Shown here: one piece after another, positions 1-64,000 of the stretch | Layout: each line of letters begins with the position of its first letter | Position numbering within the stretch: the stretch's first letter is position 1 | Notes under the pieces: generated by a model | Told to the model about the DNA's origin: nothing | Databases searched by the model: none | The model's input: the letters and a program-made list of their open reading frames with translations, nothing else | Source: an uncultured Hyphomonadaceae bacterium | GTDB taxonomy: Bacteria > Pseudomonadota > Alphaproteobacteria > Caulobacterales > Maricaulaceae | Assembly: GCA_913058335.1 (NCBI GenBank) | Contig: CAJXPX010000003.1 | Coordinates: 1-64,000, forward strand | DNA length: 64,000 nt | Direction of reading: 5' to 3' | Translations under genes and position numbers: made by a program

Positions 1-21
1 ATATTCGGTCTCCGGCAGGGG

Positions 22-55
22 GCCGACCCCGCGGGCTGTCCTACATTTTTTGTGG
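22..55 (+). repeat. Short repeat, copy 1
   Basis: This block starts GCCGACCCCGCGGGCTGTCC and continues with TACATTTTTTGTGG. A near copy lies on the minus strand at 26555-26586, where the tail is a perfect CCAC-T6-GTGG hairpin. The match covers about 32 bases with a few changes. Sharing between two non-coding regions suggests a dispersed element or a common RNA part. Its function is unknown. Confidence 0.45.
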
Positions 56-267
56 AAACCGTGAGAAGGCTCCGCACTGGATTGCGAGTGGGGAAAGACG
101 CTTGGGCGGCGGTATTTCCTTTACGTCATTACCCGGCCAAGCGCTCTGCATATCCTAAAGGGCAAAGTCGTGGAATGATGAGGGGGAGAAGCAAAAACAA
201 AAAAGCCCTCCCGCGAGGGGAAGGCTATATAGTTTGGTAAATGGTGTTAGACTTTGGAAAGTGCATG

Positions 268-306
268 GGTTGAGAGGCTTCTTATATTTAGCTTTTGGCC
301 AAATCT
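268..306 (+). repeat. Direct repeat, copy 1
   Basis: A 39-base block beginning GGTTGAGAGGCTTCT and ending TTTTGGCCAAATCT recurs at 445-483 with two differences. The bases before it also match (GTTAGACTT at 246 and at 423), so the repeated unit is about 60 bases with a period of 177. Confidence 0.75.
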
Positions 307-340
307 TTGGAATTAGCAAAGCGTTGATAAACTTCTGCGT

Positions 341-540
341 ATTTTGCTTTGGCAAAATCCTCCGAAGACGCGAAGTGACCATCATTGATACGGGGTATCA
401 ATGACAACGCAGCGCCGAAGTCGTTAGACTTCGGGTTTGGTACAGGTTGAGAGGCTTCTCATATTTGGCTTTTGGCCAAATCTATCGAAGAAATTCGGGA
501 AAGCGATTTTATCGCTTTAATGAAACGCGGCGCGTTTCAT
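341..540. repeat. Cluster of short perfect hairpins
   Basis: At least four perfect inverted repeats lie close together. They are 341-358 (7 bp stem), 382-404 (10 bp stem, loop GGG), 416-433 (7 bp stem, loop GTTA) and 500-518 (8 bp stem, loop TTT). A fifth, 520-540, is a 21-base near-perfect palindrome. None is followed by a clear T-run, so simple terminators do not explain them. The array ends just before the stop of the SpoIIAA-like gene at 548. Confidence 0.7.
445..483 (+). repeat. Direct repeat, copy 2
   Basis: Second copy of the 268-306 block. It contains the self-complementary TTTGGCCAAA at 471-480. Confidence 0.75.
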
Positions 541-547
541 CCCTCAC

Positions 548-1048
548 TTACACATTCACATTTTTCATTTTGAGGCTGTCCCATGGATTATCAGACTTTT
601 CTTCTTCGGCTTTATCATTGGACGCTTCGGGCTCATAGCCTTCGTCGCCTTCCTGAATCAGCGCTTCACCTTTCAGCCAACGCTCGGCCGGCGTCTCTTC
701 GTCCAGATCAAATGTGCGGACTTCAAGGCCGGGGATGACCGCGCCTTCGACCTTGGCAGAGTTGCGGAGGAACATGCTGTCGGTCATGAGCGCGCATTTC
801 TTGGCGGATTTGGAATGGCGAAGCACGGTGGCCACGCGTTTAAATTCGGCGCTGATCGCAGCCAGATCGTCAAATTCGCCTTGGGCCATATCAATCCGGA
901 GGTTAAAATCGTCATCCTCCGCGTCCAATTCATGGATCCAATCAAGACCTTGGGTCATCGATTCCGGCTTAATATTACCGGTGATACTCATGTGAACGAT
1001 TTTGTCTTCTAGTTTAAGTTCAAGATTCTCAGTGCTGAGAGGCGTCAT
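548..1048 (-). CDS. SpoIIAA-like (STAS-fold) protein
   Basis: A 166-residue acidic protein. The N-terminal ~120 residues resemble the SpoIIAA-like/STAS fold seen in small bacterial proteins of unknown role: a beta-rich start, a central acidic helix, and a conserved-looking ALMTDSMFLRN segment. The last ~35 residues are highly acidic and probably disordered. I chose the ATG at 1048 (MTPLSTENLE) because GGAGA lies about 11 bases upstream; a 20-residue longer start exists. No partner gene is adjacent, and the function is not known. Confidence 0.65.
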   Translation of the reverse strand: MTPLSTENLELKLEDKIVHMSITGNIKPESMTQGLDWIHELDAEDDDFNLRIDMAQGEFDDLAAISAEFKRVATVLRHSKSAKKCALMTDSMFLRNSAKVEGAVIPGLEVRTFDLDEETPAERWLKGEALIQEGDEGYEPEASNDKAEEEKSDNPWDSLKMKNVNV

Positions 1049-1213
1049 AAAAATTATTTCTCCATTAACAGATATTAAAACTATGGCCAAAGGGCCGGAA
1101 CGTTCCAAGAAAGAATCTCAGATGGAGCCCCTCTGTCCGCAGTTTTCTGTAAAATTGGGTTTTCTCCCGCGAGCATTCAAGATACTGGCGGCGGCACATA
1201 GAAGAGGTTAGCT

Positions 1214-1951
1214 ATGTCACATATTTACAGAATTGCCCTATATTTCGGTATGGGTTTGTTTCTATTGGCAGGCGCGAATACAGCGTTCGCCCAAAATACA
1301 AGCGGCGTTGTCGGCCCGACAGTTGACGAAGGCGAGAGCACGCTTGAATACCGTCTGGGCCTTGATCCGGAAAATTCCCGAGGCGAAACCGGGGTCGCGC
1401 AAAGACTCCATTATCAACGCTCCATCAATTCTGATCTCAGGTGGCGCGTCGTGGGACGGTTTCAAAAAACGGCAGAGTCGGATTTCGATTTCGACTACGT
1501 GCAAGCCGAATTGGTTTGGCAATTGAGTAATGACGATAAATCATATCAAAACGGGCTGCGATTTGACGCCCGGATTCGGGGCGACTCCCGGCCCGGACAG
1601 CTCGGTGTGAATTGGGCGCATCAATGGTCCTTTGGGCAGGGTTGGGAAATTCGCGGCGTGCTGAAATCAGAAGTTCAAATTGGCCAAGGCTCGGACGACA
1701 GTTTCAGCCTTGAAAGCCAGGCGCGGGTTCAGAAAAAGCTGCCCCAAGGACGGGCCATAGGAGTCAAAATGTTCAATAATTATGGCGACACGCACGATAT
1801 TCAACCCTTTGATCAACAGAGCCACGTCGCCGGCCCCTATCTAAGCACGCCCTTCATAGAAAAGCTCACACTCTCTACTGGCGTTTTATTTGGATTGACC
1901 GAAACATCACCCGACACGCAAATCCAGCTCTGGCTCACCCGGTCCTTTTAA
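1214..1951 (+). CDS. Predicted outer-membrane beta-barrel protein
   Basis: A 245-residue protein with a clear signal peptide ending ANTAFA-Q near residue 26. The mature part alternates polar and hydrophobic residues, is rich in W, Q, R and G, and ends in phenylalanine (TRSF), as expected for a beta-barrel assembled by BAM. An AGAGG ribosome-binding site sits just upstream of the ATG. No neighbour indicates a substrate. I cannot name a family, so the barrel assignment rests on composition and the C-terminal signature. Confidence 0.6.
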   Translation: MSHIYRIALYFGMGLFLLAGANTAFAQNTSGVVGPTVDEGESTLEYRLGLDPENSRGETGVAQRLHYQRSINSDLRWRVVGRFQKTAESDFDFDYVQAELVWQLSNDDKSYQNGLRFDARIRGDSRPGQLGVNWAHQWSFGQGWEIRGVLKSEVQIGQGSDDSFSLESQARVQKKLPQGRAIGVKMFNNYGDTHDIQPFDQQSHVAGPYLSTPFIEKLTLSTGVLFGLTETSPDTQIQLWLTRSF

Positions 1952-1984
1952 AAAAGCCGCCTCTCCAATAAAGGAAAAGCGGCT
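1950..1984 (-). terminator. Terminator-like hairpin after the DUF1328 gene
   Basis: Read on the minus strand, AGCCGC pairs with GCGGCT across an 18-base loop and is followed directly by TTTTT. It lies about 100 bases downstream of the DUF1328 mini-gene and next to the end of the barrel gene on the other strand. Confidence 0.5.
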
Positions 1985-2083
1985 AAACGGGTATAAATTC
2001 GCCCCGTTAAATCGGCTGTCTTGGCCCTGAAGGGAGGGACTCGAAGGGGAGTGAGCCCTGGGCTATCTGGCAGCCGAAGCTTG

Positions 2084-2239
2084 TTAAGCGCGGCCCTGTA
2101 AGAGGTGGACGAGCAGTAAAACAACAAATAGAATAATAAAGACGTAAAAGGCATACATGGCGATACCGCTCACTCCACCAAATCCAAGCGCCGCTGCGAT
2201 AAGGGCGACAACCAAACAAATAATTGCATAACGTAACAT
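2084..2239 (-). CDS. DUF1328 / YtjA-family small membrane protein
   Basis: A 51-residue protein starting [20 protein letters not shown]. It has two hydrophobic segments (about residues 4-22 and 27-47) joined by a GGVSGIA turn, the signature of the DUF1328/YtjA family of small inner-membrane proteins. A purine-rich GAGAGA lies upstream of the ATG. The gene stands alone, with a terminator-like hairpin downstream. The family's role is not well defined. Confidence 0.85.
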
Positions 2240-2344
2240 AGGGTCTCTCTCCGTAAATAATGACCGAGACTTAATGTCTCTGTATCAAATAACGCAGCGA
2301 TGAAGAAAATAGTTCCGCATTGCCGAGTTTATAGGATCGGATTT

Positions 2345-2377
2345 CCGACTTTTATCGCGTTTTCCGATAAAAGTCGG
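2345..2377. repeat. 13-bp perfect inverted repeat at the HNH gene end
   Basis: CCGACTTTTATCG (2345-2357) and its exact reverse complement (2365-2377) flank a 7-base loop. The last codons of the HNH gene, including its stop, lie inside this hairpin. There is no clear T-run on the minus-strand downstream side, so it may protect the 3' end or be a palindromic repeat rather than a classic terminator. Confidence 0.65.
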
Positions 2378-2615
2378 GAGACTTTTCTTGAAGCCATTGA
2401 ACAAATGTTTCTATGTCGGGATGCCCTTTTAACGCCTCGATTGTGCCCAATCCCGCAAGATCCGTCCGCGAGAAAACCCTATGAATTTTACGGTGACAAA
2501 TGGGATGAATCTCGACGGTTTCCTTACCCCCTTTTGATTTGGGAATAACATGATGTTTCTCGGTTTTTGCCCCGAGTGGCCGGTCGCAAAGTGCGCAGAT
2601 CACTTGGTCATTCAT
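2352..2615 (-). CDS. HNH endonuclease-domain protein
   Basis: An 87-residue protein with a compact HNH fold. CALC near residues 8-11 is the first zinc knuckle, HHVIPKSKGG supplies the catalytic histidine pair, and HPICHRKIH completes the motif. The protein is short, as is usual for stand-alone HNH proteins in bacterial chromosomes. Its start overlaps the 3' end of the TlpA-like gene (2608-3201), so the two are probably co-transcribed. The cellular substrate is unknown; a restriction-type nuclease or an RNA/DNA repair role are both possible. Confidence 0.85.
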   Translation of the reverse strand: MNDQVICALCDRPLGAKTEKHHVIPKSKGGKETVEIHPICHRKIHRVFSRTDLAGLGTIEALKGHPDIETFVQWLQEKSPDFYRKTR

Positions 2616-3201
2616 TGGTAATCAGGTAATCGATAAGAGCGAGCGCTTCGGGGCTGTCCCACTCGGCCTCCCCAAGGAGCCGGGCGACTTCTTGACCAGA
2701 GCGGTCATAAAGAACCGTCGTTGGCAGGCCGGGCAATTGGAGCTTACCGTTAATTTGATACGTTTCGTCATGCCATGTCGGAAGAGCGTCAATGCCGTTT
2801 TTTTCGAAAAACTCCGTAATTTCTTCTTTTTTATTATCCAGACTGATGGTGACAACGTCAAAACTCTCCCCCCCTTTTAGGTTTTGCAGGCGATTAAGGG
2901 ACGGCATTTCAGCCACGCAAGGGGGACACCAAGTTGCCCAGGCATTTACCAAAATTACTTTCCCTCGATAATCAGACAGGCTCATTCTCTCTCCAGTGGT
3001 AGAGGAAAATGAGAAGTCAGGTTGCGGAGGCGGGGTCTCTAATGTTGTCAATTTCGATAGAGAAGCAACGGTGAACTGTTCCAATCCCGTTTTTGGCTTT
3101 TGACAGGATTGCACCACGACCCCAATAACGGCTAAGAGGCCGATGATCAGCAAGGCCCGGATGGCATTTCCAAGGGTGAAAAAAGAAGAGACAGAAGACA
3201 T
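2608..3201 (-). CDS. tlpA: TlpA-like membrane-anchored thioredoxin
   Basis: A 197-residue protein with an N-terminal hydrophobic anchor (about residues 14-32) followed by a cysteine that could also be a lipidation site. The thioredoxin fold contains ATWCPPC at about residues 88-94 and a cis-proline segment [11 protein letters not shown]. TlpA-type proteins reduce periplasmic disulfides, often for cytochrome oxidase assembly. Its ATG overlaps the argH start on the other strand, so each promoter would have to lie inside the other gene unless a shorter TlpA is made. I see no strong ribosome-binding site for this start. Confidence 0.85.
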
Positions 3202-4609
3202 GAGCGAGCCTGTAAATCAGAATCCGAAAAAAGGCCAGACGATGTGGGGGGGGCGTTTCAGCGCACAACCCGGCGCTTTGATGCAAGCTATCAATGTTTG
3301 TATTGATTATGATCAAAAACTCGCCCCACAGGACATTCGCGGCTCCAAAGCCCACGCCTCCATGCTCGCCGCGCAAAAAATTATTACGCCAGAGGACTGC
3401 CAAGCCATTCACCAAGGGCTGGATGAAATTCTGGAAGAAATAGAATCCGGAACATTTCCGTTTAAGCCTGAACTTGAAGACATTCACCTCAATGTCGAAA
3501 ACCGATTGAAGGAAAAAATAGGAGAAGCTGCCGGGCGTCTACATACCGGACGTTCCAGAAACGACCAAGTTGCCACGGATTTCCGCCTCTGGGTACGCGA
3601 TTATTTGAATGTCTTTGAGGCCCTGCTAGTAAATTTGCAAAGCGCTCTACTGAGTCAGGCCGATGAGCACACTGACACGATCATGCCGGGATTTACGCAT
3701 TTACAAAGCGCCCAACCGGTGACATTCGGCCATCACATGATGGCCTATCTGGAAATGTTTGCGCGGGACCGATCCCGTTTTTCCGATTGCCGGAAGCGGA
3801 TGAATGAAAGCCCGCTCGGCGCTGCGGCTTTGGCCGGAACGCCTTATCCAATTGACCGCGACGCGACGACTAAAGCTTTGGGGTTTGACCGGCCAATGGC
3901 AAATTCTCTCGACGCTGTTTCAGCTCGCGATTTCGCTCTTGAAGCTCTCTCAGTGGCCAGTATTTGCGCCACGCATCTATCTCGCCTTTCAGAAGAAATT
4001 GTCATTTGGACCAGCGCACAGTTTCAATTCATTAGCCTATCTGATGAATTCACAACGGGCAGTTCTATTATGCCGCAAAAACGTAACCCCGACGCTGCGG
4101 AGTTGGTTCGAGCGAAAGTCGGACGAATTGTTGGCGCCCTCACCTCGTTGACCATCGTAATGAAAGGCCTTCCGCTCGCCTATTCAAAAGACATGCAAGA
4201 AGATAAAGAGCCCGTCTTTGATGCCTTTGAAGCATTGGAACTCGGACTCGCCGCCATGGCGGGTATGATCAGTGATATGACGCCGAATAAAGACAAACTG
4301 GCGGACGCTGCCGGCGCCGCATTCTCGACAGCGACGGACTTGGCGGATTGGCTTGTCATGTCTTTGAATATGCCGTTCCGCGATGCCCATCATGTGACGG
4401 GTCGCGTTGTTGCCTTGGCTGAAAAACAGGGAAAAACATTGGACGCAATGGAGCTGTCAGACTTACAAGCTGTTGAGCCGCGCATCACGGACGATATCTA
4501 CCGCGTTCTCTCGCCTCTGGCCTCGGCCAATAGCCGGACGAGCTATGGCGGCACCGCGCCGAGTGAAGTTCGAAAACAAGTGGAGCACTGGAAAAAAAAG
4601 TTAGGCTAA
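3200..4609 (+). CDS. argH: Argininosuccinate lyase
   Basis: A 469-residue enzyme of the fumarase/aspartase superfamily. It cleaves argininosuccinate to arginine and fumarate in the last step of arginine synthesis. Diagnostic segments are MWGGRF at the start, [22 protein letters not shown] (histidine region) and [11 protein letters not shown], the signature loop with the catalytic serine. I chose the ATG at 3200 rather than upstream codons because the purine-rich GAAGAGACAGAAG precedes it and the length then fits the family. The gene heads a typical alphaproteobacterial argH-lptM-lysA order that is interrupted here by three minus-strand loci. Confidence 0.97.
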
Positions 4610-4613
4610 GAAC

Positions 4614-4802
4614 TTATTTGTCTGACTTTGCAAGGCGCCCAGGCAATTCCGCCATAATCGCCCGTCTCTGCAACTCAGTATAAGAAAGCCAGCGCGCGAT
4701 TTCCTCGCGTGTTCGGCCGCAACCGACACATTCACCCTTTTCCAAATCTAATTCGCAGATAAGTTTACAAGGGCTGCTAATATTTTCGGACTGACGCAAC
4801 AT
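4614..4802 (-). CDS. DUF1289 family protein
   Basis: A 62-residue protein with the DUF1289 cysteine pattern: SPCKLICELD followed by GECVGCGRTREEIARW. This looks like a small metal-binding or Fe-S motif, although the family function is not established. The start codon at 4802 shares its A with the stop codon of the decayed gene upstream (TAATG), pointing to former translational coupling. The 3' end faces argH, 4 bases away. Confidence 0.85.
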   Translation of the reverse strand: MLRQSENISSPCKLICELDLEKGECVGCGRTREEIARWLSYTELQRRAIMAELPGRLAKSDK

Positions 4803-5316
4803 TATTTCGGCTCGTTTGAAAAAGGATGGCGGGGGAAGGTTTTTAAATAAATCGCAAAGCTCGCCAGCCAATGGAAACCAGAGTAATGCCTGTCCGACAC
4901 GGCGGCAACGCCAGTTTCCTCGTGCAAATTTGCGGAAGATATTAGAGCTGTATTACGGGGATTATTTTCCGCAAGCGACACTGCAATGTTTACTAGATTC
5001 CAAGGTCGAGGGAGATTGACTCCATCCAGATGCATAAGTTTTCCGTCGCTCGTATCTTTCACGACGCTAGGGCCTAGCCAATCTGATGACCCGTTTTCGG
5101 CAATATCGGGAATGTCTGAAGTCATTGCCATTTCGATACTTTTCGACTTTGCTTGGAAGGGTGCTTGAATGACAGGAGCCCTTTCTTCTTGGACATCTCG
5201 CATTGAACTATTTTGCACTGGTGCATCTAGCTAGGGAGCCGCAGAAATGTCCGAATTTGGTTCGGCGCATCCGCTAATAGATAAATAAATAGACAAAAAG
5301 ATAAAATTAATTTCAT
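4802..5316 (-). pseudogene. Decayed lipoprotein gene (frameshift plus amber stop)
   Basis: Reading on the minus strand from the ATG at 5316 gives a signal peptide, MKLILSFCLFIYL. The lipobox-like ISGCAEPNSD follows in a different frame, and that frame meets TAG before continuing as LDAPVQNSSMRD and about 130 more open residues to 4802. Restoring one frame and one sense codon would give a lipoprotein of about 170 residues. The downstream open part has no family I recognise. Sequencing error could mimic one lesion but is less likely to produce both. Confidence 0.55.
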
Positions 5317-5469
5317 GCCCCAGCCTTAAGCCTTCGGCAGTGTCTTGTAAATTATTCTACACTCGTCGCGACTATAGCCTCTTCTTCGTCAATCTCTTCA
5401 GAAGACATGTGAACTTCTTCGAAAAAAGTTTTTTTACAACATTCGAGTTTCATGCTTTTATTACTTTAA

Positions 5470-6291
5470 TCAGGATTCTGTCTCTTTACCCCATCCAAAC
5501 CGCCGCATCACCGATGGGCTTGGGACTGGCTGAAGATTATACGCCCCGCCCTTGACCACCAGTCCCTCAGCGCCCCAGTCCTCCATATTTTTAAATGAAA
5601 TGACGTAAAAGTCTTTGACCTTCTCACCTTTCATCAGTGTCTCTACACCGTCTAAAATGACGTAGGCTCGAAACGGCGTTGCCTTATCCTCATATTTGAC
5701 CGCCAAATAATCTGTATCAGGCATGAACATGGTAAGAGCGTTTGGTATCATTTTCTTATAGAAATTTTTCCCGTCTTTCGTCCCCTCTTTTAATTCCTCC
5801 ATGCTGTAGTGACCAGTACGGTTATGAAAAAAAGGCGATAACCCCATTTCGAAATATAATCCCTCATCATCGGCCGGACGGTCCGCACGTGTGGGGTCAT
5901 CTACACAAATTTCAGTTTCAGGATAGGCTCTTGCCGAGTCCATAAACCCTTCGATACGTCCGTCTTCTTTCGAAAATGGTAAATCTTTCACTGACCTTCC
6001 GGCTTCGCTCAGATAAAAACGTTCCGGCCAGACGCCGCCATCTTTGATCAAAAATCTTGGATCTATATCGACATCCACAACGTCGCGATACCTCTCCTCA
6101 ACTTCAGATAACTCATCAACGATTTTTATAGCCTTTTTTGTAGGCTGACAAAAAATCTCCCCTCTTTTCTCACCAGCAATTGCATTTTCTGGTGAAAGAA
6201 TGAGAAAAGCACACCCGACCAGAAATGAAGGACATATCACAGGATGGGATATAAGGTTTGGACCTCTCTCGAAATGTAAAATTTGTTTCAT
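5470..6291 (-). CDS. Hypothetical secreted protein
   Basis: A 273-residue protein. A hydrophobic stretch (about residues 20-38) ending ENAIAGEK suggests a signal peptide behind an unusually long, charged N-terminus, so the true start may be internal. The mature part is rich in D, E, K, F and Y with no repeats and only a few cysteines. I recognise no family. A run of several aspartates and glutamates around residues 130-145 could bind metal, but that is speculation. It lies divergent from lptM. Confidence 0.55.
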   Translation of the reverse strand: MKQILHFERGPNLISHPVICPSFLVGCAFLILSPENAIAGEKRGEIFCQPTKKAIKIVDELSEVEERYRDVVDVDIDPRFLIKDGGVWPERFYLSEAGRSVKDLPFSKEDGRIEGFMDSARAYPETEICVDDPTRADRPADDEGLYFEMGLSPFFHNRTGHYSMEELKEGTKDGKNFYKKMIPNALTMFMPDTDYLAVKYEDKATPFRAYVILDGVETLMKGEKVKDFYVISFKNMEDWGAEGLVVKGGAYNLQPVPSPSVMRRFGWGKETES

Positions 6292-6415
6292 ATTTTTGTA
6301 AAGGATTATCCCTTTCGCGTATGATAATGTCTTGTGTCTGGTCTATACATACAGACAGGCTGGACGTATGCTATATGAGCCCGTAACGACATTTTGCCGT
6401 CAAATAGGATCCGCT

Positions 6416-6661
6416 ATGCCCACTGTTCGTCGTAACAGCCTTACTACAGGTTTAACCCTTACCCTTATCTTAGGTTCCCTTGCCTTGACCGGATGCGGAA
6501 TTAAAGGGAGCCTGAAAACCCCGCCGCCCCTTTGGGGGGAAGCCCGAAATGAGGTTGGGAAAAAACCGAATGAAGGCAGCGTGATCAATGACAGTCCAAT
6601 TGACGACAAAGAAGACGATATTTTTGACGAAGACTATGTCGATGAGACGACGCCTTACTAA
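6416..6661 (+). CDS. lptM: LptM-like small lipoprotein
   Basis: An 81-residue lipoprotein. The signal peptide ends LALTGCGIKGSL, and CGxKGxL is the hallmark of the LptM (YifL) family, which stabilises the LptDE lipopolysaccharide translocon in enterobacteria. The remainder is acidic and low in complexity. AGGA lies 6 bases upstream of the ATG at 6416, which decides this start over an upstream in-frame ATG. It sits directly before lysA, the usual order. Confidence 0.85.
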   Translation: MPTVRRNSLTTGLTLTLILGSLALTGCGIKGSLKTPPPLWGEARNEVGKKPNEGSVINDSPIDDKEDDIFDEDYVDETTPY

Positions 6662-6688
6662 GCCGACAATGTAGAAAAGCCCCCTTTC

Positions 6689-7978
6689 ATGAGACATTTT
6701 GATTACCGAAACGGCGAGCTTTACGCCGAAGATGTGCCTTTGCGGGCTATTGCCGAAACAGTCGGCACGCCGGTTTATGTCTATTCAACGGCGACCTTTG
6801 AACGGCATTATTCAGTCTTTGCGGAGAGTTTTAAGGGCATAGACGCTCTGGTTGCCTATTCTGTGAAAGCCAATTCCAATATCGCTGTTTTAGCCACTTT
6901 GGCAAAACTCGGCGCCGGAGCTGATGTTGTAAGCGGCGGAGAGCTCGCGCGGGCCCTTCTGGCCGGAATTCCAGGTCATAAAATTGTTTTTTCAGGCGTT
7001 GGTAAAACGAAGACTGAAATGAGATCCGCATTACAGGCAAAAATTCGTGTTTTTAATGTCGAAAGCTTGGCCGAATTAGAGGCCTTGAACGAAGTTGCTG
7101 TGGAAATGGGCAAGACAGCCCCCATTGCCTTCCGAGTAAATCCCGATGTTACGGCCGGTGGACACGCAAAAATTTCTACGGGTAAAAAGGAAAATAAATT
7201 CGGCATTGCTTGGCCGTCAGCTGAGGCTGCTTATACACATGCCGCCTCTCTTCCTGGTATCGAAATCGTCGGGGTGGACGTTCATATCGGCAGCCAGATT
7301 GATCAACTCGCCCCGTTTGAGGCCGCTATTGGAAAAGTCGGAGGCCTGATTTCCCGATTGCGCGGAGCCGGTCACAAGATCAAGAGTTTTGATATTGGCG
7401 GCGGTCTCGGAATTCCTTACGGCGACAACGCTAAAACACCTCCTCCGCCCTCTGAATATGGTGCGCTCGTTAAACAGCTTACTCGGGATCTGGATGTTGA
7501 AATGATATTCGAACCGGGTCGCATGATAGCCGGTAATTCCGGCGTGCTCTTGTCAGAGGTACTTTACGTAAAAAACGGCGAAGACCGCGACTTTCTTATT
7601 ATTGACGCCGCAATGAATGACCTTTTGCGGCCGGCGCTTTATGACGCTTATCACGACATCGAACCTGTCAAAGCGCCTGGGTCAGATGCTAAAGAAGCAA
7701 TTTATGACGTTGTCGGGCCGATTTGTGAGAGCGGGGATACGTTTACAAAAGGACGAGACATGCCGGCTATGATGTCGGGCGATTTGGTCGTTTTACATTC
7801 TGCCGGAGCTTACGGAGCCGCGCAAAGCAGCCAGTATAACACCCGCCCTCTTACGCCTGAAGTAATGGTCAAGGGCGACAGATTCGAAGTCATTCGCGAG
7901 AGACCCAAAATCGAAGAAATCCTTAAATCCGAACGCTTACCGAGTTGGTTAAACCCTTCGCCGCAAGGCCAACTGTAG
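6689..7978 (+). CDS. lysA: Diaminopimelate decarboxylase
   Basis: A 429-residue fold-type III PLP enzyme that decarboxylates meso-diaminopimelate to lysine. AYSVKANSN near residue 55 carries the PLP lysine, and HIGSQI, GGGLGIPY and EPGRMI form the cofactor and substrate pocket. CESGDTF near the C-terminus supplies the active-site cysteine of the dimer interface. It follows lptM by 27 bases and probably shares its transcript. The precursor pathway gene dapF lies at 45758. Confidence 0.97.
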   Translation: MRHFDYRNGELYAEDVPLRAIAETVGTPVYVYSTATFERHYSVFAESFKGIDALVAYSVKANSNIAVLATLAKLGAGADVVSGGELARALLAGIPGHKIVFSGVGKTKTEMRSALQAKIRVFNVESLAELEALNEVAVEMGKTAPIAFRVNPDVTAGGHAKISTGKKENKFGIAWPSAEAAYTHAASLPGIEIVGVDVHIGSQIDQLAPFEAAIGKVGGLISRLRGAGHKIKSFDIGGGLGIPYGDNAKTPPPPSEYGALVKQLTRDLDVEMIFEPGRMIAGNSGVLLSEVLYVKNGEDRDFLIIDAAMNDLLRPALYDAYHDIEPVKAPGSDAKEAIYDVVGPICESGDTFTKGRDMPAMMSGDLVVLHSAGAYGAAQSSQYNTRPLTPEVMVKGDRFEVIRERPKIEEILKSERLPSWLNPSPQGQL

Positions 7979-8033
7979 CTTGGATGAAATTTAACGCGAC
8001 ACATAAAGTCACGGCATTATAGTCGTTTTAATT

Positions 8034-10670
8034 ATGGACTCCGCGGATAAAACAGCTCTGACAACCAAACTGGCGCGCCATATACGCACGGCCCGCCTTT
8101 GGCTCGTTTGGGAACGCTACGCCCCTGTGTTTTTGTGGGCGGCGGTGTTCATCTCTGTCTTTTTGATTGGCACGTTTAGTGGTTTCTGGGAACGAATTGG
8201 AGACCCTTGGCGCGGCCTTGCCGCAATGGCCGCACTTGTTTTTCTCATCACTGCCGCCTTTCAGGCTCAGAAGCGACCTTTGCCGAGTTTGTCCGAGGCG
8301 CGTCGGCGTGTCGAACTTGATTCTAATCAAGCGCATCGTCCTTTGGATGTCTTAGAGGATCACCCTGCAATTGGCGCAGAAGGCTGGCCTGCGCATTATT
8401 CGAAAGCCTTAAGACAGGCCCGCAACCTAAAACGTCCTGACCTTCGTCCGACAATAGCCCCGCATGACCCTTATTACATTCGAGTTGTTCTCCCCGCCGC
8501 ACTCCTTCTTGCCCTGATAGTGGGAAACGGTGCAAATATGGAGCGGTTGCGGCGCGCTGTGACCCCCGTCTGGCAGGCCGGAATTAATCCTGACGATGTA
8601 ACATTCGAAGCCTGGATTGACCCACCCGATTATACCGGCCGTCCGCCGATCTATTTCAAAGGCCAAGAGATTAAAAACATCCCTGCGGGAAGTGAATGGG
8701 TCGTCAGGCTCAACGGCGCCAAAAGCGTACCGCGGCCAAAACTTCGACAAGGGGGCGAAACCCGCTATTTGCGTCTAAACAAATTGAGCGAAGAAACCTT
8801 TGAAGCCCGGGCTGTTATCACTGATTCTGGGGCCGCTGTCTGGAGGATTGGCCCCAAAAGAAAAATCTGGGATTTGAATGTCATTCAGGATCAGCTCCCG
8901 AGCGTCACCCTCGACGACACGCCGAAAGCCGATAAACAAGACCGTTTGGTTATTCCTTACTCCTTTAAAGATGATTATGGCGTAACCAATTTATCTCTGG
9001 AAATAGCAGAAATCACGGAGTCAGACGAAGACCCGTTTACCGAATCTTCCGTTGTCGATATTCCGTTAAGTGGCGGCTCGATTACAAGCGTAGAGACTGC
9101 GGAGTCCAAAATTGATCTGACGCGCCATCCACTGGCCGGCAAAAAAGTTATCGCGCGGCTCCAAGCAACAGACGGGGCCGGCCAGACAGCCTTGTCCTCC
9201 GAGAGCTGGTTCCGAGTGCCCGATAAAATTTTCGTTGAACCTCTTGCCAAGGCCGTTGTCGAACAACGGGCAGTCGTGCTGCAGGCGATTGAGTCCAGTT
9301 ACGCACCCGAAACAAGCGCCCCTTCTCCTGCGGGCCAGATTTACGGGATATTCAATGCCGCCCAGCGGTTGGACCGAGCGCCAGACGGAGTTAAACGGGC
9401 TGCAAATTTGATCGAAGCTGTGACTGACCGTCCAGACGGATTATTTAGTGACCCGAGTGTTTATCTGGGGCTACGCAATGTTCGCTCCCGCCTACGCTAC
9501 GCCCGGAATGTTAAGACGATAGAGCCGATACCTGATGAATTATGGTCGATTGCTCTGCGGGCTGAGTACGGTGTCTTAGGTACGGCTCTCGAAGAAATGC
9601 GTGAGGCCGAGCAAGCCTTACGGGAAGGGATGGCCCGCCGCGCCCCGCAACGCGAAATCGACACTTTGTTTGAGCGTTATAATAACGCCGTCGAGGCCTA
9701 TACCGAAGAACTGAAACGCAAAGCTCTCGAGGAAGGTAATTTTGCCGAGCAGGAAAATAGCGGGGGCGGAAGTGGATCTATGGGGTCTACGGACGAAATC
9801 GCTGAACTTCTCAAGGCGATTGAAGAGGCCAATAGAGCCGGAGACGTCGAAGGCGCCCGCCGCGCTTTGGCACAATTGGCTCAGGTCTTAGAGAATATGC
9901 AAATCCAACTGTCCCAACAATCCGGCAGCGGCGACGGCGATGGACTCTCCGGCGGAATGAGCGAAGAAATGAAAAAAAATCTAGAGGAACTTGCAGATCT
10001 TTTAGGTGAGCAGCGTGAATTGCAAGACGAAACGGATGAGGCAGAACGGCAAAAGCAAGAAGATTCAAATGATGAAGAAAGTGAGCCCCCCCAAACAGGT
10101 CAAAGCCCTGGCGAACTAGCTGCCAGGCAGAAAAGTCTTGAAGAATTGCTAGAACGTCTTGGAGAAAATGAAGGGCAAGAGTCCCAACTCGGCGCAGAAT
10201 CTAGTGATCAGCCTGCCGGAGCCCCTGAAGAGGGCGGTGAAGGTGGAACCCAACCCGGCGAAGAAGGCAATGAGAGCAGTCCTGGCGGCACAGAAGCAGC
10301 TCGGGAAGAACTTGACCTCGCGCGAGATTCAATGTCCGGTGCAGCCGAGGCCCTGTCGCGTGGCGATTACGCGGGCGCAAGCGACGCGCAGGAAGAAGCC
10401 GTTCAAGCACTACGCGAAGCCGGAGAAAAATTGGCAGCCTCCCTTCAAAGTCAAGGCGAAGGCGAAAGTGGAGACGGTCAAGAGGCGACGGATCCCTTGG
10501 GCCGGCAACAAGGCGGTGACAATTCAGAAAATGCCGAAACCGATATTGATCCTGACGACAAAGCCAATCGGTCACGAGAGCTTATGGAAGAATTGCGCCG
10601 ACGTGCCGCAGAACGCGAACGCCGCAAAGAAGAACGGGAATATCTAGAACGCCTGCTTAAACGTTTTTAA
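8034..10670 (+). CDS. TIGR02302/DUF4175 family membrane protein
   Basis: An 878-residue protein. Three hydrophobic segments lie in the first ~170 residues (about 22-42, 52-72 and 150-165), followed by a large beta-rich periplasmic region and a helical region. The last ~290 residues are dominated by E, Q, G and S, which is the TIGR02302 architecture. The function is unknown; position after argH-lptM-lysA is conserved in many Alphaproteobacteria, and the family is often described as a hypothetical envelope protein. The extreme C-terminus is a basic/acidic coiled coil (RRRAAERERRKEEREYLE). Confidence 0.85.
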   Translation: MDSADKTALTTKLARHIRTARLWLVWERYAPVFLWAAVFISVFLIGTFSGFWERIGDPWRGLAAMAALVFLITAAFQAQKRPLPSLSEARRRVELDSNQAHRPLDVLEDHPAIGAEGWPAHYSKALRQARNLKRPDLRPTIAPHDPYYIRVVLPAALLLALIVGNGANMERLRRAVTPVWQAGINPDDVTFEAWIDPPDYTGRPPIYFKGQEIKNIPAGSEWVVRLNGAKSVPRPKLRQGGETRYLRLNKLSEETFEARAVITDSGAAVWRIGPKRKIWDLNVIQDQLPSVTLDDTPKADKQDRLVIPYSFKDDYGVTNLSLEIAEITESDEDPFTESSVVDIPLSGGSITSVETAESKIDLTRHPLAGKKVIARLQATDGAGQTALSSESWFRVPDKIFVEPLAKAVVEQRAVVLQAIESSYAPETSAPSPAGQIYGIFNAAQRLDRAPDGVKRAANLIEAVTDRPDGLFSDPSVYLGLRNVRSRLRYARNVKTIEPIPDELWSIALRAEYGVLGTALEEMREAEQALREGMARRAPQREIDTLFERYNNAVEAYTEELKRKALEEGNFAEQENSGGGSGSMGSTDEIAELLKAIEEANRAGDVEGARRALAQLAQVLENMQIQLSQQSGSGDGDGLSGGMSEEMKKNLEELADLLGEQRELQDETDEAERQKQEDSNDEESEPPQTGQSPGELAARQKSLEELLERLGENEGQESQLGAESSDQPAGAPEEGGEGGTQPGEEGNESSPGGTEAAREELDLARDSMSGAAEALSRGDYAGASDAQEEAVQALREAGEKLAASLQSQGEGESGDGQEATDPLGRQQGGDNSENAETDIDPDDKANRSRELMEELRRRAAERERRKEEREYLERLLKRF

Positions 10671-10676
10671 AAAACG

Positions 10677-11408
10677 TCATGACATTAATCGATAACGCAG
10701 GCTCGTACTGTCAGGAGGCGGATTAGGATATTCAGATGCAAATTCGATCCGTTCCCGAGGCCTTAATATCGGTTTTTCCATATCCACCAACCAGTTCGCC
10801 ACTTCCTCGCCGGAAGGATTATGTAGGGATAGTCGGAGCATAGGTAAAGGCTGGGCCTGGTTGGAAATATTTCGGATAGCCCCGTTAATGACGACTGTCG
10901 TTTCTCCATTTATGACAGCTAATCGAAGGGTCGGGCTCTCAACTTCTAGGCCGCTTTGGCTTACCTTAATCCCAACGGCGTTATAAACCGGCACGGTTGT
11001 TGGAAACCGTTCTACAATCGTGTTCCGGCCAAAATAAAATATCGCCAGAAGCGCTAAAATCAAAAACAGAGGAATAAGCCATATAAGCCAGATTACGCGG
11101 CGGCGCGCGCGTCTTTTTTCTGCATCTGCCTTATCTCTTAAAAGGGCGTCGGCGCCTTTTTGGGACGGAGCCGAAAAAAGCGCAGCCTCTTCGGCCTCTG
11201 CCGAAACCGGGGGTTCAGCTGGCCCGTCAGAGTCTTTGCGCGTCATATCCGCCAATTGTAGGTCTTCCGGCGTTGAGGCAGACGGCGTTTCTGCCGGGAC
11301 AAACCAGGTGGCAGAGCAATTTGTACACCGGACAGTACGCCCATTTGGGCCAATGGCGTCATCTTTCGCCATATAACTGGTGGAACATTCCGGACAGGTC
11401 AGTATCAT
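10677..11408 (-). CDS. MJ0042-type zinc-ribbon membrane protein
   Basis: A 243-residue protein. The first ~36 residues form an MJ0042 zinc ribbon with CPEC and CTNC pairs. A variable linker is followed by a basic stretch (EKRRARRR) and one membrane segment near residues 123-146. The C-terminal part resembles the DUF3426 beta-sandwich. I chose the ATG at 11408 because the zinc ribbon begins immediately after it. It is divergent from ftsE, as in many alphaproteobacterial genomes. The function is unknown. Confidence 0.8.
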   Translation of the reverse strand: MILTCPECSTSYMAKDDAIGPNGRTVRCTNCSATWFVPAETPSASTPEDLQLADMTRKDSDGPAEPPVSAEAEEAALFSAPSQKGADALLRDKADAEKRRARRRVIWLIWLIPLFLILALLAIFYFGRNTIVERFPTTVPVYNAVGIKVSQSGLEVESPTLRLAVINGETTVVINGAIRNISNQAQPLPMLRLSLHNPSGEEVANWLVDMEKPILRPRERIEFASEYPNPPPDSTSLRYRLMS

Positions 11409-11439
11409 AAGAATTCGATTCGACAGTGGAAGAGGTATT

Positions 11440-12207
11440 TTGACACGTCCTGAGCCAAACTCCAATAGCCCGAGTTCAAATCCTGCGGGTGCACGCCTTC
11501 ACGAGGGGGCTGATATTATTGCCTTTCGCGATGTGGGGCTTCGCTATGGGCGAGGACCTGAAATTCTTTCTGACGTGAATTTATCACTTCCTCAGGGAAG
11601 CTTCAGTTTCCTGACGGGCCCTTCCGGCGCTGGGAAATCCAGCCTTTTAAAACTTTGCTATCTGGCTCTTTCCCCGTCACGCGGCCATATTTCTGTTTTC
11701 GGTCAGGACGCAGCTTTATTGGACAATCGAGAAACCCAAGCGGTCAGGCGGCGAATAGGTGTTGTGCTGCAAGATTTCACACTCATTGACCATCTTAGTG
11801 TGTTCGAGAATGTCTCTCTTCCTCTTCGCGTTGCGGGGCAATCGCGCGGACAATATACCCAAGATGTGACGGAACTATTGCAATGGGTCGGACTAGGCCA
11901 TCGAATGCAGGCATTTCCGCCGACCTTGTCAGGCGGCGAAAAACAACGCGCCGCCATTGCCCGGGCCGTGATTGCCAAGCCGAACCTTCTAATCGCTGAT
12001 GAGCCAACGGGAAATGTTGACCCGGAAATTGGGCGTCGCCTGCTCCGTCTCTTTGCAGAGATGAACCGGATGGGGACGACGGTTATGATAGCCACACATG
12101 ACATTGATCTTATTCAAGAATTGGATGCCCGGGTTTTCCGAATTGAAGACGGTCGTATTTTCAAGGGATTAAATGCACAATCCGATTATGGTGAGGGGAT
12201 CTCATGA
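11440..12207 (+). CDS. ftsE: Cell-division ATP-binding protein FtsE
   Basis: The ATPase of the FtsEX complex, which controls septal peptidoglycan hydrolysis. Walker A is GPSGAGKSS, the ABC signature is LSGGEKQRAAIARAV, and Walker B is LLIADEPTGN. I place the start at TTG 11440 because GAAGAGG lies 4 bases upstream; an ATG at 11380 would add 20 residues and overlap the divergent zinc-ribbon gene. The ~30-residue leader before the ABC core is Ser/Asn/Pro-rich. The stop overlaps the ftsX start (ATGA). Confidence 0.93.
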   Translation: MTRPEPNSNSPSSNPAGARLHEGADIIAFRDVGLRYGRGPEILSDVNLSLPQGSFSFLTGPSGAGKSSLLKLCYLALSPSRGHISVFGQDAALLDNRETQAVRRRIGVVLQDFTLIDHLSVFENVSLPLRVAGQSRGQYTQDVTELLQWVGLGHRMQAFPPTLSGGEKQRAAIARAVIAKPNLLIADEPTGNVDPEIGRRLLRLFAEMNRMGTTVMIATHDIDLIQELDARVFRIEDGRIFKGLNAQSDYGEGIS

Positions 12208-13112
12208 ACGGCCCCCTACCCTCTCAACAACCCATTTTGTTAACTCGCGGACATAATGTTCGAACTTTGATTATTGTTCTTGCAATTATGGCTTTCCTTG
12301 CGGCCCTGGCCCTTTTATTTTCCCGCTCGGCCTTCAGACTATCAGGAGACTGGCAAGCTCAACTTTCAAATTCTGTCACAGTGCAAGTTAGCCTTGGCCC
12401 AATATCTTCAGCAAATGATTTTGAAACTCAGATGAGCCGTGCGGCGGAGTCGGTTCGAACAGTTGTCGGAGAAGACGCCGAAGTTGAAGTGGTTAATCAA
12501 TCCAAATCGCAAGAACTCATCCAACCTTGGATTGGGAATTTGGACCTTCCGGACAGTTTGAGCCTGCCGGGATTAATTACCATTCAAACAGGTGAAGATG
12601 CCAGGCCTCCAAATGCCGTTTTATTGAAATCGCAATTAGAAGAAGATGGGATCGTGGCCTCTGTCGATGACCATTCGCGTTGGGCAGACCAGATACAGGG
12701 CACAGCCAGAGCTTTGGTGGTTGGTGGAACGGCATTATTGATTTTGTTGTTAATTGCCGGGGTCAGTGTCAATTTATTTGCGACGCGGTCTGCCATGGCC
12801 GCGCAGCGCTCTATTATCTCAGTTTTGGCTCAGGTCGGCGCCACAGATAGTTTCATCGCTAGACTCTTCGTCGGGCAAGCTGGTCGACGCAGCGCAGCCG
12901 GAGCCGGTATCGGAGTCTTGGCGGCTTGGCTCCTCTGGGCGGCGCTTTCGATGTTTAGCGCCGTGCCTGAAGTCTTCTGGTCGAATTTAAGCCAAGTGAT
13001 AAATGATATTCTCTGGCTCTTAGGACTTTGGTGTCTCTTTGTTCTGGTTTGCGCGATTGCCGCAGGCGTTGCGACCAAGCGGGCCCTTATTCGAGAACGG
13101 AAGCGCGCCTAA
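12204..13112 (+). CDS. ftsX: Cell-division protein FtsX
   Basis: A 302-residue FtsX permease. It has an N-terminal membrane segment (about residues 23-44), a periplasmic domain to about residue 170, and three further membrane segments (about 172-195, 225-250 and 270-292). This is the usual FtsX topology for passing FtsE ATP hydrolysis to murein hydrolases across the membrane. The start overlaps ftsE by 4 bases, and the stop shares a base with the next ATG, so ftsE-ftsX-ydcF are translationally coupled. Confidence 0.9.
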   Translation: MNGPLPSQQPILLTRGHNVRTLIIVLAIMAFLAALALLFSRSAFRLSGDWQAQLSNSVTVQVSLGPISSANDFETQMSRAAESVRTVVGEDAEVEVVNQSKSQELIQPWIGNLDLPDSLSLPGLITIQTGEDARPPNAVLLKSQLEEDGIVASVDDHSRWADQIQGTARALVVGGTALLILLLIAGVSVNLFATRSAMAAQRSIISVLAQVGATDSFIARLFVGQAGRRSAAGAGIGVLAAWLLWAALSMFSAVPEVFWSNLSQVINDILWLLGLWCLFVLVCAIAAGVATKRALIRERKRA

Positions 13113-13780
13113 TGAGCAAGACGGCTCCGAAAAAAAAGAAAAGCGGCAGACAAAGGCTCTGGGCCTGGATCAAGTTCTTCGCTTTGGTCATCTTTATCGC
13201 TTTACTCATTCTAGCATTCGGATTTATTGCCTTCGCCGAAAAAGTTGATGGGCTTTCTACTCCAAGAACAGCCCCCAATGCAGATGGAATTGTTGTCTGG
13301 ACTGGGGCCGGCGGCGGGCGGCTGGAAGCCGGAGCGGCTTTACTCGTTCAGGGCAAAGGGGAGCGGCTTTTGATTTCCGGCGTAAACAGAGATTTAAAGC
13401 CGGAAACACTGTTTAACTTGCTCAATATACCTGAAGAGACAAAAACCTGTTGTATTGATCTTGATTATGCCGCCGAAGATACGATTGGAAATGCAAGAGA
13501 AACCGCCGCTTGGGCTGAGGCGCTGGGGTATGAGCATATTTTATTGGTAACGTCTGCTTACCACATGCCGCGCGCGCAGAGTGAAATTACGCTCGCCGCA
13601 GGTCGCATTCGCATTTCGCCCTATCCTGTTTCCGCAGAAAACAGGCTCCACTGGTATTCTGACCGTGATCGATTTGACCGACTTCTCAGCGAATATGCCA
13701 AACTACTGGTCACGATGGCGCGGGGATCTAATAAACAACAGAGAGATGACGCGCCAGATACCCCCTTGCCAAAGCCGTAA
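13112..13780 (+). CDS. YdcF-like DUF218 family protein
   Basis: A 222-residue protein with one membrane anchor (about residues 20-42) and a DUF218 domain. The domain is marked by DGIVVWTGAGGGRLEAGAAL, GERLLISG, TIGNARETA and LLVTSAYHMPRA. DUF218 proteins such as YdcF and SanA/ElyC are linked to envelope processes. Overlap of the ATG with the ftsX stop indicates one operon. The ATG at 13112 is preferred over an upstream in-frame codon inside ftsX. Confidence 0.88.
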   Translation: MSKTAPKKKKSGRQRLWAWIKFFALVIFIALLILAFGFIAFAEKVDGLSTPRTAPNADGIVVWTGAGGGRLEAGAALLVQGKGERLLISGVNRDLKPETLFNLLNIPEETKTCCIDLDYAAEDTIGNARETAAWAEALGYEHILLVTSAYHMPRAQSEITLAAGRIRISPYPVSAENRLHWYSDRDRFDRLLSEYAKLLVTMARGSNKQQRDDAPDTPLPKP

Positions 13781-13805
13781 GAATATAAACTCTTAACCTT
13801 TTGCC

Positions 13806-14711
13806 CTAATCGTGACGCCCGAAATTCGGCTCGGCGCTGTCCTGACCGGCATCCACAATACGGCGACGAATGTCGCGGGTCTTGGCGAAATGTTCTAAAA
13901 GAGTCTCCCCGTCTTCCCATCGTATCGCACGTTTTAACGCCGTTAGGTCTTCAATAAAACGGTCAACAACTTCTAAGGTCGCTTCGCGGTTTGCCAAGAA
14001 TACATCGCGCCACATCACCGGATCAGAAGCGGCTATGCGGGTAAAATCTCGAAACCCTCCGGCCGAGTATTTCACGACTTCATTATCTGTTACCCGTTCC
14101 ATATCGACCGCCGTCCCCACCAAAGTATAAGCTATCAAATGTGGAACGTGAGAGGTTGTCGCAAGAACAATGTCATGGCGTTTGGGCGTCATAATGCTAA
14201 CCTGACTGCCAATACCTTGCCAGAAAGCTTTTAGGTCTTTTGTTTCCGACAATCCTTTTTTGATCGGTGTTAACACACACCAGCGGTCTTTGAATATTTC
14301 GGCAAATCCGGCTTCTGGACCGCTATACTCGGTTCCCGCAATCGGATGAGCCGGCACAAAGGTAATATCGTCGCGCATAAAGGGCGCGACAGCCTCTATC
14401 ACTGCGCCTTTAATAGATCCAACATCCGACAATACGGCGCCGGATTTCATGTTTGGAATGATTTTTTCCGCCGCGCTGCCCATCCGGCCTGGGGGAACAC
14501 AGAGAATGACTAGGTCTGCTTGGGACGCAAAATAATCGGCCTGACCTTCACTCACCCCATCGGCAAACCCCAGACGCTCAATTGCCGAACAAGCGGTATG
14601 AGAGTTGTCTGTAATGTATACAGTTTTCGCTTGGCCGTAAGCTTTCGCCGCGCGGGCAATAGAGCTGCCGATCAGTCCCCCGCCGACAATGAGAATAGTG
14701 TTGAAAGTCAT
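13806..14711 (-). CDS. tyrA: Prephenate/arogenate dehydrogenase
   Basis: A 301-residue NAD(P)-dependent dehydrogenase of tyrosine synthesis. GGGLIGSSIARA at residues 10-21 is the dinucleotide-binding loop. HPIAGTEYSGPEAG contains the catalytic histidine region, and TSHVPHLIAYTLV and KYSAGGFRDFTRIA are conserved in the helical domain. It follows a chorismate mutase gene on the same strand by 38 bases, so the operon makes prephenate and then commits it to tyrosine. There is no C-terminal ACT domain, which suggests it lacks that kind of feedback control. Confidence 0.93.
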   Translation of the reverse strand: MTFNTILIVGGGLIGSSIARAAKAYGQAKTVYITDNSHTACSAIERLGFADGVSEGQADYFASQADLVILCVPPGRMGSAAEKIIPNMKSGAVLSDVGSIKGAVIEAVAPFMRDDITFVPAHPIAGTEYSGPEAGFAEIFKDRWCVLTPIKKGLSETKDLKAFWQGIGSQVSIMTPKRHDIVLATTSHVPHLIAYTLVGTAVDMERVTDNEVVKYSAGGFRDFTRIAASDPVMWRDVFLANREATLEVVDRFIEDLTALKRAIRWEDGETLLEHFAKTRDIRRRIVDAGQDSAEPNFGRHD

Positions 14712-14749
14712 AAGTTTTTCCGAAGAGCCCGCTGATTTAGGGAGCCACT

Positions 14750-15517
14750 TTATCCAATAGGTTTAGGTATTACGCCAATGATACAGGCTGTCGCATCCAG
14801 CTCTTTGACCGATTTCGGTAAACCTTTCAAATATCCCGGAAGACTATAAAGTTGGCGCGCTTCCGAACTCGCGCGTAAAACAGCTCCCTCATGTATTGCC
14901 CGAATATCAGCCTTAGAGAGGATAAGCGTCTCATCATTTCCAGAAGGTTGAATATCGGCCGTTGCCACAGCCACGGCTCGCGGCCAATCCTGTTCTCCGG
15001 TTCGGGGCAGTCCGGCCAGAATATGCATGTCCGGCATTGCCCCATCAAGGCCGAGGGCCGTCCACCAGCTCTGCATTCCGCCCGGCGCCGGGAGGACAGC
15101 CACACCTTCATCATCCGCATATGTTGCGGCTAAAGCACTGCTGGCGGTTGGATAGGTATATGTCGGAATTGAGGCCCCAAACCGGTCACGCACCAAAGCC
15201 AATGATGTCATCGCATCGCCGTCGAGCGCAACATGGAGTTTCATAGGTCCCTGCATCGCCAAGCTCGCGCTCATCAGCTCCGCCCATATACGGCTGACCA
15301 GCGGCCCGGGCGTGTCCTGCGTTGCAGCGGCCAAAGCGCGGACATGGCTATCTTCGCGCGAGGGTCGCCAAACGCGTATTCCTGACTTTGCCTGGCGCAC
15401 GGCCTTGGAAAGCTCTAACCGTTCCGCAATAAGATTCAGGAGCGCTTTGTCCACCCGGTCAATTTCTAACCTTACCTGATGTATATCCACGTCGTTTTTT
15501 GGGGTCTTGTCAGTCAT
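14750..15517 (-). CDS. Chorismate mutase
   Basis: A 255-residue protein. The first ~90 residues are an AroQ-type helical chorismate mutase: RLEIDRVDKALLNLIAERL, then KSGIRVWRPSRED with the basic active-site residues. The remaining ~160 residues look like a periplasmic-binding/prephenate dehydratase-type alpha-beta domain, but I do not see a convincing dehydratase motif. The ATG at 15517 lies 4 bases after the preceding methyltransferase stop. The longer frame overlaps that gene and is less likely. Confidence 0.85.
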   Translation of the reverse strand: MTDKTPKNDVDIHQVRLEIDRVDKALLNLIAERLELSKAVRQAKSGIRVWRPSREDSHVRALAAATQDTPGPLVSRIWAELMSASLAMQGPMKLHVALDGDAMTSLALVRDRFGASIPTYTYPTASSALAATYADDEGVAVLPAPGGMQSWWTALGLDGAMPDMHILAGLPRTGEQDWPRAVAVATADIQPSGNDETLILSKADIRAIHEGAVLRASSEARQLYSLPGYLKGLPKSVKELDATACIIGVIPKPIG

Positions 15518-15521
15518 TGTC

Positions 15522-16271
15522 TCATCTATGCGAGGGAGGTGAGTAATTAGCAATGGGAGAGGTACCGAAACGGGGTCTTGCCACAACAAATTTTGCTTTT
15601 TCCCCTCTGTCCGGGTCTACATAAAGGCGTTTAATAGCTTCGACCAATATCAAACCGGATAGTCCTGGCGTAACCGTTTCGCCGAATCGTTCTGAAGCGC
15701 GTAACATTCCCCCCTTGGAAAACAATCTAAGCGGCGGGGCGTAAAGTGCGCCCGACCAAATCGTTGGCTGAAATCCGACGGCGCGCATGGCGGCCCGCAT
15801 TTGCGAGCGCGTAAACGGCCGGCCCGCCCCAAAGGGGCTTCGGTCTGAACGCGCCCAAAGGCCAGCTCGATTCGAAGCAATAATGACTATATGCCCCTCT
15901 GGTCGGCATACCCGCCAAAGCTCTGACATAAGGCGGTTCAGGGTTGGGGATTCCTCTACGCCGTGAACACACAAGATTGTATCAAAGGTAGAATCTGCAA
16001 AAGGCAGGCAATCCTCTTCCACAAGACAGGAAATAATTCCGCGTTTACCGCGGTGAGCCAAAGCCCCCTGCGCGCCCGGCATCGCTAAAATGATACGGTT
16101 GGCCCCAGCCTGATAACTATCTAAATAAGGCCCGCAAAACCCAAACCCCAAGACATTCCGACCCGCAAGATCCGGCCAAAGCGTATGCAACCGGCGGTTG
16201 GCCATATCCCTCGCGGCCTGCCCCAAGGGACTAGCATAAAACTTCTCGAGCTTGAGGACGCTTTCTCTCAC
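15522..16271 (-). CDS. Class I SAM-dependent methyltransferase
   Basis: A 249-residue protein. The methyltransferase core has VLGFGFCGPY as motif I, EEDCLPFADSTFDTILCVHGVE as the motif II/III region, and ELWRVCRPEGHIVII as the post-motif segment. This resembles the UbiE/Methyltransf_11 group. The motif I glycines are partly substituted (GFGFCG). It heads an operon with chorismate mutase and tyrA. The substrate is unknown; nothing in the context decides between a small aromatic molecule and a lipid. Confidence 0.82.
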   Translation of the reverse strand: MRESVLKLEKFYASPLGQAARDMANRRLHTLWPDLAGRNVLGFGFCGPYLDSYQAGANRIILAMPGAQGALAHRGKRGIISCLVEEDCLPFADSTFDTILCVHGVEESPTLNRLMSELWRVCRPEGHIVIIASNRAGLWARSDRSPFGAGRPFTRSQMRAAMRAVGFQPTIWSGALYAPPLRLFSKGGMLRASERFGETVTPGLSGLILVEAIKRLYVDPDRGEKAKFVVARPRFGTSPIANYSPPSHR

Positions 16272-16324
16272 ACTATCAGTTTAATCGGAATATCTTCGGA
16301 AAACAGGGTTTTCTCTCGGAAAAA

Positions 16325-17965
16325 TCAATGGGCTAAATTTCGGTAGGAAGGGGACGCGCTTGGGAGACCGTAAAGATAGCCTTGTAAATAATCTACTCCC
16401 AATTTTTTCAGGGCCAGAGCATCCGATTTTTCTTCTACCATTTCCGCGACGATTTTCACCCCGAATGTATTCGCCAAATCAACCATCATACGAACAAAGA
16501 TTTGTTTTTGGGAAGACGCCGCAACTCCTTTGATGAAACTTCCGTCCAGTTTAATCGACTCGGCTTCAATCGCCATAAGGTTACGAAACGTTGTATGGCC
16601 TGAGCCGAAGTCATCTATTGAGAACTCACATCCCAAAGCTCTGACCTCAGCCGAGAAATGCGTTGCTAAATCCGGAGCGTCCAAAGCTGCTGTTTCCGTC
16701 ATTTCTATGGTGATGCGATGAGTTCTGTCGCCCATCGCCTTCAAGGCGTCGAGATAAGATTGCGCCGTTTGAGGCGTCTGAATAGTATTTGCCGAAACAT
16801 TCAAAGCGATTTTCAACTTCGGCATATCCGCAAGTTTATGCGAGGCCAACTCCAGTGCCTGACGATCCAAATGATGGACGAGACCTAATTGCTCTGCGGC
16901 CATAATCAGCCGGCCCGCGCTGACCAATTCTCCACTTTCTTCGCGCAGACGCAGAAGACACTCATAATGATGTAAATCCCCTGAAACAGCTTCAACGATA
17001 GGTTGGTAAGCCAGAGAAATCCGGTTTTCGTTCAGCGCGGCAATAATATCTTCTTTTGAAATGTCACGGTCGCGATTCAAACTAGTCGATAGCCCCATTG
17101 AAACGCAATATTCGCTGAGGGTCTCTGACGGTCTTACCTCCAATGCACGATCTATTTTCCGCAAAAGCGTATCCATAGAGTTCCCAGTTTGAGGAAGGCT
17201 TGTATACCCAATAGAAACAGCGGCCTGCAGCGGGCCAAACGGGGATTTATAACCTGTTTTGGTAAGGGCGATTTGCAAGCGTTTCGCCAGCACAGCGGGG
17301 TCTCTATCTGGGCCTTCTATGCCCAATACGGCGATCAAAAAATCTCCGCCTTGAGCTTTGGCCAGACAATCCGGTGAGGCAATAATTTGGCGAAGACGAT
17401 CTGCCACACTTCTGCAGAGGTGATCTCCCGCCTCAAATCCGTATGTCCGGAAAATATCTTCGAGGTTGGTCAAGCGAAGGCGAAAAACAGCGCCCTTCGC
17501 TTGGACGCGGCGTCCAAGAGCGCACAAGGTTTCGCCTATTTCAACAAATGCATTCTGCGTTAGCAGCCCCGTCATGTCATCATGCCGCGAGAGCCATGCG
17601 GCGCGAACAGACTTAGCCTTCTCATCAGTAATATCGCGTATAACGCCTTCAAGCTCTAGGGGCGAGCTTTCTGCATTCTTACGCTCTGCGGTTTCATTTA
17701 CCCAAATCCAATTATCATCCTGAGTTTTTAAGCGGTATTCTATTTGATATTGTGCGCCAGGCCAATTTAGGGATCTGGTCGCAGATTGAAAAATACGAAG
17801 GTCATCGGAATGTATCCGTTTTTGAAGGGCATCCCGGTTCTGCGGAAGATGATAAACATCGCACCGACAAATTGAGGCGATTAGGGATGGATAAGTCCAG
17901 TCGAACCCGTGATCTGCGTGAAAAGCAAACGGGGTGGATTTCAAGAGTGAAAAAGCGGTTTCCAT
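16325..17965 (-). CDS. PAS-GGDEF-EAL protein, degenerate GGDEF
   Basis: A 546-residue cytoplasmic protein. A PAS-like region (residues ~20-125) precedes a GGDEF domain (~130-295) and an EAL domain (~305-540). The GGDEF signature reads AQGGDFL, with the catalytic glutamate missing, so cyclic-di-GMP synthesis is unlikely. In the EAL domain the motif is ECL, but the metal-binding glutamate, ALNVSANTI, IEMTET, DDFGSG, IKLDGSFIKG and QGYLYG are kept. Phosphodiesterase activity therefore remains plausible. No transmembrane segment is seen. Confidence 0.88.
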   Translation of the reverse strand: METAFSLLKSTPFAFHADHGFDWTYPSLIASICRCDVYHLPQNRDALQKRIHSDDLRIFQSATRSLNWPGAQYQIEYRLKTQDDNWIWVNETAERKNAESSPLELEGVIRDITDEKAKSVRAAWLSRHDDMTGLLTQNAFVEIGETLCALGRRVQAKGAVFRLRLTNLEDIFRTYGFEAGDHLCRSVADRLRQIIASPDCLAKAQGGDFLIAVLGIEGPDRDPAVLAKRLQIALTKTGYKSPFGPLQAAVSIGYTSLPQTGNSMDTLLRKIDRALEVRPSETLSEYCVSMGLSTSLNRDRDISKEDIIAALNENRISLAYQPIVEAVSGDLHHYECLLRLREESGELVSAGRLIMAAEQLGLVHHLDRQALELASHKLADMPKLKIALNVSANTIQTPQTAQSYLDALKAMGDRTHRITIEMTETAALDAPDLATHFSAEVRALGCEFSIDDFGSGHTTFRNLMAIEAESIKLDGSFIKGVAASSQKQIFVRMMVDLANTFGVKIVAEMVEEKSDALALKKLGVDYLQGYLYGLPSASPSYRNLAH

Positions 17966-18091
17966 AGAGGAGACTTTTTCGAAAGCTGAATTTGGCGGCT
18001 CTAGCGAAACATCAGCTTTCTTATCTCTGGAAACAGATTTTTCTTTTGTGCGGATAAATTTCCCCTGAGAATCAGTATGGTGCCTGTAAAC

Positions 18092-18520
18092 TTAAGCGTC
18101 TCCGACAGCAAAGTCACGGCGGGCGCTCGCGATTGTCACCATAAATCCTGCCATTACATCCAATAAAGCCATCAAACCGATAATGAAAAACACCGATGTT
18201 CCGAAGGCCGGGAACATTAAAAACTCAACGAGGCAAATTATAAAAAGCACCATGGAAAAAGCATGGTTCATCACCGCTGTATGATCCGTTCCTGTAGATT
18301 TGATCATTTCGAAAAACAGCATGATAAGAGACAAGGTTATAAGCATGTGTCCCGGTGTAATTTGCCAGATAGACCCAGAAATCATCGGTATCGCCTGAAA
18401 GTCCGTGTCCAATCTGGCGCGGATTTCAGCCGCCGTAGAAAAAGCCGACCCACTGACCGCCAGAATGTTATAAAGCGCCACAGGAATAACCATAAGCGGA
18501 AAAACAAGAAAAAAGCGCAT
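18092..18520 (-). CDS. Small integral membrane protein
   Basis: A 142-residue protein with four hydrophobic segments (about residues 2-22, 50-68, 78-100 and 105-128) and short charged loops. Its size and topology suggest an inner-membrane protein of unknown function. It lies alone between a signalling gene and a glycosyltransferase. I do not recognise a family. Confidence 0.6.
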   Translation of the reverse strand: MRFFLVFPLMVIPVALYNILAVSGSAFSTAAEIRARLDTDFQAIPMISGSIWQITPGHMLITLSLIMLFFEMIKSTGTDHTAVMNHAFSMVLFIICLVEFLMFPAFGTSVFFIIGLMALLDVMAGFMVTIASARRDFAVGDA

Positions 18521-18640
18521 GACCCAAATGCCTCAGTCTAGACTTAACGAGGTTGCCGCGAAGGCCCCCTTCTTGAAAGATTTAACAATGTCTAAAAGAA
18601 AATGGCTTGTAAAAGGTTAACATGACGCCCGCTGGCCGCG

Positions 18641-19399
18641 TTAAATTTCATCCCAACCTTGGGGGTTTCGAGAACGGGAAATAAGCCACATGACACCTCG
18701 AATATCCGCAATTGAGACTTTGAGCCGTCCGAAATTAGTATATTTAGATTTCCCGGCAATGCGGGCGCGGTGACTCACATCAGAAAATTCAATTGCGTAG
18801 CCCTCACGCAACATGAGCGCCGGAATGTAACGGTGGATATGATCAAAATATGGAAGTCGCAAAAAAGCCTCGCGTTTAAATACTTTTATGCCGCAGCCGG
18901 TATCTTCGGCTTGGTCTTTAAGAAGCTTTTTCCGAATGCTATTGCCAAGACGCGACGCCAATAACTTTGCCTGACTATCTTGCCGTTTTAGGCGTTTGCC
19001 GCCAACCAAAGCAAGGTTGTCCGGGGCATCCGCGCGATTTATTTGGCCCCACAATTTAGGAATATCTGCCGGATTATTTTGTCCATCGCCGTCCAGAGTA
19101 GCAATTAAATTGCCTTTAGCAGCCAAAACACCTGTTCTGACAGATCGGGACTGCCCGGCATTCGCATTATGAGAGAGAACACGCAACGTCGGATATTTTG
19201 ATTTAAGGTCTCTCAAGACGTCAACCGTCTGATCCGTGCTACAATCATCTACGAAAATCATTTCGTACGATGTGGCAAAAAGGGCTTGGGCGATTTCATC
19301 AATCAACTGGGACACATTTTCGTATTCGTTGTAAACCGGCACCACCACGGACAGTTCCAACCCGGCATCTCTATCCAGTGATTTTTGCGCGATCGACAT
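18641..19399 (-). CDS. Family 2 glycosyltransferase, dolichyl-phosphate mannosyltransferase-like
   Basis: A 252-residue GT-A enzyme. VVPVYNEYENVS, VDDCSTDQT and LDGDGQNNPADI are the nucleotide-sugar and metal-binding motifs, and DTGCGIKVFKR and LREGYAI are typical of the DPM1-like group that transfers a sugar to a polyprenyl phosphate. It has no membrane segment. I chose the ATG at 19399; a TTG 42 bases upstream would extend it, and neither has a strong ribosome-binding site. It faces a GT39 membrane transferase that could use its polyprenyl-phosphate-sugar product. Confidence 0.85.
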   Translation of the reverse strand: MSIAQKSLDRDAGLELSVVVPVYNEYENVSQLIDEIAQALFATSYEMIFVDDCSTDQTVDVLRDLKSKYPTLRVLSHNANAGQSRSVRTGVLAAKGNLIATLDGDGQNNPADIPKLWGQINRADAPDNLALVGGKRLKRQDSQAKLLASRLGNSIRKKLLKDQAEDTGCGIKVFKREAFLRLPYFDHIHRYIPALMLREGYAIEFSDVSHRARIAGKSKYTNFGRLKVSIADIRGVMWLISRSRNPQGWDEI

Positions 19400-19528
19400 A
19401 AAAGCGTCATGGCATGACGACCCGATATATTCAATTCGCAATGGCTGTTTTGCGGCTCGACTGAAATTGCTGTCGAAGGGACCTGATTTTTACGGGACAG
19501 GACGCCTAGGCTTAGCTAAAGCCTTCAT

Positions 19529-21259
19529 ATGTCATCGCCGAAATCTAAAATTTTTAATCTGAAGATGCGGTTTCATATTCTGAGTCTTACCTTGCTTTTC
19601 TTGGCGGTGGCTCTGCCGGGATTAGCCTCTCTTCAAGTAATCGACCGAGATGAAGCGCGCTACGCTCAAGCCAGCATACAAATGGCGGAGAGTGGGGATC
19701 TTTTGAATATCCGGTTTCAGGACGAAGCTCGCAATAAAAAGCCCGCCGGGATTTATTGGCTACAAGTAGCGGCACTTAAAGCCCTCTCCTCTCCTGAGAA
19801 GCGTCAAATTTGGGTGCAACGCCTGCCTTCTGTTTTAGGCGCGTTGCTCGCCATTTTGGCTACCTATTGGGGTGGAGCAAAACTTGTTGGAAGGGAAGCG
19901 GCCTTTATCGGCGGGGCCGCGCTCGCCCTCTCTTTTCTGCTGGTCTTTGAAGCGCATATTGCCAAAACAGATGCGGTATTATGTGGTTTGTCCGCTCTAT
20001 GTTTTGCTTCTTTAGCCACGATTCGCACCGACGGTGGGTCGCTCTCTCTCTGGACGGCCCGTCCTGCCGTTTGGGTGTTTTGGGCGGCTTTAGGGGTTTC
20101 AATTCTTATTAAAGGCCCTGTCGTTCCCAGCCTCGTCGCTATGACCGTCGCGACTCTGTTGATATGGGAAAGGAGAGGATATGGCTTGAAAGTCCTTCTC
20201 AATATTCCGGCGATTTCGCTTTGCCTGCTCCTTTTTATACCTTGGGCAATAGCAATCGGGATTGAAACTCAAGGCGCATTTTTTGTTGAAAGCCTCGGAA
20301 ATGATTTTGGCGGAAAACTTGTCAGGGCGCAGGAAAGTCATCCGGGCCCGCCTGGATATCATTTGGCTCTTCTGAGTCTAACTCTCTGGCCCGGATCACT
20401 TTTACTATTTCCGGCGATTGCCATGACCGTTCAGAATTTACGGAGAAACATAAAAAGCGATACTCCCATTTCAAAAGCTCTCCGTCTTTGTGTTGCCTGG
20501 ATAATCCCTTTTTGGATATTGATAGAGCTGATGCCGACAAAACTTCCGCATTATATCCTGCCATTATTCCCAGCATTGTGTGTGTTAATCGGATGGGCTG
20601 GTACGACCCTCTTAAAAATCAATGGCTACAAAAAAACCAGATACCTAGGCGCGTTTATCTTTTTTATAATAAGCTTCCTTCTCCTACTCGGTCTCTCTTA
20701 CGCCCTGACTTTCTATAGTAGCCGAGGCGCCGATACACTTTATTTTGGAGTGATTGCCGGTATATTGACTTTAGTGCTCTTTGGCGCCGGGTGTTTTTGG
20801 AAAAATAAAATAAAGCTAAGTTTCAGGTATATTCTTGCGGCGGCTCTCATTACCAATATCACTGCCTATGGGTTTGTTCTGCCAAATTTGGACCGGCTGC
20901 AACTTGCGGACAGGCTGGCCGACTCTTTCGAAGTAAATGATCTGCTCCTACCCCGGCAGGGCGGACCCCTCGTTCAATCCATCAACTTTACCGAACCGAG
21001 CTTTGTCTACCAATTCGGAAAAGAGGTGCGACTGGGAGACCAAGTTGATCTGGAAAACCCTGAAAGCTGGACCATCGGACATATTTTTATTGTAGATGAT
21101 CTGGAGAGCGACGGGGCGCGATTTGACGCCTTTCAACGGGCCGCAGAAAAACAACAAAGCTGTTTAAATGAGCGCGATACGGTTAGAGGATATAATTATT
21201 CCCGCGGAGATGCCGTGAACTTAGGAATTTTCGAGGTTGTAGCTTGTACTGAAAGTTAG
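19529..21259 (+). CDS. ArnT/PMT-like (GT39/83) membrane glycosyltransferase
   Basis: A 576-residue protein with about 11-12 hydrophobic segments. The N-terminal periplasmic loop has VIDRDEARYAQASIQMAESGD; the D-E pair there is the catalytic signature of ArnT-type enzymes, which transfer a sugar from polyprenyl phosphate to lipid A or another acceptor. NKKPAGIYWLQ is the second conserved motif. It is divergent from a DPM1-like transferase that may make the donor. The C-terminal ~100 residues are soluble. Confidence 0.87.
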   Translation: MSSPKSKIFNLKMRFHILSLTLLFLAVALPGLASLQVIDRDEARYAQASIQMAESGDLLNIRFQDEARNKKPAGIYWLQVAALKALSSPEKRQIWVQRLPSVLGALLAILATYWGGAKLVGREAAFIGGAALALSFLLVFEAHIAKTDAVLCGLSALCFASLATIRTDGGSLSLWTARPAVWVFWAALGVSILIKGPVVPSLVAMTVATLLIWERRGYGLKVLLNIPAISLCLLLFIPWAIAIGIETQGAFFVESLGNDFGGKLVRAQESHPGPPGYHLALLSLTLWPGSLLLFPAIAMTVQNLRRNIKSDTPISKALRLCVAWIIPFWILIELMPTKLPHYILPLFPALCVLIGWAGTTLLKINGYKKTRYLGAFIFFIISFLLLLGLSYALTFYSSRGADTLYFGVIAGILTLVLFGAGCFWKNKIKLSFRYILAAALITNITAYGFVLPNLDRLQLADRLADSFEVNDLLLPRQGGPLVQSINFTEPSFVYQFGKEVRLGDQVDLENPESWTIGHIFIVDDLESDGARFDAFQRAAEKQQSCLNERDTVRGYNYSRGDAVNLGIFEVVACTES

Positions 21260-21280
21260 AAAGCGAAAATGCCACTCAAC

Positions 21281-22195
21281 TTAGCGTCCTAAAAGCCCCA
21301 CTCTCAAGGTAATATAATACGCCCTTCCCATAATCGCTAAGCCCATAAGCGGGGCCGCCAAAACGGTTAGAAATTTTGACAAAAACCCTGGTTTATAGTT
21401 CCAGAAGAAACGCAAAAACCCTTTTAGTTTTTCAAACTCTATCCGGGCACGCGGTACGGCGCTGGTCGATCCGTAATGCATGATACGGGCATCCGGGACG
21501 ATATATACATCCCCCCCTGCTTCGCGGGCTCGGGCACAAATATCGATATCTTCAACATGCAAAAAGTAACCGGAATCAAATCCGCCTAACTGGTCAAAAG
21601 AAGCCCGGTTAGTCATTAGGCAAGCCCCGCTTGTGGTTTCCACGGGCGCAGGTTGTGTGGGTACAGGCTCATCTTCGCGGTGAATAGATTGAAACCCGGG
21701 GATTGCGTGTAGAGGTGTGAAACTGACAAAGGCCGACCACGGCGTTAAGGATCCGCGTCTTGCGCCCCGCTGCTCTCGGCCATTTTCATCCCGTAAAAAC
21801 CCCCCGGTGATCCAAGGCGCAGAAAGCGTTTGGCCACAATCGGCCATGCGCCGCGCCGCGCCGCGCGCTATCACAGCGTCAGGATTTAAAAATAATAGAA
21901 AATGTCCTGTCGCCAAACGGGCGCCGTAATTACACCCCCGGGCAAAACCAATATTTCCATGGCCTTGTAACAATCGAATTCGATTATGCTTCATGGCAAC
22001 TTCACTGAGCCGTGTCCGCGCGCCTTCGGCATTTCCATTATCTACGATAATCAGCTCATCTATATCTCGATCTTCCATAACAGCCGAGACCGCTTCTAAA
22101 AGAGCGGGGCCCGTCATGTAACTGACCATAATAACACTGATTGGAAGTTTTTTTGCCGTTTCCGGCAAGTCTATTATATTGGTTTTAACAACCAT
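21281..22195 (-). CDS. Family 2 glycosyltransferase, rhamnosyltransferase-like
   Basis: A 304-residue GT2 protein. ISVIMVSYMTG opens the fold. IVDNGN, NIGFARGCNYGA, LFLNPDAVIA and VEDIDICARA are the motifs of the rhamnosyltransferase/WbbL group. A hydrophobic C-terminus (about residues 280-302) may hold it at the membrane. The product probably feeds polysaccharide or O-chain assembly, as it follows an O-antigen ligase-like gene on the same strand. Confidence 0.85.
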   Translation of the reverse strand: MVVKTNIIDLPETAKKLPISVIMVSYMTGPALLEAVSAVMEDRDIDELIIVDNGNAEGARTRLSEVAMKHNRIRLLQGHGNIGFARGCNYGARLATGHFLLFLNPDAVIARGAARRMADCGQTLSAPWITGGFLRDENGREQRGARRGSLTPWSAFVSFTPLHAIPGFQSIHREDEPVPTQPAPVETTSGACLMTNRASFDQLGGFDSGYFLHVEDIDICARAREAGGDVYIVPDARIMHYGSTSAVPRARIEFEKLKGFLRFFWNYKPGFLSKFLTVLAAPLMGLAIMGRAYYITLRVGLLGR

Positions 22196-22276
22196 TTGCT
22201 TCTACCTCGTACGCCCCGCATCGTCCAATAGCGTATTTTAGGTGTAATGCAACTACACACTTTAATGATTGTCCGC

Positions 22277-23554
22277 CTAGTTCGTAACAGGCTCTTCCAA
22301 AGACTTGGGCGTCAATATTTGCACAAGGTTTAGCCCGGCAAGGCCCAAAAACAGGGTTCCCCACCACCAGAACTGCCAAACTCCGAAAGACATTGAAGAC
22401 AATAAAATTACAGCTGTCAGAAACCCGCATAGTCCGAAAGCCCGGTTAGGATGAATGCGGACAAACCGTTTTGCGGGTCCCAAACAAGTCAAAATCGTTA
22501 GCCCTGCCAGTCCGGCCCCAATCAGCCCGGTTTCCAGCCAAATTTGCAGGCCGGCATTATGGGCGTGATGGGAAAGGAGCGTCACAGTGTCTCCGCTACT
22601 CAATGTGATAAGGTCGCTATAAGTTCTGGCATTATCAAATCCGAAACCCGTCAAAGGCTGCTCCGAAATACGCCGAAATATATAATCCCACATATAGAGG
22701 CGATGTTCCCAAGAATCCGGAAGGCCCATGAGGATTTTATCGTCTATCAATGTTATAATACTTGAAAAAAGCGGCGCCGCCAGAATGGCTATAGCCGCTA
22801 AAACCACTAATGTTTTTACCATAAAGACCGGTTTTTGTCTGGCAATCAATCCTATCACGAGCCCCGCCCAAGGCGTAATCATGGCGACATATACGCCTAA
22901 TTTCCAGCCACATGCGGTGAGCATAACCAAGAGAAAAAGCGTCAGAGCCTTCCCGTATTTATGGGACCAAATCAGAGCGGATAAGGGGAAAACCATTGCC
23001 GTATAAAAAAGAATACCGCGCCCGATATTTCGCGTAGCATCTGCATGACGGCGAGCAAATGTCTCGCCTTGCGCAACCGGATCGGCGAGGAAACTGATCG
23101 CAAAGTTCGAAAACGTATCTACGAAAACCAAGGTGATCCCCGTCAGGCAGGCGATAATAAACCCTTTGCGTAAAATAGGGCCCAAGGGATGATCTCGCAT
23201 CTGGGCCCAGAGCCAGATGACCGTAGGAAATATCAATCCGGAAAGAAGAATCTTTTCTGCGTTGGACCAACCTGATACTTTTTCATAATTGCTCCAAAAC
23301 TGGCTTATCCATGCCCAGAACAAAAATGCCGCCAGAAAAATCAGCCAAGCCGGCATTGGGGTTTTCCATGCTTTATGCGCGGCCAGTCCGGCCAAGGCTA
23401 GAACGGACAAGATACCCATTATCAGGGCAATACCACCTCCGCCAGCCATGGTGAAAATCGGCAGGAGCGCCAGAACAAAGAGAGAAACCCCGAGCACGAC
23501 TTTCGGCGGGCGCCGGATAGGGTCATGTGTCTCGGCCGTCCCCGCCTCTGACAT
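22277..23554 (-). CDS. O-antigen ligase/polymerase (Wzy/WaaL-like)
   Basis: A 425-residue membrane protein with roughly 11 segments. The large periplasmic loop contains HRLYMWDYIFRRISEQPLTGFGFDNAR and LLSHHAHNAGLQIWLETGLIG, which match the Wzy_C/O-antigen ligase pattern with its conserved arginine and histidine. Such proteins join or polymerise lipid-linked glycans at the outer face of the inner membrane. Its start lies one base after the thrS stop (TGATATG), so it is probably read through from thrS. Confidence 0.87.
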   Translation of the reverse strand: MSEAGTAETHDPIRRPPKVVLGVSLFVLALLPIFTMAGGGGIALIMGILSVLALAGLAAHKAWKTPMPAWLIFLAAFLFWAWISQFWSNYEKVSGWSNAEKILLSGLIFPTVIWLWAQMRDHPLGPILRKGFIIACLTGITLVFVDTFSNFAISFLADPVAQGETFARRHADATRNIGRGILFYTAMVFPLSALIWSHKYGKALTLFLLVMLTACGWKLGVYVAMITPWAGLVIGLIARQKPVFMVKTLVVLAAIAILAAPLFSSIITLIDDKILMGLPDSWEHRLYMWDYIFRRISEQPLTGFGFDNARTYSDLITLSSGDTVTLLSHHAHNAGLQIWLETGLIGAGLAGLTILTCLGPAKRFVRIHPNRAFGLCGFLTAVILLSSMSFGVWQFWWWGTLFLGLAGLNLVQILTPKSLEEPVTN

Positions 23555-23555
23555 A

Positions 23556-25490
23556 TCAGCTTTTCCGTCTTAAGTCGGGGGCGAGAGCCTCTTCTGTCAG
23601 AGACTCGATAGCCTCCTCCACTGTCAGAATCGTCTGCTCGCGGCTGCCAAGGCGGCGCAGAGCGAGTTTACCCTCTTCTGCCTCCTTCATACCGACCACA
23701 GCAATGACTGGAATTTTACGATCGGCGGAGAGTTCGCGAATTTTGTAATTTATCTTCTCGTTCCGCAAATCTGTTTCGACTCGAAGTCCGGCGGCTTTCA
23801 GCTTTTCCGCTGTCTCTTCGGCGTAGTCATTGGCGTCGGAAGTGATGGTCGCAATGACGACTTGAACTGGGGCGAGCCAGAGCGGAAAACGTCCGGCATA
23901 GTTTTCAATCAGAATCCCCAAGAACCGCTCAAACGAGCCAAGCACGGCGCGGTGGAGCATGACGGGCGCATGTTTATTATCATCATCGCCAACATAGGAG
24001 GCGTTAAGGCGCTCCGGCATATTCGGATCAAGCTGTATTGTACCCGCCTGCCATTCGCGGCCAATCGCGTCGCGCAAAACAAAGTCCAGTTTCGGGCCGT
24101 AAAACGCGCCGTCCCCTTCATTCAATTCCACTTCCAGACCCGAGGCATCTGCGGCCTCTTTCAAGGCGGCTTCTGACCGGTCCCAATATTCATCCGATCC
24201 CACTCTGACGTCAGGACGGGTGGAGAATTTCACTTTAACATCGTCAAAGCCTAAATCGGCATAGACGGATTTTAAAAGCTCGGTAAAGCCTTTCACCTCG
24301 TCTGTGACCTGCTCCATCGTGCAGAAAATATGCCCATCATCCTGCACAAAGCCGCGAACGCGCATCAGGCCATGCAAAGCCCCGCTCGGTTCGTAACGAT
24401 GGCAAGAGCCAAATTCGGCGTAGCGCACAGGCAAGTCGCGATAGGATTTCTGGCCTTGATTAAAGACCTGAATATGACACGGGCAGTTCATCGGTTTTAG
24501 CGCGAGGACTTTGTCCTCTTCCTCGATTTCCGCGATGAACATATTTTCGCGATATTTCTCCCAATGTCCGGAAGCTTCCCAGAATTTGCGGTCCATGAGC
24601 TGCGGCGTTTTAATTTCGCGGTAGCCATATTCCTTCTGGCGGCGGGACATATAGCTTTGCAGCGTTGTGTAGAGCGTCCACCCATCAGGATGCCAGAACG
24701 CCTGTCCTTGCGCTTCTTCCTGAAAATGGAAGAGGCTAAGCTGTTTGCCCAAACGGCGGTGGTCGCGTTTTTCCGCTTCCTCAAGCTGATGCAAATGCGC
24801 GTCGAGCTCTTCCTGTGTGCGCCAGGCGGTGCCGTAAATGCGCTGAAGCTGCGGGTTTTTTGCATCGCCCCGCCAATAGGCTCCGGCCACTTTCATCAGC
24901 TTGAACGCCTTACCAATCTTGCCGGTGCTCGGCAGATGCGGGCCGCGGCAGAGGTCGAACCATTTGCCCTGTTTATAAACGGTAATAGTCTCACCATCGG
25001 GCAGGTCCTCGATCATCTCGGCTTTAAATTCCTCGCCCATGCCGCGGAACAGCTTGATCGCCTCCTGTCGGTCCCAGACCTCGCGCACAAACTTGTCATT
25101 GCGGTTGATGATGAAGGCCATCTTTTTTTCAATCGCGGCGAAGTCGTCTTCGGAAAACGGCTCGTCGCGGTGGAAGTCATAATAGAACCCGTTCTCGATA
25201 TTCGGCCCGATGGTGACCTGCGTACCGGGGAACAGCTCCTGCACCGCTTCGGCGAGGACATGCGCCGCATCGTGACGGATCAGCTCCAACCCTTCCGGGT
25301 CTTCGGCCATCACCAGCTCTATCTTGGCGTCGCCTTCAATCGGCAGAGCCGCGTCCACCAGCTTCCCGTCGAGCTTGGCCGCCATAACCTTTTTCGCAAG
25401 ACCCTTGGAGATGCCTTTTGCGACCTCCATGGCCGTGACGCCGCTGTCATAATCGCGGGTGGCTCCATCAGGGAATGTCAAAGTGACCAT
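23556..25490 (-). CDS. thrS: Threonyl-tRNA synthetase
   Basis: A 644-residue class II synthetase. The TGS domain covers residues 1-60, the editing domain carries [15 protein letters not shown], and the catalytic core has [10 protein letters not shown] with a zinc cysteine, [15 protein letters not shown] and [13 protein letters not shown]. The C-terminal anticodon domain begins near [10 protein letters not shown] prefer the ATG at 25490 (MVTLTFPDG), which gives family length with GACGAG upstream. An ATG at 25505 would overlap the yidD stop. The 5' half is visibly richer in GC than nearby genes. Confidence 0.96.
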
Positions 25491-25494
25491 GTCA

Positions 25495-25794
25495 TTACTC
25501 GTCATTAACGCTGCGCCAGCGACCATATCGCCAAGGCGCCCATAAAGGCGCCTTCGTAATATGTTCCGGCACATTATCAACCCCGCTTGTGCCGCCGGGG
25601 CGACATCGCAGCAGCCGCGCCAGCGTCATCCACCCCCCCGGCCAAGGCCCGTGCCGCTTTATCGCCTCGGTCGAATAGGTCGAGCAAGACGGATAATGCC
25701 GACACCGCACGCCCAGAGCAAAGAGAAAAGGCGAGATCAGATTTTTATAAATCCAAAGCAGGCCCAGCAGGGGATATGAGAGCAGGCGTTCCAC
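25495..25794 (-). CDS. yidD: Membrane protein insertion efficiency factor YidD
   Basis: A 99-residue protein with an N-terminal amphipathic segment ([19 protein letters not shown]) and the YidD cysteine motif [19 protein letters not shown], followed by RLLRCRPGG. YidD is a small inner-membrane-associated protein that assists YidC-dependent insertion. Here it precedes thrS with little or no gap rather than lying beside rnpA-yidC, as it does in many bacteria. Confidence 0.93.
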
Positions 25795-25884
25795 GAGGGG
25801 GGAATACAGGGTTATGGTCGGGTTTGGTAGTCCTCCTCTTCACTGGAAAATCCTATGATTGACAAAAGGGCGCCGTATAGATTC

Positions 25885-25910
25885 CTCAATCGAGTTGAGG
25901 AATGACGGAA
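25885..25910. repeat. Palindrome ATTCCTCAA...TTGAGGAAT
   Basis: A 9-bp perfect stem with a short loop. It forms the 3' end, including the stop, of the doubtful minus-strand frame 25886-26560. Elements of this kind with flanking GTCATTCC are common dispersed palindromes in Alphaproteobacteria. Confidence 0.55.
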
Positions 25911-26215
25911 TTAGCTACCCCCGCCGCAAATAACCGCTCCACCAGCGCCTCTTTCTCGGGCGGGGCCTCGCGATATTTCGCAATGTCCCCCGCGCCGAGG
26001 TTCAGCCCCTCTATATAATTGTTCCATTGCGCTGTCTGGGCGGGTTCTTTTTCCGGGTCGGGCGGGTCGTTTTTCAAAAACAGGAGGAAAGAGCTGACCC
26101 GCACGCTCAGGCTTTCGCGCAGGTTTAGTCGCCTCATCCGCTCTTCGGGGCCGAGGCCGTCTTGCGACGCTGATACCTGACATTGCGTCTGCCGCCTTTT
26201 TATCCGGGCGAGCAT
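25886..26215 (-). CDS. Doubtful hypothetical protein
   Basis: An open frame of 224 codons runs from 26560 to 25886. Its first half overlaps palindromic repeat sequence and does not look like protein. I list only the last 109 residues, from the ATG at 26215, which have a more protein-like helical composition (LREALVERLF-type segments, NNYIEGLNLGAGDIAKY). I do not recognise a family. The last codons fall in a palindrome. An overlapping plus-strand frame (26183-26512) is equally open, so coding status is uncertain. Confidence 0.3.
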   Translation of the reverse strand: MLARIKRRQTQCQVSASQDGLGPEERMRRLNLRESLSVRVSSFLLFLKNDPPDPEKEPAQTAQWNNYIEGLNLGAGDIAKYREAPPEKEALVERLFAAGVANSVIPQLD

Positions 26216-26383
26216 AGCCTTTCGCCCCGCCTTGGACCGCAGGCTGACCCTCTGGCGGGATTGAGCCAGATCGGCGCGCGCCTTATGGCCCGCCGCGCCG
26301 AGCTTTGCGGATTGACGGGCGAGGAAAAGACGGTGGCGGAGGTTTTTATTTTTGCGGGGGATGGGGAGGTCCTTTCCTATTGC

Positions 26384-26448
26384 CCTGTCATGCCGCACAA
26401 GGCCGACAGGCCGCAGTTGCGGGCGCTCTGCGTACCCGGAATGACAGG
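26384..26448. repeat. REP-like inverted repeat
   Basis: The outer arms CCTGTCAT and ATGACAGG are exact inverses. The inner parts (CCG against CCCGG, and GGCCGACAGGCC) can extend the stem with mismatches. This resembles the CTGTCATTCC-type palindromic repeats scattered in many alphaproteobacterial genomes. Confidence 0.55.
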
Positions 26449-26554
26449 AAAAATTGTCAAATTCGCAAGCGCCCGCGCTGACCGGCAATCCAGTGCGCGG
26501 CGTTGGCTTTGAAGCGCCCCCCCAACGCAGGTTGGGTTGGTGGGCGGCAACCTG

Positions 26555-26586
26555 CCACAAAAAAGTGGACAGCCCGTGGGGTCGGC
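26555..26586 (-). repeat. Short repeat, copy 2
   Basis: Minus-strand counterpart of 22-55. It reads GCCGACCCCACGGGCTGTCC and then a perfect CCAC-T6-GTGG hairpin. Confidence 0.45.
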
Positions 26587-27081
26587 AACCTTACCGGTTA
26601 CCGTATATGTTTTTTGTTTCGTAAGGCGGCAAACCCCACGGCAGCGATTTTCTAATGGAACGGCCTCTTATTTTTCCGACAGTCGCACTCACCGGGTTTA
26701 TCTCAGCCCGACACTGCACGGTACGGCAGGCAAACACATTCCATCAGGCCCGGCACACACCCCCTTGTCAAAGAGGGTCGCTCAACCTCGCTGTCCCCTG
26801 AACCAAAACCTGACGCGTTCCTGTCCGTGTTCAAGAGAACGAGTTTGAATATACCCCCGTTTCGCAAAGTGAGGATCATTTTGTTGATTTTATAGGTAAG
26901 GGGTTGGGAGGGTTGGGTTTTTAAAAGGGTAAACGCGGATGATTTTATTTAACCTCTCCGCTCATCCCGCCCCACTCTCCTCCCGCTCATCCCGCCGCCC
27001 TAAAGGATTAGCTTCGCGTCAAAGGCGGGATCCAGAAATCCCGCACTTGCCTAAAAGACGAAAACTATTTATGTTCGCTAT

Positions 27082-27456
27082 ATGTTCTTCACATATATCA
27101 CCGCCAGCGCCAGAAACGGAACACTCTACACAGGCCACACCGACGACATAGAAATACGCGCCCATCAACACAGAACAGGTCAGTTCCCCGGGTTTTCAAA
27201 AAAATATAATTGCAAATATCTTGTCTGGTACGAAGAACATGAGAGCCGCGATTCCGCCTTTAAACGCGAGCGCCAAATTAAAGAATGGAACAGAGTGTGG
27301 AAGCTCAGACTGATCGAAAGGTATAATCCTGACTGGCTAGACATTATGGCCTGCCCGACATGGCCGCTTCCGAAAGGCGCTCTATTTGCCGATCTACGCC
27401 GAGCTGCACTCGCGTACAAACTGGACCCCGCCCTCCGGCGGGGTGAGCGGGTTTAG
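27082..27456 (+). CDS. GIY-YIG nuclease superfamily protein (UPF0213/YhbQ-like)
   Basis: A 124-residue protein. The nuclease fold is in residues 1-90: FFTYITASARNGTLYTGHTDD is the GIY-YIG strand pair in variant form, RAHQHRTG carries the conserved arginine/histidine helix, and YEEHESRDSAFKRERQIKEW contains the metal-binding glutamate. The last ~35 residues lie in repeat-like sequence (LDPALRRGERV) and may not be original. The gene is flanked by CCGCTCAYCCCGCC-type repeats in opposite orientation. The ATG at 27082 is internal to a slightly longer frame and fits the family. Confidence 0.8.
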   Translation: MFFTYITASARNGTLYTGHTDDIEIRAHQHRTGQFPGFSKKYNCKYLVWYEEHESRDSAFKRERQIKEWNRVWKLRLIERYNPDWLDIMACPTWPLPKGALFADLRRAALAYKLDPALRRGERV

Positions 27457-27655
27457 GGGGGGGGTGAGTTCTTAAAGCGGTAAGGGGAATTAATTAAACC
27501 ACCACCATTCGGATAATACTTTTAAATCAATACTAGAGAAACTTCACCCTAGATTAAACTTTTTGTTGTTCCCAACTCGCCCAAGGCGACAAATCAAGAG
27601 AAATTGAAAATACAGCTTACCAACCTTTCTGCCATTTAAGAAAAATATTGCAAAC

Positions 27656-27661
27656 TATAAT
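27656..27661 (+). promoter_or_regulatory. Possible -10 box for the NACHT gene
   Basis: TATAAT occurs 38 bases upstream of the NACHT start in an AT-rich leader. No good -35 box is seen at 16-18 bases upstream, so support is weak. Confidence 0.3.
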
Positions 27662-27699
27662 AATATGCATCTAGAGTAGTAATAAATTAGTCGGAGGAA

Positions 27700-29571
27700 A
27701 TGGTGATAGAAAGCCCACTTGTTGTTGCTGCCCTAGCTAAAATAATAGCACAAACGGGAAGTGTTGTTTTTAAGGATCTGTCAAAAAAACTGAAGTTTAA
27801 ACTCCAAAAAATTAATGCAGACTTCGAAAATTATTATAAAACCTCTTTGTCAACATTGAGTTACGTTAAAACCATTGTGAACCAAGAACAAAGATACTTT
27901 TTGAAGGACCTTTATGTAGAACAAAAGTTCCTGGATTCCCAGCAAAAAAATATCGAAGAATTAGATTTAGTTGAGAAGCTTAGAGGAGGCGAAAACCTAC
28001 TTATAAAGGGGCATGGAGGTTCTGGAAAAACCTTCTTTGTGAAAAACACTTTCTTTGATTTGTGCGAAAACCCCAAGGGCTCCTTCCCGGTATTTATAGA
28101 ACTACGAGAATTAAATAAGAGCCGAAAAAGCCTCAAATCCAATCTAATTGAATTGCTATGTCCAAACAACGCAAAACTTTTTGAGGCTCTAGCAAAGCAG
28201 GGAAAATTTACATTTATTTTAGATGGTTTCGATGAAGTGGAACTTAAGTACAGAGAGAAGGTCGCCGACCAAGTACTCAAATTATGTAATGCTTACCCAG
28301 ATTGTGGTGTCTTGTTGTCTAGTAGGTACTCTGAAGAGTTATCAGGTTGGCACACGTTCTTATCATACTCAGTTCAAGATTTTAAGATTGAGCAGACTTT
28401 GGAACTGTACGATAAAATTGAATATCCAGATGAATTAAAAGAAGGATTCGTAAGACAAATTGATGCTAAGTTCTTTAAGGAGAATAAACCATTCTTATCC
28501 AGCCCGTTACTTGCCCTGATGATGCTAGTTACATTTGCCACCACAGACCAAATACCCACGAAAATCAGTGAGTACTATGACCTGTCGTTTAGGGCAATAT
28601 TTTATAGGCATGATTCAATGAAGAGACTGACTAGAAGAAGGGTGTTGTCATTCTCTGAGTTCGAAAGATTTTTTTCTTATTTTTGCCTAATTAGTTATTG
28701 CGAGGGAAAATTCTCTTTTAACGAGAAACAATACTTCGCTCTCATAAAGCGCACGCTTGATATCACATCCATCTCTATTGATGCTAAAGAAATCAGTCGG
28801 GAGATGACAGAAGCAACATGTCTAATTCATAAGGACGGTTTAGACTATGTTTTCATCCACCGGTCTTATCAAGAATATTTCTGCGCCCTGTGCATTATCA
28901 ATAATATTACTAAAACCAGTAACAAGGAGCAACTTTACTTGCAAGTTGGAAAAAATGGGTTTGATAGCGTTACTTTCTTAGCCTATGAAATTAATTCGGA
29001 TGATGTCGAAAGACACTATCTTATTCCTAAATATAATGTCCTGAAATCTAGCATATCAAACATTAAAAGAAGTTGGATTTTTACATTTTTCTTAAGCGAC
29101 CCTTCCGAATATTCAGAAGAGAATCCCAGACCTCCCAGCTTCTTCTATTCCGCTAGTTTCGATAAACCCGAGGTAATTCATTTTTTAAGATTTATCGCAA
29201 AGATATCCGTTAAAAGTTCTGATTCGTTTGTGTTGGGTTTTAAATTGCCTGTTGTAAGGGAGAAAAACATTATTGATTATATAAAGCAAAATTATCCAAA
29301 TGAGTTCAGGAATGACGCTCAAAATAAAGTTCCGAAACGCTTTAACTCTGTATCATTGCGGGCAAGAGGTGACGGCCTATTTAAATTACTAATTAATGAA
29401 AATGAAATTCCTTTTTCTGAAGATAAGGAACTTTACGAACTATTAAACTTCAAACAGGCTAAGTCAGCAGAGGTTTTTCTTTCCCACATCGAGGCAACTA
29501 AAGATTTGATGAAACAAGTTATCAAACGAAACAATAAACAATCCGAAAAAATAGATAACTTACTTCTATAA
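27700..29571 (+). CDS. NACHT-domain STAND NTPase, probable anti-phage protein
   Basis: A 623-residue protein. The Walker A motif GHGGSGKT lies at residues 104-111 and the NACHT-type Walker B FILDGFDEV at 172-180. HRSYQEYF at 387-394 matches the conserved HxSFQEYF motif of bacterial NACHT proteins. The N-terminal ~95 residues are helical and the C-terminal ~220 residues are a charged sensor-like region without obvious repeats. bNACHT proteins are single-gene anti-phage NTPases; no effector nuclease is recognisable here. The gene is far more AT-rich than its neighbours, a sign of transfer. GGAGG lies 2 bases before the ATG but 5 before the next codon (GTG, 27703), which may be the real start. 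Confidence 0.87.
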   Translation: MVIESPLVVAALAKIIAQTGSVVFKDLSKKLKFKLQKINADFENYYKTSLSTLSYVKTIVNQEQRYFLKDLYVEQKFLDSQQKNIEELDLVEKLRGGENLLIKGHGGSGKTFFVKNTFFDLCENPKGSFPVFIELRELNKSRKSLKSNLIELLCPNNAKLFEALAKQGKFTFILDGFDEVELKYREKVADQVLKLCNAYPDCGVLLSSRYSEELSGWHTFLSYSVQDFKIEQTLELYDKIEYPDELKEGFVRQIDAKFFKENKPFLSSPLLALMMLVTFATTDQIPTKISEYYDLSFRAIFYRHDSMKRLTRRRVLSFSEFERFFSYFCLISYCEGKFSFNEKQYFALIKRTLDITSISIDAKEISREMTEATCLIHKDGLDYVFIHRSYQEYFCALCIINNITKTSNKEQLYLQVGKNGFDSVTFLAYEINSDDVERHYLIPKYNVLKSSISNIKRSWIFTFFLSDPSEYSEENPRPPSFFYSASFDKPEVIHFLRFIAKISVKSSDSFVLGFKLPVVREKNIIDYIKQNYPNEFRNDAQNKVPKRFNSVSLRARGDGLFKLLINENEIPFSEDKELYELLNFKQAKSAEVFLSHIEATKDLMKQVIKRNNKQSEKIDNLLL

Positions 29572-29582
29572 ACAATAATAAA

Positions 29583-30734
29583 TCACTCCGCCGCTTCCCG
29601 ACTTCCCCTTAAATCCTCAGCCCGCTCCTCAACCGACCGCACAATATCGTCAATCATATCTTCGTTATCGGTCTTCCCGGTTTTCTTCCCCGCATGATAC
29701 ATCATACCATAACCGGCGCTGCCGCCGGTGAAGCCGATATCGGTGAACATGGCTTCGCCCGGGCCGTTGACGACGCAGCCGATGATGGAGAGGGAGATGG
29801 GCTCGCTGATATGGGCGAGTCTGTCTTCTAGCGTCTTGACCGTCTCGATGACGTTAAAGCCCTGCCGCGCGCAGGACGGGCAGGAGATGATGTTGACGCC
29901 GCGGGTGCGTAGCCCGAGCGATTTGAGCATGTCGAAGCCGACCTTGATCTCTTCGACCGGATCGGCGGAGAGGCTGACCCGTATCGTGTCGCCTATCCCC
30001 GCCCAGAGCAAATTCCCCATGCCGATAGAGGATTTGACCGTGCCGATGCGCGTGCCGCCCGCCTCTGTAATGCCGAGATGCAGCGGCGCGTCTGTGGCGT
30101 CCGCGAGTTGGTGATAGGCGGCAACAGTCAGAAAGATATCGGACGCTTTGACCGAGATTTTATAGTCGTGGAAATTTTCGTCATCGAGCATGCGGGCGTG
30201 CATCAGCGCGCTCTCGACCATGGCGTCGGGGCAAGGCTCGCCGTATTTTTCCAGCAGTTCACGCTCGAGGCTGCCGCCGTTCACCCCGATACGGATGGAG
30301 CAGCCATTGGCGCGCGCGGCGGCGACGACTTCGCGCACCCGCGACTGCCCGCCAATATTACCGGGATTGATCCGCAGGCAAGCCGCGCCGTTTTCCGCCG
30401 CTTCTATGCCGCGTTTATAATGGAAATGGATATCCGCCACGAGGGGGACTTGGACCTGATCGACGATAGATCTGAGCGCCGCCGCGCTATCCGGGTCGGG
30501 GACAGAGACGCGGACAATATCGGCCCCCGCCTCTTGCAGGGCCAGCACCTGCCCCACCGTCGCCTCGACGTCATGGGTCAGCGTATTGGTCATGGACTGT
30601 ACGGCAATGGGCGCGTCGCCGCCGACCTCGACGCTGCCGACGCGGATCTTGCGGCTCTTGCGGCGCTCAATCCTGCGCCAGGGGCGGATGGAATTGATGT
30701 CTTTTGGACTATTTGGGGCGGGTTGGGAACTCAT
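29583..30734 (-). CDS. ispG: 4-hydroxy-3-methylbut-2-enyl diphosphate synthase (flavodoxin)
   Basis: A 383-residue Fe-S enzyme of the non-mevalonate isoprenoid pathway. The TIM barrel contains [22 protein letters not shown] and RINPGNIG, and the 4Fe-4S domain has [10 protein letters not shown] and [10 protein letters not shown]. The gene is strongly GC-rich, in contrast to the NACHT gene 11 bases away. It follows rodZ by 47 bases on the same strand, a common pairing in proteobacteria. Confidence 0.97.
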
Positions 30735-30781
30735 GGGGCCTTAGTGCCACGGGCACGTGTCAGAATAAAGACGAAAAGGCT

Positions 30782-31555
30782 CTATTGGGTCAGTTCCGCT
30801 TTGGTCGGGCGGGTGCCGGCCAGAGAGGGCGAATAGAGCGGGGCGTCGCGCAGAGGCTCTCCCGCCACGCCGAGCGGGCCGTAATCCCGCGCACCGACAG
30901 AAAGGCTGACCGCGCCGGAATCGCGCACAGAAACCGTGTAGCCGGAGCTTTTCGGGGCGGTGTAGCGCTCGCCCGTGACGAAAATGCGGCTGACCAAGGT
31001 GCGGCCGCTCGCGCTTTTGACTTCGATCCAGCTCGGCGCTGTGGCGGTGAGCGTGATCATATTGGGGTCGGCGGCCTCGGTCTCGCTGACTTGGCCGGAC
31101 AGGGTCGAGACGGTCGGGACGGTGGGTTCTGAAGCGACGGTTTCGTTATTGCCGCCATACCAGACACCCAGCATCACGGCGAAGCCAATGACGCCGAGCG
31201 CCGGAATAAAACCGCGCGGCAGGCGTATACGCTTTTTCGGGACGAAATGCGGGCGGTCGCGCATGCCGAGATTTTGCGGGACGGCGCTGTCGGCCTTGTA
31301 CCGCGCCACCGCGTCTGCGCCGTTCAGGCCGAGAAAATTGGCGTAGCTGCGGACATAGCCAAGCACATATCCGATAGAGGGCAAAGTCTTTACATCCAGC
31401 GTTTCAATCGCGCGGATAAAGGCGGGTTGAAGGTGGATGCCCTCAAACACATCCTCCACGCTCAGGTCAAGCGCACGGCGGCGCGCCCGTAATTCCGCTC
31501 CGATATGGAGAGCGTTCGGCGCTGAGTCTGTGTTAAATTGCTGTGTCACGGCCAA
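30782..31555 (-). CDS. rodZ: RodZ-like helix-turn-helix membrane protein
   Basis: A 257-residue protein. Residues 15-85 form an HTH_25 domain (LRARRRALDLSVEDVFEGIHL), a membrane segment lies near 116-133, and the C-terminal ~90 residues form a DUF4115 periplasmic domain (SWIEVKSASGRTLVSRIF). RodZ links MreB filaments to the envelope and shapes the cell. It is upstream of ispG on the same strand, the usual arrangement. Confidence 0.92.
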   Translation of the reverse strand: MAVTQQFNTDSAPNALHIGAELRARRRALDLSVEDVFEGIHLQPAFIRAIETLDVKTLPSIGYVLGYVRSYANFLGLNGADAVARYKADSAVPQNLGMRDRPHFVPKKRIRLPRGFIPALGVIGFAVMLGVWYGGNNETVASEPTVPTVSTLSGQVSETEAADPNMITLTATAPSWIEVKSASGRTLVSRIFVTGERYTAPKSSGYTVSVRDSGAVSLSVGARDYGPLGVAGEPLRDAPLYSPSLAGTRPTKAELTQ

Positions 31556-31661
31556 ATCATTAATTAAATGTGGTGAAAGAGCCGTTAATCAAAATGAATA
31601 AAAATGCAAAGACCTTTCGCATCTGGGGTGACTTTTTCAGGCGGTGGAAAGATTATCTGCC

Positions 31662-32978
31662 TTAATCTGCCCTCCCCTCTCTCTGTTTCGCTAAAATGGC
31701 GCCGGCGATGGCGGCCAGCACCACGCCTATCCAGAACAGGCGGGTGAGAAGCGGGGTGGACAGCGGCAAGAGCAGGGACGCGACAAAACTTGTCGCCAAT
31801 AGGGCCGGCGCGCCCCAAATCAGCCCCTTCCAAGCCCCTTCCAAAGTAGGGGCGGCGCGCCCTTTATTGCGGCGCTTGAGGAAATAAATCCGCAAGCCGG
31901 AGGTAATGATATAAAGCAAACATATACCGAATATTCCAAAAGCTAATTTGACGGGCAGTCCCCCAAACTGGCCAAAATGGACTTTGTAAACCGAATCCGC
32001 GACCTGCTGTCCGATCGTGCCGTCGGCCGAACCGACTGTGTCAATGAACTCTCCGTCTCCGGTGAAGTTATATTTCTCGGCATAGATGAGGCGGCGGGGG
32101 TGCTCGGCCATAATTTGAAGGTATTGCCCCGCTGTTTTCGGATCATGCAGGATGACATAAACGGGCGGCTTGTCCGGGTGGGTCTCTGCCATATAACGCA
32201 GGGCTTTGTCGATTTTGGCCATAGGCGCAGGCGTTTCATCAATAACGGGCTCGCCGCCAAAAACCGGAGCAAATACAGCGTGTTGGTCGCCGCCATATTT
32301 CATTGGGGCCAGCGCGGCGATAGACAGAACCGCCAGCCCTATCATCGCCCCAGTCAGAGAATTTGAGATATGAAACGGCGCCGTCCAGACGCTCAACCGG
32401 TTGTGTAAATCGACCTTTTTGATTTGCTCTGATTTCGAGCGGCGAAAGGAAAACGCGTCCTTAAAAATATTGGGGTGAGCGAGCAATCCCGAGATCGACA
32501 TCGCGAATAAAAACACGCCGAAAATCGCAACAACAATCATGCCGAAGGATTTCGGCAAATGCAGATAATAATGCAGATCTATCAAAAACGCGCTCCAGGG
32601 ATGGGCAATAGAGTCTGATAGCTCGCCTTCCCTATCGACATAATGCTCCTGATTATCGGTCTGCACCAAGGCCCGGCTATGTCCCTGTGACGGTAATTGA
32701 ATATAAAGATGGGCAGAAGTGGGTTCCGCGTTAAATCCGGTTTCGGCGGCCCTTTGCGCGCTTTGCGGCGAAAGAGATTCGACACGCGGCTCTCCGTTTT
32801 GCTCCAGCTTGTGAATGTCTTCTTTGAAAACACTAATCGTTCCGGACAGGCAAATTATATAGAGCACGGCGGAGATGGATATCCCCATCACGGCATGGGC
32901 AGAGAGGGCCCGTTTGACAAGCGAAGGTTTGGCGGAGGACGGATTAGAAGAGTCTTTGGCGCGGATTTTTTCGAGCAT
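31662..32978 (-). CDS. PepSY-associated TM protein
   Basis: A 438-residue inner-membrane protein with four membrane segments (about residues 25-47, 150-172, 200-225 and 345-370) and two large periplasmic PepSY-type regions. HYYLHLP marks the family's conserved histidine stretch. Such proteins accompany TonB-dependent siderophore receptors and may reduce ferric siderophores. The ATG at 32978 shares its A with the stop of the preceding gene (TAATG), which decides the start and shows coupling. The extreme C-terminus has two more hydrophobic stretches. Confidence 0.87.
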   Translation of the reverse strand: MLEKIRAKDSSNPSSAKPSLVKRALSAHAVMGISISAVLYIICLSGTISVFKEDIHKLEQNGEPRVESLSPQSAQRAAETGFNAEPTSAHLYIQLPSQGHSRALVQTDNQEHYVDREGELSDSIAHPWSAFLIDLHYYLHLPKSFGMIVVAIFGVFLFAMSISGLLAHPNIFKDAFSFRRSKSEQIKKVDLHNRLSVWTAPFHISNSLTGAMIGLAVLSIAALAPMKYGGDQHAVFAPVFGGEPVIDETPAPMAKIDKALRYMAETHPDKPPVYVILHDPKTAGQYLQIMAEHPRRLIYAEKYNFTGDGEFIDTVGSADGTIGQQVADSVYKVHFGQFGGLPVKLAFGIFGICLLYIITSGLRIYFLKRRNKGRAAPTLEGAWKGLIWGAPALLATSFVASLLLPLSTPLLTRLFWIGVVLAAIAGAILAKQREGRAD

Positions 32979-33574
32979 TACAAGACTCCGTTTCCAAGAC
33001 AAAGGATAGCCGCACTGCTCCCCCCCAAAACGGCGTAGGTCCCCAGTTTTAATCCCGGTTTATAAGAGGTCAGGGAAAAAGCGCTCAACGCCGCCCAAAG
33101 AATCGGAAAGATAAACAGCGCCAGAACGAGGGAGTTAGAGGCGTGCATCCCTGACTGCCAAAAAACCTCATGTAGTCCTATAGCCGTTAAATAAGATAAT
33201 GCTCCACATCCCACACTGACCCACACTGCTTTCCCGGCCCGTTTAAACAAAACCGCGAAGCCTGTCGGTTCAACCACTGATATTCTTCGGGGGTTTTGCG
33301 CTTTCCGCTTTTTCCTTGGCGCCTTGTCGAGCAGAGCTTGATAAGCGACAAAAAGGAGCGCTTGAAGGCTAACAACAATTATGCCCAAGGCGATACCACG
33401 GTCTTTCCCGCCTGAAATCGCCCAGAGAGCCAAAGCCGAAAAAAGCATAGCCCATCCGACATAGCTTAATATCCGCTTCTTTGGGTGTCCTTTCCAAGCT
33501 TGATAAAGCGCGAAAAGGCCCAATGCGGAAAGCGCTGACCCGATGAGGGCAAATGTTAAGTCTATCGCGGTCAT
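32978..33574 (-). CDS. Membrane protein of the iron-uptake operon
   Basis: A 198-residue protein with about six hydrophobic segments (3-23, 33-51, 58-80, 118-138, 146-165 and 175-197) separated by a basic loop (KAPRKKRKAQNPRR). Its coupling to the PepSY gene and position after the TonB receptor argue for a role in siderophore-iron handling. I cannot name a family with confidence. Confidence 0.7.
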   Translation of the reverse strand: MTAIDLTFALIGSALSALGLFALYQAWKGHPKKRILSYVGWAMLFSALALWAISGGKDRGIALGIIVVSLQALLFVAYQALLDKAPRKKRKAQNPRRISVVEPTGFAVLFKRAGKAVWVSVGCGALSYLTAIGLHEVFWQSGMHASNSLVLALFIFPILWAALSAFSLTSYKPGLKLGTYAVLGGSSAAILCLGNGVL

Positions 33575-33641
33575 TTCAATTTAAATATATCCTCTGAGTA
33601 TCAAAGTTTCGTCCCAAGAGAGCGAAGGCCGAGAGTTTTTA

Positions 33642-35819
33642 TTAGAAACGGTAAGCAGCCCGCGCGACAACTGTACGGCCCTCGCCGGGGAAGCAGTCCC
33701 CCCGCGCCAAGCATGTCCCGTAATAATCCGTATCGAAAAGATTCCGGGCATTCAGAGTCAGATCGACTTGATCAAAGGAATATCCAATCAAGCCATCAAA
33801 GACCGTGTATCCATCCGTTTCAATTTTCACGACAGACGGATCAAAATTATTTGAGGCGAGGAAAGAAATGCCTTGGCTCTCATTATCTCCGGCGTAACGA
33901 ACCCCCGCTCCGAGACGAAAGCCTTGAAGCTGCCCTTGAGAGGGTTTCCAAGTGACCCAGGCCGATCCTTGAACTTCCGGAATGCTCGAAATTGGTATCC
34001 CATTTGGATCTTCCGTATCCAGCGAACTGAAACTTCCGTCCAATTGCAAATCCCCAATCGCGGTCCGCGCTTCGACTTCAAAGCCCGTAATTTTTGCGAC
34101 GCCTTCCTGTTGAGAGGCCGCATTTTGAAGGGCTTGAGGGTTGGGAAGGTTAGATTGCTCAATATCGAAATAGGCGGCCGTGATATAGGTCGGAGACCCG
34201 GCGGGGTGATATTTTATCCCGATTTCTATTTGCTCGCCTTCTTGGGGTTTGAGATTTTCGCCTGTATTCGTATCTACGCCGACTGTCGCTTGAAAAGACT
34301 CGGCATAATTTACATAAGGGTTCAGACCGAAAGACGTTTTATACAACCCGCCAAAACTGAAACTTGTCGCGCTGTCGTCTTGGGTGGACGTTCCGTTACC
34401 CGTTTCAAGATCATCAAATCGCACTCCGGCATTAAGGACAAAGTTTCCGACACTGATCTGATCATTCACATAATACCCGATTGTTTCAGTGGTGCTTTCG
34501 GTAAGCGATCGGAGCGCGTCAAACTCGGCGTCAGTCGGTATCTCAGACCCGTCATAAACAGGATTATAAAGGTTAAATGTCGATGGCCGTCCGTAAAGAG
34601 AGGCGCCCAGCTGCTCCGTTTCCACATCTTGGTAATTAATACCTGCCAAAACTTCGTGGGTAGCAAAACCTGTTTCAAATTTGGCCCTCACACGCGTATC
34701 CGCAGCGAACTGGTTGGATCCGGCGTCGGATTCATACCAAGTTCGCGCGAGCGCAGTTCCGTTAGCCGTTGTCCGGGGAACGCCCGTGCCGAGGAAAGAG
34801 AGCCATGTTTGATTATAGTCCGCTTCATTGTCACGAAAGCGCAGCGTCCCTTCAACGGAAAAAATATCGTTCAAGCGTTGCTGTCCGAATAAAGTCAGAG
34901 ACAGAGATTCCGTGTCATATTTATTAAAACCGGGGCTGCCGACGTAAAGAGACGGCTCCACTTCGAGGCCAGTGGCAGAGGCGCAAATATTGGGTTCAGA
35001 AATCGTCACATCATCACTGGCGCACCCTGTCACTGACAGGGGAAGAAATTGACCGGCCGTATCGCTTGAACGGTCTGTGTAATTGACGAGCGCCGTAATC
35101 GCCGTGTTTTCGTTTTCAAACGTCACAGAGGGCGCAAAAATGATGGCGTCGTCATTCACATAGTCGATTTGTGTATCGCTTTCGCGGATAAGACCAACCA
35201 GACGCGCCGTCCATTCGCCGTCGCCGGACAAGTCGATCCCGATATCGGTACTCGCTTGCATCCGGTTATGCGTGCCGTAATCCAGAACAATTTCGCGCCC
35301 CAGATTTTCTGACCCGGCCTTTTTGCTCACCGTATTTAAAATACCGCCAGGAGATCCCTGCCCGTATAGCACTGAGGCTGGCCCTTTCAGAATCTCGACT
35401 TGTTCCAAGGTATAAATGTCGGACCGGGCATTATTGTAATATCCGAAAAGAACCTGAATATTGTCAAGATATTCCGGAACATCCAGCCCCCGCACTCTCG
35501 GAAAATCACCCCGCGTCGAATAGCCGAACGTATCCCCCACAACCCCCGCCGTATAATTCAGCGTATCATCCAACGTCAGAGAGCCGCGCTCCAAAAACTC
35601 TTCCGCACCGATGACACTGACAGATCGGGCTGTTTCTAAAATCGGAATATCGGATTTGGTTGCGCCGAACGTCGAAACCCGACCTGTTACCACGATTTCA
35701 TCATCCTGCTCTGGCGCGGTTTGGGCCTGTACCGAAACTGCTTGAAATAATGCCAAAGGTAAGGCCGCCAAAACACTGCCCAGTAATCTGCGTTGAAGAC
35801 TCACACGTCTCTCCTTCAA
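33642..35819 (-). CDS. TonB-dependent siderophore receptor
   Basis: A 725-residue outer-membrane receptor. The signal peptide ends SVQAQ near residue 32. A TonB-box-like EIVVTG follows, then a plug (SVSVIGAEEF, GDFPRVRGL, LEQVEILKGPASVLYGQGSPGGILN) and a 22-strand barrel ending AAYRF. The plug motifs fit the ferrichrome/FhuE-type siderophore group. It heads a minus-strand operon with the membrane protein and PepSY protein. A palindrome 14 bases upstream of its start suggests iron control. The ligand is unknown. Confidence 0.93.
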   Translation of the reverse strand: MKERRVSLQRRLLGSVLAALPLALFQAVSVQAQTAPEQDDEIVVTGRVSTFGATKSDIPILETARSVSVIGAEEFLERGSLTLDDTLNYTAGVVGDTFGYSTRGDFPRVRGLDVPEYLDNIQVLFGYYNNARSDIYTLEQVEILKGPASVLYGQGSPGGILNTVSKKAGSENLGREIVLDYGTHNRMQASTDIGIDLSGDGEWTARLVGLIRESDTQIDYVNDDAIIFAPSVTFENENTAITALVNYTDRSSDTAGQFLPLSVTGCASDDVTISEPNICASATGLEVEPSLYVGSPGFNKYDTESLSLTLFGQQRLNDIFSVEGTLRFRDNEADYNQTWLSFLGTGVPRTTANGTALARTWYESDAGSNQFAADTRVRAKFETGFATHEVLAGINYQDVETEQLGASLYGRPSTFNLYNPVYDGSEIPTDAEFDALRSLTESTTETIGYYVNDQISVGNFVLNAGVRFDDLETGNGTSTQDDSATSFSFGGLYKTSFGLNPYVNYAESFQATVGVDTNTGENLKPQEGEQIEIGIKYHPAGSPTYITAAYFDIEQSNLPNPQALQNAASQQEGVAKITGFEVEARTAIGDLQLDGSFSSLDTEDPNGIPISSIPEVQGSAWVTWKPSQGQLQGFRLGAGVRYAGDNESQGISFLASNNFDPSVVKIETDGYTVFDGLIGYSFDQVDLTLNARNLFDTDYYGTCLARGDCFPGEGRTVVARAAYRF

Positions 35820-35832
35820 ACTTTATCTAATA

Positions 35833-35849
35833 TTGCGACTTACTCGCAA
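35833..35849. promoter_or_regulatory. Palindromic operator candidate (TTGCGA-N5-TCGCAA)
   Basis: A perfect 6-bp inverted repeat with a 5-base spacer just upstream of the TonB receptor start. A second half-site, TAAGTCGCAA, lies at 35884-35893 as the exact inverse of 35833-35842. TGC-N9-GCA symmetry resembles alphaproteobacterial Fur/Irr-type iron boxes, but the regulator is inferred only from the target genes. Confidence 0.45.
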
Positions 35850-36040
35850 CAAATGTCAGGAGGCCGCCTAACGCAACTAATAATAAGTCGCAAGAACAAA
35901 ATGGAGAAAAATCCATGTAGGTGTTGAAAAAGAAAGATTTAAACACGCTCATCAGTGTGAGCGTTGGGCCTTTAATCAGAAGAGTCTGTGAGTCAGTTTG
36001 TATAGAGGGGCCTGCCTCATAAGACCTGCCCTTATGCGAG

Positions 36041-38179
36041 CTACCCCGAGACGCGGCTTCTCTTGAGGAAAGCAAAAATAATTTCCTTCATCCGAGCCGT
36101 CATTTTCGGTTCACATATAAATATGTGGTCAAATCTACGGCGCATTCGGGCTGCCGGACTATCAGGATTTTTACCGCCAATGCGGTTCCAGCTTTCATAG
36201 CCAATCTTGTGCAAACGCCCCCTCAGACCGGGCGCAGTAATATTGACCTCATATGTATAACGAGCTGCGCTACAGAAATATTTCTTATAGGATTCATGTC
36301 CGGAGGAAAGATCATAGCTCTCCAATCCCATATTCCCCATTTCTTCAACGATTTTGTAAAGCAATAAAAGACCGGGGCTATAATCTTCAAATTCAGGATC
36401 ATAAGCAGAAATCCATGGATGGAAATTCGTCTCACCCCGCACGCCAAAATGCCCCACAACCATTTCGCCTTTGACTTTTAAACAGGTCATAAAACCGGAA
36501 AGATTACTATCGTCTGTCACCTCCAATGTGGACATGTTGTTCAAAATTGACGCGCTATTGCGTGAGGTTGTTAAATCCAAGAGGCCTTCTCGGACGAATT
36601 GCTGGCTCTTCCATTTCAAAAGCGTTTCAACCGGGAGGTCTTTGGCCGGGCCATAAACAAATTCGATCTCTCCACATTCACGTTCCAGCTTATTCATCAA
36701 TCGCCGAAAGTTTTTATAGCGTTTCGCATGTTGGGCGCGATGGGATTCCAGATGTTCTTCTGCGGATTGACCGTTCAAATGGATAATAAAAGACCGCATC
36801 GCTGTTTCCGACCCGTCCGGTCCCTCATCTGACATCGGTAAGAGCACGGCATTAGAGCGATATGCCGCATAGCCGGACAGAGCGATAATCTCTTCAATCG
36901 TCAAATTCGCGTCTTTAGACAGAATCGGGGCCGCATAGTCTGAAAACGGCGCGCCCACAGGCCGGATCAAACCAAAATTTCTCTGAAATACGGGAAGCAC
37001 AGCCACCAATTCTTTTCCGCGTCGCACTAATATACACCGCACATCCCGTCTGGATTTCGCAATTAGATCCATAAAATCCGGAGATAAAAGTGGCGATTGA
37101 TATTGGAAATCAGATTGTAGAAGCGATTTCCAGTCCTGACGATCTTGGTAGGATAATTCTTTGGGCCTCAACACCTGGCAGGTTAAACTGGCACCTTGGA
37201 CAGCCCCAGTCTGCACGAGGGGATTAACCGCCCCACCCTTTACAAGTTCGAACGTAATCGGCGTTACGGCTTTCTCAGGTAAAGGAGATAGTTTTTTCAG
37301 CACCCGCGCCGTTCCGGCCTTTGTTAAAGTTGATAAATTTACGCTATCCGGAAAAGGTTTGGTCGGGCGGCCTTTCCGGCGGACACTCGCATTGGTATAA
37401 AGCGCATTGGCCTTTAAAAGTCCTTCGCCAGTCATAAACTCGCAGGAAAGCGAGACGTTTAACGAATTTCCGTTCTGAACCCTATGCGGCGCCGTCTGGG
37501 GCCAGGTGACGGCCAAACCCGGCTCTAGCGAAACGACATTTGCGGCCGATTCAAAACGATCCGAATAGGTCATCTGTTCGTCCTGACGTCGCAAGGCAAA
37601 ATCAGATAATTGATCCGGCTCCACAAACGGGGCCCGCCCGGGATAAATTGACACTTTCTTTTCGCCGCGAATCTGCACCAGACACACCAAGGGAATGTCG
37701 AGGTGATAATGGACATGAATGTTTGGCGAGGAAATCAGAACGCCGACATCTTCTTTAAAAGTGCTTGTGCCGGAGGCCTGTTTAAGTTGATCAAAAATTG
37801 TCTCGGCCAAAGCCTGATATTCTGGCAATTCTTTGTTCACGGCCCGGAGATTCAGCCATATTTGACCGTTTTTAACGGCCTCCATAATTTCCTCACCGGA
37901 TAAGGTGGGGGCGCAGCCATGTTCGGCCTTTTGCGCGGCTTTGTCGTGGCTAGGAAAGCGGTAAATACCGAGTTTATCTCTAGGATAAAGATCCAGAAGC
38001 TCTGCGAGTTTTGCGTCGGAAAATTGTTCAAGATGATGCGCGTTATGGCTGGCCTGAAATGTCGCTTTGCCGAGATTACGCCGCATGTCCTTAGGCCAGC
38101 GGAAGTGGGTCCCCGACGCACGGGCTTTATCGCCCGTCCAATCGGAGCGGCTGTCAGCGATGGCAATTGATGCACCCAT
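36041..38179 (-). CDS. JmjC-like cupin fused to CelD/BcsL-type GNAT
   Basis: A 712-residue two-domain protein. Residues ~1-260 resemble a cupin_8/JmjC Fe(II)/2-oxoglutarate oxygenase. A likely metal triad is H159 and D161 (in HYHLDIPL) with H232 (APHRVQNGNS), followed by the LNVSLSCEF strand. Residues ~340-690 form a CelD/BcsL-type acetyltransferase (YKNFRRLMNKLE, FGVRGETNFHPWISAYDPEF, YDLSSGHESYKKYF). I chose the ATG at 38179, with GGGA upstream. It is upstream of the iron-uptake genes on the same strand, so siderophore or surface-polymer tailoring is a guess. The fusion is uncommon. Confidence 0.75.
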   Translation of the reverse strand: MGASIAIADSRSDWTGDKARASGTHFRWPKDMRRNLGKATFQASHNAHHLEQFSDAKLAELLDLYPRDKLGIYRFPSHDKAAQKAEHGCAPTLSGEEIMEAVKNGQIWLNLRAVNKELPEYQALAETIFDQLKQASGTSTFKEDVGVLISSPNIHVHYHLDIPLVCLVQIRGEKKVSIYPGRAPFVEPDQLSDFALRRQDEQMTYSDRFESAANVVSLEPGLAVTWPQTAPHRVQNGNSLNVSLSCEFMTGEGLLKANALYTNASVRRKGRPTKPFPDSVNLSTLTKAGTARVLKKLSPLPEKAVTPITFELVKGGAVNPLVQTGAVQGASLTCQVLRPKELSYQDRQDWKSLLQSDFQYQSPLLSPDFMDLIAKSRRDVRCILVRRGKELVAVLPVFQRNFGLIRPVGAPFSDYAAPILSKDANLTIEEIIALSGYAAYRSNAVLLPMSDEGPDGSETAMRSFIIHLNGQSAEEHLESHRAQHAKRYKNFRRLMNKLERECGEIEFVYGPAKDLPVETLLKWKSQQFVREGLLDLTTSRNSASILNNMSTLEVTDDSNLSGFMTCLKVKGEMVVGHFGVRGETNFHPWISAYDPEFEDYSPGLLLLYKIVEEMGNMGLESYDLSSGHESYKKYFCSAARYTYEVNITAPGLRGRLHKIGYESWNRIGGKNPDSPAARMRRRFDHIFICEPKMTARMKEIIFAFLKRSRVSG

Positions 38180-38387
38180 TCTATAAATCCCAATAATCTG
38201 TCCCAAATTGCGCCGAAAACAGGCACTATGGTGATTTCCATCTGGAATTATGCAGAAATGATGCCAAGCAGGATGATTAAAAAAGTTTTCAGTCAATAAG
38301 GCCTTTTTTTTCGCGAAACGGCCCTTGGTCTAAAGTCCTGCTAATCTGTCACATGACAGGACGTATGCTGTCGACTATATCGTATTT

Positions 38388-38891
38388 ATGACGATCTCTC
38401 CTGCCTCTCGCGCTCCGCTCTTTGCCCTCCTTCTGTCTGGCGGGCTGTTGATTGGCGCGTGGATTTCTCAATATGGGTTTGGCTATCAGCCCTGCACCCT
38501 GTGTTATTGGCAGCGCCATGTTCATAAAGCGGTGGTGGTGGTGGCTGTGCTGGCGCTGATTATGGCTCGAATGGGGCTCCCGCTTCATCGCGCCCTGACG
38601 CTTTTATTGGTTCTATTGCTGATCGGGAGCGCCGGGCTCGGATTTTACCATGCGGGCGTCGAATTTAAATGGTGGGAGGGACCAAAAACCTGCTCCGGCG
38701 GCGGAACGGCTCTGCCCGATTTTTCCGGCGATGACCCCTTTTCCAAACTCGATAGTAAAATTATGCCGCCATCCTGTTCAGATGCCGTCTGGGTTTTTCT
38801 TGGCCTGTCAATGGCCGCCTGGAACGCCCTGCTCTCCTTCGGTGGCGCCGTCGTGACGGCTGTGCTAGGGTTCAAATATGCCAAAAACTAA
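38388..38891 (+). CDS. dsbB: DsbB-like disulfide bond formation protein
   Basis: A 167-residue membrane protein with four segments. QPCTLCYWQRH near residue 35 is the first redox pair next to the quinone-binding arginine. A second cysteine pair (KTCSGGG and PPSCSD) lies in the second periplasmic loop. DsbB re-oxidises DsbA with ubiquinone. Its 3' end overlaps the coq7 start by 14 bases, which neatly couples a quinone user to a quinone-synthesis enzyme. Confidence 0.9.
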   Translation: MTISPASRAPLFALLLSGGLLIGAWISQYGFGYQPCTLCYWQRHVHKAVVVVAVLALIMARMGLPLHRALTLLLVLLLIGSAGLGFYHAGVEFKWWEGPKTCSGGGTALPDFSGDDPFSKLDSKIMPPSCSDAVWVFLGLSMAAWNALLSFGGAVVTAVLGFKYAKN

Positions 38892-39417
38892 CAGAACCAA
38901 CCCCCGAATTGCCGAGATGCTTCGCGTGGATCACGCCGGTGAATACGGGGCTGTGGCGATTTATAAAGGTCAAAAGGCTGTCTTCGGCGCAAATGCAAAA
39001 ACCAAAGAGATGGCAGATAAATTGCAGGAAATGCAGAACGAAGAGCAAAAACACCTCGACGCGTTCGACAAGCTCTTGGTTGAACGAAACGTCAGACCTA
39101 CGGCCATGACCCCCATCTGGAATGTCGCGGGGTATGGTTTAGGTGTGGTAACTGCGCTCATGGGCGAAAAAGCGGCCCATGCCTGCACCGAAGCCGTCGA
39201 AACAGTGATCGAACAGCATTACGGTAGCCAGTCCGAAGAAATCGCCGAGGTCGAGCCCGAACTCTCTGCAACTTTCGCCGAATTTCGCGAGGATGAATTG
39301 CACCACCGCGACATTGCCGTGGAAGGCGGCGCGAAAGAGGCGCCTGGATACGGCTTTCTCTCCCGTTTTATCAGGCAAGGTTGTCTCACGGCGATACGCA
39401 TTACAGAAAAAATCTAG
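38878..39417 (+). CDS. coq7: Demethoxyubiquinone hydroxylase
   Basis: A 179-residue di-iron enzyme of ubiquinone synthesis (2-polyprenyl-3-methyl-6-methoxy-1,4-benzoquinol hydroxylase). DHAGEYGAV, NEEQKHLDAF, CTEAVETVIEQHY and EDELHHRD supply the four-helix-bundle Glu/His ligands. It has family length. It overlaps the dsbB end, and a terminator-like hairpin lies 7 bases downstream. Confidence 0.96.
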   Translation: MPKTNRTNPRIAEMLRVDHAGEYGAVAIYKGQKAVFGANAKTKEMADKLQEMQNEEQKHLDAFDKLLVERNVRPTAMTPIWNVAGYGLGVVTALMGEKAAHACTEAVETVIEQHYGSQSEEIAEVEPELSATFAEFREDELHHRDIAVEGGAKEAPGYGFLSRFIRQGCLTAIRITEKI

Positions 39418-39423
39418 GCATAA

Positions 39424-39461
39424 AAAAACGCCCTCCCGCAGAGGGGAGAGCGTTTTTATAG
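39424..39461. terminator. Bidirectional terminator between coq7 and the entericidin gene
   Basis: ACGC-CCTCCC pairs with GGGGAG-AGCGT around a short loop, with A-runs on the left and T-runs on the right. It can serve both convergent genes. Confidence 0.7.
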
Positions 39462-39476
39462 TCTATATTTTAAAGC

Positions 39477-39617
39477 CTAGTTAGCAGCGTCATCGATTGT
39501 GCGTCCAACGCTTTCTGTATCTTCGCCGACACCTTCGACAGTGTTACAAGCGGTGACAGACAAAGCACAAACAGCAACCAAAGCGGCCATCATATTACGA
39601 ACAGTTAGATTTTTCAC
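39477..39617 (-). CDS. ecnB: Entericidin A/B-family lipoprotein
   Basis: A 46-residue lipoprotein beginning VKNLTVRNMMAALVAV. The lipobox SVTAC is followed by NTVEGVGEDTESVGRTID, the hallmark entericidin pattern. The start is GTG at 39617; GGGAG lies 6 bases upstream on the minus strand. Entericidins are small outer-membrane lipoproteins; in enterobacteria they form a toxin/antidote pair, but lone copies in Alphaproteobacteria have no established toxicity. Confidence 0.88.
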   Translation of the reverse strand: MKNLTVRNMMAALVAVCALSVTACNTVEGVGEDTESVGRTIDDAAN

Positions 39618-39716
39618 AGGAAACTCCCTTGATTAGTGATAGGGATTAAACCCGTTTAAAGCAGGTCGGTTCCCAATTTTATTCTTTTTGTAAAAGCCGC
39701 TGGTGAACCCAAGGTC

Positions 39717-40862
39717 TTATTCAGAATCCGACGGGACATCGGGGGGAATAATGAGCTCTAATTGATATCCGCTCTCAATCGGGCCGCGTTCCATGACGCC
39801 TTCGACCTGCGAGGCGGAGGCTTCCATTAACCTCAGTCCGAGGCCGTCCACCTTATTTTCCCCTGTTTCGCGTATCTCTTCGTCTATTCCCACGCCATTA
39901 TCTTGGCATAGCAGCCTTAACCCGCCCTCTGACGGGGTTTCGACTGTAAAAGTGACAATGCCGTCCCGATTATCCGGAAAGGCATGTTTAATTGAATTGG
40001 CAGAAAATTCACTGACGATAACGGCGATCGCAGTCGCTTCATGAGACGTGACGGACATCTTTTCAAATGAGCCTTTCAATAGCACATTTGAAGGGGCCGA
40101 TGTTTGAAGAAGTTTAACAATTTTTTCAAGATAGGTTTTAAGGTTTATGTTTCCGGATGTTTCCGCCTGATGTAGCTCTTCATGCAATAAAGCGATGGAT
40201 TCAACCCGCCTTTGGACGGCTTTGAACGCTTCACGACCCGACGGGCCTAAGGCCTTATCCTTGTCCGCACGAGAACTATAGAGTCGAATCATAGATAAAA
40301 CAGATTGCAGAGAATTTTTTACTCTGTGGTCCATTTCATTATGAAGAATTTCTTGATTGGTTATGTGTTGGTTCAGCTCGATCAACGTCTCAACCTGCTC
40401 GCCCATCACCCTAAGTAATCTCTTTTGTTTTTCGTCCAGTTCACGGGGCTTGTAATCCAAAACACAGAGTGAGCCCAAGGGCTGGCCGTTCGGGCTGTTG
40501 AGTGGCATACCCGCATAAAAGCGAAAGGGTTTCCCGGCCATAAAGTCTATGCGGCAGAGCGGGTTGTTGACCGTACGTTCATCTTCCCACGTATCAGAAA
40601 TTATGAACAGGTCTTCTTGCAATATGGCATGCGCACAAATCGACTGTTCAATTGGCGTCTCGCAAATATCCAAGCCTTTGACCGATTTAAACCATTGCCG
40701 GTCGCTTTCGACCAAGCTGACGAGGGCAACGGGCACGTCGCAAAAGTCTCTTATTAAATCAGTAATCGCATCAAATTTAGGGTCGGGCGGCGTATCTATG
40801 ATATTCGCAGCCGACAGCGCCGCGAGACGAATATCTTCCATCGGGTGTAGGTCGGCCTTCAT
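39717..40862 (-). CDS. GAF-domain HisKA_2 sensor histidine kinase
   Basis: A 381-residue cytoplasmic kinase. A GAF domain (residues ~20-165; LVSLVESDRQWFKSVKGLD, PIEQSICAHAI) precedes a HisKA_2 dimerisation helix with DHRVKNSLQSVLSMI, and a HATPase with EFSANSIKHAFP and DNGVGI. HisKA_2/HWE kinases are common in Alphaproteobacteria, often in general stress signalling. No response regulator or EcfG-type sigma factor is next to it. An internal ATG (MEDIRLAALSA) could be the real start. Confidence 0.88.
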   Translation of the reverse strand: MKADLHPMEDIRLAALSAANIIDTPPDPKFDAITDLIRDFCDVPVALVSLVESDRQWFKSVKGLDICETPIEQSICAHAILQEDLFIISDTWEDERTVNNPLCRIDFMAGKPFRFYAGMPLNSPNGQPLGSLCVLDYKPRELDEKQKRLLRVMGEQVETLIELNQHITNQEILHNEMDHRVKNSLQSVLSMIRLYSSRADKDKALGPSGREAFKAVQRRVESIALLHEELHQAETSGNINLKTYLEKIVKLLQTSAPSNVLLKGSFEKMSVTSHEATAIAVIVSEFSANSIKHAFPDNRDGIVTFTVETPSEGGLRLLCQDNGVGIDEEIRETGENKVDGLGLRLMEASASQVEGVMERGPIESGYQLELIIPPDVPSDSE

Positions 40863-40938
40863 TTATTCACCACAAAACTCTACGCTATCATGCGTATGTT
40901 ATTTCGATTACTATCTTTTAAGTCAAAATCAAACTGAT

Positions 40939-40963
40939 TTAACATAGTTAAAACCTATGTTAA
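40939..40963. promoter_or_regulatory. 9-bp palindrome upstream of frmA
   Basis: TTAACATAG and CTATGTTAA form a perfect inverted repeat with a 7-base spacer, 31 bases upstream of the frmA ATG and in the gap to the divergent kinase gene. Placement and symmetry fit a dimeric repressor or activator site. The regulator is not in the window. Confidence 0.5.
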
Positions 40964-40993
40964 TTTGAAACTTTAAATTCCTCTGGAGTTCTT

Positions 40994-42100
40994 ATGAAAA
41001 CCCGCGCCGCCGTTGCTTTTGAAGCTGGCAAACCCCTCGAAATTGTTGAACTTGACCTAGAAGGCCCGCAGGAAGGCGAAGTTCTGGTAGAAATTATGGC
41101 CACGGGCGTGTGCCACACAGATGCGTTCACGCTCTCAGGCGACGATCCCGAGGGCGCTTTCCCGGCGGTTTTAGGCCATGAAGGCGCGGGCATTGTCCGC
41201 GAAGTCGGCAAAGGCGTCACCTCGCTCAAACCCGGCGATCACGTGATTCCACTTTATACGGCGGAATGCCGCGAATGCGAATATTGCCTGAACCCGAAAA
41301 CCAATCTCTGCCAGAAAGTGCGCGGCACGCAAGGTAAAGGCGTGATGCCAAATGGTACGTCGCGGTTTTCATATAAGGGCGAAAAAATCCTTCACTATAT
41401 GGGCACATCTACCTTTTCTAACTTCACCGTCTTGCCGGAAATCAGCCTTGCCAAAGTTCGCAAGGACGCGCCGTTTGACAAAATCTGTTATATTGGCTGC
41501 GGCGTGACCACCGGTATCGGCGCGGTGATGTTCACGGCCAATGTCGAACCCAACTCCACCGCCGTTGTCTTTGGTCTTGGCGGGATTGGCTTGAATGTCT
41601 TGCAGGGCCTTCGCATGATAGGCGCGCGCCAGATTGTCGGCGTTGACCTTAACCCGGCCCGCGAAGCGCTCGGCAAACAATTCGGCATGACCCATTTCGT
41701 CAATCCGAAAGACCATGACGATCTGGTCGGACATTTGGTCGAGCTGACCGGCGGCGGCGCGGATTATTCTTTTGAATGTATCGGCAATGTCGATGTCATG
41801 CGCGACGCGCTGGAATGTGTTCACAAGGGCTGGGGCGAGAGCGTCATCATCGGCGTTGCCCCCGCAGGCGCGGAAATCCAAACCCGTCCGTTCCAACTGG
41901 TCACAGGCCGGGTCTGGCGCGGCTCCGCCTTTGGCGGCGCAAGAGGCCGGACAGATGTGCCGAAAATCGTCGATATGTATATGGATGGCCGCATCGACAT
42001 AGACAGCCTCATCACCCACAAAATGCCGCTAGAAGATATCAACAAGGCATTTGATTTGATGCATGAAGGCAAAAGCATCCGGAGCGTTGTGGAGTTTTAG
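40994..42100 (+). CDS. frmA: S-(hydroxymethyl)glutathione dehydrogenase (class III ADH)
   Basis: A 368-residue zinc alcohol dehydrogenase that oxidises S-hydroxymethylglutathione to S-formylglutathione and can reduce S-nitrosoglutathione. [12 protein letters not shown] and GHEGAG carry catalytic-zinc ligands, [15 protein letters not shown] the structural zinc, and [10 protein letters not shown] the NAD site. It starts an operon with a VOC protein (17-base gap) and fghA. A CTGGAG ribosome-binding site precedes the ATG. The S-nitrosoglutathione activity is relevant because an NO sensor lies further along. Confidence 0.97.
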
Positions 42101-42117
42101 GACGAAGGAGAGAGCTT

Positions 42118-42489
42118 ATGTTTACTCACATCATGGTCGGGGCGAATGACCCGCAGGAATCCATCAAATTCTATGACGCCGCTTTAGGCGCGCTCGGCAT
42201 AAAAGGTCATCACATGGGTGACCGCGCCTTTTATTCGCATAATGGCGGGAACTTTGGTGTGGGCGCGCCGCGGGACGGCCAGAGCGCGACTTTTGGCAAT
42301 GGCGGCACTATCGGATTTAAGGCGGAAACCAAAGAGCAAGTCGAGGCGTTTCATGCAGCAGGGTGCGCCAATGGCGGAACCTGCGACGGCAAGCCAGGCA
42401 AACGCGACGGCGCGCCCGGCGATAATTACGGCGCTTATCTTCGCGACCCTGTCGGAAATAAAATCTGCGCTTTCTGGACTGAAAAATAG
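42118..42489 (+). CDS. VOC (glyoxalase-like) family protein
   Basis: A 123-residue single-module VOC protein (FTHIMVGANDPQESIKFYD, GNGGTIGFKAETKEQVEAFH, YGAYLRDPVGNKICAFW). The end-strand glutamate/histidine set is only partly kept, so metal binding is uncertain. It sits between frmA and fghA, a position where this family often appears and probably assists formaldehyde or glyoxal detoxification. Confidence 0.88.
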   Translation: MFTHIMVGANDPQESIKFYDAALGALGIKGHHMGDRAFYSHNGGNFGVGAPRDGQSATFGNGGTIGFKAETKEQVEAFHAAGCANGGTCDGKPGKRDGAPGDNYGAYLRDPVGNKICAFWTEK

Positions 42490-42496
42490 GACCTCA

Positions 42497-43342
42497 ATGA
42501 CCCTTACAACCAAATCCAAATGGAAATCTTTTGGCGGCACGTTGTCCGTGCATGAACACGAAAGCAAAGTCACGGATACGCCGATGACCTTTGCAGTTTA
42601 CACGCCCCCCAAGACGAAAGAGCGCGAGGCCCCCTTCCCTGTTCTTTGGTATCTGTCCGGCCTGACCTGTAACTGGTCAAATGTGATGGAAAAATCGGGT
42701 ATTCAGCGTCTGGCGTCGGAACTCGGCCTGATGATCATTGCGCCTGACACCTCGCCGCGCGGAGACGAGGTCGCCAATGATGACGCTTATGATCTCGGCC
42801 AAGGCGCGGGCTTTTATCTGACCGCGACGCAAGAGCCTTGGGCCAAACATTATAAGATGGATGATTATATTCTCTCGGAGCTGACGCGTTTAATTTCCAA
42901 GAATTTTGACGCGGATATGGACCGACAAGGCGTGTTTGGTCATTCTATGGGCGGGCATGGCGCGATTACATTTGCGCTTAAAAACCCCGATCATTTCAAG
43001 AGCTGCTCCGCCTTTTCCCCCATCACCAGCCCCTCTGTCGTGCCGTGGGGCGAGAAAGCCTTCACCACCTATCTGGGCGAGGATAAATCGAGCTGGGCGG
43101 CCTATGACGCCACGGAATTAGTACGCTCCGGCCATACCACAGACGCGCATATATTGATTGATACAGGGCTCAATGATGATTTCCGCGAAGTGCATCTGAA
43201 ACCCGAAATTTTCAAAGGCGTCTGCGAAGCGGCGGGGCAAAAGCTCACCTCCCGCCTGCAAGAGGGCTATGACCATAGCTATTATTTCGTCGCGACCTTT
43301 ATGGAAGATCACCTGCGCTGGCATGCCGAAGCGTTGAAATAA
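42497..43342 (+). CDS. fghA: S-formylglutathione hydrolase
   Basis: A 281-residue esterase D-type hydrolase that releases formate from S-formylglutathione. GHSMGGHGAITF holds the nucleophilic serine, and a DTGLNDDFREVHL segment and a YDHSYYFV histidine complete the triad. The ATG at 42497 follows the VOC stop by 7 bases; a longer frame overlapping the VOC gene was rejected because the family begins with FGGTLSVHEH. Confidence 0.95.
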   Translation: MTLTTKSKWKSFGGTLSVHEHESKVTDTPMTFAVYTPPKTKEREAPFPVLWYLSGLTCNWSNVMEKSGIQRLASELGLMIIAPDTSPRGDEVANDDAYDLGQGAGFYLTATQEPWAKHYKMDDYILSELTRLISKNFDADMDRQGVFGHSMGGHGAITFALKNPDHFKSCSAFSPITSPSVVPWGEKAFTTYLGEDKSSWAAYDATELVRSGHTTDAHILIDTGLNDDFREVHLKPEIFKGVCEAAGQKLTSRLQEGYDHSYYFVATFMEDHLRWHAEALK

Positions 43343-43370
43343 TTAATTCCACTTTCTTCGGAAAACAAAA

Positions 43371-43400
43371 AAAGGGAGCCGAGGCTCCCTTTTCTTTTTT
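43371..43400. terminator. Bidirectional terminator after fghA
   Basis: AAAGGGAGCC pairs with GGCTCCCTTT across a 2-base loop, with T-rich sequence on the right and A-rich on the left. It serves fghA and the convergent peptidase gene. Confidence 0.85.
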
Positions 43401-43414
43401 ACAGTTAAGCGAAA

Positions 43415-45667
43415 CTATTCTTCGCTCATCTCTCCATCTGCCGGCTTATCACTCAGCTTCTGCATCAGATAAACATGCTGCAGGGCGAGGCGCTTGGCGG
43501 TCTCTTTGAGGTTCGCCGCCGCAGAGTGACCGCCATCAATATTTTCATAATAGAGGAAGTCATGATCCTGATCTTCCATCCGCTTGGCCGCCTTACGGGC
43601 ATGGCCGGGATGGACGCGGTCATCTTTGGTAGAGGTCACAAAGAATACTTCCGGATATTCCACGTCGGGACGAATGTTGTGATAAGGCGAGATTTTGCGA
43701 AGGAATTCGCGCTCTTCCGGTTTGGACTCATCATCCGGATTACCATATTCGCCCATCCAGGACGCGCCGGCCAATAGCTTGTTAAAGCGCAGCATATCCA
43801 GCAGCGGCACGGCCACAATGGCGGCATTAATCAGGTCCGGACGCTGCGTGTACATAACGCCCGTCAAGAGACCGCCATTAGAGCCGCCTTCAACGCCGAG
43901 ATGTTCCGGCGACGTAATGCCTTTTTCAATCAGATCTTCCGCTACCGCAATGAAGTCATCATAAATGCGCTGGCGATCAGTTTTGAGACCGGCCTGATGC
44001 CATTTCGGGCCGTACTCACCCCCGCCGCGAATATTAGAGAGAACATAGACGCCGCCATTTTCAAGCCAGAGCTTACCGCGCGTGGCGCTATAGCTTGGGT
44101 TCAATGAAATCTCGAAACCGCCATAGCCGTAAAGCAGAGTCGGATTTGTCCCGTCCATTTCAATATCTTTATTACGTACGACGAAATACGGAACTTTCGT
44201 GCCGTCCTTCGACGTGGCGAAGAATTGCTCTGACACCATGGTTGAGGCGTCGAACCAGCTCGGCAAGGATTTGGCTTGCGCCTTTTCCATAGTCTCCGTG
44301 TTAAAAGTCCAGAGCGTATCCGGGGTGAGGAAGCTTTCCGTGCTGATAAAGGCGACATCTTCTTTGTCATTGGTTGCGCCGATATTCACAGACCCGTTTT
44401 TAGGGAAATCAAGCGGCGAGCTGCTCCAGCCTTCGCCGTCCCAATCAAACGCATACGCCGTGCCGGCCACATCGCGGGAGACGCTCATCAGAACCTTGGA
44501 TTTAGTTACGCCGTAACCGTTCATTGAAGATTTCTCATCCGGGCTATAAACCAGATGCACATCGGCAATTTCGCCGTCCTCCATAAAGTCGTCAATACCA
44601 AAGCTGACCAGATCGCCGGATTTAAATCCGCGCCAATCTTCGTTCAAAGACAAAAGAACCTGCCCTTTAAACTCGCTGCCGAGATCGGATTTTGCCGGAA
44701 TAGGGAATTGGATTGGCGTTTGCGGCGTTCCGTCTTGCATAGGGACCCAGAAAACCTCCGAGTCGTAGAATGTTTTAGAGCGGGAAATCACGATTTCGCG
44801 GCGACCATCGGACAGCTCGAACACGCCCGGCCAATAGCCAACATCTGTTTGCTCGCCGCGGCCTAATTCAACCGCTTCGGAAAGCGGCGTGCCGCGAGTC
44901 CAAAGCTTGGCCACCATAGGATAGCCGGAGTCGGTCATGGTGCCTTCGCCGAAATCAACCCCAATGACCTGATGGTCTGCGTCCAGCCAAGAGGCCGCGC
45001 CTTTGGATTCCTCGGTCACAAAGCCGTCTTCGACAAAGGTTTTGGTATCGGCGTTAAACTCACGCCGGATGACGGCGTCTTTGCCGCCATCTGACAGGTT
45101 GACGATGCAATGCGCATAATCTGGGGCAAGGCAGCTATTGCCCTTATAGACCCAGTTTTTATCTTCATCTGCGGCGAGCTTGTCGAAATCCAGAACCGTT
45201 TCCCAAGATGTGTTCTCGCCGAGATAGCTTTCCAGTGTGGATTTACGCCAAATGCCGCGCACATGATCGGCGTCTTGCCAGAAATTGTGAACTTCTCCGC
45301 CGCGGTAAGACACATAAGGAATCTTGTCTTTGGAGTTTAGAATTTCCAAGGCCTCGGATTGCATTTCCTCAAATCGAGGGTCCGCCATCAGCTCATCCAG
45401 CGTACGCTTATTCCAGGTTTTGACCTGATCCAGTGCCTTTTCGCCAAGAACCTCTTCCAAATAAAGGTGATCTTCATCCGTCTGGCCGGGTGTGTCGTAA
45501 GTTACCATGTTATAATCTGAATCCTTTGTCGCCGCTTCTTCAGTGGCAGCTGTTTCCGCTTGTACTTTAGAGGTCTCTGCGGTTTCGGTAGAGACCTCGC
45601 CATTACACGCTGTAAGTAGAAAAGCTGAGCCTAAAAGCAGGCCGGTTTTAAGTTTGGACAGTGTCAT
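43415..45667 (-). CDS. Prolyl oligopeptidase-family (S9) lipoprotein
   Basis: A 750-residue secreted serine peptidase. The signal peptide ends AFLLTACNG, a lipobox. A beta-propeller domain occupies residues ~70-470, and the hydrolase domain carries GGSNGGLLTG (nucleophile serine), DDRVHPGHARK (aspartate) and NIDGGHSAAAN (histidine). S9A enzymes cleave short peptides after proline. I chose the ATG at 45667 because GGGGAGA lies 5 bases upstream. A periplasmic peptidase could degrade secreted peptides, but no link to the peptide locus at 50-53 kb is shown. Confidence 0.93.
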   Translation of the reverse strand: MTLSKLKTGLLLGSAFLLTACNGEVSTETAETSKVQAETAATEEAATKDSDYNMVTYDTPGQTDEDHLYLEEVLGEKALDQVKTWNKRTLDELMADPRFEEMQSEALEILNSKDKIPYVSYRGGEVHNFWQDADHVRGIWRKSTLESYLGENTSWETVLDFDKLAADEDKNWVYKGNSCLAPDYAHCIVNLSDGGKDAVIRREFNADTKTFVEDGFVTEESKGAASWLDADHQVIGVDFGEGTMTDSGYPMVAKLWTRGTPLSEAVELGRGEQTDVGYWPGVFELSDGRREIVISRSKTFYDSEVFWVPMQDGTPQTPIQFPIPAKSDLGSEFKGQVLLSLNEDWRGFKSGDLVSFGIDDFMEDGEIADVHLVYSPDEKSSMNGYGVTKSKVLMSVSRDVAGTAYAFDWDGEGWSSSPLDFPKNGSVNIGATNDKEDVAFISTESFLTPDTLWTFNTETMEKAQAKSLPSWFDASTMVSEQFFATSKDGTKVPYFVVRNKDIEMDGTNPTLLYGYGGFEISLNPSYSATRGKLWLENGGVYVLSNIRGGGEYGPKWHQAGLKTDRQRIYDDFIAVAEDLIEKGITSPEHLGVEGGSNGGLLTGVMYTQRPDLINAAIVAVPLLDMLRFNKLLAGASWMGEYGNPDDESKPEEREFLRKISPYHNIRPDVEYPEVFFVTSTKDDRVHPGHARKAAKRMEDQDHDFLYYENIDGGHSAAANLKETAKRLALQHVYLMQKLSDKPADGEMSEE

Positions 45668-45757
45668 CACTATCTCCCCATATTGTCTTTGAATTGCCAA
45701 GAAATTTGGCGTTACGTCAACAAAGCCCAGATTGCGCCAAGGCGCAAGTGCGCCTAT

Positions 45758-46606
45758 ATGCGCAGCATGAAGTTTTTAATCATGAACGGCGCAGGGAACC
45801 GCTTTGCGGTGTTTGACGCCCGTCAAAGGCCTGATTTCGCCCTGTCTGATGAACAAGTCATCGACATCTGCGCGCCCGGCAGCAAAGTCATGGGAAAAAA
45901 GGGGGCGGATCAGCTCATCATTATCCGCCAGCCGAAATCTGATGACGCCGATATTTTCATGGAAATCCGCAATCAAAAAGGATTTGAGGTTAATGCTTGT
46001 GGAAATGCCACGCGCTGCATTGCCTGGTTGTTCATGCGAGACGCAGAGACTCAAAACTGCGTTGTTCAGACCAATGCGGATTTATTGCATTGCCTGTTAA
46101 AAGACACTTATCAAGTGGCTGTCGATATGGGACGCCCGCGGCTTGATTGGTCGGAAATTCCGCTCAAGGAACCGATGCACACACATCATATCGACGTTAA
46201 AATAGGCCCTATAGACAATCCGATTTTGCATAACCCCGGCGCCGTCAGCATGGGGAATCCGCATTGCGTGTTTTTTGTCGAAGATTTTGACCGCGCCAAG
46301 CCGCATCTTATAGGGCCTATGGTCGAGTTTTACCCTCTCTTCCCGGAACAAACCAATGTCGGGTTCGCCAAGGTCGAAAACAAAGATAAAATCCGGCTAA
46401 AAGTCTGGGAGCGCGGGGTCGGTATGACGCTGGCCTGCGGCACTGGCGCCTGCGCCGCCGTCGTCGCCGCCCACCGCCAAAAACGCACAAACCGTAAAGT
46501 CACCGTCATCGTGGACGGCGGCGTCCTGCACATTGATTGGCGAGAAAGCGATGACCACGTCATTATGACGGGGCCGATTGAGCTTGAGAAAGAAGGCGAG
46601 GTTTAG
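45758..46606 (+). CDS. dapF: Diaminopimelate epimerase
   Basis: A 282-residue PLP-independent racemase of lysine and peptidoglycan synthesis. The two catalytic cysteines are in NACGNATRC and LACGTGACAA. The N-terminus reads MNGAGNRF, a variant of the usual GLGNDF. Starts at 45758 (MRSMKF) and 45767 (MKFLIM) are both possible. It makes meso-DAP, the substrate of lysA at 6689. Its 3' end overlaps the AraC-type gene on the opposite strand by 4 bases. Confidence 0.94.
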   Translation: MRSMKFLIMNGAGNRFAVFDARQRPDFALSDEQVIDICAPGSKVMGKKGADQLIIIRQPKSDDADIFMEIRNQKGFEVNACGNATRCIAWLFMRDAETQNCVVQTNADLLHCLLKDTYQVAVDMGRPRLDWSEIPLKEPMHTHHIDVKIGPIDNPILHNPGAVSMGNPHCVFFVEDFDRAKPHLIGPMVEFYPLFPEQTNVGFAKVENKDKIRLKVWERGVGMTLACGTGACAAVVAAHRQKRTNRKVTVIVDGGVLHIDWRESDDHVIMTGPIELEKEGEV

Positions 46607-47502
46607 ACCTCAACCTTCAAATAGATATCTGTTCTGCAGTTGGCTTCTTCGACCTCTTCCGGATCATCAATATAATGAAACAGGCAGGGGGTATCAGAAA
46701 CAACTAAGTTTGTTTGCTTTAAAGCCGTTTTGTATAGAACGTCTAATGTCGAAGGTAATTTCCTGTCAAACCCTTGATGTCGAATGGTGAGATAAATACC
46801 TTCCGAGAGCTTTCTAGCAGACATATTGGGCCCCAGGTTTGAAGGCATTTTCTTTACCACTAGAGCACAATCAAAAATGAAGTCCTTGCCCTCGAAAGTT
46901 TCAATATCACGGTGAGGTATGCCTAACACGCCTAGTATATTGAGCGGTTCCTCTATCATCTCAAATAACTCACCATATACTTCATTTAAGGCTGGATATT
47001 TATCCGTGGTTTCAGTCACAATCAGCGCGAACGGATCCAGAGAACAAATTCCAACACGCAACGATCCGGTATTTTTAGGTGAACTGGATAATGTTTTGTA
47101 AACTTCCGCTATACGATCCGGCTCGGTCTTGATGGCAGTAGCTGTCATTTCAGTTTCTCGCTTTACGGCTTTTGCAAAAGCCTGACTCGATCCGTATCCC
47201 GCCGCCATTGCTGCTTGTGTGATACTCGTTTTTTCTGAAGCTAGAGTTCCTAGACCTTTGGCAAGGCGCAATCGCGTCACCAAGTCAGAAAATGTTTCTC
47301 CGCTCACGAGCTTGAAAATTCTGTGGAAATGATATTTAGAAAGCCCGGATGCTTTTGCCGCGCCTTCAAGGGTCGGAAAGTTGTCTTTCTCTAAACAGGC
47401 TGAAATATAATTTATCGCCTTCTCTATCGATTTTATTATCTCAGGTTTCGCTACCATTTTTACATTCTCCATTTGTTTAAAATGAATATTTAGCGCCTCC
47501 AT
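46603..47502 (-). CDS. AraC-family regulator with GyrI-like effector domain
   Basis: A 299-residue transcription factor. The N-terminal ~115 residues hold two HTH motifs (AAKASGLSKYHFHRIFK and QAAMAAGYGSSQAFAKAVKRE). The C-terminal ~160 residues form a GyrI/Rob-like small-molecule-binding domain. This N-terminal HTH plus GyrI layout is typical of drug or solvent sensors. The likely target is not evident; the DedA gene divergent from it (127-base gap) is one candidate. An internal ATG (MENVKMVAKPE) may be the true start. Confidence 0.85.
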   Translation of the reverse strand: MEALNIHFKQMENVKMVAKPEIIKSIEKAINYISACLEKDNFPTLEGAAKASGLSKYHFHRIFKLVSGETFSDLVTRLRLAKGLGTLASEKTSITQAAMAAGYGSSQAFAKAVKRETEMTATAIKTEPDRIAEVYKTLSSSPKNTGSLRVGICSLDPFALIVTETTDKYPALNEVYGELFEMIEEPLNILGVLGIPHRDIETFEGKDFIFDCALVVKKMPSNLGPNMSARKLSEGIYLTIRHQGFDRKLPSTLDVLYKTALKQTNLVVSDTPCLFHYIDDPEEVEEANCRTDIYLKVEV

Positions 47503-47629
47503 AATTTTTTGCGTGTCCGATCTTGCTTAGACCTTGAAAAATAATTTTCCCCTAGGGGCAACTAATCTTGGAAATCTCATTATACTTGTTAGAGTCTCGA
47601 ATAACTCCTGAAAATTTGCTTTAACAGGG

Positions 47630-48256
47630 ATGTTTATGTTTGATTGGATTTTACAGATTATAGAAAATCTCGGCTATTTCGGGCTTGCGCTTTTGATGCT
47701 GATTGAAAATGTCTTTCCCCCTATCCCGTCTGAACTCGTTATGCCGCTGGCCGGGTTTCTGGCGGCGCAAGGGACATTTTCTATATGGGGGCTCATTATG
47801 GCCGGGTCGGCGGGTTCATTGGCCGGAGCGGTATTCTGGTTTTATATCGGCAAAGCTGTGGGGCGGGATCGATTAATGCGTTTCTCTTCCCGATATGGCC
47901 GATGGATCGCCTTCTCGCCCTCCGATATTGAGCGGGCGGAAAATTGGTTTGATCGCCACGGCAAGGCGGCGGTGTTTATTGGCCGTCTCATTCCCGGCGT
48001 CAGAAGCTTTATCTCTGTCCCGGCCGGAATTGCGAATATGAACGTCCCGGTTTTTATTTTATATTCTACCTTGGGGACTATTATCTGGACGGGCCTTTTG
48101 ACCTATGCGGGCTACCTCTTGCAATCCCAATATGAGAAAGTTGAAGATTGGCTGAATCCTATCTCTTGGGCCGTCATGGGAATAGTTTTAGCTTGGTATA
48201 TTTACGGCGTTGTCACTTTTGATAGGCGGCAGAATAGGTCAGAGGGAGACGGTTAG
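47630..48256 (+). CDS. DedA family membrane protein
   Basis: A 208-residue protein with the DedA/VTT signature: ENVFPPIPSELVMPLAGFLA, then GAVFWFYIGKAVGRDRL and FIGRLIPGVRSFISVPAGIANM with the conserved acidic and arginine residues. DedA proteins include undecaprenyl-phosphate and phospholipid flippases. There are about five hydrophobic segments. It is divergent from the AraC-type regulator. Confidence 0.9.
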   Translation: MFMFDWILQIIENLGYFGLALLMLIENVFPPIPSELVMPLAGFLAAQGTFSIWGLIMAGSAGSLAGAVFWFYIGKAVGRDRLMRFSSRYGRWIAFSPSDIERAENWFDRHGKAAVFIGRLIPGVRSFISVPAGIANMNVPVFILYSTLGTIIWTGLLTYAGYLLQSQYEKVEDWLNPISWAVMGIVLAWYIYGVVTFDRRQNRSEGDG

Positions 48257-48268
48257 GTCATTCAGAGG

Positions 48269-49498
48269 TCACGCAACATAAGATAATTTTTGCATGTCTT
48301 GGGGCCTTTTAGCGTCAAAGCTCATTGTAAAAGTGGCGCCTTTGCCAGGCTCACTGTCAATCACAATATCGCCGTCCATCATGCGAGCAAATTTCCGCGC
48401 AATAGATAGTCCGAGCCCGCTGCCGCCATAACGGCGCGTCGTCGATCCATCGGCCTGAGTAAAAGGCTCAAAGAGTTTGGGCTGTACCTCTTTTTCAATC
48501 CCAATGCCTGTATCTATCACTTTGATTTTGAGAGTGTCGGAACGACTTTGTTTTTCGGATGACACTTGAACGGAGACTGATCCAGTCTCTGTAAACTTTA
48601 TTGCATTCGAAATTAAATTTGAAACACATTGCCCTAAACGGAGGCCGTCAATATGAATTGATTCAGGACAGGCTCTGTCCACCTCCAATGTAAGAGACAG
48701 CCCCTTGGCGTCGGCAGAGGCGCGGTGCAAATCCACGGCCTCGGAGAGAACCTTCATTACATTTTCATCTTGTGGATTAAGTGTCAGTCGTCCCGATTCT
48801 ATTTTAGAAATATCTAGAACATCATTGAGAATGCCCATCAAAGCCTCTCCGGATTTGAGGATGATATTAACAATCTCTTTTTGTTCCGGCGGCATGTCAA
48901 AACTCTTCATGACTTGCGCCATGCCTAAAACTCCGTTCATGGGGGTTCTGATTTCGTGACTCATATTTGCCAAAAATTGTGACTTGGCGACATTCGCGGC
49001 CTCTGCCAAAGCTTTCTTTTTTGTGATTTCCTGACTCATGTTGCGCGTTTCTTCCAGCAGGACTTTGTGAAAGCGCGAAACAAATAAGAGATCGACCGAG
49101 CTATCCGTCGGCGCAAAATCGGAAAAGATTAAATCGCGGGCTTTGTTGTTTTTTCCTTCAGACGGCACATGTCCAAGAAGGAGTAGATAGCCGTTTTGAG
49201 AATTGATAACGCTTCCTCTCAGAAATATCTCTTCTGCTATCCCCTTGCCTGACATAACAATTTCCCGGATCGTCCCGCCCTTTCCGGAGGAAGAAATTTT
49301 CTGCGGAAAATTTACGCGAAAGATAGAGTTTAAAGGCTTTCCGATAGGCTCGAGCGATATATGACGCTTTAAGGAGGGCCCAAGGCCGGAGATGGCCCCC
49401 GCCTTGTCTATTTCAATATGGGCTGGAAATAACCTGTCCAGTTTATCTTGATTGAGAAAAACACCCACGACGTCAGCCCACCATATCCAACGCGTCAT
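48269..49498 (-). CDS. H-NOX-associated sensor histidine kinase (HnoK-like)
   Basis: A 409-residue soluble kinase. The N-terminal ~140 residues resemble the HNOBA (H-NOX-associated) domain. A coiled coil leads to [18 protein letters not shown] (phospho-acceptor H181) and a HATPase with SNAIKF, DTGIGI and [13 protein letters not shown]. There is no membrane segment or receiver domain. Its start overlaps the end of the H-NOX gene by 26 bases, the standard H-NOX/kinase pairing in which NO-bound H-NOX alters kinase activity. The phosphorelay partner is not obvious nearby. Confidence 0.88.
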
Positions 49499-50060
49499 GA
49501 TAAGACTTATTTGAAAGAGGCAAAGTTACAGCGCGTTCCAAGGTAAAATACGTCCCGTCCGCTTTGATCTCATACTCAAGAGTCATTTGCGCCTCAAAAT
49601 GTTCAATAACCCCTTCCATTATTCCGAAAACCAATTCTTCAAACCCTTCCCGCGCAGAGCGGTAGATTACTTTAAGTCTATCAGTTTCCACGGAAACCAA
49701 TTGGAAACTCGGCAAGATCGCCTCCGGCAGAGTTCTGTTCAAACTTTCATGCATTCGATCTAAGTTCTCGAGAAAATCAGGTAATGTTTTCCCTGTCAGC
49801 GTCAAAATGCTCTCATATCCCGCTTGTTTCGTATATTCGATCCAATGGCGGCCCGCGGCCCGCAAGACATCTTTGATTGACAGATTACATTCTTCCGAGA
49901 TTGCCGTAATCAGTTTCAGGGTAATTTCATCCGTATGATAGGCGGCGCTAATGAAGTGTTCTTCTTTCAGTCCGGAGTGTTTCAGACATTTTAACCACAC
50001 TTCTGTCCCGTATAGTTTTAGGACAGCGTGCTGACATCCTCTGTGGATCATTCCATACAT
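49473..50060 (-). CDS. Haem-based NO sensor (H-NOX/HNOB)
   Basis: A 195-residue haem protein. MYGMIHRG opens the fold. The proximal haem ligand is H104 (LDRMHESL), and Y133-S135-R137 form the YxSxR motif that binds the haem propionates ([13 protein letters not shown]). P117 matches the conserved proline that distorts the haem. I see no distal tyrosine typical of oxygen binders, so NO selectivity is likely. It overlaps the downstream kinase gene and is divergent, across 221 bases, from the peptide exporter. Confidence 0.92.
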
Positions 50061-50281
50061 ATACGTGACGCTTTTCTAATTCGGGCTGTCTCAATAACTC
50101 ACAGAAACATGCAAAGTTTAATAAGACGTTGTTCTTTCTCTCCGCCTATCTTAACAGGGTTAACAAAGTATATTATCTTAAGTTGTGCGCAATTTAGTCG
50201 ATAATTTTTTGTGCTCCCCCTAGATTGTGAGCCTTAAAATCGCCTCTTCCCAAATCATGACAAATTCCTTAACCCCATCTT
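50061..50281. promoter_or_regulatory. Shared divergent region, H-NOX against exporter
   Basis: The gap must hold promoters for both directions. It includes the direct repeat TTAACAGGGTTAACA around 50152-50166. No clear NnrR/FNR or NsrR site was found by eye. The ribosome-binding site of the plus-strand gene is weak. Confidence 0.4.
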
Positions 50282-50500
50282 ATGTCTGATTTGTTCCGCA
50301 AAGAAGCATTAGAAAATCGGTCACGGGCGCTTTACGGCGAAGTGGCTCTGCGCGGCCCTTTGAGCAGTTGGATTTTGACCGCTCTCATTCTTATTTTTAC
50401 AATTATAGCTATTACGCTTTTATTTGTTCTAAGAGTGCAAACTGAAGACGGGCCCATGCGCCTATTCTTCTGGTTATTAAGCGGGGCAAAAAGCGGATGA
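50282..50500 (+). CDS. HlyD adaptor N-terminal stub
   Basis: A 72-residue protein. LFRKEALENRSRALYGEVAL matches the cytoplasmic start of CvaA/HlyD-type membrane fusion proteins, and residues ~29-50 form the single membrane segment. After RVQTEDG it ends within about 20 residues, so the periplasmic hairpin, lipoyl and barrel domains are absent. The next gene begins within its stop (ATGA), leaving no room for a lost fragment. It may be a functional mini-adaptor or a deletion relic. The uninterrupted frame and coupling favour function. Confidence 0.7.
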   Translation: MSDLFRKEALENRSRALYGEVALRGPLSSWILTALILIFTIIAITLLFVLRVQTEDGPMRLFFWLLSGAKSG

Positions 50501-52560
50501 GCTTATTTTCCCGACCTTCCCTGCCGGTTATATTGCAAACCGAAATGACAGAATGCGGTCTGGCCTGTATGGCGATGATTGCCCGCTATCACGGCCACGA
50601 TATTGATTTGAATATTTTGCGGCGTCGTCACCTCGTCTCTATGAGCGGCACGTCGCTTGGCGGGTTGATGAAAATTGCGGCCACGCTCGATTTGGCGCCG
50701 CGGCCGCTTCGGGTCGAACTCGACCAACTTCATAAATTGCAGACACCGGCCATTTTGCACTGGGATCTTAATCATTTTGTCGTGTTGAAATCCGTCAAAG
50801 GCGACAAGGTTAAGATCGTTGACCCCGGTATAGGCCAGCGCGTTATGTCCCTGAGCCAAGTCTCGAAACATTTTACCGGCGTCGCAATGGAGCTCTCTCC
50901 CACAGCGGAGTTTAGCGCGCAGGATGAGCGCCTCCGCCCCCATTTATCCTTGCTCTGGTCGCGACTGGTCGGGTTGAAACGGGCTATCTTTCAAACGCTG
51001 AGCTTATCGGTTGTCCTACAGCTCATCATTCTGGTCAGCCCGTTCTATCTACAACTGGTTGTCGACGGCGCCTTGCCAAGCGGGGATTACCAACTGCTTT
51101 TGGGCTTGGCTCTCGGCTTTGGCGGCCTTGCAATCTTGCGCGCGGTCAGCGAGGCCGTTCGCGGCTGGGCCATTCTGATCTATGGTAATCAGATGAGCTT
51201 GCAGATGGTTGGAAATGTCTTTCGGCATATGAGCCGGCTGCCCACTCGCTATTTCGAAAAACGCCATGTCGGCGACATTATTAGCCGGATGAATAGCACA
51301 AAGCCTATTCAAGAAGCCCTGACGCAATCCGTTGTTTCCGTCTTGATTGACGGGGTAATGGCGGCCTTAATGCTGGCCGTCATGTTTCTCTACTCGCCTT
51401 TGCTTTTTGCTATTGTGCTTGTCAGCGCGCTTTTGCTCATTTCGGTGACACTCATTATTTATCCGCATCTGCGCCGTACGCAGGAAGAAACTATCTATGC
51501 CAAAGCAGTCGAGAACACGCATGTCATCGAATCTATTCGCGCAAATACGACTGTTAAACTTTTTGGGCGCGAAGCGGAGCGCGAAGCGGCATGGCGTAAT
51601 CTTTATACTGATTTCATCAATGCAAATGTCGAATATGGCAAATTTCTGGTGCTGCAGAAGTTTGCAGAAACCCTTATCAATGGGCTTCAAATAGTTATCG
51701 TCGTCTGGGCGGCGGCCGTTTTAATGATAGGAGATGGCAGCGCTTTTACCTTGGGTATGCTGGTCGCCTTCCTGGCTTATAGACAGTATTTCACGGACGC
51801 CGTGTCTCAACTCTTGCAAAAAGGGATAGAGTTTCGTCTGCTTTCGCTCCATTTGGATCGGCTCTCCGACATCATATTTGAAGAGCGCGAGCCCCAACGC
51901 GCCGTTATAGAGAGCGCCCCCGATATAAAGGGACATATTGAATTGAAAGATGTCTCTTTTCGCTATGCCGACTCTGACCCGTGGGTGCTGGAAAATCGAT
52001 CTTTGAATATTCCCGCCGGGCAGATGGTCACTCTCACCGGGAAAAGCGGCGGCGGGAAGACAACGCTTATGAAGCTAATGCTCGGATTATATGCCCCTGA
52101 GGGCGGGACACTCAGCATAGACGGTCAATCCTTGCCAAAAATCGGCCTGTCAAATTGGCGCTCGCAAATTGGAGTTGTCATGCAGGATGACCGACTCCTG
52201 TCGGGAACAATTGCCGATAATATCAGCTTTTTCGACCCCGAAATGGATATGACCCGCGTTCAGAAAGCCGCTCAGTCCGCCCAAATTCACGATACAATTG
52301 CTAAACTTCCCATGAATTACCTCTCGGTCGTCGGAGATATGGGCTCAATTCTGTCCGGCGGACAGAAGCAAAGATTGCTCCTCGCACGTGCGCTCTATCA
52401 AGATCCAAAGGTTTTATTTCTTGATGAAGGCACCGCCAATTTGGATACGGAAACGGAAAAAGCGATTGTCGGCGTAATCAAGAATCTTGAAATCACGCGC
52501 GTAATCGTTGCCCATAGGCCAGCTTTCATCAAAGCCTCGGATATAGTTGTCAATATCTAA
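50497..52560 (+). CDS. C39 peptidase-containing ABC exporter
   Basis: A 687-residue PCAT-type transporter. The C39 domain (residues ~10-130) has Q14, catalytic C20 (MTECGLACMAMI), H93 (NHFVVL) and D109 (VDPGIG), so the protease looks active. Six membrane segments follow, then an ABC domain with GKSGGGKTT, LSGGQKQRLLLARAL and VLFLDEGTA. It resembles CvaB/RaxB-type exporters that cut double-glycine leaders while exporting the peptide. The stub adaptor is coupled to it, and a matching GG-leader gene lies 220 bases downstream. No TolC-like gene is in the window. Confidence 0.93.
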   Translation: MSLFSRPSLPVILQTEMTECGLACMAMIARYHGHDIDLNILRRRHLVSMSGTSLGGLMKIAATLDLAPRPLRVELDQLHKLQTPAILHWDLNHFVVLKSVKGDKVKIVDPGIGQRVMSLSQVSKHFTGVAMELSPTAEFSAQDERLRPHLSLLWSRLVGLKRAIFQTLSLSVVLQLIILVSPFYLQLVVDGALPSGDYQLLLGLALGFGGLAILRAVSEAVRGWAILIYGNQMSLQMVGNVFRHMSRLPTRYFEKRHVGDIISRMNSTKPIQEALTQSVVSVLIDGVMAALMLAVMFLYSPLLFAIVLVSALLLISVTLIIYPHLRRTQEETIYAKAVENTHVIESIRANTTVKLFGREAEREAAWRNLYTDFINANVEYGKFLVLQKFAETLINGLQIVIVVWAAAVLMIGDGSAFTLGMLVAFLAYRQYFTDAVSQLLQKGIEFRLLSLHLDRLSDIIFEEREPQRAVIESAPDIKGHIELKDVSFRYADSDPWVLENRSLNIPAGQMVTLTGKSGGGKTTLMKLMLGLYAPEGGTLSIDGQSLPKIGLSNWRSQIGVVMQDDRLLSGTIADNISFFDPEMDMTRVQKAAQSAQIHDTIAKLPMNYLSVVGDMGSILSGGQKQRLLLARALYQDPKVLFLDEGTANLDTETEKAIVGVIKNLEITRVIVAHRPAFIKASDIVVNI

Positions 52561-52732
52561 ATCGTCCAAATTTTGGTCGAAAGTTGCGATCTCAACTCAA
52601 TTTCTCATTCTTTTTGTGATTTCTTGCAACCTTTCCTAGTGTTTTACGTAATTTACATATCATTAACCATAGATTGTTTTGAAACAGAGCAATTTTTACT
52701 TGCCAGACACTATAGTTTCTGATGTCTTAACA

Positions 52733-52756
52733 CAGAGCATCAATGGTGGTGCTCTG
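52733..52756 (+). promoter_or_regulatory. Hairpin in the leader of the GG-peptide gene
   Basis: CAGAGCA and TGCTCTG form a 7-bp stem with a 10-base loop, 24 bases before the peptide ATG. It could stabilise the short mRNA or serve as an operator. A CtrA-like TTAACCAT occurs further upstream near 52663. Confidence 0.4.
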
Positions 52757-52780
52757 AACACTTAATGAAAGAGAAAATCA

Positions 52781-52861
52781 ATGCGTGAGCTTACTCTTGA
52801 AGAAGTCGAAGTCGTAACAGGTGGCATGCCCATCCTCACAGGCGGCATCGGCGAAAACTAA
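52781..52861 (+). CDS. Double-glycine leader peptide (secreted-peptide precursor)
   Basis: A 26-residue product. The leader MRELTLEEVEVVTGG has the double glycine at residues 14-15 and hydrophobic residues at -12 (L4), -7 (V9) and -4 (V12), the positions read by C39 peptidases. The core is MPILTGGIGEN; a second TGG at residues 20-22 could allow another cut. An AAAGAGAA ribosome-binding site lies upstream and a strong terminator starts 25 bases after the stop. The core has no cysteine or serine, so thioether chemistry is unlikely. It is too short for a typical bacteriocin; a signal peptide is a better guess. Confidence 0.8.
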   Translation: MRELTLEEVEVVTGGMPILTGGIGEN

Positions 52862-52885
52862 GAATTTAAAAAATGTGGATTTGTG

Positions 52886-52909
52886 ACCCGCCATCTGGCG
52901 GGTTTTTTT
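52886..52909 (+). terminator. Intrinsic terminator of the GG-peptide gene
   Basis: CCCGCCA and TGGCGGG pair around a 2-base loop and are followed by seven T residues. This closes a very short transcript and separates it from the downstream kinase. Confidence 0.9.
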
Positions 52910-53003
52910 GTGGAACCTTCAAATTATAAATTACTGTCTCATTTAGGTACGTAATTTTAATCTTTCCTGTTTATGTCTAACTTTCAATATTGATAGGTTT
53001 GAC

Positions 53004-55667
53004 ATGGCTTTTTGCCAAAATACGCGCAGGAGTTTTAAAGTTGGGGTTTTATTCACCTCAATTTTTCATATCTTTTGCTTTGTTTCTCCCGCCATCGCAC
53101 AAACTGCTGCGGATGTTGAATCTGTTTCAGCAATTTCTATTGCGCGTCAAATTGAAGAGTTATCACTTGTTGAAATCAATAGTAATGAAGCTCTCACCAA
53201 GCCAGAAACTTCGGCGCAAGCTCGAAAACAAATTCTTGAGGCTCTACCAAGCGGCAACCAAGAAAGGTTTGATAGAGCCGTCAACTATTATCATGAACTG
53301 GCGGATGAAAGAGGCTCCAAACGCGACTTTGAAATTATAAATGTTTATGAACGATTTTCTGAGATTTATGACTTCCAAAAAGTTGGAGCAAATTACTTTC
53401 AATTAACTGAACTGCTAGAAAAATTATCAAACAATAACGATTGGTTGGTAAAGTTTCATGCAAAGCGTTTGTTATCAATTGTACACACACATTCCTTCAA
53501 AAACGGCTCTGCACTTCGCGTAGCTCAAGAAGCTTTAGACATTATTCCAAATGACCTATCTTCTGAAGCAGTAGAATCTCGTATATTCGCTATCGAATTA
53601 TTAGCGTTTCTGCAAAATGTCACCGCAAATAAAGATCTAGCATTATACAATACTCAACGACTAATAAATCTTAAATTAGAAGCTAATCAACCTATAGATG
53701 GAATAGAGCTAATTAATAATCTGATGTTCTCGCTTAATGAGTGGCGGGAATATGAGACACGTTTGGAGTTAGCGAAAACCTTAAAGCGGCTCGAAGATAA
53801 ATTTGGGTCAACCACACCTGGACTTTCGAGCACACATATAGCTCGTATAAATAATGATATTGGGAATTATAAAGAAGCTAAAATAGCCGCCCAAGAGGCA
53901 TTAGATGAAGCCAATATAAATTCAATCAAAAGAATTGCCTCAATACAACTTGCCACCGCTCATGCAGGGCTTGGGAATACCATCGAAGCAAAGAATCTTC
54001 TGAGCTCGATAGAAGAAAAAATAAATCAAAACAACGCATCGGTCATATATGCAAATGCGCTTATTGCTCTCCAAGAAGGAAAGACAAAAAAAGCTCTCTC
54101 CTTATTAAATCAAAAATACGACCGTAAAGTCACACAGATTCTTAAGGCAACGAATCGTGATACGATGGAAATGCTCGCAGAATTGGAAAATTCCAGTGAG
54201 AGGCAGGCGGAGCGGGAAGCGGCTTTGCAGCGCGAAGCCGCCCTTATTCAGACGAAGCTCGACCAACAACAGCGTATCAATAAACTGCTTTACGCCTTTA
54301 TGGTCTTGATCGCCTTGACCGGAATTTGCGCCCTCCTCTTTGCGCGCCACAGGGATAAGCTGGCGAAGCTTCTTGCAATTAAATCCCGTGAAGCCGAGAG
54401 CGCCGACCGCATGAAAACCGAATTTCTTGGTATGGTCAGCCATGAACTTCGCACCCCCTTAAACGGCATCATCGGTCTTGCCGATGTTCTGACCACGTCC
54501 GGTCCGACCGAAGAAGTTCGCCAGCGCGGAGATATTATTTTGACGTCAGGCAATATTCTCTTTGCCCTTATTGAGAGTATTATTGACATGTCGAGGCTGG
54601 AAGCCGGTAAATTGGAGCTCGCTCCCGAACCGACACAGCTCAAGGCACTTCTCGAGAAAAATTTAGATTATATGGAGCGCGGCTCGGCTGAAAAGGGCAT
54701 AACTTTCACATCCTATGTTTCGCCTGACTGTGATCGGGAATTTGAATTGGATCCGGCACGTATCGAAAAATGCGTAAATACCTTATTATGCAACGCTTTG
54801 AAGTTTACCACTGAGGGCCGAATTCATCTTCATGTGACAGCTGAGACAGATCAGAAGACCGGTCAAAGCGAAATTAAGGCTATTGTGGCGGATACCGGAC
54901 AGGGAATCAGTGAAGAGGTTCAGGCAAAACTCTTTACGCCATTCCTTCAGGCTGATGCGTCAATGACACGTAAACATGGCGGCTCAGGCTTGCGCTTAGC
55001 CATTTCTCGAATGCTGGCGCGGATGATGGACGGCGACATCACCCTGAACTCCAAAGAGGGTTGTGGTTCTGAATTTATATTGACCTTCAAAGCGAAGGCA
55101 CTTGGTGAAAGACAGATAAACACCGCCGAATCACAAATAGAGACGCTGCAAAAGAAACCGTCCACTGCCAAACCGGCAGACACGGTCCAGCCTAGTTTCC
55201 TCCTTGAGCCCTCCTTCAAAGAAGACGAAACTATCTCTGAGGATTTAAAACAGTGCCGCGCCTTAATCGTAGAGGACCTTCGCTCCAATCAGGACGTCAT
55301 CGCCGTAATGTTGAATTCAGCGGGTATAGAATATGTGCCTGTCGACAGTGGTGAAAACGCCTTAAGCGTTCTCCAAACCCAGCATTTTGACTTCGTCTTA
55401 ATGGATGTTCACATGCCCGGAATGGACGGAATCGAAACGACGCGCCGCATTAGAGGTGGAAATCAGCCTTGGTCGGACATTCCTATTATTGCCCTGACTG
55501 CAGACGCGGCAGCAGAAAATAACGCCGCCTGCATGGCCGCCGGAGTTGATATATTTCTGACGAAACCTGTCATGTCGAAAGATCTTTTGGCAGCGATAGA
55601 AAAGGTCACGGATCAACCCTTTGAACATACCGAGGGACAGCCCGTCCAACTCCCTAAAAAAGCCTGA
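53004..55667 (+). CDS. Hybrid sensor histidine kinase with periplasmic helical sensor
   Basis: An 887-residue protein. A signal/anchor (residues ~12-32) leads to a ~390-residue periplasmic region of helical repeats resembling TPRs. A coiled coil (~390-425), a membrane segment (427-447), a HisKA domain with phospho-acceptor H480 (MVSHELRTPLNG) and a HATPase (CNALKF, DTGQGI, GGSGLRLAIS) follow. The REC domain carries D801 (LMDVHMPG). The periplasmic half is noticeably more AT-rich than the kinase half, suggesting module exchange. It lies 95 bases after the GG-peptide terminator and is a candidate receptor for that peptide. Confidence 0.88.
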   Translation: MAFCQNTRRSFKVGVLFTSIFHIFCFVSPAIAQTAADVESVSAISIARQIEELSLVEINSNEALTKPETSAQARKQILEALPSGNQERFDRAVNYYHELADERGSKRDFEIINVYERFSEIYDFQKVGANYFQLTELLEKLSNNNDWLVKFHAKRLLSIVHTHSFKNGSALRVAQEALDIIPNDLSSEAVESRIFAIELLAFLQNVTANKDLALYNTQRLINLKLEANQPIDGIELINNLMFSLNEWREYETRLELAKTLKRLEDKFGSTTPGLSSTHIARINNDIGNYKEAKIAAQEALDEANINSIKRIASIQLATAHAGLGNTIEAKNLLSSIEEKINQNNASVIYANALIALQEGKTKKALSLLNQKYDRKVTQILKATNRDTMEMLAELENSSERQAEREAALQREAALIQTKLDQQQRINKLLYAFMVLIALTGICALLFARHRDKLAKLLAIKSREAESADRMKTEFLGMVSHELRTPLNGIIGLADVLTTSGPTEEVRQRGDIILTSGNILFALIESIIDMSRLEAGKLELAPEPTQLKALLEKNLDYMERGSAEKGITFTSYVSPDCDREFELDPARIEKCVNTLLCNALKFTTEGRIHLHVTAETDQKTGQSEIKAIVADTGQGISEEVQAKLFTPFLQADASMTRKHGGSGLRLAISRMLARMMDGDITLNSKEGCGSEFILTFKAKALGERQINTAESQIETLQKKPSTAKPADTVQPSFLLEPSFKEDETISEDLKQCRALIVEDLRSNQDVIAVMLNSAGIEYVPVDSGENALSVLQTQHFDFVLMDVHMPGMDGIETTRRIRGGNQPWSDIPIIALTADAAAENNAACMAAGVDIFLTKPVMSKDLLAAIEKVTDQPFEHTEGQPVQLPKKA

Positions 55668-55670
55668 TTA

Positions 55671-56291
55671 TTAAAATGCCACCTGAACGATCAGGAACGG
55701 AACGGCGATGCTCAACGCTAATCCTGACAGAATAAAAAACCCGTCCCGACCCGTAATCCCGAGGCCCATAAGGCCGATAATAAACCCCGGCACAACCACG
55801 CCAAAAGGCACCGCGCCGAGGGGTAACATGGTGGCGGCCAATAATATGGCCACCAACGCTGTAAAGACCAGCATCGGCCCTCTTGCCGCCCATTCAAACC
55901 TCGGCCTTACGACATTATCAATCCGGTCAAGCCACGGCCCCGCAAATTTCCTGGTTTTTTCGAGACTTTTGGCACTTACTTTTACACGCCGAAGAAATTT
56001 CGGCATCCAAGGGTGTGATTTGCGAAATAAAAGCTGAACCGAGAAAAGCATGACGATAACACCCAGAGCCATGGGGACGCCCGGCAACATACCTAAAGGC
56101 GTTAAAAGAAATAATCCGCAAAGCAACAAAACCGGGCCGAAAGACCGATTTCCCAAAGCCTCTATCACTGTTTTCAAATCGACCGTTTGCCCGCCAGAAA
56201 TTTCCTCTACGCGGTCCAGAAGACCTCTAAGAGGGGCGTCACTTTGCTCTTCAAATTTTGCTTGGGACTGTTCGTCTTCCGTCATGACCAT
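55671..56291 (-). CDS. ExoD family membrane protein
   Basis: A 206-residue protein with about four to five hydrophobic segments. LRGLLDRVEEISGGQTVDLKTVIEALG and RSFGPVLLLCGLFLLTPLG match the ExoD family, linked in rhizobia to exopolysaccharide and alkaline tolerance. The gene is convergent with the hybrid kinase. An internal ATG two codons in is an equally good start. Confidence 0.88.
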   Translation of the reverse strand: MVMTEDEQSQAKFEEQSDAPLRGLLDRVEEISGGQTVDLKTVIEALGNRSFGPVLLLCGLFLLTPLGMLPGVPMALGVIVMLFSVQLLFRKSHPWMPKFLRRVKVSAKSLEKTRKFAGPWLDRIDNVVRPRFEWAARGPMLVFTALVAILLAATMLPLGAVPFGVVVPGFIIGLMGLGITGRDGFFILSGLALSIAVPFLIVQVAF

Positions 56292-56408
56292 GCGCTATCA
56301 TAGCCGCTCGCATTGAAACAGTCTTTATAGCCGCAACAGGTTTACATTTGCCTGTAAATTCACCAAGAGCGCCTTTTTTGTCCATGAAGGAAAAGAGGCT
56401 CCTGTAAA

Positions 56409-57026
56409 ATGGCTTTGGATGTCTGGTTCGCCCTCGTGGCATTGTTTTTCGTCGGCGGATTAACGCCCGGACCGGCCGTCATGCTCGTGCTCGCCTCTTC
56501 TTTTCGCTATGGCTTCAAGCCTGCCCTCTTGCCCGCCATGGGGGTCGCTTCCGCAAATGTTCTATGGCTTATTCTGGCGGCTTCCGGCACAGCCGTCTTG
56601 TTCGAATTATACCCCACAGCGACATTAACGCTTAAACTCCTTGGTCTGGCTGTTCTGCTTTATATGGGTCTTTCCACCATGTTTGGCCCCTTGCCCAATC
56701 TGGATGTGTCTGCAGATGATGCGCCTCGACGCTCCCGCCTCTATGGAAAAGGCGTCCTCTTGCAGATCACCTCCCCTATGCCGGTCGTATATTTCGGCAT
56801 GTTACTTCCGCAGTTTTTTCAAGCCAATACCACCTTGGCTCCGCAATTTTTAGTAATGCTCGTGACGATTACCTTTCTAGAAATGTTTGGTCTTTCTGTG
56901 TATGCCGCAGGTGCCCAAGCCATTCGGCGCATTTTGAAAGGACCGCAGGCGGCCCGCACATTTAATGTCCTCATTGGGGTCATTATGATTGTGTCTGGCG
57001 CTTGGGCCGTTTTTTCGACAGCATAA
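56409..57026 (+). CDS. LysE/RhtB-family amino acid exporter
   Basis: A 205-residue exporter with six hydrophobic segments. GLTPGPAVMLVLASSFRYGF is the LysE-family opening motif. Substrates are usually amino acids or homoserine lactones. The context (ppa downstream on the same strand after 63 bases) does not show the substrate. Confidence 0.88.
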   Translation: MALDVWFALVALFFVGGLTPGPAVMLVLASSFRYGFKPALLPAMGVASANVLWLILAASGTAVLFELYPTATLTLKLLGLAVLLYMGLSTMFGPLPNLDVSADDAPRRSRLYGKGVLLQITSPMPVVYFGMLLPQFFQANTTLAPQFLVMLVTITFLEMFGLSVYAAGAQAIRRILKGPQAARTFNVLIGVIMIVSGAWAVFSTA

Positions 57027-57089
57027 GCCTTGCAACCTAGCGCAAGCACGCTAAGAGGCGCGGGCATAATCAATTGAGGAATCGACCCC

Positions 57090-57617
57090 ATGAAAATGAA
57101 GAAAATCAAAGCCGGAGAAAACCCGCCTTTTGATATCAATGTCATCATCGAAGTCCCGCTGGGCGGGGAACCCATCAAATATGAAATGGACAAGACCTCC
57201 GGCGCCATGTTCGTTGATCGGTTCCTTTACACCTCCATGCGATATCCGTGTAATTACGGATTTATACCACATACTTTATCGAATGACGGTGATCCGACAG
57301 ATGTGCTGGTTGTGGGCCAACGCGCTCTGATGCCGGGTTGTGTTGTCCGCGCCCGTCCTGTCGGAGTTCTGATGATGGAAGACGAAGCCGGAATAGACGA
57401 AAAAATCGTCGCTGTTCCGCACTTAAAGCTGACCCCTTATTATGAAAAGATAAATAGCTATAAGGATCTACCGCAGGTTCTGCAGGACCGCATCCCGCAT
57501 TTCTTTAACCATTATAAAGATCTTGAGAAGGATAAATGGGTGAAGGTATTAGGATGGGAAGATGCCGATAAAGCCGGCGAACTCATTTTAGAAGGAATCG
57601 AAGCGGCCAAGAAGTAG
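57090..57617 (+). CDS. ppa: Inorganic pyrophosphatase
   Basis: A 175-residue family I pyrophosphatase. Conserved segments are [18 protein letters not shown], the [14 protein letters not shown] strand, and [10 protein letters not shown] with metal-binding aspartates, followed by the [10 protein letters not shown] region. It hydrolyses pyrophosphate to drive biosynthesis. The length is normal for the family. Confidence 0.97.
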
Positions 57618-57635
57618 CCTCTTTCTAGATAGACC

Positions 57636-57666
57636 CAAAAAAGCCCTGCTGATGCGGGGCTTTTTA
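57636..57666 (+). terminator. Terminator after ppa
   Basis: AAAAAGCCC pairs with GGGCTTTTT around a 10-base loop, ending in a T-run. Confidence 0.85.
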
Positions 57667-57764
57667 TTGTTTTTAAATTTAGTTTTGACTGTTGGTCGGG
57701 GGTCGGATTTAATATCCTTACAATCAATCCTCTGGACGGATTGTTTTGCCTGCAGAACCGGAGC

Positions 57765-58547
57765 TTACGCCCGCTCAACCATCATTTTCTTCACTTCGGC
57801 AATAGCCTTGGCCGGGTTCAGGCCTTTCGGACAAACATTGGCACAGTTCATAATGGTGTGACAGCGATACAGCTTGAATGGATCTTCGAGCTGGTCAAGG
57901 CGATGATTGTCCGCATCGTCGCGGCTATCGGCGAGCCAGCGATAGGCTTGCAAAAGCGCTGCGGGGCCGAGATAGCGGTCGCCATTCCACCAATAGGATG
58001 GGCAGGCTGTCGAGCAGGAGGCGCAGAGAATACATTCATAATATCCGTCCAGCTTATCCCGGTCTTCAGGAGTTTGTTTAATCTCTTCTGTCGGCAATGG
58101 CGTAGAGGTATGAAGCCAAGGCTCAATAGAGGCATATTGCTTATAGAAATTGGAAAGGTCGGGCACCAGGTCACGGACAACCGGAAGATGCGGCAAAGGC
58201 GCAATTGTAATCGTGTCAGACCCGTCAACTTCGTCAATTCCCTTGGTACAGGCCAGCGTATTACGTCCCCCAATATTCATGGCGCAGGAACCGCAAACCC
58301 CTTCACGGCAAGAGCGGCGAAAAGCGAGCGTTGAATCAACTTCATTTTTGATTTTGAACAGCGCATCCAGCACCATTGGACCGCATTCATCCAGATCAAT
58401 CTGATAAGTGTCCCAATAAGGATTTCCGCCATCTGTCGGATCATAACGATAGATTTTAAACGTCTTGAGACGTTTCGCGCCGTCTTTCGCAGGCCAATTT
58501 TTGCCTTCACGAATTTTGGAGTTTTTTGGCAGGGTCAGCTGAACCAT
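57765..58547 (-). CDS. sdhB: Succinate dehydrogenase iron-sulfur subunit
   Basis: A 260-residue subunit of complex II. The 2Fe-2S cluster motif is [14 protein letters not shown], and the 4Fe-4S and 3Fe-4S ligands are in [12 protein letters not shown] and [15 protein letters not shown]. It passes electrons from SdhA FAD to quinone. In this genome it lies 2.3 kb downstream of sdhA with three genes between, rather than directly after it. Confidence 0.97.
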
Positions 58548-58677
58548 GGTTTACCTTGGAAATATATAAGTTTTGAACCTGTCTTATAAACAGGATTATT
58601 TCAAAAACGAAGGGAAAAGCTGATAAGTTTCCCATTCATTTTGACGCATCTATCCGAAAAATGACGGTTTAAGGGGC

Positions 58678-58986
58678 TTATTCCGCAGCCAGCGTTAAAA
58701 GGCTTGGATTAAGGCTGACTTCCCGGAAATCCGGAATTTCGCAATCCAGTATCTCTGCGCCTTTAACGGGTTGCGCCCATAAAAAGGAAAGAGATTCAAC
58801 ACGGCAATTCAAGGTATCAGCCACGTCGGTTTGCAAAGACTTTCTTTCTCGCAGAGGGGCACTTTCCGACTCCCGCAAAGCGCCACAGACAAACTCTGCG
58901 CCGGCAAAGCAAGGCGGTTGTGAAATTTCATCTTCGGATATATCCAAATCAAATATTTCAGTGAAAACCGATCCCTCTTTCGGCAT
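58678..58986 (-). CDS. Hypothetical protein
   Basis: A 102-residue acidic protein without membrane segments and with several cysteines (PPCFAG, FVCGAL, NCRVES, LDCEI). I recognise no family. The ATG at 58986 is chosen because AAGGAAG lies 3-4 bases upstream; a longer frame adds 7 residues. It sits in the gap between sdhA and sdhB. Confidence 0.5.
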   Translation of the reverse strand: MPKEGSVFTEIFDLDISEDEISQPPCFAGAEFVCGALRESESAPLRERKSLQTDVADTLNCRVESLSFLWAQPVKGAEILDCEIPDFREVSLNPSLLTLAAE

Positions 58987-59182
58987 AAACTTCCTTTTTG
59001 AGTTCAAATTTGAGATTAAACTATCATAACGATTATTCTCGCAATCAAGTCATATATCTTATTGATTTATTAAGAGGATTTTTCAGCTTATGTGAAATGG
59101 TTTTTGCAGACAGGCTAAAAAAATCATAATCTTGACACAATTCGTGCCGTATTTCCGGCCTTGCGCCCTGGCATTCGCCTGA

Positions 59183-59914
59183 CTAGGCCGGGTAGGCTCC
59201 GAAGACGCGGCGTAAGATTTCGCTGGTGCGTTTCGCCGGGTTCTCACGAATAGCTTTTTCTTCATCGCCAATATATGTGAACACCCCGTCCAAACCGTAA
59301 TTTACTCCATGCCGGATCAGATCAGATTTCGCGTCCGCGCCCAAACCCGATGCGAAAGGGACAGACTCTAGCTGGCTTGAGACTTGATCCACCAATTGAA
59401 GCGCACCGGTTTGTTGCAAGGCGTTACCCATAATTGGTGAAAAGAGAGTAGTAAGGCGGTCCGTGGTTTTACCCTGTAAATATTGCGTCGCCGCATTATC
59501 CGGTCCGCGGACAATCCCTATTGCGTCCTGAATGGAAAGATCAGAAACCGCGTCCAGAAAAATATCCTTGGCAACGGGAGCCGCTTTTTCTGCGCCGTGA
59601 TTAAGCTGTGCCTGAAGTTCATTTAACAAGCCGCCCGCCCCGATGGGCTGAAGTACGCTTTGAACGTCCTGCAAACGCTGCGGCAGAGGGATGCGAATGC
59701 GGCCATTATTTAAAAATCCGCCGTCGCGGCCAACGGTGCTGATGGCGGAGCCAATTCCGTTATTTAGCGCCGCCCGAATACCCGCCGCCGCTTCGCCTTG
59801 TGACAAGGCACCGGACTTAATAACGCCCTCAAAGATAGACGGATCGATTGTTTCGCAGGCGGTGAGGCCCAAAGCCGGGAGAGCCAGTAAAATGTGACGG
59901 CGATTGAGGGTCAT
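59183..59914 (-). CDS. DUF4197 family lipoprotein
   Basis: A 243-residue lipoprotein (LALPALGLTACET lipobox). The DUF4197 body has ALSQGEAAAGIRAALNNGI, FLNNGRIRIPLP and DIFLDAVSDLSIQDA. The function is unknown. The stop of echA lies 9 bases upstream, so the two probably share a transcript. Confidence 0.88.
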   Translation of the reverse strand: MTLNRRHILLALPALGLTACETIDPSIFEGVIKSGALSQGEAAAGIRAALNNGIGSAISTVGRDGGFLNNGRIRIPLPQRLQDVQSVLQPIGAGGLLNELQAQLNHGAEKAAPVAKDIFLDAVSDLSIQDAIGIVRGPDNAATQYLQGKTTDRLTTLFSPIMGNALQQTGALQLVDQVSSQLESVPFASGLGADAKSDLIRHGVNYGLDGVFTYIGDEEKAIRENPAKRTSEILRRVFGAYPA

Positions 59915-59923
59915 AATTTGTCC

Positions 59924-60745
59924 TTACTCGTTTTGGTAATCCTTAAATTCGGGGGCCCGCTTTTCAAAGAACGCTGTGACGCCTTCCCGGCAATCCTCGC
60001 TGGCAAACGCTTTCTCCAATAAGGCGCTCTCTTTCATATGCGCTTTAAAGGGAGCTGCGTCCAGCGCGCCAAAACTCATCATCGACTCCCGTAAGAGACG
60101 CTTATTCTGGATTGTGGACGTAGGAGAGCAATTTTGAGCAATATCCCGGGCCACGTCTAAACTGTAAGGCAAAACCTCTTCCGGCTCTTTGAGCTCACTG
60201 ATTAACCCGGCCTTTAACACATCCTCCGCTTTCAGCACAGTTGCCTTAAGCGCCCACTCATTGGCTTTCGAAAATCCGACAAGCCTCGGCAGAAACCAAC
60301 TTGACGCCCCGTCAAAAACAATGCCCCGCCGCGCAAAAGGAAACGCGAATTTTGATTTCATGGATGCAATACGCAGATCCATTGGTAAAAGCATGGTCGC
60401 CCCTATACCAACGGCGGCGCCGTTAACGGCGCCAATGATCGGCGTATCGCACTCGAACATGGCGAGCACGAGTTCGCCGCCCTTATCGCGCGCCACCCCT
60501 TCATGATAATTCACGCCGCTAACAGAGTCGAACCCGTCGGAAATGTCGGCTCCCGCGCAAAAGGCTCGCCCTGCCCCCGTCACAACAATCACGCGAACGG
60601 AATTGTCAGCATCCAAATCTGCATAAGCAGAAATCAGCTCATCGCACATTTCAACATTAAAACTGTTCATCTGTTCCGGGCGGTTAAGCGTTATAATCGC
60701 CACAGACTGGTTTTTCGTGTCGCGGGTAACGGTAATCGTTTTCAT
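59924..60745 (-). CDS. Enoyl-CoA hydratase/isomerase family protein
   Basis: A 273-residue crotonase-fold protein. TLNRPEQMNSFN and GAGRAFCAGADIS form the CoA site and oxyanion hole region, and VNGAAVGIGATMLLPMDLRIA is the second conserved block. The catalytic glutamate positions are not both clear, so the exact reaction (hydratase or isomerase) is not fixed. The start ATG at 60745 is preferred over a TTG three codons upstream. It lies between sdhA and the DUF4197 gene. Confidence 0.85.
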   Translation of the reverse strand: MKTITVTRDTKNQSVAIITLNRPEQMNSFNVEMCDELISAYADLDADNSVRVIVVTGAGRAFCAGADISDGFDSVSGVNYHEGVARDKGGELVLAMFECDTPIIGAVNGAAVGIGATMLLPMDLRIASMKSKFAFPFARRGIVFDGASSWFLPRLVGFSKANEWALKATVLKAEDVLKAGLISELKEPEEVLPYSLDVARDIAQNCSPTSTIQNKRLLRESMMSFGALDAAPFKAHMKESALLEKAFASEDCREGVTAFFEKRAPEFKDYQNE

Positions 60746-60790
60746 ATTTTCCAACTTATTTTGCAGGGTTCGTCCTCTTATGGATCATAA

Positions 60791-60817
60791 AAAAAGCGGG
60801 TCCAAGACCCGCTTTTT
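60791..60817 (-). terminator. Terminator of the sdhC-sdhD-sdhA operon
   Basis: AAAAAGCGGGTC and GACCCGCTTTTT form a 12-bp stem with a 3-base loop, just after the sdhA stop on the minus strand. It would separate sdhCDA from echA and sdhB. Confidence 0.85.
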
Positions 60818-60835
60818 CAATAATTTTCTATTTGA

Positions 60836-62632
60836 TTAATAAACCCGCTTTTTCGGCTCAATATAATCAATACCGTCTGTCATGGTGTAATCATGGACGG
60901 GGCGGTAGTCGATTTTCACTTTGTTTTGATCGTAATCATACCACGCCAGAGTATGTTTCATCCATTTCGCATCATTTCGATCCGGATAGTCCTCATGCGC
61001 GTGCGCGCCGCGGCTTTCTTTACGGTTATCCGCAGAGGCGATAGTGACGCGCGCCTGGCCGATGAGGTTATCAAGTTCCAGAGCTTCCATTAGATCCGTA
61101 TTCCAGATCATGGTTTTGTCCGTGACAGAAATATCGGCCATATCGGCTGCGATAGTTTCGACTTTTTTCACACCATCGCTCAGGCTCTCTTCCGTTCTGA
61201 AAACGGCGCAATGGTCCTGCATAGCTTTTTGCATCCGCATCCGCAGATCTGCGGTCGAGGTTTTTCCATTCGCGTTTTTGTATTTTTCCAGACGCGCTAT
61301 GGCGTTATCCCCGGCATCTGCCGCGAGGGGTTTCTGCTCAGCATTGGCTTCCAGCACCTCACCGCAGCGCATTCCGGCGGCGCGTCCAAAGACCACAAGG
61401 TCGATCAAGCTGTTAGAGCCAAGACGGTTCGCACCGTGTACAGAGACGCAAGCCGCTTCGCCGACGGCCATAAGGCCTTTAACAACACTATCAGGATTTT
61501 TGCCTTTTTTCGTCAAAACTTCACCGTGGAAATTCGTCTGGATGCCGCCCATATTGTAATGGCAGGTCGGCAAAACTGGAATCGGTTCTTTAGTGACATC
61601 AACATTCGCAAAGATTTTTGCGGTTTCGGAAATACCAGGCAAACGCTCGGCCAGTACCGCCGGATCCAAGTGATCCAAATGCAGGAAAATATGATCTTTA
61701 TTCGGCCCGACGCCGCGACCTTCGCGAATTTCAATCGTCATGGCGCGGGAGACGACATCTCGCGATGCCAGATCTTTGGCCGAGGGCGCATAGCGCTCCA
61801 TAAAGCGCTCGCCCTCCGAATTGGTCAGGTATCCTCCCTCGCCGCGAGAGCCTTCGGTAATCAAGCACCCTGCCCCGTAAATTCCGGTGGGGTGAAACTG
61901 AACAAATTCCATATCCTGCACCGGAAGTCCGGCGCGAAGAACCATCGCATTCCCGTCGCCCGTACAGGTGTGAGCTGACGTGGCAGAGAAGAAGACGCGG
62001 CCATAACCGCCCGTAGCAAGGATAACCGTCTGCGCGCGGAAGCGATGCAAAGTCCCGTCATCTAATTTCCAAGCTGTGATACCGCGGCATTCGCCATCTT
62101 CCATAATCAGGTCGAGCGCGAAATATTCGATAAAGAACTCGGCGTCATTACGGAGGGACTGACCGTAAAGCGTGTGAAGCATGGCGTGACCCGTCCGGTC
62201 AGCCGCCGCGCAGGTGCGCTGCGCTTCGGGGCCCTTGCCCATATTCTGCATCATACCGCCAAAGGGACGCTGATAAATCTTGCCTTCTTCGGTACGCGAA
62301 AACGGCATGCCCCAATGCTCAAGCTCATAAACCGCCTTGGGCGCTTCACGGCAAAGATATTCAATGGAATCCTGGTCGCCGAGCCAGTCGGAGCCTTTAA
62401 CTGTATCATACATGTGCCAGCGCCAGTCATCATCGCCCATATTTCCAAGCGAAGCCGCAATACCGCCTTGGGCCGCAACTGTATGAGATCGTGTTGGGAA
62501 AACCTTGGTCACGCAGGCTGTTTTCAGCCCGGCTTGCGCCGCCCCTAATGTCGCGCGAAGGCCAGAGCCACCGGCCCCGACGACGACGACGTCATAAGTG
62601 TGATCAATCCATTGTGTTTTTTTGGCAGTCAT
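60836..62632 (-). CDS. sdhA: Succinate dehydrogenase flavoprotein subunit
   Basis: A 598-residue flavoprotein. [21 protein letters not shown] is the FAD-binding loop, and [10 protein letters not shown] contains the histidine that covalently binds [25 protein letters not shown] and [11 protein letters not shown] are conserved active-site segments. It oxidises succinate in the TCA cycle. It is followed by a strong terminator, not by sdhB. Confidence 0.98.
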
Positions 62633-62657
62633 ATCGACTTTCCTAATTCTTTAACTC

Positions 62658-63065
62658 TTAGCCTAAAAAGGCAAGTTTGAGGACAGCATAGGCGATGGCG
62701 AGCCAGACAAGACCGGCAACGATTTTATTTTTAATCAAACCGAAAGTGCAGACACCACCTTCAAAGTAATCAAGGATCACCTCGTCCATTTCCAATTTAC
62801 AATACCAGATGGCCGCCGTGGCAAAGGCAAGGAAGCCCAACCCGCCAATGGGGCTGGAGAGCCAAGCAACAAACCCCTCAGACCCGCCTCCAATGGCCGC
62901 AGCGGCGGACCAGATGGCAAAAGGCAATCCAATAATAAGGCCCCAGCCCGTCACACCATGTATTTTGTGGTGTGTCGTGCCATGCCCCTTACCAGCATGT
63001 TTCGCTGTATAGCCGGGGGCGTCAGGCGTTTGAATGTTTGACGTATCCGTGGACTTGGTATTCAT
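62658..63065 (-). CDS. sdhD: Succinate dehydrogenase membrane anchor SdhD
   Basis: A 135-residue anchor with a long soluble N-terminus and three membrane segments. The quinone-site D99-Y100 (ILDYF) is present. At the position of the usual haem b axial histidine (H-x3-G-M pattern) the sequence has Y88 with C89 next to it (WYCKLEM). The start overlaps sdhC by 4 bases. Confidence 0.88.
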   Translation of the reverse strand: MNTKSTDTSNIQTPDAPGYTAKHAGKGHGTTHHKIHGVTGWGLIIGLPFAIWSAAAAIGGGSEGFVAWLSSPIGGLGFLAFATAAIWYCKLEMDEVILDYFEGGVCTFGLIKNKIVAGLVWLAIAYAVLKLAFLG

Positions 63066-63454
63066 GAGAAAACTCCTGATCCGATAAGCGTCACCAAGAG
63101 CGCCACGACAACGGCCAGCGCAATCATGGCATAAGACAAGGTGTTATTTAACTCCGGATTGAACATCGCGCCCTGATCCCAAACCGCATGTCGAAGCTGC
63201 GCCAATGCCATAAATGTGAAGGCAAAGACAAAAACAAAAAGACCCACGGCGCCCAGCGGACTAAAAATCAGACCTTCAAGCGGTAGAGATCCGGAGGTCG
63301 CGAGACAAAGGAGACCAATCGCCACCAGAAACAGACCTACATAGCTTATAATCGCGCTTGCCCGGTGAAGAATGGACGACAACATAGCGGGGTGCCAGCG
63401 CCAGACCTGTAAATGCGGCGACATGGGCCGCTTATCATTCCAAGATGAAGACAT
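63062..63454 (-). CDS. sdhC: Succinate dehydrogenase cytochrome b556 subunit SdhC
   Basis: A 130-residue anchor with three membrane segments. RPMSPHLQVWRW and SSILHRASA (S27 and R31 match the E. coli quinone-site pair) identify the family. The usual haem-ligand histidine aligns with M82 (FMALAQLRHAVWD), while the following R-H is kept. It is first in sdhC-sdhD-sdhA. Confidence 0.9.
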   Translation of the reverse strand: MSSSWNDKRPMSPHLQVWRWHPAMLSSILHRASAIISYVGLFLVAIGLLCLATSGSLPLEGLIFSPLGAVGLFVFVFAFTFMALAQLRHAVWDQGAMFNPELNNTLSYAMIALAVVVALLVTLIGSGVFS

Positions 63455-63543
63455 GAAAAACTCTCTCTCTAAGTTGGGCGCAACCTAATCCGCCCGTCAG
63501 TATAGTCAACGTATAACGCGCCAAAAAGGACACTGTATATACG

Positions 63544-64000
63544 TTATTGCGGGTCTGACAGATCGAACTCCGCGCGGAAATGTCGCTGTTCACGGTTGAG
63601 TTCATAGACCAAGGCTTCATCCGGCATTATCTCAAGTGCCCAAATATTGCCAACCGAGTCGTCCAACCCATTTTCCCGAAAAAGGGTTTTGGAATACTCA
63701 TCCGCAGGAAATTCCTGCCGGATTGCAGTTCCTTCAACCAAGGTCTTCCCGCCATATCCGGTGACAGGATCAGGAGATCCGTCTTCCAATGTATGGGCGT
63801 GTGTGAGCTTGATCCAGTCTTCACTGGCGGAGGGCGGCATGATCGTCCAGACCCGGCTTTCATCCTCGCCGACAGCGAGCGGAATAGTGACCGCTACATC
63901 TGTGCAATCGACGGGGCCGAGTGTAAGCTCTTCTCCGCGCCAATCTTCGTCTTGCGGATCTTCGCTAACCACCTGTCCTTCAAATGTTTGACCACAGAGT
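63544..64000 (-). CDS. Conserved hypothetical protein, 5' end beyond the window
   Basis: The frame stays open to the window edge (LCGQTFEGQVVSED at the visible start), so the gene begins outside. The visible ~150 residues look like a soluble secreted domain (GEDESRVWTIMPP, THAHTLEDGSPDPVTGYGG). A CGQ near the edge may be part of a lipobox. I recognise no named family. It lies 89 bases upstream of sdhC on the same strand. Confidence 0.65.
   Translation of the reverse strand, partial: LCGQTFEGQVVSEDPQDEDWRGEELTLGPVDCTDVAVTIPLAVGEDESRVWTIMPPSASEDWIKLTHAHTLEDGSPDPVTGYGGKTLVEGTAIRQEFPADEYSKTLFRENGLDDSVGNIWALEIMPDEALVYELNREQRHFRAEFDLSDPQ

Follow-up and report, generated by a model that had tools for sequence, protein, structure and literature searches.

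The locus

The window, by which we mean the whole stretch of 64,000 nucleotides analysed here, contains four genes that follow one another on the plus strand, one of them only 26 codons long, together with several short elements that surround this smallest gene:

50282-50500, plus strand: stub of a HlyD-type membrane-fusion protein, 72 aa, recognised by its homology to the N-terminus (cytoplasmic part and transmembrane helix) of such proteins
50497-52560, plus strand: C39 peptidase-ABC exporter, 687 aa, recognised by Pfam, alignment with 4ry2 and orthologues
52699-52704, plus strand: promoter-like CTTGCC
52733-52756, plus strand: stem-loop before the peptide gene
52781-52861, plus strand: mini double-glycine precursor, leader MRELTLEEVEVVTGG, core MPILTGGIGEN
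52885-52911, plus strand: intrinsic terminator after the peptide gene (terminator-like stem at 52885-52904, then a T run)
53004-55667, plus strand: hybrid histidine kinase, 887 aa, with an N-terminal hydrophobic segment, a TPR sensor, a transmembrane segment at about 425-450, HisKA, HATPase and a receiver

The small open reading frame translates as MRELTLEEVEVVTGGMPILTGGIGEN; it starts 220 nt after the exporter gene, and the kinase gene comes next. The original prediction, made from the window alone, had read it as a precursor with a double-glycine (GG) leader carrying hydrophobic residues at -12, -7, and -4 relative to the cleavage point, and this reading holds, as these residues are L, V, and V and are followed by GG. 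The terminator assigned to the gene was also found again, as a hairpin with a T tail; the ribosome-binding site, described as good, is to the eye a modest GAAAGAG, and sites of the AGGA or GGAG type precede the gene in several relatives. Attention had further been drawn to a second TGG in the core. It is real and goes with a direct repeat, ACAGG[TC]GGCAT (52817-52847), yet it is no feature of the peptide family described below, among whose cores MPILTGGIGEN is an outlier in its second half. This repeat could be an incipient tandem-core expansion, or it could supply a second site of cleavage. Of the neighbouring genes the prediction named the exporter, leaving the kinase and the amputated membrane-fusion protein unmentioned.

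Standard gene calling easily misses genes this short. Pfam and NCBIfam gave no family for the peptide at E values up to 1, a second copy of the gene was not detected in its own genome, and we found no description of this peptide family in the open PMC literature. Another GG-like frame at 52679-52765 (TTG start, ...SINGGALNT) might have encoded a partner peptide but was rejected: it overlaps the stem-loop, lacks a convincing family match, and the equivalent TTG in the nearest relative is followed by a stop two codons on. Upstream, an H-NOX (HNOB) gene and an HNOBA-histidine kinase gene occupy 48269-50060 on the minus strand, divergent from the four genes; the nearest relative (L032) lacks this pair there and has dapF immediately before the stub.

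A conserved family of very short precursors

With the exporter as the query against 60 relatives, the 16 nearest orthologues were read with their flanks, and a mini GG precursor lies just downstream of the exporter in 15 of them, the remaining one (L038) stopping at a contig edge. Twenty further loci (L110-L129) picked by the fusion-protein stub bring the set to 37 with the window. A precursor is present in 32 of these, 146-277 nt after the exporter gene, and the other five run out 5-220 nt past the exporter. Four more precursors were reached through the kinase, one with no adjacent exporter (L216) and three on contigs other than that of the exporter (L225, L226, L229), for a total of 36 precursors with 35 distinct cores. 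The window's family, the relatives of Hellea, Litorimonas, and Algimonas, thus has a four-gene cassette of membrane-fusion protein stub, C39-ABC exporter, mini GG precursor, and histidine kinase, whose anatomy and conservation can be read directly from these genomes.

The leader is nearly invariant, with M1, R2, L4, E8, and G14 fixed in 36 of 36 precursors, hydrophobic residues at -4, -7, and -12, and a cleavage site that is GG in 35 and GA in one. These features, like the linked C39-ABC exporter beside 32 precursors, are those expected of C39-processed double-glycine peptides. The leader is also under strong purifying selection: pooled pN/pS over 17 pairs is 0.18 in the leader as against 0.42 in the core, and over 8 pairs chosen as independent the values are 0.12 and 0.62. 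Loss of the frame or of the leader in relatives had been named as what would speak against the gene, and both are conserved. The 26-codon frame is therefore a real conserved gene and not a chance opening, given the frame kept in relatives, the leader pN/pS of 0.12-0.18, and the 36 members of the family.

The cores are usually 5-11 residues long and follow the pattern X-P-I-[IV]-[IV]..., with Pro at position 2 in 31 of 36 (one of them, L216, after a shift of one residue in the alignment) and mostly Ile or Val at positions 3-5. Position 1 is the most variable (3.46 bits), in fact hypervariable, and differs between close species. KRLKIKV, KVVVDY, KIVVD, RSIKT, and the long core of L127 fall off the pattern. 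Seven of the 36 precursors carry identical cores in tandem, in two to four copies:

L033: FPIIIG, three copies
L047: FPIDIEV, two copies
L120: RSIKT, four copies
L128: IPVIDF, four copies
L129: LPADIEW, four copies
L216: GPVIIET, three copies
L225: LPIDIEV, three copies

The linkers between the copies are unequal within most of these precursors, and the repetition of an identical core likely marks the mature unit, as far as the sequence alone can tell. Three named species carry single cores of the common type, MPIIIDF in Hellea balneolensis DSM 19091, NPIVIDF in Litorimonas cladophorae KCTC 23968, and APIIVDF in Algimonas arctica KCTC 32513.

The region before the precursor gene is also patterned. 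In 17 of 32 loci the start codon is preceded, at a distance of 71-91 nt, by a CTTG, a count given without a chance control, and the stem-loop often comes after it. This stem-loop has a shuffle p of 0.005 at the window locus and of less than 0.05 in 12 of 32 loci. Of the 32 loci, 21 have a stem pairing at 6 of 6 positions with a 6-nt loop, which arises in 15% of mononucleotide shuffles; looser stems, with at least 5 of 6 pairs, are common by chance (77% of shuffles). The stem sequences vary between related species, as in GTTTCC/GGAAAC (L034), GTCCTT/GAGGAC (L110), and GCTTCT/GGAAGC (L112). The stem-loop probably sits near the 5' end of the peptide mRNA, and CTTG and stem-loop together may represent a dedicated promoter and a 5' stem-loop.

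An exporter with a truncated fusion protein

The complete C39-ABC exporter noted upstream in the original prediction is borne out by the presence of all three domains (Peptidase_C39, ABC_membrane, and ABC_tran) and by an alignment over its length with the solved exporter 4ry2, in which the C39 domains match at the conserved Cys, His, and Asp regions; we take these three residues to be the catalytic ones. The ComA chains 8hf4-8hf7 were matched as well.

The stub is 63-84 aa long in all 37 loci read, lies before or overlaps the exporter gene, and lacks the periplasmic part of a fusion protein; at the 20 loci picked by it, its presence is not independent evidence. In full-length proteins, the part matched by the stub profile is the first ~50 residues, and one of these proteins, a full-length sister, has HlyD domains. 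Among the 137 genomes of the family, the profile found 43 places in 42 genomes at 54 bits or more, and all the remaining matches are below 49 bits and nearly all in frames of 407-433 aa (exceptions 40, 172, and 274 aa). The 37 loci leave out the stub places of G002, G005, G012, G128, G138, and G142; the stub frame of G012 has an internal TAA. Two stub-exporter loci (L115 and L116) share one metagenome-type assembly (G131), which could mean two systems or contamination.

Outside the family, no stub was recognised in 385 genomes of the class, where the three genomes with matches were the window's own, one with a full-length frame, and one with a broken 29-residue frame, nor in 398 genomes of the order, where 53 had matches, those of outsiders being mostly weak and in full-length frames. 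The short frames seen outside the family (G230, G325, G163, G761) are not part of such a cassette, and the stub profile had no match in the PDB. In a tree of 55 exporters, made by a quick method with 18 chosen exporters that have full fusion proteins, the 37 stub-linked exporters form one group (one change, SH-aLRT 97), so that the stub has a single origin in this tree. The group adjoins four exporters with full fusion proteins, two of which (L048, L145) have larger GG peptides of bacteriocin type nearby.

A kinase with a predicted periplasmic TPR sensor

A kinase gene on the same strand is the next gene after all 32 precursors that lie beside an exporter; 26 of these genes reach the H-box, and the 6 truncated at contig ends still match the sensor profile in that position. 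The kinases of L216, L225, L226, and L229, through which these loci were reached, are not independent evidence. Across the 137 family genomes, 38 have both stub and sensor, 4 the stub only, 7 the sensor only, and 88 neither (Fisher p 3.7e-22, with kinship ignored). The kinases of L042 and L044 are short (721 and 750 aa) and leave no room for the C-terminal receiver seen in the 9 kinases scanned. In one genus a putative PhzF-like gene, so assigned by a motif, follows the kinase (L117, L121, L122, L123, L229, and L046, where it looks split), and it might be a linked target of the kinase.

Hydropathy places an N-terminal hydrophobic segment and a single transmembrane segment before the kinase part in 22 of 26 sensors, and in the remaining 4 only the N-terminal call is missing; none of the 26 has a segment in the middle. 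The TPR sensor is accordingly predicted to be periplasmic. An AlphaFold2 model built from 26 sequences (pLDDT 86) is an all-helical TPR superhelix. Against the PDB, where query TM-scores are at most 0.47, RapI ranks second (query TM-score 0.47), and the matches include Rap with CSF, a phage Rap with its hexapeptide, and the pLS20 Rap with Phr*. LGN, kinesin light chain, and designed TPRs rank as high, so that the resemblance to Rap is suggestive and not specific.

The sensor is the most divergent part, with a mean identity of 26% where the kinase part has 45% and the exporter 66%. After correction for exporter similarity, loci with similar sensors do not tend to have similar cores: the partial Mantel value is -0.25 (p 0.98) over 25 loci, with L127 left out, and -0.09 (p 0.77) over 23 loci, with L120 and L041 left out as well, tandem precursors being represented by their first unit in both. 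The 420 nt upstream of 14 distant sensor kinases from two other families showed no core-like minigene, which indicates that this type of kinase is wider than the peptide.

Leaderless genes beside kinases without a stub

The seven family genomes with a sensor and no stub are of several kinds. In one (G018) the gene directly ahead of the kinase is a GG precursor with three cores, and there is no adjacent exporter; an exporter of this type (58% identity) lies elsewhere in the genome with a full fusion protein. In three others a leaderless minigene takes the place of the precursor, still beside the kinase:

G004: MRGPIIIL, 8 codons
G061: MTKNPIIIG, 9 codons
G076: MSIRKQPIVDF, 11 codons

Each consists of a Shine-Dalgarno-like site, a start codon (GTG in G061), and a frame ending in the core, and is followed by a terminator-like hairpin, seen by eye, and then by the sensor kinase. 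Shuffles of the three regions yielded such a minigene in 6, 2, and 2 of 3000 cases, for a motif that was fixed after the minigenes had been seen and that derives from the GG precursors, 7 of 36 of which lack it. Tried at four loci, the motif gave nothing in L224. No orthologous exporter was found in the three genomes, the best matches being 28% identical and without the C39 part in G004, a fragment at 38% in G061, and 30% in G076; at completeness values of 96%, 73%, and 92%, respectively, G061 is the weakest case of absence. The sensor of G076 is a distant one (3.4e-26). Among the remaining genomes with a sensor, no minigene was seen in G071, and the loci of G009 and G062 are cut by contig ends.

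Proposed mechanism and its alternatives

We consider it probable that the small gene encodes the precursor of a very short peptide signal that is cut, moved to the periplasm, and read by the TPR receptor kinase. We infer secretion, binding, and output as follows. The C39 domain would cut after GG, as is known for its family, and the ABC exporter would carry the short core across the inner membrane. Since only the N-terminal anchor of the membrane-fusion protein is left, the core would enter the periplasm instead of leaving the cell directly, and it may pass between cells by way of porins. The TPR domain of the kinase encoded next door, predicted to be periplasmic, would then recognise it in the way that Rap-type TPR proteins bind pheromones of 5-6 residues, a step suggested by fold and linkage, and the signal would travel onward by phosphorelay to some output.

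This proposal draws on the near-fixed leader and X-P-I-type core of 36 precursors, the pN/pS values, the 7 of 36 precursors with identical tandem cores, the kinase after 32 of 32 precursors, and the co-occurrence of stub and sensor. The precursor beside the kinase in G018, the leaderless core minigenes before kinases, the TPR model with its Rap matches, and the single stub group point the same way. Against it stand the negative partial Mantel values, the generic nature of the TPR matches, and the missing minigenes at the 14 distant loci and in G071; moreover, the leaderless peptides would need a way out of the cytoplasm, and tandem cores a further protease. The original prediction, in which a GG peptide is processed by the neighbouring C39 exporter and acts as a pheromone rather than a bacteriocin, gains support from the comparison, through the conserved leader, the tiny conserved core, the identical tandem cores, and the kinase after 32 of 32 precursors.

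An alternative to cell-cell signalling, which we regard as unlikely, is that the peptide is a private periplasmic signal reporting on the producing cell, for instance on exporter activity or the state of the envelope. The first core residue, hypervariable and unlike between close species, looks instead like the mark of pherotypes, and porins might let through peptides under about 1 kDa. Such a private signal would agree with a stub that is missing the periplasmic part on which the usual passage across the envelope depends, with a sensor predicted to be periplasmic, and with HetC of Nostoc, which has no fusion-protein gene nearby and is proposed to deliver its substrate to the periplasm (PMC10986499, in its passages on HetC).

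Less likely still is a cis-acting leader peptide, with mini-ORF and terminator forming an attenuator of read-through into the kinase gene and the peptide having no role of its own. The terminator does lie between the frame and the kinase gene (in the relatives, as judged by eye), and the leaderless frames of 8-11 codons are Ile/Val-rich and of leader-peptide size, but neither a GG leader under strong purifying selection beside a C39 exporter nor identical tandem cores would be expected of an attenuator. A very small bacteriocin or other antagonistic peptide is the least plausible. In its favour, larger GG peptides of bacteriocin type are found near C39 exporters of this subfamily (L048, L145), but the usual core is 5-11 residues long, the cassette showed no gene of immunity type, a sensor kinase gene comes next in 32 of 32 cases, and the fusion protein is a stub.

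Returning to the peptide signal read by the kinase, we would give about even chances to a fuller version, in which an exporter without a fusion protein delivers a pheromone of 5-11 residues to the periplasm, a Rap-like TPR kinase reads it, and the genes evolve into tandem precursors and, after loss of the exporter, shrink to 8-11 codons with no leader and go on signalling, the whole forming a new class of Gram-negative peptide signalling.

Comparison with known systems

The ComC-ComAB-ComDE systems are the GG pheromone circuits of streptococci, and the cassette shares with them a GG precursor, a C39-ABC exporter, and a histidine kinase, which is adjacent to all 32 precursors that lie beside an exporter. 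It differs in being Gram-negative, in having a core of usually 5-11 residues that is sometimes in tandem, and in its fusion-protein stub and leaderless forms. The polytopic membrane sensor of ComD is replaced by a predicted periplasmic TPR domain, with a single transmembrane segment before a kinase that usually has a receiver.

The RRNPP systems (Rap-Phr) resemble the cassette in having a TPR fold beside a very short peptide gene, and Rap chains are among the structural matches of the modelled TPR domain. Rap proteins act in the cytoplasm on re-imported peptides, whereas hydropathy puts a hydrophobic segment before and a transmembrane segment after the TPR domain in 22 of 26 sensors, as for a periplasmic kinase sensor; the similarity is that of generic TPRs only. 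Gram-negative C39 type 1 secretion, as of class II microcins and bacteriocins, has in common with the cassette the exporter subfamily and a fusion protein whose N-terminus is homologous to the stub. In place of the full-length fusion protein beside the exporter, all members of the cassette clade have a truncated one (37 of 37 loci), the core is far smaller, and a kinase replaces the immunity gene.

Two other systems come close in part. HetC of Nostoc PCC 7120 is also a C39-ABC exporter for which periplasmic delivery of a regulatory peptide is proposed, and this proposal is the support in print for periplasmic release; the passages on HetC describe neither a fusion-protein stub nor a sensor kinase partner (PMC10986499). 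Bacteroidales RiPP clusters combine GG-type precursors and PCAT exporters, again in a Gram-negative group, with possible signalling genes nearby, some having TPR genes or a kinase-regulator pair; in the parts of that source on these clusters, TPR and kinase are separate genes in different clusters, modification enzymes are present, and the peptide family is another one (PMC10352776).

Since the cassette departs from the ComD type of sensor and from full type 1 secretion, and is RRNPP-like only in fold, it is best viewed as a variant of GG-peptide signalling, one that would work most like a ComC-ComA-ComD circuit rebuilt for the Gram-negative envelope. It looks like an undescribed Gram-negative peptide signalling system conserved in marine stalked bacteria. 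Sensor kinases that read linear peptide pheromones are characteristic of Gram-positive bacteria, and, if the proposal is true, the cassette would be a conserved equivalent on the Gram-negative side, its signal, exporter, and candidate receptor encoded together. With Hellea balneolensis, Litorimonas cladophorae, and Algimonas arctica as cultured carriers, peptide quorum sensing could then be tested directly in stalked marine bacteria, and sharp experimental handles are offered by three features that are each unusual, the truncated fusion protein, the repeated cores, and the minigenes without a leader. The ordinary arrangement, which contrasts with the stub cassette, was seen in another family (L212:5969-7526), where a full-length fusion protein and a C39 exporter lie beside a divergent GG-type peptide of 59 aa.
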